Below are positions 1 to 64,000 of a stretch of DNA of 64,000 nt, one piece after another (within the stretch, counting starts at the first letter, position 1; each line of letters starts with the position of its first letter). Position numbers and translations under genes: made by a program. Below the pieces are notes generated by a model. It had not been told where the DNA came from, did not search any database, and worked only from the letters and a program-made list of their open reading frames with translations. Source of the DNA: Haliscomenobacter hydrossis DSM 1100 (GTDB lineage Bacteria > Bacteroidota > Bacteroidia > Chitinophagales > Saprospiraceae); contig NC_015510.1 in NCBI RefSeq assembly GCF_000212735.1, positions 1,178,001 through 1,242,000 on the forward strand, read 5' to 3'.

Positions 1-2
1 GT

Positions 3-1085
3 TCATTCGGCAGTGCCTTAATCGTCATCATCCTTACGGCCATTACGGCCAATTTGGGCATCATTCCCTCTTCAACCAATGCACCTCCGCTGTACGACGG
101 GATTTTCACGTATCTGGCGCCAGTTTCTATTTTTTATTTGCTGCTCACGGTCAATTTGCGCGGTTTGAAAAAAGCCGGAGCACCGATGGTATTGAATTTT
201 TTGTTGGGTACCCTAGGGACGATGTTGGGTACCTTGCTCGCCATGTATTTGATTGTTGGCCCCAAAAGTTTTGGAGAATCATTTTATGCCCTGGGAGGAA
301 TGTTCACCGGTACCTATATCGGAGGCAGCAGCAATTTTAATGCCCTGGCCTTGCACTACGAAGTCAACAAACAAGGCAATTTGTATGCAGCCGCCATTGC
401 AGCCGACAACATCATCACCGCCATTTGGATGGTCGTCACGCTCCTGCTGCCACCCATTTTGAACCGTTATTTTCCAAGAAAAAACCGCGAAAACCTTTCA
501 GCAAGTGATCAGCAACGGCTATCGGATGAAGCCGACGCGCACATCAATGACCGGGAGACCATGAACCCACAGGAATTGGGTATATTATTGGGTCTGGGTG
601 CGCTTTCACTGTACCTCTCCCAACTGGCCAGCAATATGTTTCCGGCCATCCCCAAGATCATTTTCCTCACCACCATTGCCCTGGTTTTGGCGCAATTTCC
701 CTATGTACAACGCTTACGGGGGGTACGCCTGATTGGCATGTTTTGCATTTACCTCTTCCTGGCGGTGATCGGCGCTTATTGTGATTTGGCGGCCTTGTTG
801 CACGACGGAAACCTGGCTATCGCCATGATGGGCTTTGTCACCATCCTGGTTTTGGTACATGGCGTGGTGGTCTTTGGCATTGGTGGGTTTTTCAAACAGG
901 ACTGGGACATTCTGTCCATTGCTTCACAAGCCAATGTGGGTGGATCAGCCTCGGCGCTGGCCTTGTCCAAAGGACTCAACCGCCCGGATTTACATTTGCC
1001 TGGCATTTTAGCGGGCGCATTGGGCAATGCCATCGGGACATATTGTGGCTTGCTGATTGCAGAGTATTTAAAAAACTGGGGATAA
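3..1085 (+). CDS. DUF819 family membrane protein, 5' end outside window
   Basis: The reading frame is open from the left edge, so the N-terminus is missing; the first internal start-like codon (TTG at 54) is not a real start. The visible 361 residues are a polytopic membrane protein. The stretch with GGMFTGTYIGGSSNFNA followed by an AAADN motif is the pattern I know from DUF819 (YjcL-like) proteins, a family of predicted inner-membrane transporters related to sodium/anion carriers with two inverted halves. The second half repeats the theme with QANVGGSASALALSKG. The substrate is unknown. It is followed by a DUF1761 gene with its own promoter, so the two are probably not strictly co-transcribed. 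Confidence 0.8.
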   Translation, partial: SFGSALIVIILTAITANLGIIPSSTNAPPLYDGIFTYLAPVSIFYLLLTVNLRGLKKAGAPMVLNFLLGTLGTMLGTLLAMYLIVGPKSFGESFYALGGMFTGTYIGGSSNFNALALHYEVNKQGNLYAAAIAADNIITAIWMVVTLLLPPILNRYFPRKNRENLSASDQQRLSDEADAHINDRETMNPQELGILLGLGALSLYLSQLASNMFPAIPKIIFLTTIALVLAQFPYVQRLRGVRLIGMFCIYLFLAVIGAYCDLAALLHDGNLAIAMMGFVTILVLVHGVVVFGIGGFFKQDWDILSIASQANVGGSASALALSKGLNRPDLHLPGILAGALGNAIGTYCGLLIAEYLKNWG

Positions 1086-1101
1086 AAAATTATCCGATCA
1101 T

Positions 1102-1131
1102 TTTGTTTTCAAAACTATTTATTTAAATTTG
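1102..1131 (+). promoter_or_regulatory. Bacteroidota-type promoter for the DUF1761 gene
   Basis: TTTG at 1102-1105, 18 nt, then TAAATTTG at 1124-1131, a perfect match to the Bacteroidota -7 consensus TAnnTTTG with a -33 TTTG. It overlaps the TTG at 1129, which argues that translation starts at the ATG at 1168. Confidence 0.6.
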
Positions 1132-1167
1132 AGCACAAACACCTTTTTTCAACCAAAAAACAAAAAA

Positions 1168-1668
1168 ATGGCTCTTAACTTTGTCGTCATTCTATTGACT
1201 GCCCTGGTTCCACTACTTACTGGGTTCATTTGGTTCAACCCCAAAGTTTTTGGAACGGCCTGGATGAAAGCGGCAGGTGTGACCCCCGAGTCGGGCAAAG
1301 GATCAAACATGGTGCTGGTTTTTGGGCTGACCTATCTGTTTGGCTTGATGCTTTCCGCGATCCTCTATTCGGTTGTTGTTCACCAAAACCATATTTACTC
1401 TATTCTACTCGATACGCCCGGATTTGGACAAGAAGGCTCGGAAGTCATGAACTACATCGAAGACTTCATGGGCAAATACGGCGACAATTACCGCACTTTT
1501 AAACACGGTGCCTTACATGGTACCATCGCAGGTGTGTTTTTGGTCATGCCCTGTATTGCCGTCAATGCCCTTTTTGAAATGAAAGGCTTCAAATACATTG
1601 CCATCAACAGTGGATTCTGGATTCTGAACCTGCTGATTATGGGGGGAATTATTTGTCAGTTTGGGTAA
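1168..1668 (+). CDS. DUF1761 family membrane protein
   Basis: A 166-residue protein with four hydrophobic segments. The start MALNFVVILLTALVPLLTGF followed by a FNPKVFG motif is typical of DUF1761, a small integral membrane family of unknown function that is common in Bacteroidota. I chose ATG 1168 over the upstream TTG at 1129 because the promoter box ends at 1131 and because family members begin at this residue. The region near residues 85-115 is soluble and acidic. It stands alone between a DUF819 gene and a word-built inverted repeat that probably ends the transcript. Confidence 0.8.
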   Translation: MALNFVVILLTALVPLLTGFIWFNPKVFGTAWMKAAGVTPESGKGSNMVLVFGLTYLFGLMLSAILYSVVVHQNHIYSILLDTPGFGQEGSEVMNYIEDFMGKYGDNYRTFKHGALHGTIAGVFLVMPCIAVNALFEMKGFKYIAINSGFWILNLLIMGGIICQFG

Positions 1669-1672
1669 AATC

Positions 1673-1770
1673 AAATGACGAAGTACGAATGACGATTGAC
1701 GAGTAATCGCCAGCTTATGGCTTTATTCGTCAATCGTCAATCGTCATTCGTACTTCGTACTTCGTCATTT
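1673..1770. repeat. Inverted repeat made of 7-bp words
   Basis: The left arm 1673-1702 reads as heptamers AAGTACG, AATGACG, ATTGACG. The right arm (about 1727-1770) is its reverse complement, but with AAGTACG and ATTGACG each present twice. The arms can form a long hairpin after the DUF1761 stop codon and may act as a transcript 3' end. Confidence 0.75.
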
Positions 1771-1820
1771 AATTTTATCTTGCCAATCGACATCATTTAC
1801 CAAACAATAACTCAAAACAC

Positions 1821-2105
1821 ATGATACCCAAGGAATTGTCTGAACTGAGTGTAGACGAACTCAAAACCAAAGAAAAAGGCCTTAAAGTAGTTGTTGGTAT
1901 ATACATCGGAGTCCTGACCTTTATGTCAGTTTGCGGTGCTTATTTGACCTTTCAACAAGGATTCAATGTCTTTACTGTTTTGCCGGTTGCTTTCCTGCCC
2001 ATTTTTATTGGCTTCCTCAGTAATTTGAAAAAAGTCAAAATGAGCTGGCGCAGAGAAGCACTTGATGCAAAAAGTAAGCACTTTTCTTTACCCGATAAAT
2101 TCTAA
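1821..2105 (+). CDS. Small two-helix membrane protein, function unknown
   Basis: A 94-residue protein with a charged N-terminus (about residues 1-23), two hydrophobic helices (about 24-46 and 51-70) joined by a short turn, and a basic C-terminal tail. This is the layout of many small Bacteroidota membrane proteins of unknown role. The sequence TATCTTGC near 1776 is a near match to the -7 promoter box. I do not recognise a family. Both termini are probably cytoplasmic, judging from the Lys/Arg-rich flanks. Confidence 0.6.
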   Translation: MIPKELSELSVDELKTKEKGLKVVVGIYIGVLTFMSVCGAYLTFQQGFNVFTVLPVAFLPIFIGFLSNLKKVKMSWRREALDAKSKHFSLPDKF

Positions 2106-2168
2106 ATGATTTACTCCAATAACTAATCATTTACCCCTATCTTCGCGGCTTAACCTTTACCGTAGACC

Positions 2169-5100
2169 ATGAATTTCAAGCCGCTCCTTTGTATTCTCTT
2201 GAGCGTCATCGCCTTGACCGCTTTCGCCCAAAAAACCAAAACCACAACCAAGGCAAATCCGCCGGCCATCGTTGCACCTGCAGCACCCAGCCCTGCCGCT
2301 TTACACACGGCCCAATTACAGGGGTTGAAGTACCGCTTTGTAGGCCCCAGTCGTGGAGGTAGATCCACTGCTGTGGATGGTGTGCGCCAGGAACCCAATA
2401 CCTTTTACATGGGTGCTACCGGAGGTGGGGTCTGGAAAACGACCGACGCCGGCCTGACCTGGAACAACATTTCCGACCAGGACATCAAAACTGCTTCCGT
2501 AGGCGCCATTGCGGTTGCCCCTTCCGACCCTAATGTGGTGTACGTAGGCATGGGTTCAGCCGATCCCCGTGGCAACGTCATCCCGGGTGATGGCCTATAC
2601 CGCAGCACCGATGCCGGAATACATTGGAAGCCGATCGGTTTGGAAAAGGCCGGACAGGTTGGTAAAATCGTCGTTCATCCACAAAACCCCGACTGGCTCA
2701 CCGTAGCCGTTTTGGGCAACGTCTTTGGCCCCAGCGAGCAACGCGGCATTTACCGCAGCAAGGACGGGGGAAAAACCTGGGAAAAAATCCTCTACGTCAG
2801 CAATAAAACCGGAGCCATCGAACTGGTGGCGGACCCTGGCAATCCACGCATCTTATATGCCGGGTTTTGGACCGCCGAACGCAAATCATGGACCTTCATC
2901 GACGGCAGCGCCGAAGGGGGCATCTGGAAAAGCCTCGATGGCGGCGACACCTGGGAAAAACTCGGCGGAGGACTCCCCACTGGCGTCGTAGGCCGGGTAG
3001 GCATCGCCGTTTCTCCTGCCAAAACCTCCCGCGTTTGGGTACAAATTGAAGCACTCGAAGAAAGCAAGGGCGGATTGTATCGTTCCGATGACGGGGGCAA
3101 AACCTTCACCCGGGTTTGCCGCGACCACAGCATCCGCCAACGCGCCTGGTACTACTCACGCATTTATGCCGACCCCAAAGACGAAAACACGGTCTACAAC
3201 CTCAACGTCAGCTTCATGAAGTCCATCGATGGGGGCAAAACCTTCACCCGCATCAGTGTGCCCCACGGCGATACCCACGTACTCTGGATCAATCCTGACA
3301 ATCCCAATCTCATGGTGCAGGGCAACGACGGCGGGGCTTGTATCACCCTCAACGGAGGCCGTACCTGGAGCAGCCAGCTCAATCAACCCACCACCGAGTT
3401 CTACCGCCTAACGCTGGACAACCAGTTTCCCTACCGCCTCTACAGCGCCCAACAAGACAACTCAACCATCTCCATCCCCAGCCGTTTTGACCCGGCCTTA
3501 ACTCCGCAGGAACAGTGGCGTGAAGTGGGCGGTGGCGAAAGTGGCCACATTGCCGTTGACCCTCGCAATCCGAACATCGTTTATGCGGGCAACTACATCG
3601 GCCAAATCACCAAAACGGATCTGAGCCGTGGCCACCGCCGCGACGTGGTTGCCTACCCCCAGATGCACGACGGCACTGCCCCCCGCGACATCCGTTACCG
3701 TTTCCAGTGGAACGCCCCCATTCGCGTATCGCCGCACAATCCGGACGTGGTGTACCACTGCTCGCAGTACGTACACCGCTCTCCCGATGCCGGACGTACC
3801 TGGGAAGTGATCAGTCCCGACCTGACCACCAACAACGACAAATACCACGACATCCCCGGTGGGCCCATCCAGCACGACCATACCGGAGTGGAACTGTATA
3901 CCACCATTTTTGCCTTCGAAGAATCGCCCCAAACGGCGGGTGAGCTCTGGACGGGCTCAGACGATGGACGTGTGCACCTTTCTCGTGACAATGGCAAAAC
4001 CTGGCAAAACATCACCCCCAGCAACATTCCGGCAGACGGCACGGTCAACATGATCGACCTCTCCACGCACGCACCTGGGCGCGCCCTCATCGCCGTGCAC
4101 AAGTACCGCGAGAACGATTTTAAACCCTACATTTTCCTGACCAACAATTACGGCCAAAGCTGGACTTTGTTGACCGATGGCAAAAACGGCATTCCCGCCG
4201 ACCATTACGTAAAGGTGGTGCGGGAAGACCCCTCCCGCAAGGGCCTCTTGTACGCCGGTACCGAGTACGGCGTATGGGTGTCTTTTGACGAGGGCAAAAA
4301 CTGGCAGCCTTTCCAGTTCAATTTGCCCCCCGTATCCATCGCCGATATGGCCGTCAAAGAAAAAGACCTGGTGTTGGCAACACATGGCCGTGGGTTCTGG
4401 ATTTTGGACGATGTTTCGCCTTTGCACAGCATTCCGACCACCGTACAGGCTGAAGTCACCCTGTTTAAACCCCGCGATGCCTACCGCAACCAGTTCAGTG
4501 GATTTAGAGGCGCCGGAGCGCCGGATCGGGCACCCAATGGGGCGGTTTTTCATTATTTTATCAAAAACAAAATCGCCGATACCGCTGCGGTAAAATTGTC
4601 GATCATTGACCCACAAGGGAAAGTGCGCAAGGTTTATTCATCCAACCCTAAAGACGGACAGGAAGTACTGCGAACCCAGGTTGGCCTCAACCGCCTGGAA
4701 TGGGATGTGACGTATGAAGGGCCAGAAGCACTAAGCGGCGCACAATTCTCGTTGGCAGATATGGGTGCCGTAAAAGCCATGCCCGGTCAGCACAAGCTCA
4801 TTCTCGAATACCGGGGCAACAAACAGGAGCAACCCTTGTTGGTCAAAAAAGACCCGCGCTGGACGCAAACCGACGCCGACCTTCAGGCCCAATACGATTT
4901 GACCATGCAGGTGAAAGAACTTTTCAATACCTGCCATGCCACGATAGCGGACATCCGTTCCTGGCGCAGCCAAATCAAGGACGTGATGGAACGCAGCGAC
5001 AAGTACAAAAGCAATGTCGCCAAAGCCATCAAAACTGCTGGTGATCCACTGGTAAAAACCTTGACTGAATGGGAAGAAAAACTGATCCAAACCAAAAGTG

Positions 5101-5345
5101 AAGTAGGCCAGGACCCCATCAACTACCCTTCCCAAATTGACGACCAAATGGCCTATTTGTACTCGATTGTCAACAACCAGGACGATCGCCCCAACGCAGG
5201 CTGCTACGAACGACTTGAAGATTTGAAAAAAGCTTTTGTGCCCATGCAAAACCAGTTGAAAGCATTTAAATCGACCGAAATCGCGACATTCAACAAGGTG
5301 TTACAGCAACAAGGCCTGCAATTGATCATGATTAAAGAAAGATAA
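2169..5345 (+). CDS. Secreted VPS10/sortilin-like BNR-propeller protein
   Basis: The 1058-residue product starts with a signal peptide (cleavage after about residue 20, TAFA-Q). It carries at least ten Asp-box motifs of the S-x-D-x-G-x-T-W type, for example SKDGGKTWEK near 197, SLDGGDTWEK near 256, SIDGGKTFTR near 353 and SRDNGKTWQN near 607. These mark a ten-bladed sortilin-like or double sialidase-like propeller. Such proteins are usually annotated as glycosyl hydrolases or VPS10-domain proteins, but no glycosidase catalytic residues can be assigned, so binding or scaffolding outside the cell is as likely. The C-terminal 250 residues form a separate beta and helical region. The helicase gene follows after 6 bp. 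No T9SS C-terminal sorting domain is evident. Confidence 0.85.
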   Translation: MNFKPLLCILLSVIALTAFAQKTKTTTKANPPAIVAPAAPSPAALHTAQLQGLKYRFVGPSRGGRSTAVDGVRQEPNTFYMGATGGGVWKTTDAGLTWNNISDQDIKTASVGAIAVAPSDPNVVYVGMGSADPRGNVIPGDGLYRSTDAGIHWKPIGLEKAGQVGKIVVHPQNPDWLTVAVLGNVFGPSEQRGIYRSKDGGKTWEKILYVSNKTGAIELVADPGNPRILYAGFWTAERKSWTFIDGSAEGGIWKSLDGGDTWEKLGGGLPTGVVGRVGIAVSPAKTSRVWVQIEALEESKGGLYRSDDGGKTFTRVCRDHSIRQRAWYYSRIYADPKDENTVYNLNVSFMKSIDGGKTFTRISVPHGDTHVLWINPDNPNLMVQGNDGGACITLNGGRTWSSQLNQPTTEFYRLTLDNQFPYRLYSAQQDNSTISIPSRFDPALTPQEQWREVGGGESGHIAVDPRNPNIVYAGNYIGQITKTDLSRGHRRDVVAYPQMHDGTAPRDIRYRFQWNAPIRVSPHNPDVVYHCSQYVHRSPDAGRTWEVISPDLTTNNDKYHDIPGGPIQHDHTGVELYTTIFAFEESPQTAGELWTGSDDGRVHLSRDNGKTWQNITPSNIPADGTVNMIDLSTHAPGRALIAVHKYRENDFKPYIFLTNNYGQSWTLLTDGKNGIPADHYVKVVREDPSRKGLLYAGTEYGVWVSFDEGKNWQPFQFNLPPVSIADMAVKEKDLVLATHGRGFWILDDVSPLHSIPTTVQAEVTLFKPRDAYRNQFSGFRGAGAPDRAPNGAVFHYFIKNKIADTAAVKLSIIDPQGKVRKVYSSNPKDGQEVLRTQVGLNRLEWDVTYEGPEALSGAQFSLADMGAVKAMPGQHKLILEYRGNKQEQPLLVKKDPRWTQTDADLQAQYDLTMQVKELFNTCHATIADIRSWRSQIKDVMERSDKYKSNVAKAIKTAGDPLVKTLTEWEEKLIQTKSEVGQDPINYPSQIDDQMAYLYSIVNNQDDRPNAGCYERLEDLKKAFVPMQNQLKAFKSTEIATFNKVLQQQGLQLIMIKER

Positions 5346-5351
5346 GCACTT

Positions 5352-8300
5352 ATGTCTTTTCCAATTAAGGAATTAGAACGATACATCCACCCCACCATTT
5401 TGGAACGGGGAAAAATGTTGTTTTTAGAAGATGCAGTGCAAGAACTAGCCCCTGCAAGCCCCAATCAATGGCAGGCCCTGGTGCGTGGCGACAGCGACAA
5501 GTACCGGGTAGAAATACACATGGAAGACGACAAGGTTGCCGAACATGATTGTACTTGCCCCTACTATGCAGGCCCCATTTGTAAACACCGGGTGGCGGTA
5601 CTGATGGAACTGCGCGAAAAATGGGACAAAGACCCGGTTTTTATTCATGCTCTCACGGTAAAAAGAACCCCAGAACAACTTTACCAGGAGTTTCGGGCGC
5701 TTTCGCCCGACAACAAACTCGTGTTGCGCATCCTGGCGGTCGCCTATGAAGGGGTCAACATCAACAAGTTTACCTACATCATCACCGATGCCCGCTTTAA
5801 GGTGGAATTCAGCCAAGCCACCCTGCGCAACAACCTGAACAAGCTGGTTCAAACGGGTTTTTTGACGCGTGAAAAAGCGGACCGCTACCTCATTGACCCC
5901 GATTTCGCCGATTACCTGCTCGACCAGGAATTCCAAACTGAAAAAGACATCCTCAAGGCCATTCCTTCGGTGAAACGTTTTTCGGATTCGGAGTGGTGGC
6001 TGACCAATTCGCCCGACAAAGCCCGACGCGCCTTCCGCAATGCCCGTTTGGCCTATTACCAGGACGATTTGGCTACTTTTACCAAAGAAATCCAAACCGC
6101 GGACACCCATTCACCCAAATCCGGAGAACCGGTTTGGCGCGCTTTTTTACCCAATGATTTTGATCAAAAAAAGCTGGAAAAAGCCCCCATCAGTATTCGG
6201 TATCAGTTGTTGATCAGCCATTTGTCGCAGATGCTTTTACACCTAAAGCCTCTGGATGGGTATTTTTATTTTTTACTCGAAAAAGATCATTTACCCAGCA
6301 ATACCGAAACGCGCAATACCATCCTCCGACTAATGGCACAATTGGCCATTTTCCAGGGTGATTGGAATTTGGTCACCAAGTTGTCCAAATACTTTGACGA
6401 ACTCAATCAATTGAGTTTTGCCGCCCAACTTCAGTTTAGCAAAGGAAAATACCGTGAAGCAAGTGTAGGTTTTGAGTTGGCGCAAAAAGCCTACCGCAAA
6501 CAGAGCCGCAACAACAAGTCTTTGCTTCCCGGCCTCAACGGCATTTTTTACCTGCTGGCCCGGTGCAAAGACCTGGACATGGGGGCCTCTGCGCCGCTGC
6601 AAGACGAACTGCGCCGCCAAATCAAACTCGGGGGCAATTACCTCGACGTTTTTACGTACCTCGATGCAGTCATCAGCATGTATACCGGTGGCTTGAGTCA
6701 GGCCAAAGCCCTGATTGCCATACGCTCCTGGCACAGCATTGGCCAATTTTTTCAAACCCTCGCCACCTACTGGGTCGACGAAACGACGATCGATGTGTTG
6801 GCGACCGCCGCACTGGCTGAGCACCTGCAAATCAAGGGTTACCGCTGGTTGGCCTGGCAGTTGTGGGCCATTTTAGCCCAAATCGATCCGCACAAGCCAG
6901 CCTGGGCACAAGCCATGCAAGCCCTGGAGCAGGACGGCGACGATTGGGTGCCACTGATTAAAGTTTTCCCCAAAGTAGAAGTGTGGGAAAGCGCCCTCAA
7001 CGCACTGCTCAACCTGAGCAGCAAGGTCAAACCCTCCACCGAAGAAGGGGCTACCCGGTTGGTATGGCTGGTTGATTTTGAAAACCTGGAAGCAGTAGCC
7101 AAAGAACAAACTTTTGGCAAAAAAGGCTGGACCTCCGGGCGCAACATCTCGATCAATCGCCTGGTCAACCGCGAAGTCAAAGCCATGACCGAACAGGATT
7201 CCACTGCGGTAAAAAAAGGGGTGATTCGTGCCGGATACGACCAATATGAACTGAATGCCGAAGCGGTGTTCCCCAGCCTGGTGGGCCATCCCTACTTGTT
7301 TTTGATGAAATCGCCAGAAATCGCGGTGCAGTTGTTACAGGAAAAACCCATCCTGCAAACCCGTGAAGTGGAAGGTGGCTACGAGATTTTCTTTTCCCGC
7401 GAAATCAACGAAGTGGGTTACGAAATCGTCAAGGAATCGCCCACGCGGTACAAACTGATTCAATACACCGAAGAGCATTATAAAGTAGCCAAGGCCCTGC
7501 AAAAACAACGCCTGTTTGTGCCCCTGGAAGCGCAGAGCCGCCTCAAGGAAGCCCTGGCGGGTTTGATGAGTCTGGTCGACGTAGAATCCACCGCCGTAAG
7601 TGTGGACGCCGACGCCCGTGAAGTGGAAGCCGATGCCCGGCCCTGCGTGCACCTTCTGCCCGTTGGTGATGGTTTCCACGTGGAATTGTACATCAAACCC
7701 TTTACCGATAATCCGCCCTACCTCCAGGCTGGCGAAGGCGAAAGCAGCATTGCCGCCAAAATCGACGACGAATGGGTGCGCACCCAACGCGACCTGGAAG
7801 TGGAAATAACCAATAAAGAAAAACTGCTGGAGTCCGTAGCCGTGCTGCGCGAGTACATCCCTCACAACAACATTTGGGAGCTGGAAGACGCCGACATCTG
7901 CCTCGAATTGCTGCTGCAATTGCAACCCTTTATTGATCAGCAAGAGATCATTCTGGAATGGCCGAAAGGGGAAAAATTCCGCATCACCCGCGTGGCCGGG
8001 CTCAGCCAGTTCAGCATGAATATCAACAGTCGGCAGGATTGGTTTGAAGTAAAAGGAGAACTGCGGGTGGATGAAAACATGGTGTTGAACATGCGCCAGT
8101 TGATCGAACTCTCGCAGCAAAAGCGCAATGGTTTTGTCGAAATTGGTCCCGGCCAGTTTTTAGCGTTGACCGAAGAGTTTCGCCGTCGCTTGCAAGAGAT
8201 CAACGCCCTGATGGCCCCCAATAAGGATGGCACGTACCAACTGCATCCACTGGCCGCACCAGCGATGGAAAGTTTCACCTCCTTGCTGGATCAGGTAGAA

Positions 8301-9770
8301 GCCGACAAACGCTTCAAAGAGTCGATCGAGCGCATGAAGCAGGCCTTTACGCGCCACTATATCCCCCCCACTGCATTCAAAGCGACCCTGCGCGAATACC
8401 AGACCGAGGGTTTTGAGTGGCTCTGCCGCCTGGCCGATTGGGGTGTAGGCGCTTGTTTGGCCGACGACATGGGTTTGGGTAAAACCGTACAAGCTCTGGC
8501 GCTGCTGCAATTGCGGGCAGAGCAAGGTCCTGCGTTGGTGGTTGCCCCCGCTTCGGTATGCCGCAACTGGGTGGCGGAAATTGGCAAATTCACCCCCGAA
8601 CTCACCCCGGTGCTGTTTGGAGAAGGCGACCGCGAAGCGGAAATTGACAAAGCCAAACCCGGCCAAATCCTAATCACGACTTACGACTTGTTGACCCGTG
8701 AGGCGGAGAGTTTTACCAAAAAAATCTTCTCCACCATCATCCTCGACGAAGCGCAGGCGATCAAAAACCGGGCCACCAAACGCTCCGAAACGGCCATGCG
8801 CCTGCAAGGAGACTTCAAGTTGATCACCACGGGTACCCCCCTGGAAAACCACCTGGGTGAGTTGTGGAACCTTTTCCAGTTCATCAACCCTGGCCTGTTG
8901 GGCTCAATGGAAAGCTTCAACGAACGGTTTGCGGTGCCCATCGAACGCTTTGGCGACGACAGCCGCCGCGATCAATTGCGCCGCCTGATTCAGCCCTTCA
9001 TCCTGCGTCGCCGCAAGGACGAGGTGTTGAAAGAATTGCCGGAAAAAACCGAAATCACCCTCACCGTTGAACTGAGCGGCGAGGAAAAAGCCTTTTACGA
9101 AGCCCTGCGCCGCAAAGCCCTCGAAGACCTCGAACAATCGATGGAGGGCGGCATGCAAGGTGGCCAAAAACACCTGCGCATCCTGGCCGAAATCATGCGT
9201 TTGCGCCGCGCGGCTTGCCACCCCGGCATGGTGGATCGGCAATTCATCAAAGACCAGAGCGCCAAGTTGCGCCTGTTTGGTGAAGTGGTAGAAGAATTGC
9301 TGGAAAATGGCCACAAAGCGCTGGTTTTTAGTCAGTTTGTGGATCATCTCAGCATCCTGGAAAACTACCTCAAAAGCAAAAACATCAACTATCAATACCT
9401 CGATGGGCAGACGCCACTACCCACGCGCCAAAAACGCATCGAAGCTTTTCAGGCGGGTGATGGTGACCTCTTTCTGATCAGCCTCAAGGCGGGTGGCGTA
9501 GGACTCAACCTCACTGCCGCCGACTACGTGATCCACATGGATCCCTGGTGGAACCCCGCCGTGGAAGACCAGGCCACCGACCGCGCCCACCGCATTGGGC
9601 AGGAAAAACCGGTGACGGTGTACCGCCTGGTGGCCGAGGATACGATTGAGGAGAAAATCCTGAAATTGCACAGCACCAAGCGCGATCTGGCGGATTCGCT
9701 GCTGAGCGGCTCGGATGTGAGCGCAAGGTTGTCGGCAGATGATTTGTTGAATTTGTTGCGGGATCGGTAG
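5352..9770 (+). CDS. SWIM zinc-finger SNF2-family DEAD/DEAH helicase
   Basis: A 1472-residue protein. A SWIM zinc finger lies near the N-terminus (C67-x-C69, then C77-x-H79). A long helical middle region has no clear motif. The C-terminal 440 residues are a SNF2 ATPase: Walker A DDMGLGKT near 1038, DEAQ box near 1132, and helicase-C motifs GGVGLNL and RAHRIGQ near 1380-1415. This is the bacterial RapA/HepA-like SWIM-SNF2 architecture, which acts on DNA- or RNA-polymerase-bound complexes; the precise target is unknown. The gene starts 6 bp after the propeller gene, but nothing links their functions. It is convergent with the S41 protease gene. Confidence 0.92.
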   Translation: MSFPIKELERYIHPTILERGKMLFLEDAVQELAPASPNQWQALVRGDSDKYRVEIHMEDDKVAEHDCTCPYYAGPICKHRVAVLMELREKWDKDPVFIHALTVKRTPEQLYQEFRALSPDNKLVLRILAVAYEGVNINKFTYIITDARFKVEFSQATLRNNLNKLVQTGFLTREKADRYLIDPDFADYLLDQEFQTEKDILKAIPSVKRFSDSEWWLTNSPDKARRAFRNARLAYYQDDLATFTKEIQTADTHSPKSGEPVWRAFLPNDFDQKKLEKAPISIRYQLLISHLSQMLLHLKPLDGYFYFLLEKDHLPSNTETRNTILRLMAQLAIFQGDWNLVTKLSKYFDELNQLSFAAQLQFSKGKYREASVGFELAQKAYRKQSRNNKSLLPGLNGIFYLLARCKDLDMGASAPLQDELRRQIKLGGNYLDVFTYLDAVISMYTGGLSQAKALIAIRSWHSIGQFFQTLATYWVDETTIDVLATAALAEHLQIKGYRWLAWQLWAILAQIDPHKPAWAQAMQALEQDGDDWVPLIKVFPKVEVWESALNALLNLSSKVKPSTEEGATRLVWLVDFENLEAVAKEQTFGKKGWTSGRNISINRLVNREVKAMTEQDSTAVKKGVIRAGYDQYELNAEAVFPSLVGHPYLFLMKSPEIAVQLLQEKPILQTREVEGGYEIFFSREINEVGYEIVKESPTRYKLIQYTEEHYKVAKALQKQRLFVPLEAQSRLKEALAGLMSLVDVESTAVSVDADAREVEADARPCVHLLPVGDGFHVELYIKPFTDNPPYLQAGEGESSIAAKIDDEWVRTQRDLEVEITNKEKLLESVAVLREYIPHNNIWELEDADICLELLLQLQPFIDQQEIILEWPKGEKFRITRVAGLSQFSMNINSRQDWFEVKGELRVDENMVLNMRQLIELSQQKRNGFVEIGPGQFLALTEEFRRRLQEINALMAPNKDGTYQLHPLAAPAMESFTSLLDQVEADKRFKESIERMKQAFTRHYIPPTAFKATLREYQTEGFEWLCRLADWGVGACLADDMGLGKTVQALALLQLRAEQGPALVVAPASVCRNWVAEIGKFTPELTPVLFGEGDREAEIDKAKPGQILITTYDLLTREAESFTKKIFSTIILDEAQAIKNRATKRSETAMRLQGDFKLITTGTPLENHLGELWNLFQFINPGLLGSMESFNERFAVPIERFGDDSRRDQLRRLIQPFILRRRKDEVLKELPEKTEITLTVELSGEEKAFYEALRRKALEDLEQSMEGGMQGGQKHLRILAEIMRLRRAACHPGMVDRQFIKDQSAKLRLFGEVVEELLENGHKALVFSQFVDHLSILENYLKSKNINYQYLDGQTPLPTRQKRIEAFQAGDGDLFLISLKAGGVGLNLTAADYVIHMDPWWNPAVEDQATDRAHRIGQEKPVTVYRLVAEDTIEEKILKLHSTKRDLADSLLSGSDVSARLSADDLLNLLRDR

Positions 9771-9863
9771 GGGGTATTCACCAGTAAACTTGTGGTGTCT
9801 CTACTTCGTTCTTCTTGCCTCCTTTAGGGACGAAAATTAAATAAAGTTACATGCTGACTGGAC

Positions 9864-11642
9864 TCATTTTTTATTTTTAATCAATTTAATCGTGAACTCC
9901 TTAACCGCATCCACCTTGCCCAAATACTCCTCAATGCTTTGGGTAACATAATGATCGGGCAAAATCCCCACTTCATCTGGCAACGAGGTGGCCGTAGATT
10001 CATGCGTATTGTTCGCCACATAATATTCCAGTTTCGTGTTTGTAAGCCTGCATACTTTTTGGCCCGCCGAGCAAAACTGATTTGACCCTAGTTCTTCTCC
10101 CACAATGGTGCCCAGCTTAAAAACTTTGACCAAAGACATAAAATGCCCCGTGGTGGACTGCCCATTCCCATCGATCATAAAATAACATTTTCCTTTGAAC
10201 CGGTTTTCAAAAGGAGCTACAATTTCTTCACCATCAATTTTTTCGGTTTTCCCCTCAAACTCGGATCTGGAATAATAAAGAAAGGGTTTGGCCATCAAAT
10301 ACCGCAACAAATGAATGCTGGATTGTTGAGAACCGCCCCCATTAAACCGCACGTCGATGATTAGATTTTTTATGCCTTTTTGCTGGATTTCTACAAACGT
10401 TTTGTCCATAAATGTGGTAAAAACGCTGAGGTTATTCCAGGGATAATAGTTGAAAGAGGCAATCGTCAGAATGGCCGTTTTGGGATCCTCAGCCAACACT
10501 TCAAAGCACAAACCATTGTCACAACGTTGGATGGACGAATCATCATAGGGGTCTTTAAACGTTGTGGCCTTGTTCAATACGATGGGGGCTTTTCCTCCTT
10601 GTGTGACGATCGAATAAGTCTCTGGAAAACCTAGCGCAAACGGGATCAACCCTGTAGCCCACCAATTGAAATAATGCTTTTTGGTGGTTTCTGTATAGCC
10701 CTGCGCTGGAATGTGTTTGTAAATATCGCTAATGATTGAGGCAACCGCCACGCCATTGATGCTCAGAATTTCGTCTTTGACCTTCACCTGATCTGCGTTG
10801 TTCAAAGGATCGATCACAAACAATTGATTGTTCACCCAACGGGTTTGCAGTGGAAACCTCAAGGCCAGCGGCAACATATTGTTCTCAGGATAAAAACTGC
10901 CCATCGTGGTATGCGAACAATGTACATTGGCAATGATTTCATTACAATGCCAGGCGAATTCGCCGTAGGTGGTATGCGGAGTAATCAGGGCTTTTTTCGC
11001 TTCGATGCTTTTCCAAAAGGCCTCCTTGGAGATGAATTTGAGCGCGTTGGGGTGCACCGTCGTTAGGGTTTGGCCCAATTGATCCAAATCCGCTTTGTAT
11101 TGCTCAGGGGTGAACATTTTCACGAATCTTTCGGTGGGTTTTTCCCGCTTTTTGTTGGGGTTTTTGATGCGTTCAATGTAGTCCTCCGCATTAAAATTGT
11201 CAGGATTGAGCGCGAGCGATTTTTTATAATTGACCAATGACATTGCGGTATCCCCACTGCTCAGGTAGCCTTCGCCCAGGCTATCATAGGCATTCGCAGA
11301 ATTTGGGAATTCGGCCACAATCAACTTAAAAATGGCGAGGGCCTCGCTCGCTTTTTTATTCCATAGCAAGCCGTAACCGTACATGGTGAGTTCATCTTCG
11401 ACCCCAAAAGTATAGGCATCCGGGCTTTCTTTTTTTAATTGGTAGTACAGCGCAACCCTTTGCTCAACGGGCTGTGAGTCAAATTCTTTTAGCTTTTGTA
11501 CGATCGATGCTTTCACGGCTTTGACCACAGTCCCTTTGGAATCTTCAAGCGCCGCACTCGGCTGCTTATTAAGCCCACAAGCGATGAACAAACTGGAACA
11601 CAAAACGATCCAACAAATGGCATTTGTACTGGTCTTAACCAT
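9864..11642 (-). CDS. TPR-containing S41 (C-terminal processing) peptidase lipoprotein
   Basis: I start at the ATG at 11642 (MVKTSTNAIC) rather than the TTG at 11660, because the signal sequence then runs directly into a lipobox, SLFIAC, and the protein would be a lipoprotein. Residues of about 60-165 form TPR helices (ALNPDNFNAEDYIERI). The C-terminal half has the tail-specific protease fold: a PDZ-like part with INGVAVASI, the strand NLIIDVRFNGGG, and the nucleophile region GQSTTGHFMS. Members degrade or process periplasmic proteins or peptides. The GHFMS serine context differs from the classical TSSAGE, as often seen in Bacteroidota S41 proteins. About 592 residues. Confidence 0.85.
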   Translation of the reverse strand: MVKTSTNAICWIVLCSSLFIACGLNKQPSAALEDSKGTVVKAVKASIVQKLKEFDSQPVEQRVALYYQLKKESPDAYTFGVEDELTMYGYGLLWNKKASEALAIFKLIVAEFPNSANAYDSLGEGYLSSGDTAMSLVNYKKSLALNPDNFNAEDYIERIKNPNKKREKPTERFVKMFTPEQYKADLDQLGQTLTTVHPNALKFISKEAFWKSIEAKKALITPHTTYGEFAWHCNEIIANVHCSHTTMGSFYPENNMLPLALRFPLQTRWVNNQLFVIDPLNNADQVKVKDEILSINGVAVASIISDIYKHIPAQGYTETTKKHYFNWWATGLIPFALGFPETYSIVTQGGKAPIVLNKATTFKDPYDDSSIQRCDNGLCFEVLAEDPKTAILTIASFNYYPWNNLSVFTTFMDKTFVEIQQKGIKNLIIDVRFNGGGSQQSSIHLLRYLMAKPFLYYSRSEFEGKTEKIDGEEIVAPFENRFKGKCYFMIDGNGQSTTGHFMSLVKVFKLGTIVGEELGSNQFCSAGQKVCRLTNTKLEYYVANNTHESTATSLPDEVGILPDHYVTQSIEEYLGKVDAVKEFTIKLIKNKK

Positions 11643-11755
11643 AGCGCTGTTTTTTTCCAAAAGTAAACAGGCCTATTCCGACCAGGTATTATTTCGTGTA
11701 AATTAATGTAAAGGAGATGTAAAAGATGTGGAGTTGAACCCAACAGGAAATGCTT

Positions 11756-11962
11756 TTACTCCCAATCCTTGTCCTCCAATTCAAAAAGTAGGTCCATTGT
11801 ACAATTCAGCACCTTGGCAATTTTAAAGGCCAACACGGTAGAAGGAACAAATTTCCCTCCCTCAATGGCAATGATGGTTTGCCGGGCAACTTTTACTTTT
11901 TCAGCCAATTCAGCCTGGGTCATATTGGATCTTGCTCGTTCGACCTTGATCAGGTTCTTCAT
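11756..11962 (-). CDS. Small XRE-family HTH regulator
   Basis: A 68-residue protein that is almost only a helix-turn-helix: [20 protein letters not shown] is the HTH, followed by NPSTVLAFK-like dimerising helices (here [15 protein letters not shown]) and an acidic tail. This matches the YgzD-type XRE family of compact repressors, often encoded beside a membrane protein they control. The divergent neighbour at 12091 encodes such a membrane protein, so mutual control is plausible but not shown. Confidence 0.88.
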
Positions 11963-12090
11963 TGCTCATCATTTAAGGTCAACTGGTGCTTCAGGTAATA
12001 AAAACTGCACTATGCTCCATTATTTTTCGGAACTTCGCAAAGCCACAGCACGATTTGTGTTTTTTTACCGAACACCCATACAAAGACAAA

Positions 12091-12708
12091 ATGGCAATAA
12101 AGAAAATTCATTCCGCATCAGGGTTTTTCATTGCATTTTTCGTCGGTTTTCATTTGTTTAATCACGTTTGGAGTATTTTGGGCGCTGACAAGCACATTGA
12201 ATTGATGAATACTTTTCGGCTGTTTTACCGAAACATTTTCGTAGAATCAGTTCTGGTGATTTCAGTACTGGTGCAGATCGTTTCAGGACTTAAACTTTTC
12301 ATGCAAAAGCGAAAAAATGCCATTTCTGCTTTTGAGCAACTTCATATTTGGACAGGGCTCTATCTGGCATTTTTCTTCATTGTTCATCTAGGTGCTATTT
12401 TAGGGGGCCGATTTTTATTGCATCTTGACACAAACTTTTATTTTGGTGTGGCAGGTATCAATTCGTTTCCGTTCAACTTATTCTTTATCCCTTATTATGG
12501 ATTGGCAATCATTTCGTTTTTCGGACATATCGCAGCAATTCACAGCAAAAAAATGAAGCAGACTGTTGTGGGGTTGTCACCAAACAGTCAATCCATTGCA
12601 ATTTTAATCTTTGGACTTTTGTTGACAATTATAATTTTTTACGGACTGACAAACCATTTTCGCGGAGTACCCATTCCAGAGGAATACAACATCCTTATCG
12701 GCAAATAA
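12091..12708 (+). CDS. Five-helix membrane protein resembling b-type cytochrome subunits
   Basis: About 205 residues from the ATG at 12091; the frame is open upstream to 11986, but the extra residues are not hydrophobic and look like leader sequence. There are five hydrophobic helices. Histidines sit inside or at the ends of several of them (GFHLFNHVW, QLHIWTG, FIVHLG, FGHIAAIH). That spacing recalls succinate dehydrogenase cytochrome b-like membrane anchors, which bind heme through helix histidines. There are no sdhA or sdhB genes nearby, so a respiratory role is only inferred. It lies divergent from the small XRE regulator. Confidence 0.6.
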   Translation: MAIKKIHSASGFFIAFFVGFHLFNHVWSILGADKHIELMNTFRLFYRNIFVESVLVISVLVQIVSGLKLFMQKRKNAISAFEQLHIWTGLYLAFFFIVHLGAILGGRFLLHLDTNFYFGVAGINSFPFNLFFIPYYGLAIISFFGHIAAIHSKKMKQTVVGLSPNSQSIAILIFGLLLTIIIFYGLTNHFRGVPIPEEYNILIGK

Positions 12709-12768
12709 AAGGCCACGAAATTCTTCAGAGCATGCTTCAAGACATTGCGAACGAACCAAAAACACATC

Positions 12769-13335
12769 ATGATCATGGAAAATAAAGCACTATTACCAGA
12801 ACAACGTGAAACACTATTCAGCACTTTAAAAGGCCGTTTTGAAAAAAACATGAGTCGCCATCAAGGGCACGACTGGGCAGCAGTACAAGCAAAGCTGGAG
12901 GCCAATCCTGAAAAACTGCGCTCGCTCTACGAAATGGAAGAAACTGGCGGTGAACCGGATGTGGTTGGTTTGGATACCCAAACGGGCGAATACCTTTTTT
13001 ACGATTGTTCAGCGGAAAGTCCTAAAGGCCGCCGAAGTATTTGTTACGACAATGAAGCCCTGGAATCAAGGAAAGAAAACAAACCGGACAATAGCGCGGT
13101 GGAAATGGCCTCCGACATGGGAATTGAGCTGTTAACCGAAGCACAATACCGGGAGCTACAGCAACTTGGAAAGTTCGATACAAAAACATCGAGTTGGATC
13201 ATCACCCCTCCGGATATCCGAAAATTGGGAGGAGCTATCTTTTGCGATTTCCGTTATGGCCATGTTTTTGTGTACCACAATGGGGCTGAATCTTATTATG
13301 GGGCTAGGGGGTTTCGGGGGTGTTTGAGGGTGTGA
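12769..13335 (+). CDS. DUF4256 family protein
   Basis: About 188 residues from the ATG at 12769 (a second ATG lies at 12775). The order of motifs LEANPEKL, MEETGGEPDVVG, YDCSAESPKGRRS, DMGIELLTEAQYR and a C-terminal FRYGHVFVYHNGAESYYGAR matches DUF4256, a soluble cytoplasmic family of unknown function that usually stands alone. The protein is complete. It is followed by a nested inverted repeat. Confidence 0.88.
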   Translation: MIMENKALLPEQRETLFSTLKGRFEKNMSRHQGHDWAAVQAKLEANPEKLRSLYEMEETGGEPDVVGLDTQTGEYLFYDCSAESPKGRRSICYDNEALESRKENKPDNSAVEMASDMGIELLTEAQYRELQQLGKFDTKTSSWIITPPDIRKLGGAIFCDFRYGHVFVYHNGAESYYGARGFRGCLRV

Positions 13336-13377
13336 AGTTAACCCATTATTCCCATCATCTAGGTTTAGTAATAATCA

Positions 13378-13568
13378 CATCTAGTATCTTGTAACCGCCC
13401 GTTTCAACGGGTGGATCCAAGCGCACCCACCCTTCACATCTAACATCCTTCCAGTGGCTTGCATCATGAAATTGTAGTAGATGAGGGCCTCTGGAAGGAT
13501 GTTAGATGTGAGTAGGTAGGCAGCCTTGAGTCCCGCCGATAAAGCGGCGGGTTACAAGATGATAGATG
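13378..13568. repeat. Nested 191-bp inverted-repeat element
   Basis: Outer arms 13378-13396 and 13550-13568 match over 17 of 19 bp. Inner arms 13435-13454 and 13491-13510 are a perfect 20-bp inverted repeat. GC-rich mini-hairpins lie beside the outer arms. It fills the 334-bp gap after the DUF4256 gene, with no coding signal. Confidence 0.75.
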
Positions 13569-13669
13569 GATTTGAGCGATAAATCCCCTAATGCAGGTTG
13601 AAATTTATAATTATTTTGGAAATTCGTAAAAGCCTTTGCACATCAATCATCATTTAAAAGCCACCCACA

Positions 13670-14395
13670 TTGGATAGAACCACGGAAATAATTACAGTAA
13701 ACTCAATTGAGCAGATTCCAGTACTTGAAGCAATCAAGGCGATTCCGAGAGAAAGGACTCTAAAACTTGTATTTGACAAATCCATACAAGCAGAAAGAGA
13801 AGTGATTGGGCAAAAGCTGAAGCAAGAGCTTGATGGTTTTCAAATTGGAATACATACAATTGAACCGGAAATAAACATTGTAAAACTGATTACCGACAAT
13901 GAAATCGAGCAAAATCAGAACTTTTTTGAACAATGTGCAAAGGATTATAGGCAATTGGGCGAAGAACTAATTTTTAAGTTAGCCGATAAACTTGGAATTA
14001 CGATTAATACTGACTATCCCTTATCTACATTCAATGAATTAAAACGTGGGAAAAAGCAAGCCGGAAAACTGGGCGATTGGCGATATTACTTGCATGGATT
14101 TCATTGTGGTTTTGAAAATTTAAAAACAGGGCAAAACATTGAAGTGCCTCTGGTATTTGGGCTTGAATTTGGAGACTTAGACCCATATTTTTTCTCAAGT
14201 TTTATCAAATCAACACCTAGTTATCGACCATTGCCAATTGACATTTATGAAGATTATGCTGATGGGAAAAGGATAAACAATAAAATGCTTTCTTTAGGAA
14301 AATTTAAAAGAATACACTCAAATGTTGGAAATCATTTTGGAGTCGTTGTTGCGGATAGACAGAAAGTAAAAATAAAAACTTACGATGAATTATAG
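13670..14395 (+). CDS. Hypothetical protein with a DUF6896-like C-terminal domain
   Basis: A 241-residue AT-rich ORF. The only usable start after the in-frame stop at 13655 is TTG at 13670, so the true N-terminus is uncertain or lost. The C-terminal 130 residues (LADKLGITINTDYP, then DWRYYLHGFHCGFENL, then EFGDLDPYFFSSFIKSTPSY) resemble what I remember of DUF6896, a small orphan domain of unknown function. The N-terminal 90 residues are unassigned. Its composition differs from the flanking genes, which suggests acquisition. Confidence 0.5.
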   Translation: MDRTTEIITVNSIEQIPVLEAIKAIPRERTLKLVFDKSIQAEREVIGQKLKQELDGFQIGIHTIEPEINIVKLITDNEIEQNQNFFEQCAKDYRQLGEELIFKLADKLGITINTDYPLSTFNELKRGKKQAGKLGDWRYYLHGFHCGFENLKTGQNIEVPLVFGLEFGDLDPYFFSSFIKSTPSYRPLPIDIYEDYADGKRINNKMLSLGKFKRIHSNVGNHFGVVVADRQKVKIKTYDEL

Positions 14396-14411
14396 AGTCA
14401 ACTTGGGATGA

Positions 14412-14540
14412 GGACTGAAAGCAGTGGTCAACACCTCCTACAACCCCAAACCCAAAATCATCTTGTTGGCGATCGCCAACTCCGATACATTAGCAGCGTT
14501 AAAGCCTGCCATGAACCAAGAAAGCTGTTTTGAAGTTTAA
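14412..14540 (+). pseudogene. Possible 3' remnant of a degraded gene
   Basis: A 42-codon open stretch with coding-like composition (KPKIILLAIANSD, then ALKPAMNQESCFEV) ends in TAA, but has no start codon in front of it and an in-frame stop just upstream. It may be the tail of a lost gene. I do not recognise the family. Confidence 0.25.
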
Positions 14541-14556
14541 AAGGGAAAACCTAACA

Positions 14557-14952
14557 ATGAAAAACCTAAAAAAAATCATGACCATTGGCGCAATAATGTT
14601 TGCAACAAGCTTGTCTGCGCAGCAGTTAGCAGTGAATGATAAAGTAATTAAAATAGAGGAACTTCCCGAATATGTCGTCATTAATTGTGACAATTTTACT
14701 TCAATTGCAGGCGGAACAATAGGAATCGCGATTCAATCCAAAAAATCTGATTCTGAGAAAGTACTCACGGATTTACGAGACATGCTGGAAGAAAATAAGT
14801 ACCTGGGCATAAGGAATCAAACCGATTTACTGAATGCCATGGCCAAACTTGGATTTGATTACGTTAATGCCTATCCTCAAAGTTCACCTGAAACAGTTAG
14901 CTTTAGTAGATCAAGTTTTGTTTTTAGGAAAAAAGAAATATATAGAAATTGA
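14557..14952 (+). CDS. Small secreted protein, unknown function
   Basis: 131 residues from the ATG at 14557. Residues 1-22 are a signal peptide (hydrophobic core followed by SLSAQ-Q). The mature part is short, mixed alpha/beta, with a repeated serine/lysine-rich centre, and has no cysteines except C43-like VINCDN. No family is recognised. AT-rich like the gene before it. The upstream TTG-initiated extension in the same frame is ignored because it would mask the signal peptide. Confidence 0.55.
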   Translation: MKNLKKIMTIGAIMFATSLSAQQLAVNDKVIKIEELPEYVVINCDNFTSIAGGTIGIAIQSKKSDSEKVLTDLRDMLEENKYLGIRNQTDLLNAMAKLGFDYVNAYPQSSPETVSFSRSSFVFRKKEIYRN

Positions 14953-15115
14953 CCGACCAAGAATTTAAACTTATCAACAAGTCACTGCTGTCTGGTGGAA
15001 TTAATTGACGGCAAGGTTTTGATCTACAGAACTGCGGTGATTAGGATTGGAAGGTAATTTAATCGGGGATTAGCGACAAGCGAGATCCACAGGTTTACAT
15101 CGTCGCCCCAAAAGA

Positions 15116-15709
15116 CTAAATTTTCCCTCTCCCCTCCTTCAATCTCTTTTTTATTTTACTCAAAAACTCCGCCGAAATCCCCAAATACGAGGCCACCAGA
15201 CGCTGTGGAATCCGCAATTCAATCTTCGGATATTTCTGTTGAAAAGCCAGATAGCGGTCTTCTGCCGTCATGCTGATGTTTTGCACGATCCGCTGCTGGA
15301 ACGCAACAAAAGCACGCTGGGTGACGATTCTGAAATAACGCTCCAGTTTGGGAATTTGCTCATACAGCAACTCCAGGCTTTCAAAAGGCAACTCCAGGAT
15401 CACACTATCCTCAATGGCCTGCACATTAAACGTGGCGGGCACCTGCAAGATAAAACTATTCAAATCACTGATCCACCAGCCCTCAATGGCAAACTGCACA
15501 ATGTGTTCCTGGCCATTCAGGTCAATGAAATAGGTGCGCACACTGCCCTCATTCACGAAGTTGGTACAACGGCTCACCGCCCCTTCATGCACCAGAAATT
15601 GTCCCTTTTTGACCTTGCGCTCCCGCAAACAATTTATGATCAGTTGCTGATCCCTTTCAGTTAGCGGAATGTATTGCTGTAGGCTTGTAATCAATAGATC
15701 GCTTCTCAT
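15116..15709 (-). CDS. Crp/Fnr-family transcriptional regulator
   Basis: 197 residues from the ATG at 15709. The longer frame to 15799 would overlap the divergent promoter region and is not typical of the family. Residues of about 20-115 form a cyclic-nucleotide-binding-like beta roll (GQFLVHEGAVSRCTNFVNEG), followed by a dimerisation helix and a C-terminal winged helix (RIPQRLVASYLGISAEFLSK). This is the common Bacteroidota Crp subfamily, often next to the gene it regulates. It is divergent from the secreted cyclase at 15809, the likely target. Confidence 0.88.
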   Translation of the reverse strand: MRSDLLITSLQQYIPLTERDQQLIINCLRERKVKKGQFLVHEGAVSRCTNFVNEGSVRTYFIDLNGQEHIVQFAIEGWWISDLNSFILQVPATFNVQAIEDSVILELPFESLELLYEQIPKLERYFRIVTQRAFVAFQQRIVQNISMTAEDRYLAFQQKYPKIELRIPQRLVASYLGISAEFLSKIKKRLKEGRGKI

Positions 15710-15808
15710 CTTGAACCAGTTCAATACAATTTGATGATGTAGTTCATTTCGCAGGTTTTGCTTCCACTGCACCTTTGCATTATCAAAACTCAAAACCAAA
15801 AGTAAAAT

Positions 15809-16786
15809 ATGAAAAAGTTATTGACACTCGTGCTCTTCATGCCGTCTATCTTGGCGATGGGCCAAAACAAAGAAGCAGTAGGCACCAGCCCTTGGGGTAA
15901 AACGGACGAAATTGGCACCCTCAATATGATGAGTGATGCCTCCAAACTCGCCATCCTCAGCAAAATCAAATCAGGGAAAACCTATGACCTGAGTGTAGAG
16001 TATTTTGTAGGCATGCCCAGTTTTCATGCCCTGGGCGATCCGGCTTACCAATACTGGCTGACGCACACCCCTCGCGGTACAGTGGTCGACAATCCGAACG
16101 GCTTAGGGAACGCGATGAATGAAAAAGTCAGCTACACCGGCGATGCCATCTCCATGTACACGCACATGGGTACCCACATTGATGCGCTCAACCATTTTGG
16201 GCTGAATGGAAAAATCTGGAATGGCTTTTCAGCCGATGAACACCTGGGCGACAAAGGCTGGAAAAAAACAGGTGCCGAAACCATCCCCGCCATTATTGCC
16301 CGAGGAGTGATGATTGACATACCTGCCTCGAAAAACAGCGAAAACCTGCCCGCCAATTACCGCATCAATGCCGCCGACTTACAAGAAGCATTGCGCAAAC
16401 AAAAAATCAGTCTACAAAAAGGGGATGTAGTGCTCATTCGGACAGGGCAAGCCAAACATTACGAAGACGCCCATAAATTCCTGGACCAATATCCGGGCAT
16501 CAACCTGGACGCGGTCAAATGGCTGATCGAAGACCAGCAAGTCATGTTATTGGGTGCCGACAACTTGAGTTTTGAAGCATTCCCACCCGAACGCGCCGAC
16601 AACTGGGTGCCCGTACACACCTATTTGTTGGCCGAAAAAGGGGTGATGTTCATCGAGCAGATGTTTCTGGAAGAATTAGCGAAGGATAAAGTATACGAGT
16701 TTGCCTTCATTGCATCCTCGTTAAAGTTGAGAGGTGCCAGCGCCGCACCACTACGTCCCATTGCTTTGCCTATTTTTGCAAAATAA
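15809..16786 (+). CDS. Secreted cyclase-family (kynurenine formamidase-like) metal hydrolase
   Basis: 325 residues with an N-terminal signal peptide (MKKLLTLVLFMPSILAMGQ). The cyclase motif H-x-G-T-H-x-D is present (H119, H123, D125: HMGTHIDALNHFG), the metal site of PF04199 enzymes that hydrolyse formyl-kynurenine, cyclic amides or lactones. A second conserved block, GDVVLIRTG near residue 205, also fits. The substrate is unknown; export to the periplasm argues against the tryptophan pathway. Divergent from a Crp/Fnr regulator, and 36 bp upstream of a DUF606 membrane gene that could be co-transcribed. Confidence 0.88.
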   Translation: MKKLLTLVLFMPSILAMGQNKEAVGTSPWGKTDEIGTLNMMSDASKLAILSKIKSGKTYDLSVEYFVGMPSFHALGDPAYQYWLTHTPRGTVVDNPNGLGNAMNEKVSYTGDAISMYTHMGTHIDALNHFGLNGKIWNGFSADEHLGDKGWKKTGAETIPAIIARGVMIDIPASKNSENLPANYRINAADLQEALRKQKISLQKGDVVLIRTGQAKHYEDAHKFLDQYPGINLDAVKWLIEDQQVMLLGADNLSFEAFPPERADNWVPVHTYLLAEKGVMFIEQMFLEELAKDKVYEFAFIASSLKLRGASAAPLRPIALPIFAK

Positions 16787-16822
16787 TTTTTTGATTCTCT
16801 AACCCAAATCATCCAATTCAAC

Positions 16823-17266
16823 ATGAACCAATTCCATTTATTCGCCTTGATCGCCGGATTGTTGTTGCCCCTGCAAATTGCTTTCAACAACAAACTAACC
16901 CTGTTTTCCGGCAACCCTACTACCTCTTCCCTGATTTCATTTTCAGTAGGCACGCTGGCATTGATTGTGTATAGTTTGGCCAATCCTACGGCTTTTCAAA
17001 AATCACTACAACAGCTCAGCCAGGCACCGCTTTATGCCTGGCTGGGCGGCCTCGTAGGTGCATTCTACATCATCAGCTCCATCGTCGCTTCACCCAAAAT
17101 AGGCATTGCCACCTTTTTAGCGCTCATCATCGGTGGGCAGATGGTGATGTCACTGGTATTGGAACACTTCGGCTGGTTGGGAACAGCAGTTAGATCCATA
17201 AGTTGGGTCAAAGTACTGGGTTTGGCCTTGATTTTGGTTGGAATCATTTTGGTGAAAAAAATATGA
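16823..17266 (+). CDS. DUF606 (YdcZ-like) DMT-superfamily membrane protein
   Basis: 147 residues with five hydrophobic helices. The N-terminal pattern GLLLPLQIAFNNKL, the central LGGLVGAFYIISS and the C-terminal GLALILVGIILVKK belong to DUF606, half-size relatives of EamA/DMT transporters that probably work as dimers. The substrate is unknown. It follows the cyclase gene in the same direction. Confidence 0.85.
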   Translation: MNQFHLFALIAGLLLPLQIAFNNKLTLFSGNPTTSSLISFSVGTLALIVYSLANPTAFQKSLQQLSQAPLYAWLGGLVGAFYIISSIVASPKIGIATFLALIIGGQMVMSLVLEHFGWLGTAVRSISWVKVLGLALILVGIILVKKI

Positions 17267-17339
17267 ACGCTGAGGCTTGGAGCCCAATTGCTGATAACGC
17301 TCAGCAATTGGGCAACGTAGTTTTGGGATTCACTTAAGA

Positions 17340-17818
17340 ATGAAGAAAATCCCCATCAGACAACTCTCTACAGCTCAATCGGAGTATCCGTTTTCCGGAC
17401 AGTTTAAAATACGTCGGTTGGAAGATATTGTAGGCGAGACGGATTTGGCACACCAGCTTCATCGGCATGATTTTTTCTTCATTTTGGCTGTACAAATACG
17501 CAGGAGCGCTTTGAAACATTTTTAGCATTACTGGAAAAACACATCGCTACACACAAGCAGGTATCTCAATACACTGATTTAATGAGCCTCTCGCCGTATC
17601 AGCTGAATGAAATCACTAAATCTTCAGTGGGAAAAACAGCCTCGGAGTTGATCAATGAGCACATTGTGCTGGAGGCGAAAAAATACCTGTTGGCAACGTC
17701 CAATCAAGTAAAAGATATTGCCGACCTCCTGGGCTACGAAGACTTTTCCTATTTCATCCGGTTTTTTAAAAAGCACACGGGCCATTCACCCGAAGCCTTC
17801 CGACATAATTTCAAATAA
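17340..17818 (+). pseudogene. AraC-family regulator with internal deletion and frameshift
   Basis: The first piece (17340-17525) has the start of an AraC N-terminal cupin (HQLHRHDFFFIL). From 17492 in another frame the text continues into a complete AraC C-terminal double HTH (SLSPYQLNEITKSSVGKTAS to GYEDFSYFIRFFKKHTGHSP), ending at 17818. Total length is about 160 codons against the usual 280-300. The cupin body and linker are missing and the two parts are out of frame. It is therefore a pseudogene; the HTH piece might still be translated from the ATG at 17582. Confidence 0.8.
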
Positions 17819-17867
17819 ATCCTGTACAACTCCAGCATTGTCCTACCCTGCCCCCTACCGCTGCATT

Positions 17868-17875
17868 TAATTTTG
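17868..17875 (+). promoter_or_regulatory. -7 box for the SDR gene
   Basis: TAATTTTG matches TAnnTTTG exactly and lies 27 bp before the ATG at 17903. No clear -33 TTTG is seen at the usual distance. Confidence 0.4.
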
Positions 17876-17902
17876 TGGGTATAAATTTCAAAATTCACAA
17901 AA

Positions 17903-18496
17903 ATGAAAATGATCATTGTAGGTGCATCTGGCACCATGGGCAGGCACCTGACCAGCGCGTTTGAAAAAGAACATGAAGTGATTACTGCCGCATCCAAAGG
18001 TTGTGCGATCCAGGTAGACATTACCTCTGCGGAATCCATTGAAAACATGTACAAACAGGTAGGCGCTTTTGATGCCCTCATTTCTACCGCTGGCCCCACA
18101 TTTGTTGGCCCCTGGAAAAAACTTACCGATAAGGAGTTTCGGCGGGGCGTAGAAGGAAAAATGATGGGGCAAATTAACCTGGTCTTGATTGGGCAACATT
18201 ACATCAATCCTAAAGGCTCGTTTACCTTGATCACGGGTGCATTATCACATGACCCGCAGAAAAACTTTGCCAACGCATCTGCTGCCAACGGAGCGGTGGA
18301 AGGATTTGTAAGGGCAGCGGCCATTGAACTGGAAAACGGAATCCGCATCAATGCAGTAAGCCCCACCGTGATTGAAAACTCGCCACAATATTTTCCATTC
18401 TTTCCGGGCGATATCCCTGTGACCATGCAGCAGTTGGAGTATGGTTTTAGGAAGGCTGTATTTGGCGCAAATACGGGGCAGGTGATTAAGCCTTGA
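17903..18496 (+). CDS. Short-chain dehydrogenase/reductase-like protein with atypical active site
   Basis: 197 residues. The start MKMIIVGASGTMGRHL is a Rossmann NAD(P)-binding glycine motif. The C-terminal RINAVSPTVIENS is the conserved SDR segment after the active site. The usual catalytic Y-x-x-x-K is not visible: the corresponding stretch reads FANASAANGAVEGFV. Some short SDR proteins lack the tyrosine and work as regulators or with other residues. It lies alone after the AraC pseudogene, which may once have regulated it. Confidence 0.82.
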   Translation: MKMIIVGASGTMGRHLTSAFEKEHEVITAASKGCAIQVDITSAESIENMYKQVGAFDALISTAGPTFVGPWKKLTDKEFRRGVEGKMMGQINLVLIGQHYINPKGSFTLITGALSHDPQKNFANASAANGAVEGFVRAAAIELENGIRINAVSPTVIENSPQYFPFFPGDIPVTMQQLEYGFRKAVFGANTGQVIKP

Positions 18497-18558
18497 TGCT
18501 TGATAGAAATTTTAACCAGCACTTCAACTTTATCTGGTTCCTAAACATTTACCAAGGG

Positions 18559-18566
18559 TAAGTTTG
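18559..18566 (+). promoter_or_regulatory. -7 box for the LLM oxidoreductase gene
   Basis: TAAGTTTG, an exact TAnnTTTG match, 34 bp before the ATG at 18601. Confidence 0.4.
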
Positions 18567-18600
18567 TAGCCATCTCATTGGGATTAATAGCAACAAAACC

Positions 18601-19626
18601 ATGGAAATAGGAATCGACAGTTTTGCCGCAGCGCACTTTACCGGAACCGCCAACGACCCCGCCAAAAACATCCAGGCCATGGCGAACCTGCTGGAACGGG
18701 TGCAATTTGCCGACCAGGCCGGACTCGACGTTTTTGGCATCGGGGAACACCACCGCAAGGAATTTCTGGATTCCGCGCCAATCACCATCTTGTCTGCCGC
18801 CGCGGCCATGACCAAACGCATCAAACTAAGCAGCGCGGTTACCGTGCTAAGTGCCGCCGATCCGGTGCGGGTGTTCCAGAATTTTGCCAGCCTGGACATC
18901 ATCTCCAAAGGTCGCGCCGAAATCATCGCCGGACGGGGTTCCTTCATCGAAGCTTATCCACTTTTTGGTTTTAGCCTGCACAATTACGATGAACTTTTTG
19001 CCGAAAAACTGGACTTGCTCCTACAGATTCGTGAAAACGAAGTGGTGACTTGGAAAGGCAAGTTTCGCCCGGCTCTGGACAACGTAGCGATATACCCCAG
19101 ACCCGTACAGTCGCCGCTGCCCATCTGGTTGGGCGTAGGTGGTACCCCCCAATCTTTCGCCCGGGCGGGCAGTTTGGGTTTGCCTTTGATGGTGGCGGTC
19201 ATTGGTGGCGAAACCCGGCGTTTCCGTCCTTTGATCGACTTGTACCGGCAAGCCGGAAAAGAGGCGGGTTTTGCCCCGGAACAGCTCAAGGTGGGCCTTC
19301 ACTCCCTGGGCTATGTGGCTGAAACCACCCAGCAGGCCAAAGATGAATTTTATCCCGGTTATGCCGAAGTATTTACGCGTATCGGCAAAGAACGCGGCTG
19401 GCCTCCGGTTACCCGACAGCAGTTTGAAGCGCAGGCGGGGCATTTCGGCGCCTTGTTGGTAGGTGGGCCCGAAGAAATTGCCGAGCGGATCCTGCGGCAC
19501 AGCGAGGCCTTGGGAGGCATTTCGCGTTTGACGTTTCAAATGGACAACGCCGCATTGCCACAATCCAAATTGCTGAAATCAATTGAGTTGATTGGAGAGA
19601 AAATTATTCCGCTGGTGAATGGATAA
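18601..19626 (+). CDS. Luciferase-like (LLM class) flavin-dependent oxidoreductase
   Basis: 341 residues, the normal length for bacterial LLM-class flavin oxidoreductases (TIM barrel, F420 or FMN). Supporting segments are GEHHRKEFLDSAPI, AAAMTKRIKLSSAVTVLS, the RAEIIAGRGSF loop and LPIWLGVGGTPQS. This resembles the group often annotated as alkanal monooxygenase-like or YhbW-like proteins; the substrate is not known. It stands alone and is convergent with the kinase operon. Confidence 0.9.
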   Translation: MEIGIDSFAAAHFTGTANDPAKNIQAMANLLERVQFADQAGLDVFGIGEHHRKEFLDSAPITILSAAAAMTKRIKLSSAVTVLSAADPVRVFQNFASLDIISKGRAEIIAGRGSFIEAYPLFGFSLHNYDELFAEKLDLLLQIRENEVVTWKGKFRPALDNVAIYPRPVQSPLPIWLGVGGTPQSFARAGSLGLPLMVAVIGGETRRFRPLIDLYRQAGKEAGFAPEQLKVGLHSLGYVAETTQQAKDEFYPGYAEVFTRIGKERGWPPVTRQQFEAQAGHFGALLVGGPEEIAERILRHSEALGGISRLTFQMDNAALPQSKLLKSIELIGEKIIPLVNG

Positions 19627-19634
19627 AAAGAGAC

Positions 19635-22051
19635 CTAGTGCACGAACATCAGGGTGATTACAAAAGTGGTTCCTTCCCCTTCTATTGTCTCCACGCTTAG
19701 TGTTCCACCGTGTCCTTTACTGATAATGTCATACGCCAAACTCAATCCCAAACCCGTGCCTTGCCCCGTCGGCTTCGTCGTAAAAAACGGCTGAAAGATT
19801 TTGTCTTTGATGGCTTCGGGAATGCCGCTGCCGTTGTCCTTTACCTTAATCAGGATTTGACGATCAATTTTTTGGGTAGAAACGGTGATAGTTGGTTGGT
19901 ACATAGTGTCGGCGTGACTCGAAGTCACACCGACACTCGCCCGCTGTTGCACCGTGCTTCGGCTTCGCTCAGCAACCGCATAAAACGCGTTATTGATCAA
20001 ATTCAACAGCACCCGCCCGATGTCTTGCGGAATGACGGAAACCAGCGGCAAATTTGGATCAAAGTGTGCGTTTCCAAAGTAGCGTTAAAGGTACTGTCTT
20101 TAGCGCGCAGGCCATGGTAAGACAAGCGCAGATATTCATCGGCGAGGGCGTTGAGGTCGGTCGGTTCTTTTACCCCTGTGTTCGTCCGCGAGTGTTCAAG
20201 CATACCTTTGACAATGGAGGAGGCGCGTTGGCCGTGGTGGTTGATTTTTTGCTGGTTTGATGCCAAATCATTGGCCAAATCGATGATGAGGGCTTTATCT
20301 GATTCGGGTTTTTCTACTTCTTCTTTGAGTTCCTGCGCGAGTTCCGCGCTGAGTTCGGAGAAGTTATTGACAAAATTCAGCGGGTTTTGAATTTCGTGGG
20401 CAATGCCCGCGGTGAGTTCACCGAGAGAGGCGAGTTTTTCGGATTGAATGAGTTGGGCTTGAGTGGATTTGAGGGTTGTGAGGGTTTGTTCCAGAATGAT
20501 TTTTTGTGCATTGATTTCTTCTTTTTGATTTTGTAATAATGTATTCGCTTTTTGTTTGCTGCGATTATTCAGAAATAGCATCAAAGCGACCAATAAAAAG
20601 ATGCCTAATGCAGAGATTAAAGTATACATCCTAAATCTGTTCTTCGATTCTGTTCTTAGTTTTTCTTGTTGAAATTGTTGTGCTTCTATTTTACGTTGAA
20701 GCTGGTTTTGGGTATTCTGTTGTTCCAGATTTCGGCGTTTGTATTCATTTTCTGCATTTTTTTGCCTTAGTTTTTGGGTTTCTGAGAGGAGCATTAATTC
20801 AGCTTTCAGGCTATTGGCTTTCAAATTGGCTACTTCTTCCGCTTGTTTCGCTTTTGCCAATGCTTCTTTTTCATCAAAGTCAAATTGCATTTGAAACGCC
20901 GTTAATTTTTTGGTGTTTTCTTCATTAAAAAAACTATCTCGATAAATAATGTATTGATGATAATGGGTGAATGCGTCTTTCCAGTTGCCCATTTTGCTGT
21001 TCACGCTCGAAATATATAAATAACCATCTCGCTTTTCTTCTAAATAGCCATCTGTTTCTTCCAGGTACTTCAATCCCTGCCTCAATAGTGAATCAGCCAA
21101 GTGAATTTTGTTTAACTTCAGGTAGGTATTGCCAATTTCAATAAGTAAGCTATTGGCAACTGCTTTATTGTTGATGCTATTGTATGATCTTTGTGCCAAG
21201 AGGTAATGATTCAGTGCATCAGTATAGCTACCTTCAGCAGCTTCGGTGCCTTTTTCTTTATTTATTGCATCCCCTTTTTTTAGGTAAATGTTTGCTAAAC
21301 TGAGGTAGGCAAAGGGCAATCCCCAACGGGGTAATTTAAGGTCTGGGCGTTTAAATAGTTCCAAACCTTTAAACGTATTTTTAAAAGCTAAATCAAAATT
21401 TCCTAGCCTTAAGTAGATGTCTCCAATGTTAATAAAGGACTGTGCGATGCCCCATTTTTCATCAATCTCTTCCCGTACTTTCAGGGAGAGTTGGTAGTTT
21501 TGCAGTGCTTCGGGATAATTCTTTTGATTTGCGTTTATAAATCCGATGTTGTTGTATGCTTGTGCAATTTCCGCTTTGTCATTTAATGCCTCAAACTGCT
21601 TTAAAGAGATAAAGTTAAGTTTTAATGCTTCAGCAGAATTTCCTATTTTGTCAGCATAGACTATTGCCAGGTTCCTCGAAAATAAAGCTGCATTTCGGCG
21701 ATCTTTGATTTTTATGCTTAGTTGTAGTCCAGCTGAAAGGTACTTGATGTATTCTGACTGATTGGATTGGGTATAATATATGTTCCCAACGTTCCAATAT
21801 CCTCTTATTCGGCCTTTGTTGAAGCCTATTTTTTCGGAAAGCGCCAGGGCTTCTTTGGCGTATTGCAAAGCTTTTTTGCCGTCATTTTTTTTACTATAAT
21901 AGATTCTAATTTCATTTAACGTATTGATCTTGTTCGTATCTTCTTTTTGAGTGATTAATACTTTTTGCAAGGAATCCAGTGTATGACTTTGGCTGTACAC
22001 ATTCACGGTAATCAGGACAAATAACAACTTGAGAAAAATTATTTTCTTCAT
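19635..22051 (-). pseudogene. TPR sensor histidine kinase 1, frameshifted in the ATPase domain
   Basis: From the ATG at 22051 the protein has a signal peptide (MKKIIFLKLLFVLITVNVYS), TPR repeats over about residues 40-390, a transmembrane helix near 480, a coiled coil and a HisKA domain with phospho-acceptor H552 in GIAHEIQNP. In the paralogues ETH is followed by FDPDLPLVS. Here the frame shifts at 20064-20069 (GTGTGC where the others have one base pair-unit less, net +2 bp) and the product would end at 20003. The ATPase half continues in another frame from 20051 to 19635, with intact NNAFYAV and [11 protein letters not shown] motifs. Either a recent pseudogene or a sequencing error. Last gene of the VOC-HK2-HK1 operon, 4 bp after HK2. 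Confidence 0.75.
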
Positions 22052-22055
22052 GTTC

Positions 22056-24167
22056 CTAAATTGGAAATTTTATCAAAAATTCAGTGCTTTGGCTTTGAGC
22101 TGACTCCACTTCCAGCGTCCCCCCATGCCCCTTCACCACAATATCATAGGAAAGAGAAAGCCCCAAACCCGTGCCCTGCCCGGTCGGTTTGGTGGTAAAA
22201 AACGGCTGAAAGATTTTGTCTTTGATGGCTTCGGGGATACCGTTACCATTGTCCTTTACCTTAATCAGGATTTGACGATCAATTTTTTGGGTAGAAACGG
22301 TGATAGTTGGTTGGTACATAGTGTCGGCGTGACTCGAAGTCACACCGACACTCGCCCGCTGTTGCACCGTGCTTCGGCTTCGCTCAGCAACCGCATAAAA
22401 CGCATTGTTAATCAAATTCAACAGCACCCGCCCAATGTCTTGCGGAATTACCGAAACCAGCGGTAAATCTGGATCAAAATGCGTTTCCATCGTCGCGTTA
22501 AAGCTGTTGTCCTTCGCGCGCAGGCCGTGATACGCCAAACGCAGGTATTCATCCGCGAGAGCGTTGAGGTCGGTGGGTTCTTTTACCCCTGTGTTCGTCC
22601 GCGAGTGTTCAAGCATCCCTTTGACGATGGAGGAGGCGCGTTGACCGTGATGGGCGATCTTTTGTTCGTTGCCTTTGATGTTTTTGGCAATGGTGATGGC
22701 GTCGTCCTTGTTGCCCTGTTCAAGCTCCTCGGTCAATTCATCGATCAGCTCGGTGTTTAATTCCGAGAAGTTGTTGACGAAGTTCAAGGGGTTTTGAATC
22801 TCGTGGGCGATGCCCGCGGTGAGTTCGCCGAGGGAGGCCAGTTTTTCGGATTGAATGAGTTGGGCCTGGGTGGCTTTGAGGTGTTCCAGGGCCTGTTCAA
22901 TTTGTGCCTTTTGTTGGTTGACTTCTTCCACCAGTTGGGCCAATTCCACATTTTTGAGCCGAAATATTTCCGATTCTTTTTGCGATTGTGCCACCTGGTG
23001 GGTAATCTGCATGTTGAGTATGCGTTGCTGAACGGTTTCGTTGTTCACCTCTTTTTCGAGTTCGGCGTATTTTTCATAATGAAGTAAGGCCAGCGCGAGG
23101 TCGCCAGCGTGTTTGTACGTTTTGGATAAATTGTGGTGAATTTTGTACAAAATATCCTTGGCTTGTATTTCTTCGGCCAGGGTCAGCGCTTGCTGGAGGC
23201 ATTCGAGCGACTGCTGAAGATTGGCCTGGGCAAAAGCACTTCCTTCGTACAAGGCCCCGAGGAAACAATAAATCTCCGCACGACCCTTTTTGTCGCCCAC
23301 CGCTTCCCGGATCTGTAAACTGCGTTGCAGGTAGTGGAGCGCGTTGGCATAGTCTTGCCATTCCGCGTAGATTCGCCCCGTATTGAACAAGGTGTTGCCC
23401 CGACCTTTTTGGTCACCCGTTTTTTCAGTAATGGCCAAACTTTGCAGGCAATGATCCAGCGCTTCCTGGTACTTTCCTTGCTGGAGGTAAATGTTGCCCA
23501 GGTTGTCGTAACAACCCGCTACCCCCCATAGGTCGCCAATGGTTTGGCGAAGAACCAAACTTTGTTGATAATAATCCAGCGCTTCCTCAAAACGCCCCAT
23601 TTCGGCATAAACCCCGCCGATACAGTTCAAGTGATACGATTCGGGCATGATTTCCTGGATGGCTCGGGCAATGGGCAGCCCTTGCAGGGCGTGCTCGAGG
23701 GCGTTGTTCAAGTCGCCAAGGTATTTATAGGTAATGCTCAGGTGGTAAAGGCTCAGGGTTTCTTCTTCCTGAAAATTGGCTTCCCGACTCAGGGTAAGTG
23801 CCTTGTACAACTCTTCCAGCGAAGCGGCATAGTTGCCAAAACTGCGGTAAATGATGCCGTAATATTCATGAATGACGGCTTGATTGCGGATGTCCTTGAA
23901 GGATACAAACAATTGGTAGGCCTGATTCAGTAGCGACAATGCCTCCTGATATTGGGCAATCCGAATATGGCAAAAGCCGAAGGTGCGCAGACCTTCGGCT
24001 TTACCTTTTTGGTATTGAATTTTTTCGGAAAGGCGCAGGGCTTCACTGCTCAATTCAAAAGCCTGGGTACTATCGGCCACCCTTAGTTTCCAGGCTTTTT
24101 CATTTAAGCCATCGATCGTGGTGATCAGTGTCTGACGCTTTGGTTCCGCTTTTTTTTTTCGCATCAT
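22056..24167 (-). CDS. TPR histidine kinase 2, soluble form
   Basis: 703 residues. There is no signal peptide (start MMRKKKAEPKRQTLI) and no transmembrane helix. About nine TPR units cover residues 20-385 (e.g. NLGNIYLQQGKYQEALDHCL), then a glutamine-rich coiled coil, HisKA with H455, and a HATPase domain with [17 protein letters not shown] and [11 protein letters not shown]. It should therefore sense from the cytoplasm, unlike its three exported relatives. It holds the in-frame palindromic insert between the N-box and the next strand. No response regulator is encoded nearby. The gene starts 2 bp after the VOC gene and ends 4 bp before kinase 1, so the three form an operon. Confidence 0.9.
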   Translation of the reverse strand: MMRKKKAEPKRQTLITTIDGLNEKAWKLRVADSTQAFELSSEALRLSEKIQYQKGKAEGLRTFGFCHIRIAQYQEALSLLNQAYQLFVSFKDIRNQAVIHEYYGIIYRSFGNYAASLEELYKALTLSREANFQEEETLSLYHLSITYKYLGDLNNALEHALQGLPIARAIQEIMPESYHLNCIGGVYAEMGRFEEALDYYQQSLVLRQTIGDLWGVAGCYDNLGNIYLQQGKYQEALDHCLQSLAITEKTGDQKGRGNTLFNTGRIYAEWQDYANALHYLQRSLQIREAVGDKKGRAEIYCFLGALYEGSAFAQANLQQSLECLQQALTLAEEIQAKDILYKIHHNLSKTYKHAGDLALALLHYEKYAELEKEVNNETVQQRILNMQITHQVAQSQKESEIFRLKNVELAQLVEEVNQQKAQIEQALEHLKATQAQLIQSEKLASLGELTAGIAHEIQNPLNFVNNFSELNTELIDELTEELEQGNKDDAITIAKNIKGNEQKIAHHGQRASSIVKGMLEHSRTNTGVKEPTDLNALADEYLRLAYHGLRAKDNSFNATMETHFDPDLPLVSVIPQDIGRVLLNLINNAFYAVAERSRSTVQQRASVGVTSSHADTMYQPTITVSTQKIDRQILIKVKDNGNGIPEAIKDKIFQPFFTTKPTGQGTGLGLSLSYDIVVKGHGGTLEVESAQSQSTEFLIKFPI

Positions 24168-24169
24168 TT

Positions 24170-24559
24170 TTAAACCATGTAGTACTCCCAGGCAATGCGA
24201 TCCGGATCTTTAAATGCGACATAATTTTTGCCGAGGGTAGCATCAAATTTCACTCCAGTGTTTTCAACATTCGCCTCGCTAAGGGCTTTGGCAACCCGTT
24301 GTAATTCCCCTTCATCGGTACAGCCCAGAGCCAGATGGTCGATCCCTACATTAAATGGACTAAACACTTTGGCTCCTTCTTCTTCGGCGGGGCCGCGTAC
24401 ACCAATGAAGGTACCGCCCGCAACAAAAATGAACAAATTGGGCACTTCCAGCGCAATGGGAAAACCCAGGGTGCCGTGGTAAAATGCTTTGGAACGCTCC
24501 AGATCCGTACAACGCAGCGCGATGTGGTGAATTCCGGGAGTTTGGATGTTGATTGGCAT
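24170..24559 (-). CDS. VOC-family (glyoxalase/dioxygenase-like) protein
   Basis: 129 residues, one VOC module of two beta-alpha-beta-beta-beta units: IHHIALRCTDLERSKAFYHG at the start, GIDHLALGCTD in the middle and FKDPDRIAWEYY at the end. Metal-ligand candidates are H11 or H12 in the first strand, H in IDHLAL and the final E in AWEYY. The substrate is unknown. First gene of an operon with two histidine kinases; a near-consensus TACTTTTA box lies about 50 bp upstream on this strand. Confidence 0.9.
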   Translation of the reverse strand: MPINIQTPGIHHIALRCTDLERSKAFYHGTLGFPIALEVPNLFIFVAGGTFIGVRGPAEEEGAKVFSPFNVGIDHLALGCTDEGELQRVAKALSEANVENTGVKFDATLGKNYVAFKDPDRIAWEYYMV

Positions 24560-24657
24560 ATGATTAAAGTTTAGTTGTTTACTTGTAGAATAAGATTTCA
24601 GTACTTAAAAGTAGCCTCGGTTGAAGTGCCTGGTTTTGAGCGATTAAAATAAGCAAT

Positions 24658-26718
24658 TTAAACGAGAACGGGAAGAGATAGGATAAATTCAGTTCCTTCA
24701 TTTTCGGTTGACTGTGCTTTAAGGGTTCCCCCATGCCCTTTGGTCACAATGTCATAGGCCAAACTCAGCCCTAAACCCGTGCCCTGTCCGGTGGGTTTGG
24801 TGGTGAAAAACGGCTGGAAGATTTTGTCGCGGATGGCTTCGGGGATGCCGTTGCCGTTGTCCTTCACCTTAATCAGGATTTGATTGTCAATTTTCTGAGT
24901 GGAAATGGTGACGGTGGGTTGGTACACAGTGTCGGCGTGACTTGAAGTCACGCCGACACTCGCCCGCTGTTGCACAGTATAAAAAGCATTGTTGATCAAA
25001 TTCAGCAGCACCCGCCCAATGTCTGGCGGAACGACAGAAACCAAGGGCAAATCAGGATCAAAATGCGTTTCCAGCGTAGCATTGAAACTACTGTCCTTGG
25101 CCCGCAGCCCATGATACGCCAGACGGAGGTATTCGTCCGCCAGGGCATTGAGGTCGGTGGGTTCTTTTACGCCGGTACTTGTCCGCGAGTGTTCGAGCAT
25201 GCCTTTGACGATGGCGGAGGCGCGTTGGCCGTGGTGGTTGATCTTTTCCTGGTTTGATGCCAAATCGTTGGCCAAATCGATGATCAGTGCTTTGTCCAAT
25301 TCTATTTTTTCAACTTCTTCCTTGAGTTCTTGCGCGAGTTCGGCGCTGAGCTCCGAAAAGTTGTTGACAAAATTCAGCGGGTTTTGAATTTCGTGGGCAA
25401 TGCCTGCGGTGAGTTCACCCAAAGATGCGAGTTTTTCGGATTGGATGAGTTGGGCTTGGGTGGATTTGAGGGTTTCCAGCGAGCTTTGCAATTGTGTTTT
25501 TTGGCTGTCGATCTCTTCTTTCTGTGCCTGCAGTAAGGCGTTGGCACGTTGCTTATGTTGGTTGTTGCGGTACAGAATGAAGGCCAGCAAAAGTGCACCC
25601 AACAAGACGCCCAACAAGCTGTACATTTTCACCCGATTTTGATAAGCGATCCGCTTTGTTTCAATTTCCTGTAGAATTTTTTGCTGCCTTTGTTCTTCTT
25701 TGAAGGTCAGGTTCTGCACCTCGCGCACTTTTTCGGCACCGGATACACTGTCGCGGGCCGCTACAGATAGGTCGTTGTAGTACAGCGCTTTGGCATAATT
25801 GCCCTGCTGTTCGTAGGTTTTGCGCAGCGAATTGGCTGCCGCTTGCATCACCTCAAAGCCCCGAATTTTGCTGGCACCAAGATAGGCCTCTGTCGCGTGA
25901 TGGATGGCGGAATCTAGGCGATTGACCTGGGCATAATATTTGGCCAAACTTAATTTACTTTCGTTGATCGCGCTAGGGAAATCGGCGCGGATGCCTTCAC
26001 GCAAACCTGTGCGGAAATACTGCAAGGCCTCCTGGGTTTGATTGGATTGCAGGTAGAGTTTGCCCAACAAATTACAAATCTGGCAGTAAAAGTAAGGAAA
26101 CCAGCCTTCGAGGGGAATTTCCTGGATGCGGCGCTGGGCAACCTGTGCGTAGTACATCGCAGAATCCCGCTGCCCCAGTTTCTCGAAGAGCTGCCCCAAA
26201 CGCATGGGGCCAGCCGGGTAGCCTCTGTTGTCTAAGAATAGCTTCCTTTTCAGGCGGGCTTCGTATTCCTGGTATGATTGGCGGGCGTAATGGAGTGCGC
26301 GCTGCAGGTCACCCTGCGCTTCGTAATTGTTGGCCAAAAATGCCAGGGCCATACTGGCATCTTCCTTTTTTTTCTCAATATAACGCAGGGCCTCCTGGAG
26401 TAGGTGAATAGACTTTACGGGTTCCCCGGTCATAGCGTAACTATACCCAAGCGTGAGCAGGTCACCCAACAATCGATCTTCGTCCCCAATTGCTCTGGAA
26501 ACGCGCATTGCCGCCCTAAAATCTGCTTGAGATTGTTTGGCGTCGACAAACTGGTTGGCCAAACCCCTTTGAAAGAGTAAATCACGCCGCGCGGTATCTG
26601 TTTTGGCTTGCTTCAGTTCACGGGTCAAACTGTCGAAGTGTATTGCTTGAGTGCTGTATTGAGCCAGCAAAGCAATTTGGAACAAACATAGATAAACCAC
26701 TAAGTTCAGCTTTTTCAT
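24658..26718 (-). CDS. TPR sensor histidine kinase 3, paired with a TonB-dependent receptor
   Basis: 686 residues: signal peptide 1-20, periplasmic TPR region about 35-330, a transmembrane helix near 365-385 ([18 protein letters not shown]), coiled coil, HisKA with H442 and a HATPase domain with [13 protein letters not shown]. Its ATPase insert carries only the 33-bp palindrome (coding [12 protein letters not shown]) and lacks the AERSRS word found in the other copies. It starts 1 bp after the stop of the TonB receptor gene, so both are translated from one message. This pairing suggests that the periplasmic TPR domain reads receptor or substrate state. No partner regulator is encoded here. 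Confidence 0.9.
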
Positions 26719-26719
26719 A

Positions 26720-29575
26720 TCAGAGTTTCAAGGTGCAGGATAAAAAATAAGCCCTGGGCTGAATGCTACCCGTGTAATATACAACATCCGGGTTTGCCGC
26801 CCTTTTTTCGGGCGAAAAATTCTCGATGTCAAAGGTTTCAAAAGGTAAGCCGCTGGTCGTGGGGCCATTCCAATTCATCAACCCGAAGGTATTGAACAGG
26901 TTATTGATGCTGGCCTGAAACTGCACTTTGGGCGAAAGGGCATAACCCAGATTGAGGTCGAACTGGCTAAAGGCCGGCAAATAAAAGGTTTCACTGCTGT
27001 TGGCGGCGCGCCGACCCAGATAGTACCAATTGCAGTTGACATAAAGTTTGCCTGTAGTATACGTTGGAACGAGGTTCACTATCAGGGGCGGCGCCGCACT
27101 ACTGATCTTTTTGTTGGAACGGTCGATCAGGGTATCATCGGCGGGGCCATCCTGGCGTATGTCATAAAACTGGTACCGATCGGCCGTAAACTGCTGGGTC
27201 ATGGCGCTAGCCCGGATGCTCCAATGTTCGTTCAAGGTATAATTGCCCTCCAACTCCAGGCCAATGGCGTGGGTTTTGTTGTACAGCTTGGGCGTAGCGT
27301 AAAAGGTGGCCAATTGTCCCACATTGCGCCCGCGTCCAATTTGTGGGATTCGATCCAGCGCGCTGTAGAACGGCGTGATAAAAAGGTGATTGCGACCACT
27401 GGAGAGTTTTACCCCCAATTCCAACTGGATGGTGCGCTGGGCTTCGATTTCAAAAATGTCACTGTTGTCATAAAAAACATTGTAATCAGGCGTTTTGCTA
27501 CCTTGAGAATAGCGGGCATAAAAAGCCACACTGGTGTTAAGCGTATAATTCAGCCCAGCTGAAAAAGCGAAAGTATTCAAAGGGCTGGAGTAGTTGAGGT
27601 TTTTCCCCAGGGGATAGGTATAGTTGTCATATATCGTGGTCGAATCGCTGTCCACACCCCCTTTGCTACGCACCAATTCAGTGCTGCGCACATTGGAACC
27701 TTCTACATAAAAATGCTCGTAGCGAAAGCCCCAGTCCAGGTTGAGTTGGGAGGAGACATCCCAGTTGTGGCCAAAGAAAAGTGCTGTTTGCCGGACTTTG
27801 GCTTTATTGAAAAATACCCCCCCATTGCCATAGCTGGCGAGCCCTTGTGCGTCGGTCACCTGATAGACAGGGGCATTGGGTACATCGGACGGGATATATT
27901 CTATACCCACAAACTGTGGCTGGTCTTCGATGGTGCCGAAGCCCTGTGCGGCAGGTGGGAGGATGTAATCTTGAAGTTGAGAGTTTGAATAAAAAAACCC
28001 AGCGGTAAAACTCATGTGCTCCAACTGTTTCTTGAGGGTAAATTGATTCATAAAATCCCGGATGTAACCGTCTTCGATGCCAGCGGGGTTGTAAAAGACC
28101 GAGTTGGGCTGCACTTCGGAGCCAGGCAGGTTCAGGTCAGCAATGAATTTAAAGGGAAAAAAAGGATTGCTGAAATCCAATTCTTGTTTGACGATGCCGT
28201 AGGATGCTTTGGTTTTGGTATTGTAAAATCTATAGGTGCCAAATTTGCCCAGAAGGTCGAAAATGGCGTAAAAGTAGAACTTGTCGACAGCGAAGGGAAA
28301 AACGATCAGCGGCGCGTTGGAAAGCAATGATTTTTCAGAATAACGCAGGTTGTTTTGCAGTTTCCAGCCTTTGCCAAAGCGGTGTTCCCAATTTAGTCCA
28401 GGTGCAATTTCGCGGTAGTGATTCAGGTTACGCGTGTCGTATTCTACCCCACGTAGACCGAGCACGGAAGTCGGATAGCTGAATTTCAGCAGAGGGTTGA
28501 GTGTCGAAGAACTGTTGGTAAAGTTGCCTGCCGGGCGTGGATTTTCAAAATCGACAGTGGGTGTCAATTCAAACTGCACAGTGCGGTCGTCCAGGTATTT
28601 CAGGTTGAACTGGATTTGGCCGTTTTTGTACTTTTTAAGCAAGTTCCCTTTGAGTTGTCCACCCCGGCTGAGTGGATAACCAGGGTATTTGGCGCCATTG
28701 GCATGGCGGTAATGCCCACCAATGTAATAGGTCAATGAGGGATTATTTTTGCTCAAAGGCCCACCAAAGCCAGCCTCCAATCGGTAATAAGGGTTGCGGC
28801 CATTGCCTTCCAAACCCACCCGGCTGCGCACTTCGCCCACAAAACTGGAACCGCCCGTTTGGGTGATGTAGTTAAAAATCCCTCCTGGCGCATTGACGCC
28901 GAGAATAGAGGCCGTGCCGCCCCGTACGGCTTCCAGGCGAGCGAGGCTAATGTCGGCGCGCAAAAAACCATCGGGAGCAAATTGCCCTTGCGCGGGTACA
29001 GTGGGGAGCCCATCTTCCTGCATGGAGACATAGTTGTAATTGCCTCCTAGGATCATGCCGCGCACCACGACGCTGTTGAAAATTTCGCCACGAGAAGTAT
29101 TGGTGAATACGCCCGGTACCTGGCGGAGGAGTTCAGTTGCGCTGTTGGGCACCATACGGTCCAATACGCGGGTATCGAGGGTGGTGATGGCAATGGAGGA
29201 TTCAATGCGTTTGCGGCTGTCAAACACCCCCGTCACGATCATTTCATCCAGGATTTGGACTTCTTCCTCCAGGTTGATCACGACCTCGGTTTCACCCTCG
29301 GTATTGATGGTGACAACAACTTCTTTCCTAAAAAAACCAATGGAAGTGACGACCAGCGTGAGGGATTTTTCTGCTCGAATCGACAGAGAAAAGGCCCCGT
29401 TGGGATCGGTATAAGTGCCCGTTTGGGTGCCTTTTATTTGTACGGATACCCCAGCAAGGGGAACGTTTTTGGTGTCTTTGATTGTACCGCGTAAATAATT
29501 TGTTTGGGAAAATACGGGCGCGAAAGCGCTCAACAGCAAAAACAAACCGAGGAGATGAGTTAGTCGCTTTTTCAT
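26720..29575 (-). CDS. TonB-dependent outer-membrane receptor
   Basis: 951 residues. Signal peptide 1-23. A carboxypeptidase-regulatory-like domain follows (YLRGTIKDTKNVPLAGVSVQ, about 25-110), as in SusC-like and siderophore receptors of Bacteroidota. Then a plug domain (NSATELLRQVPGVF, GTASILGVNAPGGIFNYITQ, about 120-235) and a 22-strand barrel ending in a C-terminal aromatic/hydrophobic strand (YFLSCTLKL). There is no SusD partner, so a siderophore or other small ligand is more likely than a polysaccharide. It heads an operon with kinase 3. Two 21-bp-spaced direct repeats lie upstream. Confidence 0.92.
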   Translation of the reverse strand: MKKRLTHLLGLFLLLSAFAPVFSQTNYLRGTIKDTKNVPLAGVSVQIKGTQTGTYTDPNGAFSLSIRAEKSLTLVVTSIGFFRKEVVVTINTEGETEVVINLEEEVQILDEMIVTGVFDSRKRIESSIAITTLDTRVLDRMVPNSATELLRQVPGVFTNTSRGEIFNSVVVRGMILGGNYNYVSMQEDGLPTVPAQGQFAPDGFLRADISLARLEAVRGGTASILGVNAPGGIFNYITQTGGSSFVGEVRSRVGLEGNGRNPYYRLEAGFGGPLSKNNPSLTYYIGGHYRHANGAKYPGYPLSRGGQLKGNLLKKYKNGQIQFNLKYLDDRTVQFELTPTVDFENPRPAGNFTNSSSTLNPLLKFSYPTSVLGLRGVEYDTRNLNHYREIAPGLNWEHRFGKGWKLQNNLRYSEKSLLSNAPLIVFPFAVDKFYFYAIFDLLGKFGTYRFYNTKTKASYGIVKQELDFSNPFFPFKFIADLNLPGSEVQPNSVFYNPAGIEDGYIRDFMNQFTLKKQLEHMSFTAGFFYSNSQLQDYILPPAAQGFGTIEDQPQFVGIEYIPSDVPNAPVYQVTDAQGLASYGNGGVFFNKAKVRQTALFFGHNWDVSSQLNLDWGFRYEHFYVEGSNVRSTELVRSKGGVDSDSTTIYDNYTYPLGKNLNYSSPLNTFAFSAGLNYTLNTSVAFYARYSQGSKTPDYNVFYDNSDIFEIEAQRTIQLELGVKLSSGRNHLFITPFYSALDRIPQIGRGRNVGQLATFYATPKLYNKTHAIGLELEGNYTLNEHWSIRASAMTQQFTADRYQFYDIRQDGPADDTLIDRSNKKISSAAPPLIVNLVPTYTTGKLYVNCNWYYLGRRAANSSETFYLPAFSQFDLNLGYALSPKVQFQASINNLFNTFGLMNWNGPTTSGLPFETFDIENFSPEKRAANPDVVYYTGSIQPRAYFLSCTLKL

Positions 29576-29635
29576 GGTATCCGGTTTTTTAGAGTTTGTT
29601 TAATACCCGCGCAGGATATATCACCAACTGCAAAG

Positions 29636-29703
29636 ATGTAAGCACAATTGTTCATTGGCAAGGGTCATCTTCCAGATGGTAGCTTGCGCTTTCCGGGTGG
29701 CAG
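29636..29703 (-). promoter_or_regulatory. Putative operator and promoter of the receptor-kinase operon
   Basis: Direct repeats TTCCAGATGGTAG (29670-29682) and TTCCGGGTGGCAG (29691-29703) are 21 bp apart. Nearer to the gene, ATGTAAGCACA at 29636-29646 (TGTGCTTACAT on the coding strand) overlaps a -7-like CATCTTTG. The same three parts occur upstream of kinase 4. Confidence 0.5.
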
Positions 29704-29748
29704 ATTTTATTCTCCAAGTGAGTTTTTGTTTGTTCAATCCAGCGGAAG

Positions 29749-30703
29749 TGTAATTAACTCAAGTTGTGACCTATACGAATTCCTGCTCGTTAAACAAAAA
29801 GGAAAGGGCATAGGCAAAAATGAACATAAAGGTCTTCAAGTTAAATCCATCCGGGGTGACGGCATGAATGGTTTTGGGCATTGCAGCACAAATGGCACTA
29901 AAAACGGACTCGATTTGTCTTCGAATGGCCTTTTTCCATAAACGGATCTGGTAAATATCTCCCCTGCTGGTATTTTTTTTACGCATCGTCTCCCAGATGA
30001 TTTGCCCCATTTGGCCGGAGTTGTCCTCCAAATCATGGTTTTCAAATGCGTTATCACCAAAAATGGAGGCTTCTGGGGGGATATTGAAGTCCATTCGGTT
30101 AAGGAATCGCGCATCGTGATAAGAACCGGGCAAAAGGGCAATCTCTACAGGGATCCCCTCTTCGGTACACAGAACACCCGCTTTAAATCCATAAAAGTAC
30201 TCTCGTTTCGAGGCATTTTTTCCTCGAAAAATATCATTATACCCCAATAGCCTATTGCGACTGATACGAATATTATGACAGACTTTGACCGGAAAACTGT
30301 CCAAAAGATAGTACTGCCGTTCATTTTCTTGCTTAAAAACGGAGGAAAAAACCTCGAAAACAGCCTGGATCAAGTCTTTGATATGATGCATACGACGATT
30401 GAACTGGGATTTACTCAACATGCCAGGGCAATGATCAGACTTCATATAGCTAAGCGTATTTTGGATGTTTCCTCCGAAATACCGGCTAGATACGACCAAG
30501 GTCGTGATGATCGTCGCGTCATCAATCCGACGTTGCTCATCTTCTTTATGGTGCATCGCTTGCAGCATATCCGAAATTGTGATGTAAATTGCAACCGTGA
30601 AATATTTCATACTGGCCTCCGTAGTTTGTTGTGTGGTAACTACAAAGTAACGGAGGTCTTTCTTTTTTTTCCTTTTTATAGGTCACAACTTGAGTTAATT
30701 ACA
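29749..30703 (-). mobile_element. IS982-family insertion sequence
   Basis: 955 bp bounded by perfect 27-bp terminal inverted repeats (29749-29775 and 30677-30703), containing one transposase gene. No target duplication is obvious at the flanks (AAG on the left, AATA on the right). It has landed in the 3' end of a histidine kinase remnant, or at its border. Confidence 0.9.
29771..30610 (-). CDS. IS982-family DDE transposase
   Basis: 279 residues, complete. The family hallmarks are present in order: SKSQFNRRMHHI, the first catalytic Asp in YYLLDSFPVKVCH, KREYFYGFKAGVL, the second Asp in IFGDNAFEN, and the Glu in RRQIESVFSAI. The stop lies only 21 bp from the left terminal repeat's outer edge. 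No frame damage is seen, so the element may be active. Confidence 0.92.
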   Translation of the reverse strand: MKYFTVAIYITISDMLQAMHHKEDEQRRIDDATIITTLVVSSRYFGGNIQNTLSYMKSDHCPGMLSKSQFNRRMHHIKDLIQAVFEVFSSVFKQENERQYYLLDSFPVKVCHNIRISRNRLLGYNDIFRGKNASKREYFYGFKAGVLCTEEGIPVEIALLPGSYHDARFLNRMDFNIPPEASIFGDNAFENHDLEDNSGQMGQIIWETMRKKNTSRGDIYQIRLWKKAIRRQIESVFSAICAAMPKTIHAVTPDGFNLKTFMFIFAYALSFLFNEQEFV

Positions 30704-30792
30704 AATACGGTTTTTCCAACTTCATTTTTACATCCCAAAGTTCCCCCATGCCCTTTGGTTACAATATCATACGCCAAACTCAGCCCCAAACC
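30704..30792 (-). pseudogene. 3' remnant of a fifth histidine kinase gene
   Basis: Read on the minus strand this encodes [19 protein letters not shown] followed by a typical short kinase tail, in close DNA agreement with the ends of kinases 3 and 4. Homology stops sharply at 30792/30793 on one side and at the IS982 end on the other. It lies immediately downstream of the ATPase gene and supplies that gene's last codons in another frame. Confidence 0.8.
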
Positions 30793-32119
30793 AGGCTAAA
30801 TATTTCTCGATTTGTCCAGTAAGGTAGTAAGGTAAATTGAGCAAGTGATATCCTTTCCCACTTGGAGTATCCAGGGTGTTTATGCTTAGCTTCCCGCCGT
30901 AAACTCTCACGGCCAGGTGTTGAGGGGAATGCTCCATAAAAGCGTGTAAAGATCGTAAACGACCGGTAGCACCCGACTTTACTTCTATGGGTATGATACG
31001 GCCACCATAAATGTAAACATAATCAAGCTCGGCGGTAGCATCTTTCTTTTCACGTGTCCAAAAATGGAGCTCGCTGAGGACGTTGTATTGGGTGGCCAGA
31101 AGTTCCTGTCCTACGATATGCTCGGCCACTTTGCCTTTATAAACAAGGTCTAAATCAGGTGTGCCGATGATTTCTTTCTGGATTCCAGCCAAATGATTCA
31201 TCAAACCAGTGTCCAGCAATTGTAGGCGGGGGGATTTCTTTTTATCAGGAAAGAGAGGTAGAGCAGTACCTGTGCAAGGATAAACCAAATACAAGAGTAG
31301 CGCTTTTTCGATGGTTCTAATGGCTTCGCCCACTTCTCTGCTGCCGTAGTTAGACTGTCCAAAATGTTGAAATTTGATGCGCGTTCCTGCTTCTACACTC
31401 ATGCTTTTGATCACATGTCGAATCACTTGCACCATGGTACTGTTGCGGGCATATTTCTCAACATCATTCATATACGAAACCAACAGCGATTCATAGATGG
31501 GTATCAAGGCAGTAAGGTTACGGTTTTCAACATAATGGGCGATGATTTCAGGCATCCCGCCAATGAGGGTATAGGTATGAAAAAGTTGTAATAATTTATC
31601 GTGGGCAAAATCAGCAACAGGGATCGTACGGTATTGTTGCAAAGCGGCCTTTTCGCCCATTGCATCTAAAAACTCTTCAAAAGACATGGGGCGTAATACT
31701 TTGAATTCAACCCGACCTACCGGCATCGTCATGTTTTCGTGCAAAACAGCTTCTAGCAATGATCCCGCTGCAATGACATGCAATTGAGGAAAATCTTCAT
31801 AAAAATACCGCAATAAGTTGATGGCTTCCGGTACCTCCTGTATCTCATCAATAAAAATCAGGGTGTCTGCTTGTTGAATATTTTTGTCTTTTAGGAAAAA
31901 AATAGCTTCAACCAGGGTAGAAAAACGAGTGTAATTTTGGAAAATAACAGCATCTTCTTTCCGTTCGAGGTTGAGGTAAATGAACTGTTGGTACTGGAGG
32001 GCGAACTGCTGTACCAGGGTTGTTTTACCAACCTGTCTTGCACCCCTAATAATCAAGGGTTTGCGGTTGGTGGAATGTCGCCACTTGACAAGTTCTTCAA
32101 GGAGGTTGCGATGGTACAT
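30767..32119 (-). CDS. AAA-family ATPase with DUF4143 domain
   Basis: 450 residues from the ATG at 32119 (MYHRNLLEEL). The upstream TTG at 32134 is less likely. The N-terminal AAA_14 domain has Walker A GARQVGKTT near 28 and Walker B LIFIDEIQE near 90; the C-terminal DUF4143 domain has TAELDYVYIYGGRIIPIEVK, a PD-(D/E)xK-like strand. These genes are frequent, mobile and of poorly known role. The last eight residues (WFGAEFGV) come from the kinase remnant read out of frame, so the native C-terminus has been replaced. The protein is otherwise complete. Confidence 0.88.
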   Translation of the reverse strand: MYHRNLLEELVKWRHSTNRKPLIIRGARQVGKTTLVQQFALQYQQFIYLNLERKEDAVIFQNYTRFSTLVEAIFFLKDKNIQQADTLIFIDEIQEVPEAINLLRYFYEDFPQLHVIAAGSLLEAVLHENMTMPVGRVEFKVLRPMSFEEFLDAMGEKAALQQYRTIPVADFAHDKLLQLFHTYTLIGGMPEIIAHYVENRNLTALIPIYESLLVSYMNDVEKYARNSTMVQVIRHVIKSMSVEAGTRIKFQHFGQSNYGSREVGEAIRTIEKALLLYLVYPCTGTALPLFPDKKKSPRLQLLDTGLMNHLAGIQKEIIGTPDLDLVYKGKVAEHIVGQELLATQYNVLSELHFWTREKKDATAELDYVYIYGGRIIPIEVKSGATGRLRSLHAFMEHSPQHLAVRVYGGKLSINTLDTPSGKGYHLLNLPYYLTGQIEKYLAWFGAEFGV

Positions 32120-32218
32120 AGTTATTGATTTCAAATAGCGACAGTAAATTTACCATTTTTTTGTAATAAAAAGGCAGTAATTAATGGTAATTTTTGAACT
32201 AAAGTGACACCTATTCTT

Positions 32219-34219
32219 TTAAATGGGAATTTTCATGGTGAAGATTGTCTTATGTTCCTCCTTACTTTCTACCTCTAAACTCCCCCCATGCCCTTTGGTC
32301 ACAATGTCATAGGCCAAACTCAATCCTAAGCCTGTGCCTTGCCCAGTGGGTTTGGTCGTAAAAAAGGGCTGGAAGATTTTCTCGCGAATAGATTCAGGAA
32401 TGCCATTCCCGTCGTCCTTTACCTTAATCAAGATATGATTGTCAATTTTCTGGGTGGAAATGGTGATGATTGGTTGGTACATAGTGTCGGCGTGACTCGA
32501 AGTCACGCCGACACTCGCCCGCTGTTGCACCGTGCTTCGACTTCGCTCAGCAACCGCATAAAACGCATTATTGATCAAATTCAACAGCACCCGCCCAATG
32601 TCCTGCGGAATGACCGAAACCAGCGGCAAATCAGGATCAAAATGGGTTACCAATGTAGCGTTAAAGCCATTGTCTTTCGCCCGGAGGCCGTGATAGGCCA
32701 TCCGCAGGTATTCATCAGCCAGCGCATTGATATCGGTGGGTTCTTTGACTCCTGTACTCGCCCGGGAGTGTTCGAGCATACCTTTAACGATTGAAGCGGC
32801 GCGTTGGCCGTGGTGGTTGATTTTTTCCTCATTGCCTTTGAGATCAGTGGCAATGGCAATAGCGTCATCCAAATTCCCCTTCTTAATTTCCACTTCCAGT
32901 TCTTCAATCAATTCTGTATTCAATTCTGAAAAGTTGTTGACAAAGTTCAGCGGATTTTGAATTTCGTGGGCGATGCCAGCGGTCAGTTCACCGAGCGAGG
33001 CGAGTTTTTCGGATTGGATGAGTTGGGCTTGGGTGGATTGGAGTTGGGATAAAGTATTTTCTACTGTCTCTTTTTGCGTTTGGAATGATGTTTTTGCTTT
33101 CTTTTCTATCTGATAATTGCGATAAAGAACAAATCCGATAAAGAACATAATTCCCAGTCCGCCTAATAAAACATACTGCTTTTGACGGTTTTGTTGAGTA
33201 GCTATTTGGGTTGCCATATTACTTTGGCGTTGTTGTTCTTCAGAAAGTGTGTTTTGTAACCCGATCACTCTGTCTGCGCCATAGAGTTCGTTGACAACAG
33301 CGTTGACGGTTTTTTGGTAGTAAAGTGCTTTTTTAACATCTAAAGGTTCATATAGCTCCGCCAATAGTGTGCTTGCTTCTAACATTTCTGATTTGTAATC
33401 AACGAGTGTTGCTTCGCGAAGTCCTTTTTTTGCATTAATGATGCTGGAATCTACTTGATTTTGGGTTTTAAAAAAAGTTGAAAGTGCAATATAACCATTT
33501 GATTGAAAACCATGGTCATTTGATTCCTGGCTTATTAAAATACTCTTTCGTACATTTTTAAAGGCATCAGCATAATCCCCTTTCAAAAACTGAAGTTTTC
33601 CAAGTGTTAATGGGTAGAATTTAATTATCAATGGCCCTTTAACCAAATCGAGTTTTAGACTGACTTTTTGTAAGTATAAGGAAGCGGAGTCTATTTGATG
33701 GGTTTTCAGGTAAGTGGATGCAAGATTAAGCTCTATTTGTGTCATCCAATATTGATGTTGAGTAGCTGTGGCAATTTTCAACCCTCTTTTATAATAGTTT
33801 ATGCCTTTTGAATAATTCTTTAATTCTTTGTAAACAATAGCAATTGCATTCAAACAACTTATTGTTGGCTCCGGCAGTTGTTTCTTTTCGGCAATTTGTA
33901 ACCCTTTGAAATTGGCTTCAAGCGATTTGGGGTAATCCCCCAGCCTTCGATAGAGGACGCCTAATGCATGAAATGCCTTAGTTTCTCCAAAAGGGTAATG
34001 GATTTTTTGCGATAAAGCCAATGATTGTTGGCCATATTTCAGAGAAGAATCAGGATTGACACCCCAATATGTTACACTAAGTTCTCTCAATGTATTTACA
34101 CGGCTGGTATCCAACCGGGCAAGCGCCAGCTGTTCCTTTAAACTATCAATTAGCCCAATTTGGGCAAAACCAAAGCGCCAAACGAGGGTGAATACGAGGA
34201 TTAAAGTAAATTTCTGCAT
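32219..34219 (-). CDS. TPR sensor histidine kinase 4
   Basis: 666 residues from the ATG at 34219, chosen because it starts a clean signal peptide ([20 protein letters not shown]); an ATG at 34255 adds 12 charged residues. TPR helices cover about 30-320, a transmembrane helix lies near 350-370 ([18 protein letters not shown]), then coiled coil, HisKA with H418 and HATPase with [13 protein letters not shown]. The ATPase domain holds the full double insert (AERSRS word plus the perfect 33-bp palindrome). It stands alone, with the same upstream repeats as the receptor operon. The partner regulator is not encoded in the window. Confidence 0.9.
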
Positions 34220-34298
34220 CGCTTTAGGCTGATGTCTTGGACGCCGATTTTTCATTGCTTAAGGTGCTGGTGATGTAACTTACTGCACTACACCTTAA

Positions 34299-34367
34299 AT
34301 GTAAGCACAGTGATACAGGAATTCAAAAAGACTTTCCCAATGCGGCGTTTGACCTTCCGGTTGGTAG
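34299..34367 (-). promoter_or_regulatory. Putative operator and promoter of kinase 4
   Basis: ATGTAAGCACA at 34299-34309 and a TACATTTA -7-like box are followed upstream by direct repeats TTCCCAATGCGGC (34334-34346) and TTCCGGTTGGTAG (34355-34367), again 21 bp apart. The second repeat matches the receptor operon repeats closely; the first is more diverged. Confidence 0.5.
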
Positions 34368-34474
34368 GAATTGAACTGATCAGGGAATTGGGAAAAGGCA
34401 GGATGAAACCTGAGGCAAAATACGAAAGGAGGCAAAACAGGGTGGGTTAGGGATATCCCAACCCAAATCAGGCG

Positions 34475-34735
34475 CTATTTTTTGTTCCATCTTTCATAAT
34501 AATACATGCCCAGCAAAATCAGTATGGGCAGCGCGGCGATCAGCACACTCACCTGCGGCCAACGCAAGGGATAGCGAACAACCAGGCTACCCACCACTAT
34601 CACGATCAGAATAAGTCCGTAGGTGAAATTATCATTGTTAAAAGCCCCAATATTCTCGCGATAAATTCCCGCAAAAATAACTACTGCTGTCAGGAGCAAA
34701 TCAAGCCCCCAAAGCAACCAGAATAGTGTATTCAT
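34475..34735 (-). CDS. Small three-helix membrane protein, unknown
   Basis: 86 residues, nearly all hydrophobic: helices about 3-24, 40-56 and 62-80, ending in a basic YYERWNKK tail. This looks like a small inner-membrane protein of the kind common in Bacteroidota. No family is recognised. The upstream gap (34736-34805) contains short AGCAAATTAGCAAATC word repeats. Confidence 0.6.
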   Translation of the reverse strand: MNTLFWLLWGLDLLLTAVVIFAGIYRENIGAFNNDNFTYGLILIVIVVGSLVVRYPLRWPQVSVLIAALPILILLGMYYYERWNKK

Positions 34736-34805
34736 GATCGCACGATTAGCTGTCAGCTATCAGCAGACGGCTGTCAGCACATTAGCAAATCAGCAAATTA
34801 GCAAA

Positions 34806-35297
34806 TTATTTTTTCACGCTGTTTGCCGCTTCAGCATGCGTTGGGTAGCGGATCAGTCCGGTGCGGTCACCCCAGAAAAAGCCCCGTACCACGGCACCTG
34901 GGCTTTCCGGCGTATTGTTGAAACTGCGCCCGAGATCACCTTCATAAGCGGGTTGGCCCGGATCAAGGATTTTGGCAATCGACCAGATGCCTTTGCGCGT
35001 TTGTCCCTGGTGGACAATTTCACTTTGGCGCCCTTGGATGGACACGTCAAAAACAAACAACAACAGATATCCTTTGGGCCCTTTGGTGGGCATGCTGACT
35101 CCGTTGGCCGCAAATTGGCTGATGTTGATGTAGCCAACCGGCAAAACGGGTAGGTCTCCATCCCGACCAGGTTTGCGCAGGGGAATGTTTACATTGGCAT
35201 GATTATTTGGATTTACACTCCACTCGACTCCTCCCTGGGCGAAGGCGAAAGTATTGATACTGAGCAAAAATAGGGCGATAAAAGTACTTTTGGCCAT
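34806..35297 (-). CDS. Secreted hypothetical protein
   Basis: 163 residues with a signal peptide (MAKSTFIALFLLSINTFAFA, cut before QGGVEW). The mature part has beta-rich segments (GYLLLFVFDVSIQGRQSEIV) and a tail rich in G, D and R. No cysteine and no known motif. It probably acts in the periplasm or outside the cell. The function is not recognised. Confidence 0.65.
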   Translation of the reverse strand: MAKSTFIALFLLSINTFAFAQGGVEWSVNPNNHANVNIPLRKPGRDGDLPVLPVGYINISQFAANGVSMPTKGPKGYLLLFVFDVSIQGRQSEIVHQGQTRKGIWSIAKILDPGQPAYEGDLGRSFNNTPESPGAVVRGFFWGDRTGLIRYPTHAEAANSVKK

Positions 35298-35438
35298 GTG
35301 ATTACAATTGAAATAGGGTTAAACGATTACAAGTGCTTGCATTAAAGTGCAGTTAAAGATACAACATAACATTGAATTAAACAAAACAGGGTGTAGGTGT
35401 TGGGGCAACCCTGCGTGGCTGCCCTTTGTATGGTCGCC

Positions 35439-36440
35439 CTATACCTCCCACCTTGCCACCGGAGTCACCTCCTGCCCCACAAATTCCCCTTTCAAATATT
35501 TATAATAACCCGTAATGCCAATCATGGCGGCATTGTCGGTACAATATTCAAATTTGGGGATATAGGTATTCCAGCCGCGTTTTAAGCCTTCCTCTTGCAG
35601 GCCGCTGCGCAGGGCCGAATTGGCCGATACCCCTCCGGCCAGGGCAATTTCCCGGATGCCCGTTTCTTCGGCGGCTTTGGTGAGTTTATGCAGCAAAATA
35701 CTTACAATTCGAGCTTGCACCGATGCACAAATATCGGCCAGATTTTCAGCGATGAAGTTGGGATTTTCGGCCACCTGTTTTTTGATGAAATACAAAATGG
35801 AGGTTTTTAAGCCACTGAAGCTGAAGTTGAGCCCCGGGATTTTGGGTTCCGGAAAAGTAAACCGCGCTTGTCCTTCCCTGGCCAGTTTATCAATGATGGG
35901 CCCAGCCGGATAATCCAGACCCAACATTTTTCCAGTTTTATCAAAAGCTTCTCCGGCGGCATCGTCGATGGTTTGTCCGATGACTTCCATCTCCAGGTAA
36001 TCGCGTACAATCAGGATTTGGGTATGCCCGCCCGATACGGTCAGACAAAGGAAGGGGAAATTGGGTTTGGTTGCTTCCGCAAAATGGGCCAGCACGTGCG
36101 CCATCATGTGGTTGACCTCGATCAAGGGCAAATTGCGGCTCAGGGCAAAACCTTTGGCAAAAGAAACGCCCACGATCAAAGACCCAATCAATCCGGGGCC
36201 GCGAGTAAAAGCCACCGCGTCGATCTCCGTTTTGCTGATGCCCGCCGCACGAATCGCCCCCTCCACCACGGGTAGAATGTTGATTTGATGCGCCCGTGAC
36301 GCTGCTTCGGGCACCACTCCACCGTACAATTGGTGGATCTCCTGATTGGCCGTTTTGTTGCTCAATACGGCTCCATCGCGTACAATGGCAGCAGACGTAT
36401 CGTCACAAGAAGACTCTATGGCTAAAATTGTAAGCGACAT
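35439..36440 (-). CDS. tsaD: tRNA N6-adenosine threonylcarbamoyltransferase
   Basis: 333 residues, the normal length. ASKHA fold: LAIESSCDDTSAAIV at the start, the metal-binding H111-x-x-x-H115 (HMMAH), SGGHTQILIV, a nucleotide-binding AGGVSANSALR and the C-terminal CTDNAAMIGITG metal-ligand Asp. It transfers the threonylcarbamoyl group made by TsaC/TsaB to A37 of ANN-decoding tRNAs. The protein is complete and shows nothing odd. It is divergent from the bactofilin gene. Confidence 0.97.
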   Translation of the reverse strand: MSLTILAIESSCDDTSAAIVRDGAVLSNKTANQEIHQLYGGVVPEAASRAHQINILPVVEGAIRAAGISKTEIDAVAFTRGPGLIGSLIVGVSFAKGFALSRNLPLIEVNHMMAHVLAHFAEATKPNFPFLCLTVSGGHTQILIVRDYLEMEVIGQTIDDAAGEAFDKTGKMLGLDYPAGPIIDKLAREGQARFTFPEPKIPGLNFSFSGLKTSILYFIKKQVAENPNFIAENLADICASVQARIVSILLHKLTKAAEETGIREIALAGGVSANSALRSGLQEEGLKRGWNTYIPKFEYCTDNAAMIGITGYYKYLKGEFVGQEVTPVARWEV

Positions 36441-36599
36441 AGGTGTATATTATTAAAAATTGGCCTTATTTTGCCATGGATAAGTGAAAGAGCATATTCA
36501 AACACGCTCTAATCATTCCCAAGAACATAGGAATACCGGGAAATTAACCTTTTTTGCTGCGGTTTTTGATCCCGGGTACATTCCTGTAAAACAAATTTT

Positions 36600-36989
36600 A
36601 TGTCTACTGCAATCAGCAAAGTCAGAAAAGAAACACCAAGCATTTCCTATTCCAACAACTCACCAAGTGACGGATTCAGCAGCTGCGTGATCGCGCAGGG
36701 CACAAAAATAGAAGGAAATTTTCAATCTGGCGAAAACGTTCGACTGGACGGTACCGTTGTGGGCGAATTTTCCTGTGACAAAAAACTGGTGGTGGGCAAA
36801 GACGGCAAGGTCGAGGGCAGCATCCGTGCCCGCGACGCCATGATCATGGGCTTCGTTAGTGGTGATGTCGAAGTGTCGGGGTTGTTGCAACTGGACAAAA
36901 CGGCCGTAGTTACCGGCAACATTACCGCTGGCAATCTTGCCATCGAGGATGGTGCCCGGTTTGATGGGTTTTGCAAAATGGCGAAATAA
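36600..36989 (+). CDS. Bactofilin (polymer-forming cytoskeletal protein)
   Basis: 129 residues. After a 40-residue polar N-terminus, the repeat GTKIEGNFQSGENVRLDGTV, GEFSCDKKLVVGKDGKVEGS, and DAMIMGFVSGDVEVSG forms the right-handed beta helix of bactofilins (DUF583). These polymerise without nucleotide and organise cell-envelope or shape functions. It is monocistronic, ended by a word-built inverted repeat. Confidence 0.93.
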   Translation: MSTAISKVRKETPSISYSNNSPSDGFSSCVIAQGTKIEGNFQSGENVRLDGTVVGEFSCDKKLVVGKDGKVEGSIRARDAMIMGFVSGDVEVSGLLQLDKTAVVTGNITAGNLAIEDGARFDGFCKMAK

Positions 36990-36995
36990 ATAAAA

Positions 36996-37117
36996 AAGTT
37001 GAGTGGGTTGAGTAGGTTTAGAAAGTTGAGGCTACCGCAAGCGGCATACACACATTCACAGCCAAACCCTTTTTTGCGGTAGCCTCAACCTCCTCAACTT
37101 CTCAACCTCCTCAACTT
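36996..37117. repeat. Inverted repeat built of AAGTTGAG/AACCTCCTC words
   Basis: Core arms 37025-37040 and 37074-37089 are a perfect 16-bp inverted repeat (GTTGAGGCTACCGCAA). The outer parts repeat related words (AGTTGAG, GGGTTGAG; CCTCAACT, CTCAACC) in different number on each side. It lies between bactofilin and DUF3822 genes. Confidence 0.7.
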
Positions 37118-37125
37118 GCACAAAA

Positions 37126-37968
37126 ATGGCTAATTTGAAATACGACATCGTTGAGGACAACTACTCGCCGCACATCTCGGCATTGTGCAAACTGTCCATT
37201 CTTTTTGGGATGGACAGTTTCAGTTATGCTGTAGTCGACAACCAGCTCAAAATCCAGGCTTATCAACATTATTCCCTGGATCGGGACGCCAATGGTGAGA
37301 TCGACTGGTCCAGCTTTTTGGCTACAGTCCAATCTCCGCGGGAGATGCTTACGCGGAATTATCGTTCGGTGCGGGCTGTTGTGGCTTCACCTGTATTTAC
37401 CTTGGTGCCCGCCCAATGGTACCGTGCCGAAGAGAAATTGACCTACCTGCAACACCTGACCACCCCCTCCGCCCAAACCATCGTGCAAGCGGATGTCATT
37501 CCCGGATACCCGATGAATGCAGTGTATGAAATCCCGAACGCGGCTCAGGCCTGGCTGAGCAACATTCAGCCGGAAGCCGAGTTTGTTCACTGTGTCTGTG
37601 CCTTGGCACCCCTGGTGCGCAGCAGATTGGAAACCCCGCACAATGTGGCAGCTTATTTTGGCCCCAATCGGGTGTTCATCTTTTATTTTCACGAAGGGCA
37701 ATTGGTTTTTTGCAATTCGTTCAGTTACCAAACCGCTCGGGATGCCTTGTATTTTTTGTTGTTGGTATTCGATCAATTCCGGCTCGGAACCGAATATACT
37801 CCCCTGTGGATCATGGGGCATTACAGCGAACAAGGGGAACTGCATCGACAAATCAAACGGTACATAAAATCCTTGCAGTACGTACCACTGCCCACGGGTT
37901 TTCGTTCTGGAACCAAGCTGAACGCCATTCCCGAGCATTTTTATGTCGACTTGGTGGCGGGGATTTAG
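37126..37968 (+). CDS. DUF3822 family protein
   Basis: 280 residues. The start YDIVEDNYSPHISALCKLSI, then SFSYAVVD and, late, QIKRYIKSLQYVPLPTGF match DUF3822, a Bacteroidota-specific family with predicted actin-like fold that is usually encoded directly before rsmD, as here. The molecular role is unknown. The gap to rsmD is 240 bp and holds an inverted repeat, so the pair is probably not tightly coupled. Confidence 0.85.
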   Translation: MANLKYDIVEDNYSPHISALCKLSILFGMDSFSYAVVDNQLKIQAYQHYSLDRDANGEIDWSSFLATVQSPREMLTRNYRSVRAVVASPVFTLVPAQWYRAEEKLTYLQHLTTPSAQTIVQADVIPGYPMNAVYEIPNAAQAWLSNIQPEAEFVHCVCALAPLVRSRLETPHNVAAYFGPNRVFIFYFHEGQLVFCNSFSYQTARDALYFLLLVFDQFRLGTEYTPLWIMGHYSEQGELHRQIKRYIKSLQYVPLPTGFRSGTKLNAIPEHFYVDLVAGI

Positions 37969-38024
37969 CACTATGTTTAATCCTTTACTACAATGAAAAA
38001 GTTTCATTTGGCTTCGCCAAATTG

Positions 38025-38159
38025 TTTTTCACCACGACGGCACGACGAAACGACGATAGCTACCGCTTTAACCCGACGCGATGCGTCGTGTCCTTGGAGC
38101 GCGTAGCGCGAAAAAACGTCGTGTCGTCGTGGTGAAAAATGAATAAGCAGCGAAGCTGC
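38025..38159. repeat. Inverted repeat plus first copy of a dispersed GC-rich module
   Basis: Arms 38025-38047 and 38117-38139 match with one mismatch (TTTTTCACCACGACG core). From about 38098 the text GCGCGTAGCGCGAAAA, CGTCG words, TCGTGGTGAA, AAGCAGCGAAGCTGC recurs at 51.0 and 56.6 kb. Confidence 0.7.
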
Positions 38160-38208
38160 GATTGCATGAATTTGAGGTTAATTATTTCGTCGATTTATTT
38201 GAAATTGT

Positions 38209-38769
38209 ATGCGGATTATTGGAGGAAAATTTAAAGGCCGGCGCTTTGACCCGCCCGCCGACAACTGGCCAACCCGCCCCACTACTGACTACGCCAAAGA
38301 AGGTTTATTCAACATCCTCAACAACAACCTGGATTTCGAAGAAACCAAAATGCTGGATTTGTTTGGTGGCACGGGCAGCCATTGCTACGAATTCATTTCC
38401 CGAGGTTGCACGGATGCCACCTACGTAGACAAACACCCGCCCGCCATCCAGTTTGTAAAAAAAACGGCGGAAACCCTCCAGATCAGTAAGTTGATCCGCA
38501 TCATCCGTTCCGATGTGTTTAAATTTATGGAAAGCTCAGGAGAGGATTACGACTACATTTTTGCCGGACCGCCATACGCCCTGGCCACCATGGATGAAAT
38601 TCCGGATAGGGTGTTTAAATACAAACTGCTGCGCCCCGAAGGCTGGTTTGTCATGGAGCACAACCCGCACCATTCCTACAAACACCACCCCAATTACCTA
38701 CAGGAAAGGCATTACGGCAAAACCATATTTAGTTTTTTTCAACACAAGAATGACGCACAAGAGGAATAA
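38209..38769 (+). CDS. rsmD: 16S rRNA (guanine(966)-N(2))-methyltransferase
   Basis: 186 residues. MRIIGGKFKGRRF, the RPTTDYAKEGLFNIL segment and motif I (MLDLFGGTGSHCYE) are typical of RsmD, which methylates G966 in the 30S subunit using SAM. Motif IV normally reads (D/N)PPY. Here it reads FAGPPYAL: a glycine stands where the catalytic-site Asp is expected. Everything else looks intact. It follows DUF3822, the usual Bacteroidota neighbour. Confidence 0.9.
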   Translation: MRIIGGKFKGRRFDPPADNWPTRPTTDYAKEGLFNILNNNLDFEETKMLDLFGGTGSHCYEFISRGCTDATYVDKHPPAIQFVKKTAETLQISKLIRIIRSDVFKFMESSGEDYDYIFAGPPYALATMDEIPDRVFKYKLLRPEGWFVMEHNPHHSYKHHPNYLQERHYGKTIFSFFQHKNDAQEE

Positions 38770-38799
38770 TGAGGTTAAATTGGGTTTTAAATCTGGACT

Positions 38800-39234
38800 A
38801 TGAAGAATCTATTGCTTTTTGCTTTTTTACTGTTCACTTCCTGGCTAGCGGCGCAGAGCAATGAGCTCAGCGGCAAGTGGGTAGGCGTGTTGACCCAGCA
38901 AGAAGGTGGTTTTCGCCAAAAATACTATTGCGAATTGGTCATCCAGCAAAAAGGCAATAAAATCACTGGTACGACTTATGTAAGTGTGGAAAAAGTCCAC
39001 GCGGAAATGGCCTTCACCGGGGAAGTGAACGGCAATGTCATTACCTTCAAGGAAAACCGCATCATCCAATATTCCAAACTTGAAGACATGGCCTGGTGCC
39101 TGAAATGGGGCAACCTCTCTTTGCGCAAAAAAGGCAGTACCTGGTTTTTGGAAGGCATGTGGGACGGTCAGTCCATTTACGGCCCCTGTATTCCGGGCAA
39201 GGTGTTCTTGCAGAAGGAGGTTCCGCGGGCGTAA
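38800..39234 (+). CDS. Small secreted beta-rich protein, unknown
   Basis: 144 residues. Signal peptide 1-19 (ending WLAA-Q), then alternating strands (LSGKWVGVLTQQEGG, CELVIQQKGNKITGTTYVS, MAFTGEVNGNVITFKENRI, WFLEGMWDGQSIYG), a pattern of small lipocalin-like or YceI-like barrels. No name can be given. It starts 30 bp after rsmD on the same strand and may be co-transcribed. Confidence 0.65.
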   Translation: MKNLLLFAFLLFTSWLAAQSNELSGKWVGVLTQQEGGFRQKYYCELVIQQKGNKITGTTYVSVEKVHAEMAFTGEVNGNVITFKENRIIQYSKLEDMAWCLKWGNLSLRKKGSTWFLEGMWDGQSIYGPCIPGKVFLQKEVPRA

Positions 39235-39282
39235 CCCCCGAACTTTCGCCCCCCCGAACCTACGAACCTTCCCATTTTTTCT

Positions 39283-39290
39283 TACATTTG
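39283..39290 (+). promoter_or_regulatory. -7 box for argS
   Basis: TACATTTG, an exact TAnnTTTG match, 29 bp before the argS ATG. Confidence 0.45.
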
Positions 39291-39319
39291 CCATTCAATT
39301 TTTTAACATACCCGGACAA

Positions 39320-41164
39320 ATGAACATTGTCAGTATCATTCAGCAAGGTGTCGTTCAGGGCGCCGCGCATTTGTACCAATTGGAAATCAGCGCGGAAGAC
39401 ATTCCCCTGAGCACGACCCGCAAAGAATTTGAAGGTGATTATACCCTGGTGGTTTTCCCATTTACCAAACACGTCAAAAAAAGTCCGGAAGCCATCGCGC
39501 AAGAACTGGGGGCTTATTTGGTGGAACAAGTGCAGTCCATCAAAGCCTTCAACGTCATCAAAGGCTTTTTGAACCTGGTGGTGGATGACGCTTACTGGCA
39601 GGCTTTTTTGCAAGACATCTACCACAACCCACAATTCGGTACCCAGGCGCCCAATGGCCGCAAGGTCATGGTGGAATATTGTTCGCCCAATACGAACAAA
39701 CCCCTGCATCTGGGGCACATCCGCAACATTTTACTCGGCTGGTCGGTGAGCAAAATTTATGAAGCCGCAGGCTACGACGTGGTGCGCGTGCAAATCATCA
39801 ACGACCGCGGCATCGCCATCTGTAAAAGTATGTTGGCCTGGCAGAAGTACGGTGAAGGTGCGACCCCCGAATCAAGTGGCATCAAGAGCGACCATTTTGT
39901 AGGGGACTACTATGTATTGTTTGAGAAAAAATTTCAGGAAGAATACAAGGCCTGGCAACAAAGCCCGGAAGCAGTAGCCCTTTTTGAAGAAAAGAAAAAA
40001 GCCGAGCAAAGCGCCGAGGAATATTTCAAAACGTTCAAGGATCAATACTTCAACCTTTACAGTACCCTGGGTAAAGAGGCACGCGAATTGCTGCTGGCCT
40101 GGGAAGCCAACGACCCGGCTACCATCGAGCTTTGGAAAAAGATGAACGGCTGGGTGTACGCGGGATTTGATTCCACTTTTGACAAACTTGGCGTACGGTT
40201 CGATAAACTGTACTACGAATCCAATACCTACCTCCTAGGGCGCGAAACCGTAGACCAGGGCCTGAATTCCGGCGTTTTTTACCGCCTGGAAGACGGCTCG
40301 GTCTGGATTGACCTGGAAGACGCCAAACTGGACAAAAAACTGGTGCTGCGCAAAGACGGCACCTCGGTATACATCACCCAGGACATCGGTACCGCTCAAG
40401 TGCGTTACCGGGATTTTGGGGCAGAAAAAATGATCTACGTCGTTGCCGACGAACAAAACTACCACTTTCAGGTGCTTTTTGAGATCATGAAACGCCTGGG
40501 CGAGCCTTATGCAGGTGGGCTTTATCACCTGTCTTACGGCATGGTGGATTTGCCCAGCGGCAAAATGAAATCGCGTGAAGGCACCGTGGTAGACGCCGAC
40601 GACCTGATCGACGAAGTGGTGAATGAAGCCTGGGAAAATAGCAAAGAGCGCGGCACCCTGGCCGACCTCAGCCCGGAAGCCCAGCAGGAGGTCATCCGCA
40701 AAATTGGGGTAGCCGCCTTGAAGTTTTTCATCGTCAAGGTCCACCCCAAAAAACGCATGATTTTTGACCCCAAAGAGTCGGTCGACTTGCAGGGCCAAAC
40801 CGGACCATACGTACAGAATGCAATCGTGCGCTGCAATTCGATGCTCAACAAGGCCGGAAACCCCGACCTCAGCGCGGCCAGCGACTACCATACCCTGGAA
40901 ACTGCCGAAAAGGACATCATTGCCCAATTGTACCAGTTCCCGGAGATCATCAAACAAGCCGCCGAAGGTTACGACCCCTCGATGGTGGCCATGTACAGCT
41001 ACGAATTGGCCAAGGCTTTTCACCGCTTTTGGCACGATTATCGCATCTTGCAGGCCGAAACTGAAGCCGCCAAAGCTTTCCGCATCCAGTTGTCAATGGC
41101 CGTACGCAATGTACTGCGGATGGGACTGGACCTGCTGGGAATTGAAACGCCGGAACGGATGTAG
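39320..41164 (+). CDS. argS: Arginyl-tRNA synthetase
   Basis: 614 residues. An N-terminal Arg-S domain (D-loop recognition) is followed by the class I signature VEYCSPNTNKPLHLGHIRN (HIGH motif as HLGH, near 128-134), the KMSKS-like loop KMKSREGTVVDADD near 415 and the DALR anticodon-binding domain at the C-terminus. It attaches arginine to tRNA-Arg. Complete. Followed by glnS after a word-built inverted repeat. Confidence 0.97.
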   Translation: MNIVSIIQQGVVQGAAHLYQLEISAEDIPLSTTRKEFEGDYTLVVFPFTKHVKKSPEAIAQELGAYLVEQVQSIKAFNVIKGFLNLVVDDAYWQAFLQDIYHNPQFGTQAPNGRKVMVEYCSPNTNKPLHLGHIRNILLGWSVSKIYEAAGYDVVRVQIINDRGIAICKSMLAWQKYGEGATPESSGIKSDHFVGDYYVLFEKKFQEEYKAWQQSPEAVALFEEKKKAEQSAEEYFKTFKDQYFNLYSTLGKEARELLLAWEANDPATIELWKKMNGWVYAGFDSTFDKLGVRFDKLYYESNTYLLGRETVDQGLNSGVFYRLEDGSVWIDLEDAKLDKKLVLRKDGTSVYITQDIGTAQVRYRDFGAEKMIYVVADEQNYHFQVLFEIMKRLGEPYAGGLYHLSYGMVDLPSGKMKSREGTVVDADDLIDEVVNEAWENSKERGTLADLSPEAQQEVIRKIGVAALKFFIVKVHPKKRMIFDPKESVDLQGQTGPYVQNAIVRCNSMLNKAGNPDLSAASDYHTLETAEKDIIAQLYQFPEIIKQAAEGYDPSMVAMYSYELAKAFHRFWHDYRILQAETEAAKAFRIQLSMAVRNVLRMGLDLLGIETPERM

Positions 41165-41165
41165 G

Positions 41166-41286
41166 GTTCGGGGGTTCGAAAGTTCGGGGGTTCGAGGGTT
41201 ATGGCCCTCCGCCCGCAAGAACCCCTCGAACCCTCGAACTACGAACCCTCGAACCCCCGAACTTTGAACCCCCGAACCCCCGAACT
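41166..41286. repeat. Inverted repeat of GGGTTCG octamer words, copy 1
   Basis: The left arm (about 41166-41200) is built of GGGGGTTCG, GAAAGTTCG, GAGGGTTCG words. The right arm carries the complementary words in reverse order, with one small indel. The loop holds CCGCCCGCAAGAACCCC. A related copy lies after glnS. Confidence 0.75.
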
Positions 41287-41303
41287 CTTTAAACCTTACT
41301 CAC

Positions 41304-42986
41304 ATGAGTGCCGACAATCCAGTGACTGAAAAAGAAGAACGTTCACTCAATTTTATTGAGCAAATCATTGAAGAAGACATTGCCAATGGCAAACACGCTG
41401 GCCGGATTCACACCCGTTTCCCGCCAGAGCCCAATGGCTATTTGCATATTGGCCACGCCAAGGCCATCACGGTTAATTATGGCATTGCCCAACGTTACCA
41501 GGGCCAGTTCAACCTGCGTTTTGACGACACCAACCCGGTGACCGAAGAAGTGGAATACGTGGACAGCATCCGGGCCGACGTACGTTGGCTGGGTGCCGAA
41601 TGGGACAATGAGTGTTTTGCTTCGGACTATTTTCCGCAGCTGTACGATTTTGCGGTGGAGTTGATCAAAAAAGGCCTGGCCTACGTGGACGATTCGACTA
41701 AGGAAGAAATCGAAGCGCAAAAAGGCAATCCTGCTGCACCGGGCACCGCAAGCCCCTACCGCCAGCGCAGCATTGCCGAGAACCTGGACTTGTTTGAACG
41801 CATGAAAAACGGAGAATTCCCCGATGGCGCTCGAGTCCTGCGCGCCAAAGGCGACATGAGTTCCTCCAACATGCACCTGCGCGACTCCATCATGTACCGC
41901 ATCAAACACGCCCATCACCACCGCACGGGCGACCAATGGTGCATTTACCCAATGTACGACTTCGCACACGGGCAAAGTGATTCCATCGAAGGCATTACCC
42001 ATTCTTTGTGTTCGCTGGAATTCATCCACCACCGCCCCTTGTACGAGTGGTACATTGAGAATCTGGGCATTTTCCCCAGTCGCCAAATCGAGTTTGCACG
42101 CATGAACGTGGCCTACCTGATCACCAGCAAGCGCAAATTGCTCAAGTTGGTAACCGAAGGTCACGTCACTGGCTGGGATGACCCCCGCATGCCCACCATT
42201 TCGGGGATGCGCCGCCGGGGCTATCCGGCCAAAGGCATCATCAACTTCTGCGAACGCGCCGGAGTGGCCAAACGCGACAACACCATCGAATACGGCTTGC
42301 TGGAATTTTCGGTGCGCGAAATATTGAATCAAACCGCCATCCGCGCCATGGCCGTGCTCGATCCCCTGAAAGTGGTGATCACCAACTACCCGGAAGGACA
42401 GGTGGAACATATGGAAATTGAAAACAACCCGGAAGATCCCAATTCGGGCACCCGTACGATTCCGTTTTCCAGGGAAATCTACATCGAACAGGAAGACTTC
42501 ATGGAAGAACCGCCCAAGAAGTTTTTTCGCCTGGCTCCCGGCGCCATGGTGCGCCTGAAAAGTGGATACATCATCCAGTGTGACGCCGTGCGCAAAGACC
42601 CCGACACCTGGGAAGTCATCGAACTGCACTGTAGCTATTTCCCCGAAAGCCGCTCCGGTTCGGATACTTCTGGCCTCAAAGCCAAAGGGGTATTGCACTG
42701 GGTATCGGCAGCACAAGCGATCGATGGCGAAGTGCGCATGTACGATAAATTGTTTACTGATCCAGAGCCCACCAACCACGAAGACCGCGATTACCTGGAG
42801 TTTGTCAATCCAGACTCGCTCAAGGTAATCCCCAACGCCAAACTGGAGCCCAGCCTGGCCAAAGTCAAAGCGGGCGACAGCTTCCAGTTCCTGCGCATGG
42901 GCTACTTCTGCGCGGATCAGGACAGCACGACGGAGAAACCGGTGTTTAACCTGACCGTGGGGTTGAAGGATGGGTATAAACCGTAA
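41304..42986 (+). CDS. glnS: Glutaminyl-tRNA synthetase
   Basis: 560 residues. PPEPNGYLHIGHAKAI contains the HIGH motif near residues 48-51. The KMSKS equivalent is TSKRKL near 275. The catalytic GlnRS core with RFDDTNP and WDDPRMPT, and the two-part beta-barrel anticodon domain follow. It charges tRNA-Gln directly, so no GatCAB-dependent route is needed. The 627-codon open frame on the opposite strand is a codon-bias shadow. Confidence 0.97.
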   Translation: MSADNPVTEKEERSLNFIEQIIEEDIANGKHAGRIHTRFPPEPNGYLHIGHAKAITVNYGIAQRYQGQFNLRFDDTNPVTEEVEYVDSIRADVRWLGAEWDNECFASDYFPQLYDFAVELIKKGLAYVDDSTKEEIEAQKGNPAAPGTASPYRQRSIAENLDLFERMKNGEFPDGARVLRAKGDMSSSNMHLRDSIMYRIKHAHHHRTGDQWCIYPMYDFAHGQSDSIEGITHSLCSLEFIHHRPLYEWYIENLGIFPSRQIEFARMNVAYLITSKRKLLKLVTEGHVTGWDDPRMPTISGMRRRGYPAKGIINFCERAGVAKRDNTIEYGLLEFSVREILNQTAIRAMAVLDPLKVVITNYPEGQVEHMEIENNPEDPNSGTRTIPFSREIYIEQEDFMEEPPKKFFRLAPGAMVRLKSGYIIQCDAVRKDPDTWEVIELHCSYFPESRSGSDTSGLKAKGVLHWVSAAQAIDGEVRMYDKLFTDPEPTNHEDRDYLEFVNPDSLKVIPNAKLEPSLAKVKAGDSFQFLRMGYFCADQDSTTEKPVFNLTVGLKDGYKP

Positions 42987-43143
42987 AGGGTTCGAGGGTT
43001 CGAGGGTTCGGGGGTTCGAGGGTTCGGGGGTTCGGGGGTTATATCCCTTCGTCCGCAAGACCTCGTGAACCCTCGAACCTTCGAACCCTCGAATGACGAA
43101 CCCCCGAACCCTCGAACGACGAACCCTCGAACCCCCGAACCCT
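42987..43143. repeat. Inverted repeat of GGGTTCG octamer words, copy 2
   Basis: The left arm (42987-43040) has seven GAGGGTTCG or GGGGGTTCG words; the right arm (about 43065-43143) has the complementary words, some with ATGACGAA or ACGACGAA interruptions, then a T tract at 43144-43152. The loop shares CCGCAAGA with copy 1. The T tract makes a terminator role for glnS likely. Confidence 0.75.
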
Positions 43144-43232
43144 ATTTTTTTTTGCACGGAACAAAAACTATCCTTAAACTTGTTTATTCTATCAGATCTA
43201 AAATCATCTCTTAAACAAAAACCCAATTAAAA

Positions 43233-43940
43233 ATGAATGACTTCCCTTTTGTAGGTGATCAAAGACAAGACGCCATTGCCGCCGAGCAAGCGCGGTTCAT
43301 GACCAAAGTATTTGGTTGGATGTCTGTTGCCTTGGCCATTACGGGCGTAGTAGCTTATTTTGTGTCCAATTCTCCACAGATATTACAATTTGTTTTTGGC
43401 AATCGCTTCATCTTTTTTGGCCTCCTCATCGGCGAATTGCTGTTGGTAGGTTACCTCTCGGCGGCGGTAATGCGCATGTCGGCTGATATGGCTACGATGG
43501 TGTTCCTGCTGTATTCCGTGTTGAATGGACTCACGCTTTCCTTTGTGTTCCTGATTTATACCAGTACGTCCATTGCGGGTACTTTCCTGATCACGGCGGG
43601 CACTTTTGCGGCGATGAGTGCCTACGGGTATTTTACCAAAAACGACCTCACCAAGGCGGGTAGCTTGCTTTTTATGGCCTTGATTGGCCTGGTGATCGCC
43701 TCGATTGTCAACATTTTCCTGCGTAGCCCCTTGATGTACTGGATCATCACCTACGCGGGCATCCTGATCTTTGTGGGATTGACGGCTTACGACACCCAGA
43801 AGATCAAAAACATGAACATCATCGGCAACGAAGGCACCGAAGAAGACCATAAAGAAGCCATCATGGGGGCACTGACCCTGTATCTGGATTTCATCAACCT
43901 GTTTATTATGCTGCTGCGTTTGTTCGGTAACCGCAAGTAA
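43233..43940 (+). CDS. Bax inhibitor-1/YccA-family membrane protein
   Basis: 235 residues with seven hydrophobic helices after a polar N-terminus (AEQARFMTKVFGWMSVALAI). The C-terminal YDTQKIKNM segment with its conserved Asp and GALTLYLDFINLFIMLLR is the BI-1 (TMBIM) signature. Bacterial members are pH-sensitive calcium leak channels or modulators of FtsH. It is monocistronic, followed by a strong terminator. Confidence 0.94.
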   Translation: MNDFPFVGDQRQDAIAAEQARFMTKVFGWMSVALAITGVVAYFVSNSPQILQFVFGNRFIFFGLLIGELLLVGYLSAAVMRMSADMATMVFLLYSVLNGLTLSFVFLIYTSTSIAGTFLITAGTFAAMSAYGYFTKNDLTKAGSLLFMALIGLVIASIVNIFLRSPLMYWIITYAGILIFVGLTAYDTQKIKNMNIIGNEGTEEDHKEAIMGALTLYLDFINLFIMLLRLFGNRK

Positions 43941-43970
43941 AGGGTGAATTGGGTTCATCCTGATGCTATA

Positions 43971-44014
43971 AAGCCACGGAAATTGTACAATTGTACAAAT
44001 TCCGTGGCTTTTTT
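43971..44014 (+). terminator. Rho-independent-like terminator after the BI-1 gene
   Basis: Arms 43971-43990 and 43991-44010 (AAGCCACGGAA...TTCCGTGGCTT) pair over 20 bp with one mismatch position and are followed by a T run. Confidence 0.8.
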
Positions 44015-44194
44015 ATGCCTATTTGCACGAAAGTATATTGTCAGAAATTATGTGTTAAAAATTAATTTGCAAATGGGAAATAATGTTTGCATTTTTATCC
44101 TATATCCATTCAAATCAATGTTAACAAGTACATTTTCACGGCATTTAGTTTGCCAGATTTGTGCATTTTGTTTTTGTTTGGATGAAACCCTTAA

Positions 44195-45286
44195 GTGAAC
44201 CTGGTTAATTTGTTTACATTGAGAAACCCACTAACCCTGTTTTTTGTCTTGTTAGGCCTCTGCGCTTATGCACTAACTCCTCCTCATGCACTGGTTCAAA
44301 GTGTTTTTGTCAGTGGTATCCCTTACACCATCCAAAATGAAAAAATTGATGTAGTCGATTCTGATAATTTATTAATTGTCCTCAATCGCCTTCCCGAAGG
44401 ACTGCATTATCAATGTACATTCAAAGGGGGAACATCAGCCTATCTTTTGGATTCCATGTTCCTTTCAGTAACCAAACTCAGAAAGGGAGCACATTCCTTA
44501 ACCATAGCGGTACGGCCACAACATCCGCAGTATAAAAAGGAACACCTCAATATTTCAGTAAATGATTCCTTTTTGAAATCATGGTGGTTTATTCCCGTGC
44601 TTGGTTTTTACCTCTTGTTGTTACTGGGAGCCGCCATTTATTTCATTGGTTTGATCAACTCCAGGAACAAAGAAAAAGTAATGAACCTGCGTAGCGACTG
44701 GACCAACCAATTGCACAACGATATTGGCGGCGATTTGAGTAGCGTGGCTTTACGCCTGGAAATCTTGCGCAAAAAACTTGCGGAGGTAGATCCCAAAACA
44801 TTCGACAACCTGAGCAAGATTTTTAATATCCTCAATGACATTCAAAGAAAGTTGCGCTTTGTATTCAATTTGGTTGACCCCAAAAAAGACTCTTTGCACG
44901 TCATGTTTATGGGGATTTATGATTTTGCCCAGGATAATTGTAGCGTTCAGGGGATCAAATTAACGTACAATAACAAAATTTCAGCCGAGGAAAACCTAAA
45001 AATTGATGTTAGCCGCATCAACCAGTTGTTTTTGGTACTTAAAGAGGCATTAAACAATGTCTTTAAATCGGCTAAGGCGACAACCCTTTCTGTGGATATT
45101 AAGCGAATCAAAGAAGGTATCCAGATCGAACTCAAAGACAATGGAATTGGGTTTGATCCGCAGGCAAATCACCAAGGCAATGGTTTGAAAAACCTCAAGC
45201 AATTGGCTAAAGATGGTTATATGGACATCAACATTGATTCTAAACCGGGAGCAGGAACCTGCATGGTCATACTGGTTTATCTATAA
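44195..45286 (+). CDS. Sensor histidine kinase of the NarX/LytS-like HisKA_3 type
   Basis: 363 residues from GTG at 44195, directly after an in-frame stop. Signal sequence or helix 1 (8-28), a small extracytoplasmic beta domain (about 30-125, similar in style to the Y_Y_Y domain), a transmembrane helix (about 130-152), then the HisKA_3 motif QLHNDIGGD with H174 and a HATPase domain (ELKDNGIGFDP, GNGLKNL). It pairs with the NarL-type regulator 84 bp downstream. The stimulus is unknown. AT-richer than the housekeeping genes before it. Confidence 0.88.
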   Translation: MNLVNLFTLRNPLTLFFVLLGLCAYALTPPHALVQSVFVSGIPYTIQNEKIDVVDSDNLLIVLNRLPEGLHYQCTFKGGTSAYLLDSMFLSVTKLRKGAHSLTIAVRPQHPQYKKEHLNISVNDSFLKSWWFIPVLGFYLLLLLGAAIYFIGLINSRNKEKVMNLRSDWTNQLHNDIGGDLSSVALRLEILRKKLAEVDPKTFDNLSKIFNILNDIQRKLRFVFNLVDPKKDSLHVMFMGIYDFAQDNCSVQGIKLTYNNKISAEENLKIDVSRINQLFLVLKEALNNVFKSAKATTLSVDIKRIKEGIQIELKDNGIGFDPQANHQGNGLKNLKQLAKDGYMDINIDSKPGAGTCMVILVYL

Positions 45287-45305
45287 GCTTGAAACAATGA
45301 AAAAC

Positions 45306-45351
45306 CACCAGTTTTGGGGGTAAGTATTGAAAAAACCGATTCCTACATTTG
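45306..45351 (+). promoter_or_regulatory. Regulated promoter of the NarL-type regulator gene
   Basis: The 20-mer CACCAG-TTTTGGGGGTAAGT (45306-45325) is followed after 18 bp by TACATTTG (45344-45351), a perfect -7 box, 20 bp before the ATG at 45371. An almost identical arrangement stands at 48966-49011. Confidence 0.55.
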
Positions 45352-45370
45352 GAACTCAAATGTGATCATC

Positions 45371-46009
45371 ATGGTTCGAGTCATATTATTTGAAGACAAT
45401 CGAAATTTTCGTGAAGCCCTTGAACTGTTTTTTGAGGATTCCGATAAGGTGTATTTGACTAAATCTTTTGAGGATGCGACCAAAGCAGTTACCCAAATCA
45501 AGGAATATCAACCCGATGTGGTATTGATGGACATCGAGATGCCGGGAATATCAGGCCTGGACGCGATGAAATTGATCAAAGCAGAATGTCCCAATACCAA
45601 GGTGATGATTCAAACCCAATTTGAAGACGATCATCGTTTGTTTGTGGCCTTGTGCCGAGGTGCCTGGGGTTATGCCCTCAAAAGTGATTCTTTGGAGAGA
45701 ATTGAAACCGCCATTCTGGACGTACACCATGGCGGCGGATATTTTTCTCCGGCGATTGCGGGTAAGGTGGCGCGCTTTTTTCAGGAAAAAGAGCTAAAAG
45801 CCGACCCTGATTTTTGCAACTTGACGGCCAGAGAATTGGAGGTATTGAAGTATTTGGTGAATGGAAAGAGGTACCAGGAAATTGCCAATGCCATGTTCAT
45901 CAGTTATGAAGGGGTGCATTCACATGTCAAAAAAGTGTACGAGAAGTTGCATGTGAATTCGAAATCGGAGGCAATTATAAAGGCGATTGATGCGAAGTTG
46001 ACTAAATAA
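45371..46009 (+). CDS. NarL/LuxR-family response regulator
   Basis: 212 residues from the ATG at 45371 (MVRVILFEDN), preferred over the upstream frame start at 45314 because a promoter box sits between. The receiver has acidic residues E8-D9, phospho-acceptor D54 (VVLMDIEMPG) and conserved T/S and K positions (MIQTQF, YALKSD). The C-terminal LuxR HTH (NLTARELEVLKYLVNGKRYQ) binds DNA. Partner of the kinase just upstream. A possible self-regulated promoter precedes it. Confidence 0.93.
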   Translation: MVRVILFEDNRNFREALELFFEDSDKVYLTKSFEDATKAVTQIKEYQPDVVLMDIEMPGISGLDAMKLIKAECPNTKVMIQTQFEDDHRLFVALCRGAWGYALKSDSLERIETAILDVHHGGGYFSPAIAGKVARFFQEKELKADPDFCNLTARELEVLKYLVNGKRYQEIANAMFISYEGVHSHVKKVYEKLHVNSKSEAIIKAIDAKLTK

Positions 46010-46019
46010 ATACCAAAAA

Positions 46020-47600
46020 ATGAGCAAAGGATTTCTAGCAGTTCTAATTATAGGTGGCATGATGCTAATGTCTATTGGTAACCCTCTACATGGACAGCCT
46101 TATAAAGAGCTACATTTACCCTATCGTTACCAATTGATGGATACCTGGTGTTGGGCTGCTGCAATGGAGATGGTAATGAGTTTTCATCAGCCCGGAGATG
46201 CGGATTCACCAACACAAATTGATGTTATTAAACAATATAGCACTGGAATACGTGGTTGGGGTCCGGATACATTTGTTTGTGAGTCTTGTGATGGAAACAT
46301 TACTGTACGTGTAGCAGATGCTTATTCTGATTGCTCTTTCTCTATAGATTTTTCAACCGAAAACCGGATAAGGATAGACTACTTAGACCGGATATTTAGT
46401 TCGATCAATTTCCTATCTAGTCAGGAAGTAAATGTTGGTGCATCCCCCATTCCTTGGATGAGATTGAAAAACCAAATAGATGCCTGTCGACCTTTTATTG
46501 CGTTTATTGATCCTCTGAATGCAACAGGAATCAATGCTGATCATGCTGTAGCAATAAAAGGATATTACGAAAATAATTCTTCAAAATTCTTAATTGCAAA
46601 CGACCCCTGGCATTTGTGTGATAATGGTGAAAACGAATTGTTTATTCCTTATACTAATTTTCAAGGGGACAATACTAGTGCCGATTTTGCAGTCAATGTA
46701 GAGCATGTTTGGGCCATTGTAGGAGATATTCGACCCAATACTATACATCCATCTCCTGATGATAACTGCGCTTCGTGCACAGTGGTTAACAATGCACTTG
46801 AAGCAATAAATCCAGGTTCAAGTCCTTGTTTTACAACTGATTTAGATGATGCCCCGATTGGCTTAAGGTCTTCAAATACGACCAAAACAGGTATTGGCGG
46901 TTCAGAAATAGTAGATACTAAAGATACACTAAAAAGCACTCGATTGGCATCAATATTGAATAAAAATTCGGCTAATGTCGCGGGGTTCCTGGAAAACAGA
47001 ATCAATGAGCAGGGCTTACAATCCATTCTGGGAAAACGAAATTATTTTGGCGGCGCAGTAAAATATTTGTCACTAGATCAACTTGGCAAATGTTTTATTT
47101 TTCATGCTCCACACAAAATTTCAAAAGCCCTTGATCATCGTGAAGAGGTTATGGATGTCGTTTCGGGGGGCGTTGACACCAACATAGTGAGTACGTTCCA
47201 GAAAGATAGAAAAGGTATGTGGCACTTAAAGAAAATTGCCAATTTTACATTCTTGAAAAATAAAACAACAGTTAAAGTCGGTCAAGAAAATATTGTGCTG
47301 AGTAATATTCAAGGCCCCGATTCAATTCGGAATAGCTACACTTATGAATTGATTAAGGTTCCTCCATTTCAATATGAATTTTATGCCTTTAGCTATAAAG
47401 GAAACAATTATATGTCTCCAGCTGAGGACTATTCTAAACTTGATCTGCTTAGAGGTGTAGCTAAACCTGAAAAAATAGTGATTGGCGATTTGAGGAAAGT
47501 TGCAAATGTATATTTAAAGCAATACAAACGGAACTTTGAGTATCGCCATAAGGGTGGTAAATACCTCAATACATCAGGAAAAGGTATATCCCCCAAATGA
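46020..47600 (+). CDS. Secreted papain-like cysteine protease (C39/C70-like) with long C-terminal region
   Basis: 526 residues; signal peptide 1-25. The motif YQLMDTWCWAAAMEM places the nucleophile at C44 with the preceding Gln, typical of the AvrRpt2-like (C70) and C39_2 papain folds. H175 in NADHAVAIKG and N/D in IANDPWH near 195 complete a plausible triad. Residues beyond 230 are unassigned. It lies 11 bp after the response regulator, so it is probably in the same operon; a role as output of the two-component system is inferred. Visibly AT-rich. Confidence 0.8.
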   Translation: MSKGFLAVLIIGGMMLMSIGNPLHGQPYKELHLPYRYQLMDTWCWAAAMEMVMSFHQPGDADSPTQIDVIKQYSTGIRGWGPDTFVCESCDGNITVRVADAYSDCSFSIDFSTENRIRIDYLDRIFSSINFLSSQEVNVGASPIPWMRLKNQIDACRPFIAFIDPLNATGINADHAVAIKGYYENNSSKFLIANDPWHLCDNGENELFIPYTNFQGDNTSADFAVNVEHVWAIVGDIRPNTIHPSPDDNCASCTVVNNALEAINPGSSPCFTTDLDDAPIGLRSSNTTKTGIGGSEIVDTKDTLKSTRLASILNKNSANVAGFLENRINEQGLQSILGKRNYFGGAVKYLSLDQLGKCFIFHAPHKISKALDHREEVMDVVSGGVDTNIVSTFQKDRKGMWHLKKIANFTFLKNKTTVKVGQENIVLSNIQGPDSIRNSYTYELIKVPPFQYEFYAFSYKGNNYMSPAEDYSKLDLLRGVAKPEKIVIGDLRKVANVYLKQYKRNFEYRHKGGKYLNTSGKGISPK

Positions 47601-47642
47601 GGACAATTAATGGTAAACTTCACAATTTAAAAACACTTAACT

Positions 47643-48143
47643 ATGGCTAAAATTTTCAAGACCAGTGGTGGCCAAAAAACAGAAAGTGATTACACAGCTA
47701 TTCAGGGTTCGATTGATAGTTATTGGTCAGATCCAAGACAGGAAAAGACGTTTCCAATCACACTTTGGAAACTCAAACAACTTATTAATGCCTATCCTTC
47801 TTCAGAAGTGGCATTAAAAGTTACGGATATTTCCTCACCAGCACTTGTAGACGCTCAGTGGGTTGCTTATGACGAGTCTTTAGAAAATGTTCTACTCATG
47901 CCTACCGTTCAGCCTGCAACAAACTACTATGTACTAAGTGAATCTAGTTTTGAGGACTTGCGGAAGGGAGGTAGTGGAATTAAGGAGAATGAGATGCTGA
48001 TCATTGGACGTATCGGCAAGCAGGTTGTTGAAAACACGACATCTTATTATGCATTTATTTGCATAGGTTCACTGGTGGTCAAAGGTCCTATTGGCGGCGG
48101 CGGCCAAGGTGCCAGCACAGGCTACAAAATCCCTTCACCGTAA
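47643..48143 (+). CDS. Unknown cytoplasmic-looking protein with Gly-rich tail
   Basis: 166 residues. There is no signal peptide; alternating hydrophobic patches suggest an alpha/beta fold (FPITLWKLKQLINAYPSS, NEMLIIGRIGKQ). It ends in a flexible GPIGGGGQGASTGYKIPSP tail, a composition often seen in small exported or secreted polypeptides. It follows the papain-like protease after 42 bp and could be its substrate or partner. No family recognised. Confidence 0.55.
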   Translation: MAKIFKTSGGQKTESDYTAIQGSIDSYWSDPRQEKTFPITLWKLKQLINAYPSSEVALKVTDISSPALVDAQWVAYDESLENVLLMPTVQPATNYYVLSESSFEDLRKGGSGIKENEMLIIGRIGKQVVENTTSYYAFICIGSLVVKGPIGGGGQGASTGYKIPSP

Positions 48144-48230
48144 CTCCATCTCTTCCAATTGTCCTGAATTTGCAATCAATTGCCAAATTCAGGACAACTT
48201 TTCCCTTTGACCCTATAAAACCTTCCCACG

Positions 48231-48944
48231 ATGAACTTGATCATAATTGCAAGAATTACCGTAGCCGCCACTTGCCTACCCATCATTATTGCGGCCTTAA
48301 AGCGCAAGGACTTAAATAAACCTTTGCGCATTTTTTTAATGTACTGCGTACTCTCCTTAGTGGTCAATGTTTCTGAGCAATTTTTCCTGTGGTATGCGAG
48401 TAAAAACTATGCTTCATTAGAAGTGTATTTCAAGTATTTTGACATTCAGGACACCAGTTTCATTGGCATATTGTATTATGTTTTAGATTTTATCTTCCTG
48501 GGGTGGTTTTACACCTTGCTGCTTGGAAAAAACCATCAAGGAAAGGTTGTTCATTGGATTTCATACTTGTTGTTGCTGGTCTGCGTGTTGAATTATTTAT
48601 TCATTGAAGGGTACAAAGTTTATGGTAAATTCAATCCTGCGGCTGATGCAATCTTTATTTTTGTATTGGCCGCCTACTATCTTTTTTTTCTATTTAAATC
48701 AAACCTTTCATTACCGCTCTACAAAAATCCTTATGCCTGGATTAGCCTTGGCTTGATGATTCCGCACATCATCGGTATTTTCCTCTTTATGGTTGGCGAT
48801 GTTGTACACAAAGAAAATTATTATCTATTCACTACCTTATCTTCTCTAAAAAACGGCTTCCTCATCATTGGTCAAATCCTCATGGCCATTGGCTTCTGGC
48901 ATGCGCCGTTTGCCCGTTTCATCACCCTCCACGACGAAAAATAA
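48231..48944 (+). CDS. Seven-helix membrane protein, unknown
   Basis: 237 residues with seven hydrophobic helices spread evenly (about 5-22, 36-58, 78-97, 108-127, 136-152, 166-190, 205-225) and short loops. Conserved-looking charged residues are scarce. The layout resembles 7TM sensor or opsin-like proteins of Bacteroidota, but no motif proves it. It follows the protease and unknown genes and is ended by a hairpin at 48950-48985. Confidence 0.6.
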   Translation: MNLIIIARITVAATCLPIIIAALKRKDLNKPLRIFLMYCVLSLVVNVSEQFFLWYASKNYASLEVYFKYFDIQDTSFIGILYYVLDFIFLGWFYTLLLGKNHQGKVVHWISYLLLLVCVLNYLFIEGYKVYGKFNPAADAIFIFVLAAYYLFFLFKSNLSLPLYKNPYAWISLGLMIPHIIGIFLFMVGDVVHKENYYLFTTLSSLKNGFLIIGQILMAIGFWHAPFARFITLHDEK

Positions 48945-48949
48945 ACTCC

Positions 48950-49011
48950 ACATACCCCCAAAATACACCAGAACTGGGGGTATGTCAGGGGAATTTTCAC
49001 CCTTACCTTTG
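48950..49011 (+). promoter_or_regulatory. Hairpin with a second copy of the GGGGGTA-type promoter
   Basis: ACATACCCCC (48950-48959) and GGGGGTATGT (48976-48985) form a perfect 10-bp inverted repeat. Its right half is part of CACCAG-AACTGGGGGTATGT (48966-48985). After 18 bp comes TACCTTTG (49004-49011), a perfect -7 box, exactly as in front of the regulator gene. Confidence 0.5.
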
Positions 49012-49189
49012 TAGTGTTCTCAATAAAACACTGCCCTGAGGAAATAAGTGAAGAGGTCCCACTGGCCGGTAAAACTAAGCCTTTACCCCAACTGACCCCA
49101 ACAGTCCGGTTATGGACCTCTCCTCCTCGTTGTAATAAATGGTTGTCCATTCTTGCTGCATTTTCATCTCCCTTCTACCAGCATTTTTT
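49012..49189 (+). other. Probable untranslated or small-RNA transcript
   Basis: Downstream of the promoter at 49004-49011 there is no convincing protein gene before pyrR. GAGGTCC near 49049 and GGACCTC near 49117 can pair and enclose a GC-rich segment. It may be a small RNA or a long leader of pyrR. A GTG-initiated frame crosses into pyrR out of phase and is not believable. Confidence 0.3.
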
Positions 49190-49197
49190 TATCTTTG
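49190..49197 (+). promoter_or_regulatory. -7 box directly in front of pyrR
   Basis: TATCTTTG, an exact match, ends only 7 bp before the pyrR ATG; a transcript from it would be leaderless or nearly so. Confidence 0.5.
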
Positions 49198-49204
49198 CCC
49201 ATCT

Positions 49205-49762
49205 ATGGATAAGCAACGCATCATCATCGGCTCCGAGCGCTTTGCCCTCACCATTGATCGGCTTTGCCATCAATTGGTTGAAGAGTTCGATGATTTCTCC
49301 AACACCTGTATCGTCGGCATTCAGCCCCGTGGCGTGGCGCTATCGGAGCGCATTTACCGCCACCTCGTGGACCACCTCAGCATTCAACACATCGATTACG
49401 GCAAACTGGACATCACTTTCTACCGCGACGATTTTCGCCGCCCCGGTGCGTCCATGCACGCCAGTGTAACCGAAATGGATTTTTTGGTGGAAAAGAAAAA
49501 CGTCATCCTGGTAGACGATGTGTTGTACACCGGGCGTACGGTACAGGCCGCCCTGACCGCGCTCAACCACTACGGTCGACCCGATAAAGTGGAACTGTTG
49601 ACCCTCGTCGACCGACGTTTCAACCGCGAATTGCCGATTCGTTCTACCTTTACGGGCATCAAAGTGGACGCCGTAGACGAGGCTTACGTCAAAGTGGAGT
49701 GGGCGCATACCCACGGCGAAGACCGCGTGATTTTATTTTCTGACAAAAAAGAGGCACAATAA
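49205..49762 (+). CDS. pyrR: PyrR-type uracil phosphoribosyltransferase/regulator
   Basis: 185 residues from the ATG at 49205 (MDKQRIIIGS); the frame extends upstream, but that part is not conserved-looking. The type I PRTase signature VILVDDVLYTGRTVQAAL (about 98-115) and IQPRGVALSERI fit PyrR, which in Firmicutes attenuates pyr operons and has weak UPRTase activity. Here it is followed after 8 bp by pyrB, its usual partner. Whether it binds RNA in this phylum is not known to me. Confidence 0.93.
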   Translation: MDKQRIIIGSERFALTIDRLCHQLVEEFDDFSNTCIVGIQPRGVALSERIYRHLVDHLSIQHIDYGKLDITFYRDDFRRPGASMHASVTEMDFLVEKKNVILVDDVLYTGRTVQAALTALNHYGRPDKVELLTLVDRRFNRELPIRSTFTGIKVDAVDEAYVKVEWAHTHGEDRVILFSDKKEAQ

Positions 49763-49770
49763 ACGGGACA

Positions 49771-50706
49771 ATGGCAAGTGCTAACCAACAACTGAGCAGC
49801 AAACACCTTCTGGGCATCAAAGACCTGAGCACGGAGGACATTCGGCTCATTTTTCATACCGCAACAAACTTTAAAGAAGTCATCAATCGTCCCATCAAAA
49901 AAGTGCCTTCCCTGCGCGACATCACCATCGCCAATCTCTTTTTTGAAGACTCTACCCGCACCCGGGTGTCGTTTGAATTGGCGGAAAAACGCCTTTCGGC
50001 AGATACGATCAACTTTTCGGCTTCTTCTTCTTCGGTCAAAAAAGGGGAAACCCTGCTGGATACGGTGAACAACATCCTGTCCATGAAAGTGGACATGGTG
50101 GTGATGCGTCACCCCGCTCCCGGTGCCTGCCAGTTTTTGGCGCAGCACATCGATGCCAATATCATCAACGCGGGCGACGGCACTCACGAACACCCCACCC
50201 AGGCGTTACTCGACGCCTTTTCCATGCAAGAGCAACTGGGCGACCTGGAAGGCAAAAACGTCGCCATTTTTGGCGACATCCTGCACTCCCGCGTGGCTTT
50301 GAGCAACATCTTTTGTCTGCAAAAACTGGGGGCCAAAGTAAGGGTTTGTGGCCCCCCTACCCTGATGCCCAAGTTCATCCACAAACTGGGCGTCGGCGTC
50401 AGCTACAACGTGCGCGAAACCCTGCAATGGTGTGACGTGGCCAACATCCTGCGCATCCAGCTGGAGCGCCAAAACATCAAGTATTTCCCCACCCTGCGGG
50501 AATATGCTCAATACTTCGGCATCAACCGGCAATTGCTGGATTCGCTGGACAAAAAAATCGTGATCATGCACCCCGGCCCGATCAATCGCGGCGTGGAAAT
50601 CACCAGCGATGTGGCGGATTCGGAACATTCCATCATTTTGCAACAGGTGGAAAATGGGGTGGCGGTAAGAATGGCGGTGTTGTTTTTGTTGGCGGCTAAG
50701 GGGTAG
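49771..50706 (+). CDS. pyrB: Aspartate carbamoyltransferase catalytic chain
   Basis: 311 residues. The carbamoyl-phosphate motif FFEDSTRTRVSFE (about 51-63), the HPGPINRGVE aspartate-site segment near 268 and HPTQALLDAF near 143 are all intact. It makes carbamoyl aspartate, the first committed step of pyrimidine synthesis. It forms a two-gene operon with pyrR; no pyrI is visible. Ends before a gap containing a perfect 34-bp inverted repeat. Confidence 0.97.
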   Translation: MASANQQLSSKHLLGIKDLSTEDIRLIFHTATNFKEVINRPIKKVPSLRDITIANLFFEDSTRTRVSFELAEKRLSADTINFSASSSSVKKGETLLDTVNNILSMKVDMVVMRHPAPGACQFLAQHIDANIINAGDGTHEHPTQALLDAFSMQEQLGDLEGKNVAIFGDILHSRVALSNIFCLQKLGAKVRVCGPPTLMPKFIHKLGVGVSYNVRETLQWCDVANILRIQLERQNIKYFPTLREYAQYFGINRQLLDSLDKKIVIMHPGPINRGVEITSDVADSEHSIILQQVENGVAVRMAVLFLLAAKG

Positions 50707-50936
50707 GTTCACCCTTCCCCACTCTGATTTCCTCCACGATCATAATATTCAGTTTACTTTTTTACTATATCCAAAATGCTCAAAGCCCATTCATTCACCT
50801 CTTGATATATTTTCTCTGCTATTCCGGATTGATGTAAACACAACCCTCGACCCATTCGTGTTTCAAGATTTGTGAAGTTATGGAGGTTTTCCGCGCTTCG
50901 GGTGAGGCTTCGCCTCTTTTTGCAAAAAGCGACAAC

Positions 50937-51025
50937 AATGGGAGCGCGGATGACGCGGATTGAGCGGATTTTCGCGGATCAAATCCGTGTAAATCCGCTC
51001 AATCCGCGTCATCCGCGCTCCCATT
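50937..51025. repeat. Perfect 34-bp inverted repeat of GCGGAT words
   Basis: Arms 50937-50970 and 50992-51025 are perfectly complementary; each contains GCGGATGACGCGGATTGAGC-type words. The 21-bp loop again contains GCGGATC and ATCCG. The rest of the 450-bp gap after pyrB (50707-50936) shows no gene. Confidence 0.85.
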
Positions 51026-51107
51026 AATGCCGCTCTAGGCCGAAGGCGTAAAAGCGCGCAGCGCAAAACGTCGTCCGTCGTGGTGAAAAAATAAGCAGTG
51101 AAGCTGC
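51020..51107. repeat. Dispersed GC-rich module, second copy
   Basis: CCCATTAATGCCGCTCTA, CCGAAGGCGTAAAAGCGCGC, AGCGCAAAACGTCGT, CGTCGTGGTGAAAAAATAAG, CAGTGAAGCTGC in this order. Closely similar to 56592-56692 and, for its second half, to 38098-38159. Confidence 0.75.
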
Positions 51108-51156
51108 ACAAAACGAATCGATGTAGAACTGAACACCGCTGCCCACACAGCGCATA

Positions 51157-51579
51157 CTACTCCCCCCTGACTTTTCTAAGCAGGTATTTTTTTGCCGACG
51201 TTTCATCTCGCTTGCTTCCGTTGTTATTGAAGCTAACAAGGCCATTTGCCGTAACTTGATATTTAGTACTGCCCGACTCACTGCTCAAGGTGACAATATC
51301 CCCGTCTACGGTCCATGTTCCGCTCGTTTTTGAGTTTAGATTTTGGTCGGTGTATCTTTCCTCCAAGGTAAAGGTCCGCTCTACATCCGCATTTAGCGAA
51401 AGTAAGGTTTCGATTCCCCCACCATCTGCATTTGGTAAGGTTCCAAAATAAAAAGCGGCCAGTTGATTGACCTTGTCTTGTGTAGCTGATTCTGAGTCAA
51501 CATCTGGGGATTTTTTACCTTCTCCCTGGCAAGAAAATAAAACAAGCAGCACAAGACTGGCACAGACTAGGTTTCTCAT
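51157..51579 (-). CDS. NlpE-like lipoprotein lacking the CxxC cysteines
   Basis: 140 residues from the ATG at 51579. The signal sequence ends in the lipobox VLFSC, giving a lipidated C17. The mature part has the NlpE N-terminal pattern: YFGTLPNADGGGIETLLSLN, ERTFTLEERY, then GTWTVDGDIVTLSS. NlpE proteins read LPCADCxGI there; both cysteines are replaced (N50, G53). NlpE senses surface or lipoprotein stress in Proteobacteria; the function here is unknown. It is adjacent to the alginate-export-like gene, same strand. Confidence 0.75.
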   Translation of the reverse strand: MRNLVCASLVLLVLFSCQGEGKKSPDVDSESATQDKVNQLAAFYFGTLPNADGGGIETLLSLNADVERTFTLEERYTDQNLNSKTSGTWTVDGDIVTLSSESGSTKYQVTANGLVSFNNNGSKRDETSAKKYLLRKVRGE

Positions 51580-51670
51580 TTTTTTGATGATTTGGCGTTT
51601 GACAATGCGTTGATTTTGCCTACCAAGATATTGATAATGTTTGATTTTTTCAGCCATTCTCTTTCACTAA

Positions 51671-53035
51671 TCATATTCTCAACGCCATCATCAGGTACAT
51701 TCTGATCATCGTTTTATCCACCCCATTCACCGCCGTAAAATATTCACCCGCCTTGAAAGCCGAGGTCGAAAACTGGAAGTTCAGGTTGTGGTTGTAATAA
51801 TAGTTCAGGTACCAATCCCCACCCATGCCGATGGATTTGCTGGTGGTGGCAAGTTCGTTCAGGGAGCCAAGCGTAGCAACACCCGCTGAGCGGTCCTTTG
51901 ACTCCAACACCCGCGCAAAAACGCCATGAATACCCGTAGATACCAATCTGCCCAATTTCCAATCCAGGTGCAAAGTGGTGGCCTGTACATTCGATCCTTT
52001 GAACGCGTCGATGAAACCAAACCGACGGTGTTCATTTTGCCACAATACATTGTAGGACTTCAGCTCCGTGTCACCAGGATTGTCATCCCCACTGGCCCGG
52101 TAATAGGCAAGCTGAGCGCTAAGTTTACCATCAGTTGAGGTATACCCCGCACTCAGTTCCGTGGCATAGGCATTGACCGTTCCGGTGATGTTCTCATTCA
52201 AGATCCCTTTCGCGGTTCCGGTTTGCAGAATGAATTCGGCAGAATACCGAAAGTTACCCAGTTGGCCAAAGGCGCGAACATCGGGCATGAACACAGTGGT
52301 GCGCAATCCGCTGTTGTATTGGTCAATGATAAATGGGAGATTGGCATCGAAGTTGAGCGCCCTGGATACATTGAAGGTATTGAAGGTAGCCAAAAAGATG
52401 GGGTGATTCCATTCAAAATCGGCAGCCGCCGGGGCGGGCTGATACAATTGGACCCACATCAGATCGCTGGTCACGCGTTTTCTTTTGTAGCGCAGCCTTA
52501 CACTCTCAAAACTCCGCCCTCTGGTGAAATCATCGTCGCCCACCAGGATCTCTGAACCGTATTTACCCAGCGACATCCGGCCAAATCGCAAGGACAGGCG
52601 GCCATTTCTGTCCAGTTTTTTTAGGTCAACATAACCTTCGTACAATTTCAGGTTGGGATCCAGCGGGCCCAAACTGCGGGTATACACCCCGTACGATTGT
52701 AGGCTGAACACCATATCCACATTTTTGGGCAAAGACAACTTTGCACCAAAATCGCCGCGCAAATAAAAATTCAGGTGACCCGTGTCTACGGCCAATCCTG
52801 CTTCTTTGTAATTCAGGGTGCCTTCGGGCAAAAAGAAAAAATTGACCTGAGGCGTAAATTGTAGCTTGTTGGTGGAAAGGATGGCCGGGCTTGCCGCAGC
52901 GCTGGTATCCTTGGGCAGATACTGAATAATGCCATCAGCGGGAAGGATGGAGTGGGCGGCTTCATTTGAACTTTGTGCCATTGCTGGTACCCCAACCTGT
53001 ACCAGCAGCAAGAGGATTGCTAGGTGCTTTTTCAT
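51671..53035 (-). CDS. Alginate-export-family outer-membrane porin
   Basis: 454 residues. Signal peptide 1-20. The mature protein is an amphipathic beta barrel: GHLNFYLRGDFGAKLSLP, GRLSLRFGRMSLGKYGSEIL, DFTRGRSFESVRLRYKRKR and WYLNYYYNHNLNFQFSTS are the conserved AlgE-like export-family blocks. In Bacteroidota such proteins are generic porins. No alginate genes lie nearby, so the name tells fold, not substrate. Confidence 0.87.
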   Translation of the reverse strand: MKKHLAILLLLVQVGVPAMAQSSNEAAHSILPADGIIQYLPKDTSAAASPAILSTNKLQFTPQVNFFFLPEGTLNYKEAGLAVDTGHLNFYLRGDFGAKLSLPKNVDMVFSLQSYGVYTRSLGPLDPNLKLYEGYVDLKKLDRNGRLSLRFGRMSLGKYGSEILVGDDDFTRGRSFESVRLRYKRKRVTSDLMWVQLYQPAPAAADFEWNHPIFLATFNTFNVSRALNFDANLPFIIDQYNSGLRTTVFMPDVRAFGQLGNFRYSAEFILQTGTAKGILNENITGTVNAYATELSAGYTSTDGKLSAQLAYYRASGDDNPGDTELKSYNVLWQNEHRRFGFIDAFKGSNVQATTLHLDWKLGRLVSTGIHGVFARVLESKDRSAGVATLGSLNELATTSKSIGMGGDWYLNYYYNHNLNFQFSTSAFKAGEYFTAVNGVDKTMIRMYLMMALRI

Positions 53036-53145
53036 TTTGTTTTTGTGAAGTGTGCGTTAATCCTACAAAGTTCGGAGATCAATACTGCAAAAACATCCTC
53101 TTAAAGGGGGAGGGACTTAAAATACTGTGGAAAGAGGGCGTCCGT

Positions 53146-53835
53146 TCAACGGGAAGTATGACCCTCCGCCTCAAATTCATCCATACTTTTGACATAATGC
53201 GGTTTGATGCGGTACAAAAGGCAATATTCAAACAGCAAGAGGTGACTCAGCAATAAAATCAGCGAGAACAACAACCAGCGATCCTGGTCCAGCAGCACAA
53301 TCAGCATGACAAACAAGCCCTGAACAAAAATGGAATACCCCGCCCACTTGTAGTATTTTTTGGTCAGTTCCCCGTGCCGTATGGCGTTCTTTTTGCTCAT
53401 CATATTGGCAAACAAATCAACCTCCAGGCGCCAGGCCGCCGCCAAATAAGGGAAAGAACCCGACATCAGAAAAATGGCAAAGCCGAGGTTCCAGTCGTCC
53501 ATTTTCATGTCGGACAAGTCCGTTTTGATGGTCAAATACGAGATGAGCACAAACTGGGCCACACCAACTAAAAAAGGCACCAGGGTATCGATGATGTTGG
53601 GAAACCAGCGCAGGAAAAAAATGCTGATGGCATAATGGTGCCAGATGGTAAATATGATCAGCAGCATCAGCAGAATGGGCAACAAATGGATGTCCAACCA
53701 GGGGTGTTCGGCAATCTCGACATAGGCCAAAAAGATCGGCACCAATTGGGACAGAGCGATGCCTTGGAGCAAGGAAATAACCGCGAGGTAGATGTTGGGA
53801 AAATAATCGGCAATGAGTTCGGATTTTTTGGACAT
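53146..53835 (-). CDS. Six-helix membrane protein, unknown
   Basis: 229 residues with about six helices (LAVISLLQGIALSQLVPIFL, LPILLMLLIIFTIW, VPFLVGVAQFVLIS and later ones) and an acidic C-terminus. No conserved motif recognised. It sits between the porin gene and a divergent barrel gene. Confidence 0.6.
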   Translation of the reverse strand: MSKKSELIADYFPNIYLAVISLLQGIALSQLVPIFLAYVEIAEHPWLDIHLLPILLMLLIIFTIWHHYAISIFFLRWFPNIIDTLVPFLVGVAQFVLISYLTIKTDLSDMKMDDWNLGFAIFLMSGSFPYLAAAWRLEVDLFANMMSKKNAIRHGELTKKYYKWAGYSIFVQGLFVMLIVLLDQDRWLLFSLILLLSHLLLFEYCLLYRIKPHYVKSMDEFEAEGHTSR

Positions 53836-54005
53836 TGGTGTTTTTTTGGGCGAAAAGTGCTGCGGTGAAAATAGTCTGTATAAATGTATTGAATAAACGG
53901 TAAAATTCCAGTGTTCATCGAAAAAATGCTCCGGTTGTAACGCAGCACTTGCTCATTTCCTTTTTTCCCTGCAAATTGAATAAAATTTAACCTAAAACCC
54001 AGTAC

Positions 54006-55031
54006 ATGAAACCCCTGCATTTAACCCTCGTGTGCTTGCTATATGCAAGTACAGGCTTGTTTGCCCAAGTTCAAAAAGGCGCAATTTACCTCCCTCCTAC
54101 CCAGATTTTTTCTGGATCATTTGGCATCGCCAGCGACAAATTTTCGGCAAATCTCTTATCGAAAAATGACCAGTCATCGCTCAACTTGTCGTTTTTAACG
54201 GCTGGTGGCTATGCCCTCAGTGATCATTTCCTGGTATGGGGCGCAGGCGCGTTCAGTACCAACAGCGAAATGGCAACATCTTATTCCAGACTGGGGGTAT
54301 CCCTCAATGCCCGCTACTACCTGAATCCAGAAGCAAGCACCAGCAATTTTTTCATTGAATTTGGTGGCAACACTGACCTTGAATTGGTGCCCGATGGTCA
54401 AAAACGCTGGGGATACCAGGCCGGAGTTGGTTTGAGCCATTTTATTTCACCTTCACTGGCCCTGGAAGTAGGAGCTGGTCGCCAACAAACCGGCAAACAG
54501 GCCAGTTTCGCGCTCTATACCGGATTGGCCATTTATTTGAACAAGGAACGCATCGCCTCCACAACCAGCATTAATCCCTTCCAAAAAGGAACCTGGATGC
54601 TTGGTACCGGACTCATGAAACTCAGGTTCCCGGAAGTAGCCAACCAACAGCAGGATCTTAATCTTTCCCCACAAGTAGCCTATTTTGTAGCCGATCGTTT
54701 TGCCGCTGGCCTTTCATTCAACTACAACGACATCAACCTGGAGGGAGTCAAAAGTACCTATTGGACCCTGGAACCCCACTTGCGCTACTACTATCGAATC
54801 CGGGCCAAAGCGGGCCTTTTTTTCACCGCAGGCGCAGGCCCCTACGCCAGCAGGGTCGAGGACGGAGATTATACCGAATCCAAATCAGGCTTTTTTTATG
54901 GCCTGGGCATGGGTACAAATGTCTTGATCACGCCTTCGCTGGCAGTTGAAGTAGGCCCCAATTTTCGCCATTATACCCATGCAAACCTGACCCGAATGGG
55001 TTTGGATTTGGGAATTCGCATGTTTTTGTAA
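54006..55031 (+). CDS. Outer-membrane beta-barrel protein
   Basis: 341 residues with a signal peptide (1-20, ending GLFA-Q). Strands alternate every 8-12 residues (e.g. FAAGLSFNYNDINL, LRYYYRIRAKAGLFFTAGAG, VEVGPNFRHYTHANL) and the last strand is LGIRMFL. This is the opacity/OmpW-like porin_OmpL1 style common in Bacteroidota. The ligand or role is unknown. Confidence 0.75.
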   Translation: MKPLHLTLVCLLYASTGLFAQVQKGAIYLPPTQIFSGSFGIASDKFSANLLSKNDQSSLNLSFLTAGGYALSDHFLVWGAGAFSTNSEMATSYSRLGVSLNARYYLNPEASTSNFFIEFGGNTDLELVPDGQKRWGYQAGVGLSHFISPSLALEVGAGRQQTGKQASFALYTGLAIYLNKERIASTTSINPFQKGTWMLGTGLMKLRFPEVANQQQDLNLSPQVAYFVADRFAAGLSFNYNDINLEGVKSTYWTLEPHLRYYYRIRAKAGLFFTAGAGPYASRVEDGDYTESKSGFFYGLGMGTNVLITPSLAVEVGPNFRHYTHANLTRMGLDLGIRMFL

Positions 55032-55124
55032 GCACCTGGTTGAGACGTAGGTGACCCGTTATATGATAGGTTAGATGTGTTTTTTGTTCCAGCATAAACC
55101 ACATCTAATTTACTTACGATTACG

Positions 55125-55381
55125 CATTTTTTACCGCAGAGTGAACGGAGTATACGCAGAGTTTCGCGGAGTTTTTTTAGGGGCACCTGCGGTGCAGAGA
55201 GGCCACGGAGGTCGCCATTGTTGAAATTTGGTTCGTTAAACTAACTTTAGTCCGGCATCATACTTGATTTAGGCAAGATCTTCCTGGAGCCCGACCTCCA
55301 GCCACCGCAGGTGGCAAACTCCTTAGAACTAAAACTCCGCGAAACTCTGCGTATACTCCGTTCACTCTGCGGTAAAAAATG
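55125..55381. repeat. Perfect 51-bp inverted repeat around a 155-bp core
   Basis: Arms 55125-55175 and 55331-55381 are identical in inverted orientation. The core holds a second, smaller inverted pair (CACCTGCGGTG at about 55184, CACCGCAGGTG at about 55304) and no gene. It fills most of the gap between the barrel and the GH5-like gene. Confidence 0.85.
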
Positions 55382-55413
55382 TAGCATATGACCAATTAAG
55401 ACCTCGCTAAAAG

Positions 55414-56496
55414 TCATTTAGCTCCCGTCACCTCCTTTAACAACTTAAAAAACGCCCTCTTCCGTTCCGAATTGATCCCCCAATCCACCGGCACGCTTTG
55501 ATAGCCCGCCTCAAATCCTTCGTCCTTCATACGGTAGTCGAAATAACCCCAGGAAGCGTAGGCGCGAATGGCGGCTACAAAATTATTGCTCTCTGCTTCG
55601 AAGTTAAAGTGATCGTCTTCGTTGAACAGGATGGGGGTGTTGTTATAGCCCGCTACATTTTTGGTATCGGCCACCAATTTGGAGATTTTGGCCGGATCAC
55701 TCACGCCATTGCCGTGCAGCAGGACAAAATCGGCCACCTTAACCACGTTGGATTTGGGCAAAGTGCCGCCCCCGTAACTCGTACTGACCAAAAGGCGGTA
55801 GCCCCGTTTGCGCGTGTTTTGTACCCGCTCGATTAACTCATGGACCCGTTCCGGTTGCAGGATGGGGTGGTTGTAATTGATGTTGCATTCGTTGTTGATT
55901 TCCACCAGGATGTTGCGGTATTTTTTCCTGAGCAGCCAGTTGGTGATGTTGTCTACCGCCCGGATCACGGCGGCCTCGTCTTGTAGATGTTCGTCCTGGC
56001 CAAAATAGAAATAGCCCAAAATGACCACCATCCCCAGTTCATTGGCTTTGTTCAGGATCATTTCAAGGCGCTGCAAATAATCAGGGCGCAGGTTTCCCTG
56101 GGGATCAAAAGCCGAATTGATCCAGCCTTTGTTGCCATAGCCCAGTGGACTACCGCCTTGCAGGTTGAGGGTAAAAGCCAACAAGCCCTGGCTTTTCCAC
56201 AGCGGCATGGCCGCGATGAATTCCCGGGTGTTGCGCTCCGGGTCCCATTTTTTGGTGTCGGCGTATTGAAATTGGTCCCGGGTTGCGGGGTTCAAATCGT
56301 CAAAAATGCCTTGTACCATGCGGGAGTTGAAGAGCAGTCCTTCAATTTTATGGCCCTGCCACTCCCGGCCACGGTAGGTCAATTCGTTGTTGATCTTGAA
56401 TTGATTGCCCGTGATGGAGACCCTCGTTTTTTGGGCGGATGCCAGCGGGAGGAAAGATACAAAGCACAGCAAGCTGAGGAGGAGGATGGATTTCAT
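55414..56496 (-). CDS. Secreted GH5-like (clan GH-A) glycoside hydrolase
   Basis: 360 residues, signal peptide 1-21. A TIM-barrel sequence with the GH-A acid/base Glu in VEINNEC (E203) and a second Glu at the usual nucleophile distance in LFNEDDH (E293). Other barrel-like parts are GLLAFTLNLQGG, VVILGYFYFGQDEH and FVLLHGNGV. The family is not certain (GH5-like or an unclassified relative), and the substrate cannot be told. It lies alone. Confidence 0.75.
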   Translation of the reverse strand: MKSILLLSLLCFVSFLPLASAQKTRVSITGNQFKINNELTYRGREWQGHKIEGLLFNSRMVQGIFDDLNPATRDQFQYADTKKWDPERNTREFIAAMPLWKSQGLLAFTLNLQGGSPLGYGNKGWINSAFDPQGNLRPDYLQRLEMILNKANELGMVVILGYFYFGQDEHLQDEAAVIRAVDNITNWLLRKKYRNILVEINNECNINYNHPILQPERVHELIERVQNTRKRGYRLLVSTSYGGGTLPKSNVVKVADFVLLHGNGVSDPAKISKLVADTKNVAGYNNTPILFNEDDHFNFEAESNNFVAAIRAYASWGYFDYRMKDEGFEAGYQSVPVDWGINSERKRAFFKLLKEVTGAK

Positions 56497-56520
56497 GGCG
56501 GAGGAATTTTATCAAAAATA

Positions 56521-56593
56521 GGAAAACGGATGAATTTTAGGTTAACTCAGATTTATCCGTTCTCATCCGTTAAGTCCGCTTCATCCGTTTTCC
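56521..56593. repeat. Inverted repeat of ATCCGT words
   Basis: GGAAAACGGATGA (56521-56533) and TCATCCGTTTTCC (56581-56593) are perfect arms; the inside repeats ATCCGT, CATCCGT, AGTCCGC words, as at 50.9 kb. Confidence 0.7.
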
Positions 56594-56692
56594 CATTAAT
56601 GTCGCTCTACGCCGAAGGCATAAAAGCGCGCAGCGCAAAAACGTCGTGATCGTCGTGTACGTCGTGGTGAATAAATCAAGCAGCGAAGCTGC
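56592..56692. repeat. Dispersed GC-rich module, third copy
   Basis: CCCATTAATGTCGCTCTA, GCCGAAGGCATAAAAGCGCG, CAGCGCAAAAACGTCGT, two extra CGTCGT words, GGTGAATAAATCAAGCAGCG, AAGCTGC. It directly follows a word-built inverted repeat, as the 51.0-kb copy does. Confidence 0.75.
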
Positions 56693-56694
56693 GC

Positions 56695-57183
56695 TTAATT
56701 CCCATGTGAATCATGCTCATCGTGCACATGCCCATGCTCGATCTCCGCAGCAGTAGCACTACGAATGCCCAGAATCTCGCCAGAAAAACGAATTCCCAAA
56801 CCCGCCAGCGGATGATTGTGGTCCAACATCACTTGATCCTCTTTCATCGCTATCACGCGCCAGATGATGGTTTCACCCGTTTCTTCATCATCCTCCTCCA
56901 GCATATCGCCTAATTTTAGGCCAGGAATGCTTAACTCGGACAAAGATTCTACCCGAACGAGGTTGAGGTCGCGCTCCCCGTAGGCATCTGCTGGGGCAAG
57001 GTCGACTTCAATTTTAGTCCCCACCGTTTTTCCTTCAATCAAAGCTTCTGCTTTGGGGAAAATGTTTTCGTACCCACCGTGGAGGTAAGGAAAACCTTCC
57101 TGGCTTTCTTCCAAAAGTTCGCCATCTATTTCCTGAATCTTGTAGCTGATGGTTACTACGGAGTTTTTTTGAACGGTTTGCAT
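56695..57183 (-). CDS. slyD: FKBP-type peptidyl-prolyl isomerase, SlyD type
   Basis: 162 residues. FKBP strands (VVTISYKIQEIDGELLEES) flank an inserted-in-flap chaperone domain (APADAYGERD to DHNHPLAGLGIRF). The C-terminus is rich in His, Asp and Glu (EHGHVHDEHDSHGN), the metal-binding tail of SlyD that delivers nickel and assists folding. The length and motifs are normal. It is monocistronic. Confidence 0.93.
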   Translation of the reverse strand: MQTVQKNSVVTISYKIQEIDGELLEESQEGFPYLHGGYENIFPKAEALIEGKTVGTKIEVDLAPADAYGERDLNLVRVESLSELSIPGLKLGDMLEEDDEETGETIIWRVIAMKEDQVMLDHNHPLAGLGIRFSGEILGIRSATAAEIEHGHVHDEHDSHGN

Positions 57184-57367
57184 GTTCGTGCTTTGAGGTC
57201 ACAAAGGTACTATTTTTAGCATATTGACCTAACCGCCTGGGGTTCTATCAAAAAAGCCAATGGCCAGGATTGATTTCAAGATGGGTCAGATTTTATTGGA
57301 CAATTCTAGTGGTGGATAAATTCTAAGTTGTCGCAGTTTTAGAAATTGTGTATTTTTGCTATAAAAA

Positions 57368-57838
57368 ATGAAGGCAAGATACAGAATACACCTGAGTAAA
57401 AAAGAGCGGGAAACGCTGCTGGATTGGATAAAGACAGGCAAGCGCAAAGCCCAACACATCCAATATTGCCATATTTTACTCAATAGTGATGAAAGTGAAG
57501 GTAGAAAACCACCACGAATGACGGACGTAGCAGACAGGTACCAGAGCACGGCAAGAACAGTGGAGCGAGTAAAAAAAGCATTCTGTGATGAAGGGATGTC
57601 TTTGTTTGAAGCCAAAGAAAGAAAAACGCGGAGTGATAAAAAGATAGATGCGCGAGCGGAAGCGCATCTCATTGCGCTGCTTTGTCAATCGCCACCCAAT
57701 GATGCGCCTCGGTGGAAATTGCAAATGTTGGCAGATTGCTTAGTGGAATTAGAGATAGTAGAATCGATCTCTAAAATGTCGATCAGCAAATTGTTAAAAA
57801 AAATGAACTTAAGCCCTTCAAAAAAGCGCAATACGTGA
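57368..57838 (+). CDS. IS630 transposase, orfA (DNA-binding part), copy 1
   Basis: 156 residues with helix-turn-helix regions (LDWIKTGKRKAQHIQYCHIL; DRYQSTARTVERVKKAF; WKLQMLADCLVELEIVESIS). It ends at TGA 57836-57838 overlapping the GTG of orfB by four bases. A heptamer A-AAA-AAG (57820-57826) sits in the right phase for a -1 ribosomal frameshift, which would fuse it to the catalytic part. Confidence 0.9.
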   Translation: MKARYRIHLSKKERETLLDWIKTGKRKAQHIQYCHILLNSDESEGRKPPRMTDVADRYQSTARTVERVKKAFCDEGMSLFEAKERKTRSDKKIDARAEAHLIALLCQSPPNDAPRWKLQMLADCLVELEIVESISKMSISKLLKKMNLSPSKKRNT

Positions 57839-58485
57839 TACCAGCAGAATCAAGTGCTGCTTTTGTGTACCAAATGGAAAAGGTATTGGATGTTTACGAA
57901 AGACCATACGACGCTGACTTTCCAGTAGTTTGCATGGATGAGTCTCCAAAGCAAATAATTGACTACAAGCAAATTACGATCTCAGATGGAAGTAGGTTAC
58001 AAGATTCAGAATATGTGCGTTTGGGCGTTGCGGAATTATTCGTGGCATTCGAACCTCTCGCTGGCCATCGGGAAATGACCATTGAGGATGATCATACGAC
58101 CACGACTTGGGTAAATTTCATGGCCGCTCAAATGGATACCCAATACCAAGAAGCTAAAAAGGTAACCTGGGTGATGGATAATTTTGTCACCCACAAGCCA
58201 GAAAATTTTTACAAAGTATTTCCACCTGCTCAGGCCAAAGCTTACGTGGATCGGATGGATTTTGTGTATACCCCCAAACACGGGTCATGGTTAAACATGG
58301 CAGAAATACAATTTGCTTTGGTGGGACGTGATGCTTTGGACAAACCCTTCAAAAGCAAAAAGGAGGTGGAAGGAGCAGTTAAAATTTGGGAGATTGCGCA
58401 AAATCAGCTCCGGAAAGGAGCAAATTGGCAATTCACCACTGAGAAAGCCCGAATCAAACTCAAGAAGTTGTATCCGACTATTTAA
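57835..58485 (+). CDS. IS630 transposase, orfB (DDE catalytic part), copy 1
   Basis: 216 residues, GTG start. The DDE triad is complete: D in VVCMDESPKQ, D in TWVMDNFVTHK, E in HGSWLNMAEIQ. It is in the -1 frame relative to orfA and is probably made mostly as a frameshift fusion. Not truncated. Confidence 0.9.
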   Translation: MIPAESSAAFVYQMEKVLDVYERPYDADFPVVCMDESPKQIIDYKQITISDGSRLQDSEYVRLGVAELFVAFEPLAGHREMTIEDDHTTTTWVNFMAAQMDTQYQEAKKVTWVMDNFVTHKPENFYKVFPPAQAKAYVDRMDFVYTPKHGSWLNMAEIQFALVGRDALDKPFKSKKEVEGAVKIWEIAQNQLRKGANWQFTTEKARIKLKKLYPTI

Positions 58486-58738
58486 AATTTATTCACCACT
58501 AGCACTGATGATTCATTTTATGATTGGAAAAATGAAAAGGGCTTAGAGCCTGTAAAAAATTATGATAATGGCGAATATGAGCGACTTTTGGCCTCATGCT
58601 TCAGCTATTTTTTTGTTCATCAAATGCCTATGTCGATTTAAAATATCACCCATAAAAACAAACACCCATGGCATTTGACTGACTATCTTCACGCTGTTGG
58701 ACATCATTCCCTTCCACAAGCAGCAACTCGAATTCCCT

Positions 58739-59584
58739 ATGAAAAAATGGCTATTGATCCTTTTGCTGATTCAACAAGTCAATGCCCCTGCACAGGAGCA
58801 CAAAGACGTTATTTATGCCAAAACACCTCAAAGAGACCTTACTTTAGACATCTATTTACCCCCACAAAATACCAATGCCCAGCTGATCATCTGGGTGCAT
58901 GGAGGAGCATGGCACGCAGGCTCAAAAGAGAACCCGCCCAAGGAGCTTTTACAGAAAGGATATGCCTTAGCCAGCATCGAGTACCGACTGTCTACGGAAG
59001 CGGTTTTCCCGGCCATGATCCACGACATTAAGGCCAGTATTCGGTTTCTCAGGGCGAACCAGAAAAAATATGGATACCAGGCTGATAAAATTATCCTCTG
59101 GGGATCTTCCGCCGGTGGACATTTGGCCGCGGTGGCCGCTTTAAGCAACAATGATGCTTTTTTAGAAGGCACCCTGGGCGATTACACCGGTACCAGCTCC
59201 AGGGTAGACTTGCTCCTGGACCTCTTTGGCCCCAGTAATTTTAAGAATATCTTGGCCCAGTCTACCCCTCATGGTCTCAATGTCAGAGCCCCGGCGCTGG
59301 CCCTCTTTTTCGGGAAACCCCTGGAAAAGGTAGAGGTAAAACTGGTAGAAAAAGCCAGTCCGGTCTTTTTGGTAGACGCCCAAGACCCGCCCTGCTTTTT
59401 AGCCCATGGCAACCAGGATCCACAGGTGCCCATCAACCAAAGCATCGAATTGCACCTGAAACTAAAGGCTTTGCAGGTAAAAAGTGAGCTACATTTCCTG
59501 AATGATATGGGACATGGGGGCAAAGATTTTTCTGCTCCGGATTTTGTGAGTCTGATGGATCAGTTTATTAAGGAGAATTTGTAA
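58739..59584 (+). CDS. Secreted alpha/beta hydrolase (BD-FAE-like esterase)
   Basis: 281 residues from the ATG at 58739, which starts a signal peptide (MKKWLLILLLIQQ); the frame upstream is ignored. Oxyanion HGGAW near 65, nucleophile S124 in GSSAGG, Asp in DPQVPI and His in GHGGKDF complete the triad. The fold is that of BD-FAE/acetyl-esterase enzymes, usually acting on acylated polysaccharides or small esters. The stop overlaps the start of an inverted repeat, so the transcript probably ends there. Located between IS630 copies. Confidence 0.88.
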   Translation: MKKWLLILLLIQQVNAPAQEHKDVIYAKTPQRDLTLDIYLPPQNTNAQLIIWVHGGAWHAGSKENPPKELLQKGYALASIEYRLSTEAVFPAMIHDIKASIRFLRANQKKYGYQADKIILWGSSAGGHLAAVAALSNNDAFLEGTLGDYTGTSSRVDLLLDLFGPSNFKNILAQSTPHGLNVRAPALALFFGKPLEKVEVKLVEKASPVFLVDAQDPPCFLAHGNQDPQVPINQSIELHLKLKALQVKSELHFLNDMGHGGKDFSAPDFVSLMDQFIKENL

Positions 59585-59755
59585 AAGTTTAGCACCCCGA
59601 CTCCGTCGGGACTATATTTTTTATTTTTCGCCCGCAGATCACGCAGATTTGCGCAGATTTTTTTCAAAAACGGACATCATCTGCGCAAATCTGCGTGATC
59701 TGCGGGCTACTTTATCTTATTCAACTCCGCCGTAGGCGGGGTGCTAAACTTTTAC
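59581..59755. repeat. Composite inverted repeat after the esterase gene
   Basis: Outer arms 59581-59599 and 59737-59755 are a perfect 19 bp (including the esterase stop codon). Inner arms 59630-59658 and 59679-59707 are a perfect 29 bp, built of GCAGAT words. Confidence 0.85.
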
Positions 59756-59760
59756 AAAAT

Positions 59761-59808
59761 CCTTAAGTCAACGATATTGGGCTAAAGCCCGATGTCATTG
59801 ACTTAAGG
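59761..59808. repeat. 48-bp hairpin, partly repeated at 59.999 kb
   Basis: CCTTAAGTCAA and TTGACTTAAGG pair outside; GGGCT/AGCCC pair inside. The first 19 bp (AAAATCCTTAAGTCAACGA) recur at about 59999-60017, directly before a MITE-like element. Confidence 0.7.
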
Positions 59809-59846
59809 AAAAAAGTGCATTCAGCGCAGGATTGTGCTGAGGTCTA

Positions 59847-59969
59847 CCAACCCCCGACCCCTAAAGGGTAGTACATTTTACGTATGTTTAAAATTCTGAC
59901 CTTCAGTTTAAAAGGAATAAATTTCAAACATACGTAGGCTGGGCTCCCCTTTAGGGGCTGGGGGTTTGG
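59847..59969. repeat. Imperfect inverted repeat around a TACGTATG core
   Basis: Left CCAACCCCCGACCCCTAAAG (59847 on) pairs with CTTTAGGGGCTGGGGGTTTGG (right end 59969), and ACGTATGTTT pairs with AAACATACGT inside. No coding signal. Confidence 0.6.
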
Positions 59970-60019
59970 AGACAAATGCACGCTACCAAATTCAATGCAA
60001 AAATCCTTAAGTCAACGAC

Positions 60020-60150
60020 GGGGCTGTATCATAAGGTCGAAAAATGATAAAATTTAAAAATTCAGTCATTTTTTAGAATCTAAAAACAAGCTGAGTAAAT
60101 AATTGAATAAATCAGCATGTTTTAAAATTGCCTACTTATGATACAGCCCC
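60020..60150. repeat. MITE-like element with 16-bp terminal inverted repeats
   Basis: 131 bp with perfect ends GGGGCTGTATCATAAG (60020-60035) and its complement (60135-60150); AT-rich inside, no ORF. No clear target duplication. The end sequence resembles transposon termini, so a full-length partner may exist elsewhere. Confidence 0.6.
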
Positions 60151-60250
60151 CAAGAAAGCATCTCCCTAACCCCAGGCTGAAACCAGTGGCTATTCATCAC
60201 CTCCGAGCAAAATGTCCAATAGTATGTTGTCAACGATAAAATTCGATCAC

Positions 60251-61507
60251 ATGAAACACCTGCTATCCGTATTCCTGCTATGCCTATCCGTTTCCAGCAG
60301 CCATGCGCAGTCTTCCCTGGCTGCGCCCATCTTGCTGTGGCCACAGGGCGCTCCCGGAGCTACCGGCACTTCCGACGAGGATAAGCCGGCAATTATCCCT
60401 TTTGTTCCGGAAAAAAATAAACAAAACGGCACCGCTGTTTTGGTTATTCCCGGCGGTGGATTTACCATCAGGGCTGTCGATCATGAAGGCGTGCTGGTGG
60501 CACAGTGGTTAAAAGAGCGGGGGATTACGGCCTTTTTGTTGCGGTATCGGCTGAGACCACTTTATGATCGGAAAGATTGGCTGGCCGATGGCCAAAGAGC
60601 CATGCAATACATCCGAGCCAATGCCGCCCAATATCAGATCGACCCTGATCGGGTGGGCGCGGTAGGGTTCTCTGCCGGAGCTATGCTGGTAGCAGACCTG
60701 GGTTTCAATGCAAGCCTGGGCGATGCCAATGCCACCGATCCGCTAGAAAAGCAATCTGCATTGCCGGATTTTGACATCCTGGCCTACGGCGCCATGGCTT
60801 TCCCTGCAGCCATTTCCCCAGCAAGGCTACAACAAGTGCCGCCCACTTTTATGTTTGGTACGGTAGAAGATGCCGGAAGTGTGCATGGACTTAGTACGCT
60901 CTTTGTGGATATGGTTAAACACAAAGTCCCGGTAGAAGCCCATTTCTTTCAAAACGGGGTGCATGGCAGTGGCTTCGCAATCGGCGATCCCATTTTGGGT
61001 GAATGGCCGAACCTGCTTTGGAACTGGATGCATACCAACGGATTCCTTTCTCCCAAAAAACGCCTGGCTTTAAATGGGCTGGTAAAATTGGATGGTAGTC
61101 CACTTTTAAGGGGAATTATCGTGCTCACGCCCCTGGATAATCCCCATGATCCTCCGGTCATCGTTTATATGACCAATACGGGCACTGGAGAGCTGGGCAG
61201 GTTTTCCATGCCCGCCGGACAGGGGCCGGTAAAGGGAAAATACAAAGTAGAAGTGCGCCAAGAAGCCACCCGCTGGACCAGCAATAGCCGCGATCCGTTT
61301 ATGATCAACATGATGGCGAAACAAAGAGACAATTCCCTCACGGAGGCCGACTTGAAGGAATGGGGTGAGTTTTTGAGGAAGCGGAATTTGAATCCGAGTA
61401 TTGATAATCAAAGAGTCTTTAGGAAACAAAGGCCGGGGGATGTGAAGGATTATGTGGTGGAGATCGTGGAGGGGAAGGAAGTGGTGATTGAGGTGTTTGG
61501 GAAGTGA
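60251..61507 (+). CDS. Secreted alpha/beta hydrolase with C-terminal beta domain
   Basis: 418 residues from the ATG at 60251, which opens a signal peptide (MKHLLSVFLLCLSVSSSHAQ). The hydrolase domain has PGGGF (oxyanion), nucleophile S141 in GFSAGA, an Asp near TVEDAGSV and a His in NGVHGSGF: the pattern of bacterial acetyl-xylan-esterase/BD-FAE enzymes. Residues of about 280-418 form a separate domain (LNGLVKLDGSPLLRGIIVLT) like a carboxypeptidase-regulatory or transthyretin fold. Lies between IS630 copies and after a MITE. Confidence 0.85.
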   Translation: MKHLLSVFLLCLSVSSSHAQSSLAAPILLWPQGAPGATGTSDEDKPAIIPFVPEKNKQNGTAVLVIPGGGFTIRAVDHEGVLVAQWLKERGITAFLLRYRLRPLYDRKDWLADGQRAMQYIRANAAQYQIDPDRVGAVGFSAGAMLVADLGFNASLGDANATDPLEKQSALPDFDILAYGAMAFPAAISPARLQQVPPTFMFGTVEDAGSVHGLSTLFVDMVKHKVPVEAHFFQNGVHGSGFAIGDPILGEWPNLLWNWMHTNGFLSPKKRLALNGLVKLDGSPLLRGIIVLTPLDNPHDPPVIVYMTNTGTGELGRFSMPAGQGPVKGKYKVEVRQEATRWTSNSRDPFMINMMAKQRDNSLTEADLKEWGEFLRKRNLNPSIDNQRVFRKQRPGDVKDYVVEIVEGKEVVIEVFGK

Positions 61508-61792
61508 GGGGATGTTTTGCTTGGAGAGCTTTAACGGCTTTGCCGTACTTTGACCAGTACTGAATTTGAGGTATGCTACAAAAGGAATCGGGGGGCAATT
61601 CCTGGGTACAGCGCCCAGGTTGGAATTGCAGGGCTGTTCTTGGCCATGTTGATTGTTTGGGAATGTTATGCCTGTACAAATTTAAGGAAAATTGCTGCAT
61701 AAATCATTGCTTTATATTTTTGAGTAAGAAAATCTTATGATTCATTATGTCTCTTATTTGACAATTGAACGAATACTAGTGGTGAATAAATT

Positions 61793-62443
61793 TTAAATAG
61801 TCGGATACAACTTCTTGAGTTTGATTCGGGCTTTCTCAGTGGTGAATTGCCAATTTGCTCCTTTCCGGAGCTGATTTTGCGCAATCTCCCAAATTTTAAC
61901 TGCTCCTTCCACCTCCTTTTTGCTTTTGAAGGGTTTGTCCAAAGCATCACGTCCCACCAAAGCAAATTGTATTTCTGCCATGTTTAACCATGACCCGTGT
62001 TTGGGGGTATACACAAAATCCATCCGATCCACGTAAGCTTTGGCCTGAGCAGGTGGAAATACTTTGTAAAAATTTTCTGGCTTGTGGGTGACAAAATTAT
62101 CCATCACCCAGGTTACCTTTTTAGCTTCTTGGTATTGGGTATCCATTTGAGCGGCCATGAAATTTACCCAAGTCGTGGTCGTATGATCATCCTCAATGGT
62201 CATTTCCCGATGGCCAGCGAGAGGTTCGAATGCCACGAATAATTCCGCAACGCCCAAACGCACATATTCTGAATCTTGTAACCTACTTCCATCTGAGATC
62301 GTAATTTGCTTGTAGTCAATTATTTGCTTTGGAGACTCATCCATGCAAACTACTGGAAAGTCAGCGTCGTATGGTCTTTCGTAAACATCCAATACCTTTT
62401 CCATTTGGTACACAAAAGCAGCACTTGATTCTGCTGGTATCAC
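61793..62443 (-). CDS. IS630 transposase, orfB (DDE catalytic part), copy 2
   Basis: 216 residues, identical to orfB of copy 1, with all three DDE residues. It overlaps orfA by four bases. Confidence 0.9.
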   Translation of the reverse strand: MIPAESSAAFVYQMEKVLDVYERPYDADFPVVCMDESPKQIIDYKQITISDGSRLQDSEYVRLGVAELFVAFEPLAGHREMTIEDDHTTTTWVNFMAAQMDTQYQEAKKVTWVMDNFVTHKPENFYKVFPPAQAKAYVDRMDFVYTPKHGSWLNMAEIQFALVGRDALDKPFKSKKEVEGAVKIWEIAQNQLRKGANWQFTTEKARIKLKKLYPTI

Positions 62444-62910
62444 GTATTGCGCTTTTTTGAAGGGCTTAAGTTCATTTTTTTTAACAATTTGCTGATCGAC
62501 ATTTTAGAGATCGATTCTACTATCTCTAATTCCACTAAGCAATCTGCCAACATTTGCAATTTCCACCGAGGCGCATCATTGGGTGGCGATTGACAAAGCA
62601 GCGCAATGAGATGCGCTTCCGCTCGCGCATCTATCTTTTTATCACTCCGCGTTTTTCTTTCTTTGGCTTCAAACAAAGACATCCCTTCATCACAGAATGC
62701 TTTTTTTACTCGCTCCACTGTTCTTGCCGTGCTCTGGTACCTGTCTGCTACGTCCGTCATTCGTGGTGGTTTTCTACCTTCACTTTCATCACTATTGAGT
62801 AAAATATGGCAATATTGGATGTGTTGGGCTTTGCGCTTGCCTGTCTTTATCCAATCCAGCAGCGTTTCCCGCTCTTTTTTACTCAGGTGTATTCTGTATC
62901 TTGCCTTCAT
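62440..62910 (-). CDS. IS630 transposase, orfA (DNA-binding part), copy 2
   Basis: 156 residues, identical to orfA of copy 1, with the same A-AAA-AAG slip site near its end. Confidence 0.9.
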   Translation of the reverse strand: MKARYRIHLSKKERETLLDWIKTGKRKAQHIQYCHILLNSDESEGRKPPRMTDVADRYQSTARTVERVKKAFCDEGMSLFEAKERKTRSDKKIDARAEAHLIALLCQSPPNDAPRWKLQMLADCLVELEIVESISKMSISKLLKKMNLSPSKKRNT

Positions 62911-63020
62911 TTTTTATAGCAAAAATACACAATTTCTAAAACTGCGACAACTTAGAATTTATCCACCACTAGTTGCAATTGTCTTTTTTTTCGGAAAATA
63001 TTGGAATAATACCGATTCAT

Positions 63021-63557
63021 ATGAGAAATAAAAGATTTTCCCTTCCATTATCCAATAATCTTGATTTACGATGTAGTACTCGTAAAAGGTATCCTATTGA
63101 TAAAGACGTATATGATGATCTCGATGAATTCCAACAAAATGAAAACCAAGAGCACTTCATAAATCAGTTTTTAAGTATAATTTATGGCATTTATATAATT
63201 GCCTTTTATTGTTCTCAAAAAGCTGATTCAAAGCATTTTGATTCTCAGGAAATAATTTTAAATTACTACCTGCGCAAACTTGAACGATTTGAAGAGCCTA
63301 GGCTTAAAATAGAATATGTTATTCTGGCTAAAGACATTAGGAACAAGCATTATACAACATTAAATATTAACCCTTATCTCATTACAACTATTGAGCGTGA
63401 ACACCTTATTGCTTCAATGCACTTATTAGAGAGGATTTTACTAAAAGCTCAAACCTTTTCAAGTTCCGAACGAGAGAAATCTCTGGAACAACTATGGAAA
63501 AGGAATTTAGTAGCCCCAAAGGCAAAATCTATTCTCTTGTCTCTAAAGGGGAGTTAA
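63021..63557 (+). CDS. Helical protein of unknown function, overlapping an EAD-like gene
   Basis: 178 residues from the ATG at 63021 (MRNKRFSLPLS). AT-rich, mostly helical, with EHFINQFLSIIYGIYIIAFY as a hydrophobic helix and a C-terminal coiled-coil-like tract. Its last 64 bp overlap the next gene, so the two are translationally linked. No family recognised. It begins 50 bp after IS630 copy 2, whose end may carry its promoter. Confidence 0.55.
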   Translation: MRNKRFSLPLSNNLDLRCSTRKRYPIDKDVYDDLDEFQQNENQEHFINQFLSIIYGIYIIAFYCSQKADSKHFDSQEIILNYYLRKLERFEEPRLKIEYVILAKDIRNKHYTTLNINPYLITTIEREHLIASMHLLERILLKAQTFSSSEREKSLEQLWKRNLVAPKAKSILLSLKGS

Positions 63558-63760
63558 ACAAGGCTTTCAAAGCCATAATTGAACTATCCTCTGAACAACA
63601 GTATGTTCAGAGGACAATCATTTTATTGTCCTCTGAATATCATAGTACGAGGAGTGACTACCTTGCAGGAATCATAACAAGGAAACAATGGCTACGAGAA
63701 CGCCAGGGAATCCTTTTGAGAATGCTTGAACTCCTTGAGGACATCGAAGCATCACCTTAA
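63494..63760 (+). CDS. Small protein resembling effector-associated domain 11 (EAD11)
   Basis: 88 residues. The pattern GELNKAFKAIIEL, QRTIILLSSEYHSTRSDYLA, GIITRKQWLRERQGILLRML, LELLEDI follows the helical effector-associated domain type described for bacterial conflict systems (usually fused to proteases, NTPases or TIR domains). Here it stands alone. The assignment is from memory of the consensus (LLSGRY... LGIIS... R... LL) and is moderately secure. It is encoded in another frame overlapping the upstream gene. Confidence 0.55.
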   Translation: MEKEFSSPKGKIYSLVSKGELNKAFKAIIELSSEQQYVQRTIILLSSEYHSTRSDYLAGIITRKQWLRERQGILLRMLELLEDIEASP

Positions 63761-63891
63761 TCATTTTCCTGACTAAACTCATTAGAGAATATGGTGTGGC
63801 TGCCAAAAGAAAACGCCCTCTGCTGAAAATAGATCATTAGTTCTATTATGGGTCCTTTGATTAAGAAGTGATCACTGGAGATTCTATAAAC

Positions 63892-64000
63892 TTAGATATT
63901 AAACCCTGCATCATAATCCAGCCCCCCAAATCCATCCCTCGGAATCTTAACCGTATCCACGAAAGGCAAGTCCATTTTCTTGGCTACCTCGGCAAACACA
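63892..64000 (-). CDS. 3' end of an unknown gene, cut by the window
   Basis: The minus-strand frame from 64000 to the TAA at 63892-63894 encodes 35 codons (VFAEVAKKMDLPFV, then IPRDGFGGLDYDAGF). Codon use looks like a real gene. No family can be named from this piece. The gap between it and the EAD-like gene shows nothing else. Confidence 0.5.
   Translation of the reverse strand, partial: VFAEVAKKMDLPFVDTVKIPRDGFGGLDYDAGFNI

Follow-up and report, generated by a model that had tools for sequence, protein, structure and literature searches.

Likely REP-type palindromes are read in frame within one loop of paralogous histidine kinases in Haliscomenobacter hydrossis and its relatives

INTRODUCTION

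Four histidine kinase genes in a 64,000-nucleotide stretch of the Haliscomenobacter hydrossis DSM 1100 genome (NC_015510.1, positions 1,178,001 to 1,242,000; hereafter "the window") carry the same palindromic DNA at the same point of their ATPase domain. This locus raises the question of whether that DNA is a mobile repeat that came to be translated or simply the coding sequence of an ordinary protein loop.

Precedents for the former have been described. Rickettsia palindromic elements (RPEs) are presented as palindromic repeats that lie in frame in many unrelated genes (PMC10969869, PMC3733652). Their length is given as about 150 bp (PMC10969869), and RPE-4 and RPE-6 are listed as short CGTC repeats (PMC3733652). 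The latter source also describes intragenic GTAG/CGTC REPs, which are short stem-loop repeats in genes, reports different REPs at approximately the same recB site in two Xanthomonas species, and proposes flexible loops as neutral REP sites. In-frame REPs and REP-bearing transposase genes (REP-associated transposases, or RAYTs) are already published.

RESULTS

A palindrome and a second word in the kinase genes

The initial annotation reported a 33-bp palindrome, here termed P1, in each of the four kinases and a second word, AERSRS in translation, in all but kinase 3. Both observations were confirmed (Table 1). When up to three mismatches were allowed, P1 gave 8 matches in the window (four places, each on both strands) compared to 0.00 expected from 100 dinucleotide shuffles. 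The AERSRS word gave 3 matches compared to 0.01 expected, and a word search of the window found none in kinase 3. Both elements fall in the segment that follows the N-box helix and precedes the next strand, and both are read in frame, P1 as [11 protein letters not shown]. The claim of in-frame inserts in four kinases holds in this respect, but kinase 1 is broken by a frameshift into two ORFs, the second of which carries both inserts. The reading frame is preserved in every intact kinase that was read.

TABLE 1 Kinase genes and repeat elements, in coordinates of the window
Feature	Position	Strand	Remarks
Kinase 1 (K1), 5' piece	20003..22051	-	682 aa; kinase frame left before N-box
Kinase 1, 3' piece	19635..20051	-	138 aa; carries inserts; out of frame with 5' piece
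Kinase 2 (K2)	22056..24167	-	703 aa; kinase module by homology to kinase 3
Kinase 3 (K3)	24658..26718	-	686 aa; TPR, HisKA, HATPase_c
Kinase 4 (K4)	32219..34255	-	678 aa
P1, kinase 1	19905..19937	-	one mismatch between arms
P1, kinase 2	22320..22352	-	one mismatch between arms
P1, kinase 3	24928..24960	-	perfect arms, 16 bp around 1
P1, kinase 4	32483..32515	-	perfect arms, 15 bp around 3
AERSRS unit (24 nt), kinase 1	19951..19974	-	word 19956-19973; unit edges inferred from L203/L227
AERSRS unit (24 nt), kinase 2	22366..22389	-	word 22371-22388; unit edges inferred from L203/L227
AERSRS unit (24 nt), kinase 4	32529..32552	-	word 32534-32551; unit edges inferred from L203/L227

The idea that these palindromes represent four independent insertions is ruled out, because the P1 sites reside in duplicated copies of a single 300-nt block at the kinase ends, which are 76-88% identical to the reference copy. 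A fifth P1-bearing kinase copy (K5) lies 6 Mb away from those in the window.

P1 is dispersed and accompanies a RAYT gene

A search of the H. hydrossis genome, as the initial annotation had proposed, revealed that each word also occurs elsewhere. P1 is present in 14 copies (0 for a reversed-pattern control), both inside and outside genes. Five are in or around one RAYT gene (three upstream, one inside, one downstream), five are in kinases, and two are in one other large ORF. Fourteen copies is low for a REP; 60 were counted in the relative G388.

The candidate RAYT gene (chromosome position 5593439-5594068) matches the NCBIfam model REP_Tyr_transpos (NF047646) with an E value of 2.9e-12 and 46.7 bits, which is under the 80-bit cutoff. 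A Pfam search gave no transposase match, and HUH and downstream Tyr motifs were recognized by eye. Its nearest counterparts in three relatives (G388, G360, and G387) match at 65-68%, and each has P1-type palindromes beside or inside it. P1 borders the gene on both sides in H. hydrossis, G360, and G387, whereas G388 has copies inside and downstream. The copies inside the gene are in frame in H. hydrossis and in relatives. Judging from these sequence features, P1 is likely a REP-type repeat and this transposase is likely its RAYT. Inspection by eye revealed no GTAG or CGTC tag next to the stem in most P1 copies, although some (L232, the inner copy of L058, and L158) end in paired GTAG/CTAC. Given this mixed picture, we do not class P1 as a GTAG or CGTC REP.

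Of 126 P1 copies in other Bacteroidota, 14 are located deep within long ORFs, including those for Cas9 and AroB. All 14 are in phase 0, and by eye phase 1 of the cores is also stop-free. Among the copies outside that criterion, three are open longest in phase 1 and extend far on a side: L133 has 24 codons to the left and 506 to the right, L118 has 181 to the left and is cut off by the contig end, and L160 has 72 and 97. The presence of in-frame P1 in many unrelated genes (14 ORFs) is behavior like that of RPEs.

The same loop carries different repeats across the genus

In four genomes of the same genus, the loop after the N-box helix contains P1, a palindrome termed P3 (read as VETLHATSL), a GTAG-tagged REP termed P4, or nothing. 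G018 carries none of the three families anywhere in its genome, and its seven kinase loops are palindrome-free. Two paralogues in G247 (L203 and L227) differ at the loop by exactly the 24-nt AERSRS unit. The existence of insert-free kinases and of this pair, together with the dispersal of both repeats and the RAYT association of P1, supports the earlier proposal of a stepwise, in-frame entry of a REP-like word and a palindrome into coding DNA, as in RPEs. Stems of at least 9 bp are found 14 times in the linkers (8,526 bp) versus 3 times in the remaining 38,238 bp of these kinases.

P4 has the features of a GTAG REP, namely GTAG beside a stem-loop, opposed pairs, and many copies. Searches of both strands with up to two mismatches gave 92 matches in G125, 52 in G199, and 26 in G247, with many opposed pairs and some places counted on both strands; the same search gave 0 in H. 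hydrossis and G018. Each family that resides in a loop has further copies in the same genome, with the single exception of P1 in G199. There, the kinase copy is the only one at up to two mismatches and no RAYT match was obtained at E 1e-8, so present mobility does not explain P1 in that genome. A motif search for RAYT-like ORFs found none in eight stretches of 1.4-4.5 kb (L329-L336) that contain P3 or lie near it.

Duplicated genes of one genome have their palindromes in common, and therefore copies do not equal events. In a kinase tree built without the linker (25 rows), 11 of 22 inner branches were open, and several kinases escaped the motif used to collect them; given this weakness, the insertions could not be dated. 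We found no kinase that has the immediate flanks of P1 without P1.

Third codon positions and the predicted loop structure

Third-codon-position differences per site are 0.061 for P1 and 0.020 for P3, compared to means of 0.412 and 0.436 elsewhere. A first run chose rows by exact peptide, which favors conservation, and the analysis was repeated with less strict motifs and the addition of one decayed P3 row. A nucleotide profile of the P1 surroundings was set aside since it was distorted by the kinase 1 frameshift. These near-frozen positions indicate that P1 and P3 are younger than the kinases, homogenized relative to them, or more constrained, and the near-invariance could reflect DNA-level constraint or conversion. 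The AERSRS word has aged along with the kinases.

The N-box Tyr is expected to contact the nucleotide, and the initial annotation had considered an effect of the insert on ATP binding. This suggestion is unsupported. A model of the kinase 4 module (alignment of six rows; pLDDT 71.7, pTM 0.56) places the insert (residues 168-185) below pLDDT 50, as it does residues 225-236. The insert is thus predicted to form a poorly ordered stretch, and a loop modeled at such low confidence is compatible with either outcome.

DISCUSSION

We consider it quite likely that a P1 REP inserted in frame into the loop of an ancestral kinase and was spread by duplication, while other families entered the loops of sister kinases. 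P1 would be a non-autonomous mobile palindrome, probably moved by the RAYT described above, a putative single-strand transposase. One copy would have entered this loop with a frame-preserving net change, and gene duplication, probably with conversion, would have carried it into K1-K5. An older, separate 24-nt unit of the AERSRS type would have come into the loop earlier, a few codons upstream of P1. In sister species, P3 and P4 would have landed there, and out-of-frame or wrong-phase insertions would have been lost. The loop may accept repeats because it is exposed and tolerant, and we infer tolerance rather than benefit.

Could the loop be an ordinary conserved one that is palindrome-encoded by chance? 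The preserved frame in all intact kinases and the wide length variation of the family, in which 41-65 aa separate the N-box and the G1 box, fit such a loop. Same residues encoded by different DNA would then be expected, but residues at the loop differ among sister species while third positions of P1 and P3 are nearly frozen, and the same DNA occurs in intergenic regions as well as around a transposase gene. We regard this explanation as highly improbable. Selection at the nucleotide level, with the palindromes kept as protein-binding sites or mRNA hairpins, would account for the invariant third positions, and P1 with its flanks is computed to fold into a strong RNA hairpin (-32.3 kcal/mol). 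However, the corresponding place in sister species holds an unrelated palindrome or none, one P3 copy (L228) has decayed, and cas9 and aroB are among the unrelated genes with P1, all of which make a retained functional site unlikely.

A stronger competitor, which we judge possible though short of probable, is a single ancestral entry followed by duplication and short-tract gene conversion, with families swapped by recombination and no new insertions. The kinases stand in tandem arrays, P1 carriers are nearly alike over 12 nt to the left and 11 nt to the right, and P1 and P3 carriers share the left flank QQR or HQR (LQR once), a flank absent from palindrome-free loops in the genus, although one of them reads GQR. 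Yet the flanks of nine exact P3 copies diverge up to the P3 edges, giving nine different 12+18-nt contexts with five different 6-mers on the left and four on the right. Moreover, both P4 loops in G199 lack the QQR/HQR flank, loop families as a rule also occur elsewhere in the genome, and other genera have other words at the loop. In-frame insertion of mobile repeats into the loop remains our preferred reading. A bolder version, to which we lend only tentative credence, is that the loop is a recurrent docking site where unrelated RAYT-driven REPs insert or replace each other repeatedly, such that each lineage writes its own resident repeat over the loop and transposases generate loop diversity.

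P1 appears to work as RPEs do, entering unrelated genes in frame and in a single phase (14 of 14), and we liken the two by behavior alone without classing P1 as an RPE. P1 differs in being approximately 33 bp, RAYT-associated, and found in Bacteroidota, with several families at one kinase loop. P4 resembles the intragenic GTAG/CGTC REPs in its tag and frequent opposed pairs, whereas most P1 copies are tagless and some end in paired GTAG/CTAC. Furthermore, one paralogous kinase loop here hosts at least four repeat families in one genus. TnpAREP subclass 2.4 is described as having REPs within the transposase gene (PMC6006769), and the P1 RAYT is comparable in this feature, with its own palindrome inside the gene and in frame. 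It also recalls the TIR-associated tyrosine transposases (TIRYTs), portrayed as RAYT-like genes with palindromic borders other than GTAG REPs (PMC3733652), but P1 is additionally dispersed as single copies, some inside genes. Our literature search, which covered main texts and few subscription journals, returned no case of several REP families sharing one loop, nor of REPs in a histidine kinase loop.

These kinases offer a natural series in which the same protein loop has none, one, or two mobile repeats from several families, across paralogues and sister species. The old question of whether palindromic mobile DNA in proteins is tolerated or diversifying is now directly testable in one kinase family. 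The findings add Bacteroidota to the bacteria with RPE-like gene decoration, here alongside a plausible transposase partner, and warn annotators that peptides such as [20 protein letters not shown] and AERSRS can be translated repeats. One short segment of these sensor kinases thus seems to be rewritten again and again by mobile DNA.

Palindromic inserts in the window kinases and elsewhere in the genome

The window lies at positions 1178001-1242000 of an 8,371,686-bp contig, and the genome (G000) comprises 8.77 Mb in four contigs. The four minus-strand histidine kinases of the window (K1 to K4) have a common C-terminal HisKA/HATPase module, and a Pfam run on K3 also revealed TPR repeats. The initial annotation had placed 33-bp palindromes (P1) and an 18-bp AERSRS word in the HATPase domains of these kinases, and both were confirmed at the positions collected in the table. 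K1 is broken: its frame is lost just 5' of the N-box, and its inserts are in a separate 138-aa ORF.

G000 was searched on both strands with a 22-base palindrome core allowing up to three mismatches, using the reversed pattern as a control. This yielded 14 copies of P1 (28 rows over both strands) and no control matches. Five copies are in kinases, including a fifth kinase about 6 Mb from the window that carries P1 without the AERSRS word and, as judged by eye, has a different N-terminal part. A sixth kinase adjoining it has neither repeat. Five other copies cluster around a single 210-aa ORF in a stretch of about 0.9 kb, with three upstream of it, one downstream, and one read in frame within it. 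Two more are in frame in a single ORF of at least 985 aa, one is near the beginning of an ORF that, by reading, probably starts downstream of P1, and one is between ORFs on contig C4. Across the family, P1 occurs in 22 of 398 genomes and 7 of 112 genera (up to two mismatches), and the reversed control has one match each in two of the 398 genomes (G140 and G359).

Coordinates of repeats and associated features
Feature	Location	Remark
P1 in K1, K2, K3, K4	window 19905-19937, 22320-22352, 24928-24960, 32483-32515	
AERSRS word in K1, K2, K4	window 19956-19973, 22371-22388, 32534-32551	no inverted repeats of local sequence (score 7)
Fifth stretch like the kinase C terminus	window 30740-30792	truncated; adjoins the transposase-like ORF
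Transposase-like ORF	window 29771-30610	ORF by reading
Inverted repeats flanking this ORF	window 29749-29775, 30677-30703	27 bp, perfect
AERSRS word as 24-bp tandem trimer	L013 1477-1542 (chromosome 91788-91853)	within an open frame of 448 codons of the opposite strand
24-bp pair similar to the trimer	chromosome 6740304-6740345	
AERSRS copies at inverted-repeat tips	L015, L020-L023, L025, L026, L029, L030, L034, L035	
P1 at tip of long perfect palindrome (examples)	L103 2888, L124 447, L179 5841	
Bacteroidales cas9	L100:527-4699	P1 in frame, open-frame residues 1106-1114
Same-genus two-component kinase	L063:220-3840	P1 in HisKA region; second P1-like stretch before receiver domain

Several palindrome families occupy one kinase loop

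Kinases of G000 and four genomes of the same genus were compared from the N-box helix to the next strand (the loop). The loops contain P1, P3 (GTAGAGACGTTGCATGCAACGTCTCTAC, which reads VETLHATSL), or P4 (GTAGGGGCACCC..., VGAPLAGA-like), with or without an upstream AERSRS unit, or they have no insert. As the genome counts indicate, the loop families also occur elsewhere in the same genome, with the exception of P1 in G199, where the kinase copy is the sole copy. Abundance does not predict use of the loop, since G247 has P4 but none in its loops that were read. P3 is present in 3 of 15 genomes searched, and 11 of the 18 copies in G247 are at kinase matches.

Palindrome families in the genomes and kinase loops of one genus
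Genome	P1 (up to 2 mismatches, forward)	P3 (up to 3 mismatches, forward)	P4 (up to 2 mismatches, matches on both strands)	Loop content
G000	14	0	0	P1 in five
G018	0	0	0	loops of all 7 kinase matches short, without palindromes
G125	0	7	92	P3 in one, P4 in one
G199	1	1	52	P1 in one, P4 in two
G247	3	18	26	P1 in one; P3

Stems of at least 9 bp were counted for 58 distinct kinase linkers from the family, a set without K1 and a few kinases that the motif did not detect. There are 14 in the linkers (8,526 bp) versus 3 in the remaining parts of these kinases (38,238 bp), a count that paralogues inflate. In other genera, the same loop carries AERSRS or AERSLS words (G054, G101, G038, and G129), and in G140 kinases it holds a GACCTGACAGG/CCTGGCAGGTC inverted pair, as judged by eye.

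A predicted model of the K4 module (six sequences; pLDDT 71.7, pTM 0.56) is matched by solved histidine kinases. Residues 168-185, which span the entire P1 peptide (175-185 by count), have pLDDT below 50, which fits a flexible loop. An effect at the ATP-binding pocket had been considered possible; the model does not show contact of the insert with ATP.

P1 and P3 did not age with the kinases

Third codon position differences per site between kinases were compared for each insert and for non-overlapping windows elsewhere. For AERSRSTV in 11 kinases, the value is 0.345 versus 0.377, with 4 of 11 windows equally low or lower. The AERSRS unit has thus aged with the kinases. At P1 (6 kinases), the value is 0.061 versus a mean of 0.412 over 14 windows, and at P3 (11 kinases, one of them with a decayed copy) it is 0.020 versus 0.436 over 16 windows; no window is as low in either case. 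These very low values indicate that P1 and P3 did not age with the kinases.

The explanations for P1 and P3 are late arrival, homogenisation, or DNA-level constraint. The flanks of P3 diverge right to its edges, with nine exact copies in nine different 12+18-nt contexts (five different left 6-mers and four different right 6-mers). Such divergence speaks for P3 having arrived as a unit. The nearest flanks of P1 are common to its kinase copies. At the AERSRS site, the G247 paralogues L203 and L227 differ by exactly 24 nt, the length of the unit.

P1 is linked to a putative REP-associated tyrosine transposase

The 210-aa protein flanked by P1 matches the REP-associated tyrosine transposase (RAYT) model with an E value of 2.9e-12, at a score below the model cutoff, and it has matches in 28 of 40 relatives searched (E of 1e-8 or better). 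The three closest RAYTs by E value (G388, G360, and G387; 65-68% identity) carry P1-type palindromes within the gene, next to it, or in both places, and in each of the three proteins the loop that follows the His-x-His motif contains the peptide GVTxSHxDT. L105 is a RAYT carrying P1 in another organism. RAYT-like ORFs were found by motif at 23 of 31 scanned RAYT-hit loci; one (L248) contains a palindrome of another family far inside the gene, and in three others a palindrome is at the very 5' terminus of the open frame.

P1 is read in frame in other genes

A P1-pattern scan of genome contigs gave at least 120 stretches, and those listed, all titled Bacteroidota by reading, hold at least 126 copies. 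Fourteen of these listed copies are within ORFs (at least 50 open codons on each side and at least 200 in total), all in the phase reading [VD]GVTxSH, and a second phase of these cores is likewise stop-free by reading. Counter-examples among the listed copies outside this set are L133, L118, and L160, where the longest open frame is in that second phase. P3 in a 381-aa ORF of G247 and G125 is also in another phase than in the kinases.

One of the 14 ORFs is the G247 kinase itself. Family searches identified AroB, Cas9, an Eco57I-type methylase, an ISP-type restriction enzyme, a sulfatase-modifying-factor protein, two nSTAND1 proteins, an FGGY-type kinase (a weak match below cutoffs), a RAYT (below cutoff), and two other histidine kinases, one with P1 in the HisKA region and one with P1 upstream of the G1 box in the HATPase domain. 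The remaining two (L072 and L170), each scanned against one library, gave no family match.

Some repeats are within larger inverted repeats

In some relatives (among L061-L180), P1 forms the tip of a long perfect palindrome with seemingly locus-specific outer arms. Perfect extension beyond the 27-bp P1 core is bimodal among the copies listed (3-4 bp in 64 of 126 and at least 14 bp in 22 of 126). In 7 of 27 long cases listed, a stop-to-stop frame of at least 100 codons ends within the palindrome, as though the flanks had been re-copied in inverted orientation. In G000, 11 of 24 AERSRS copies, a set outside long genes by reading, form the tip of inverted repeats built from local sequence, with arm scores above 20 versus null maxima of 9.5-15.

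Discussion

In-frame REPs are already published, and two Xanthomonas species carry different REPs at a shared position in recB (PMC3733652). REPs inside RAYT genes are described for subclass 2.4 in PMC6006769, and Rickettsia palindromic elements, to which the inserts had been likened, in PMC10969869. In the literature searched, we found no report of one protein loop that is occupied, within a family of kinases, by several REP families unrelated to each other, and none pairing such a loop with third-position evidence that the inserts did not age with the gene; to that extent, this combination is new here.

In these genomes, the palindromes are dispersed, P1 is linked to RAYTs, and unrelated families occur at one loop with the frame kept. 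RAYT-driven, single-strand mobility would move the palindromes, frame-preserving insertions would survive in a tolerant loop, and copies would spread among kinase paralogues, those of P3 either by renewed insertion or by short conversions.
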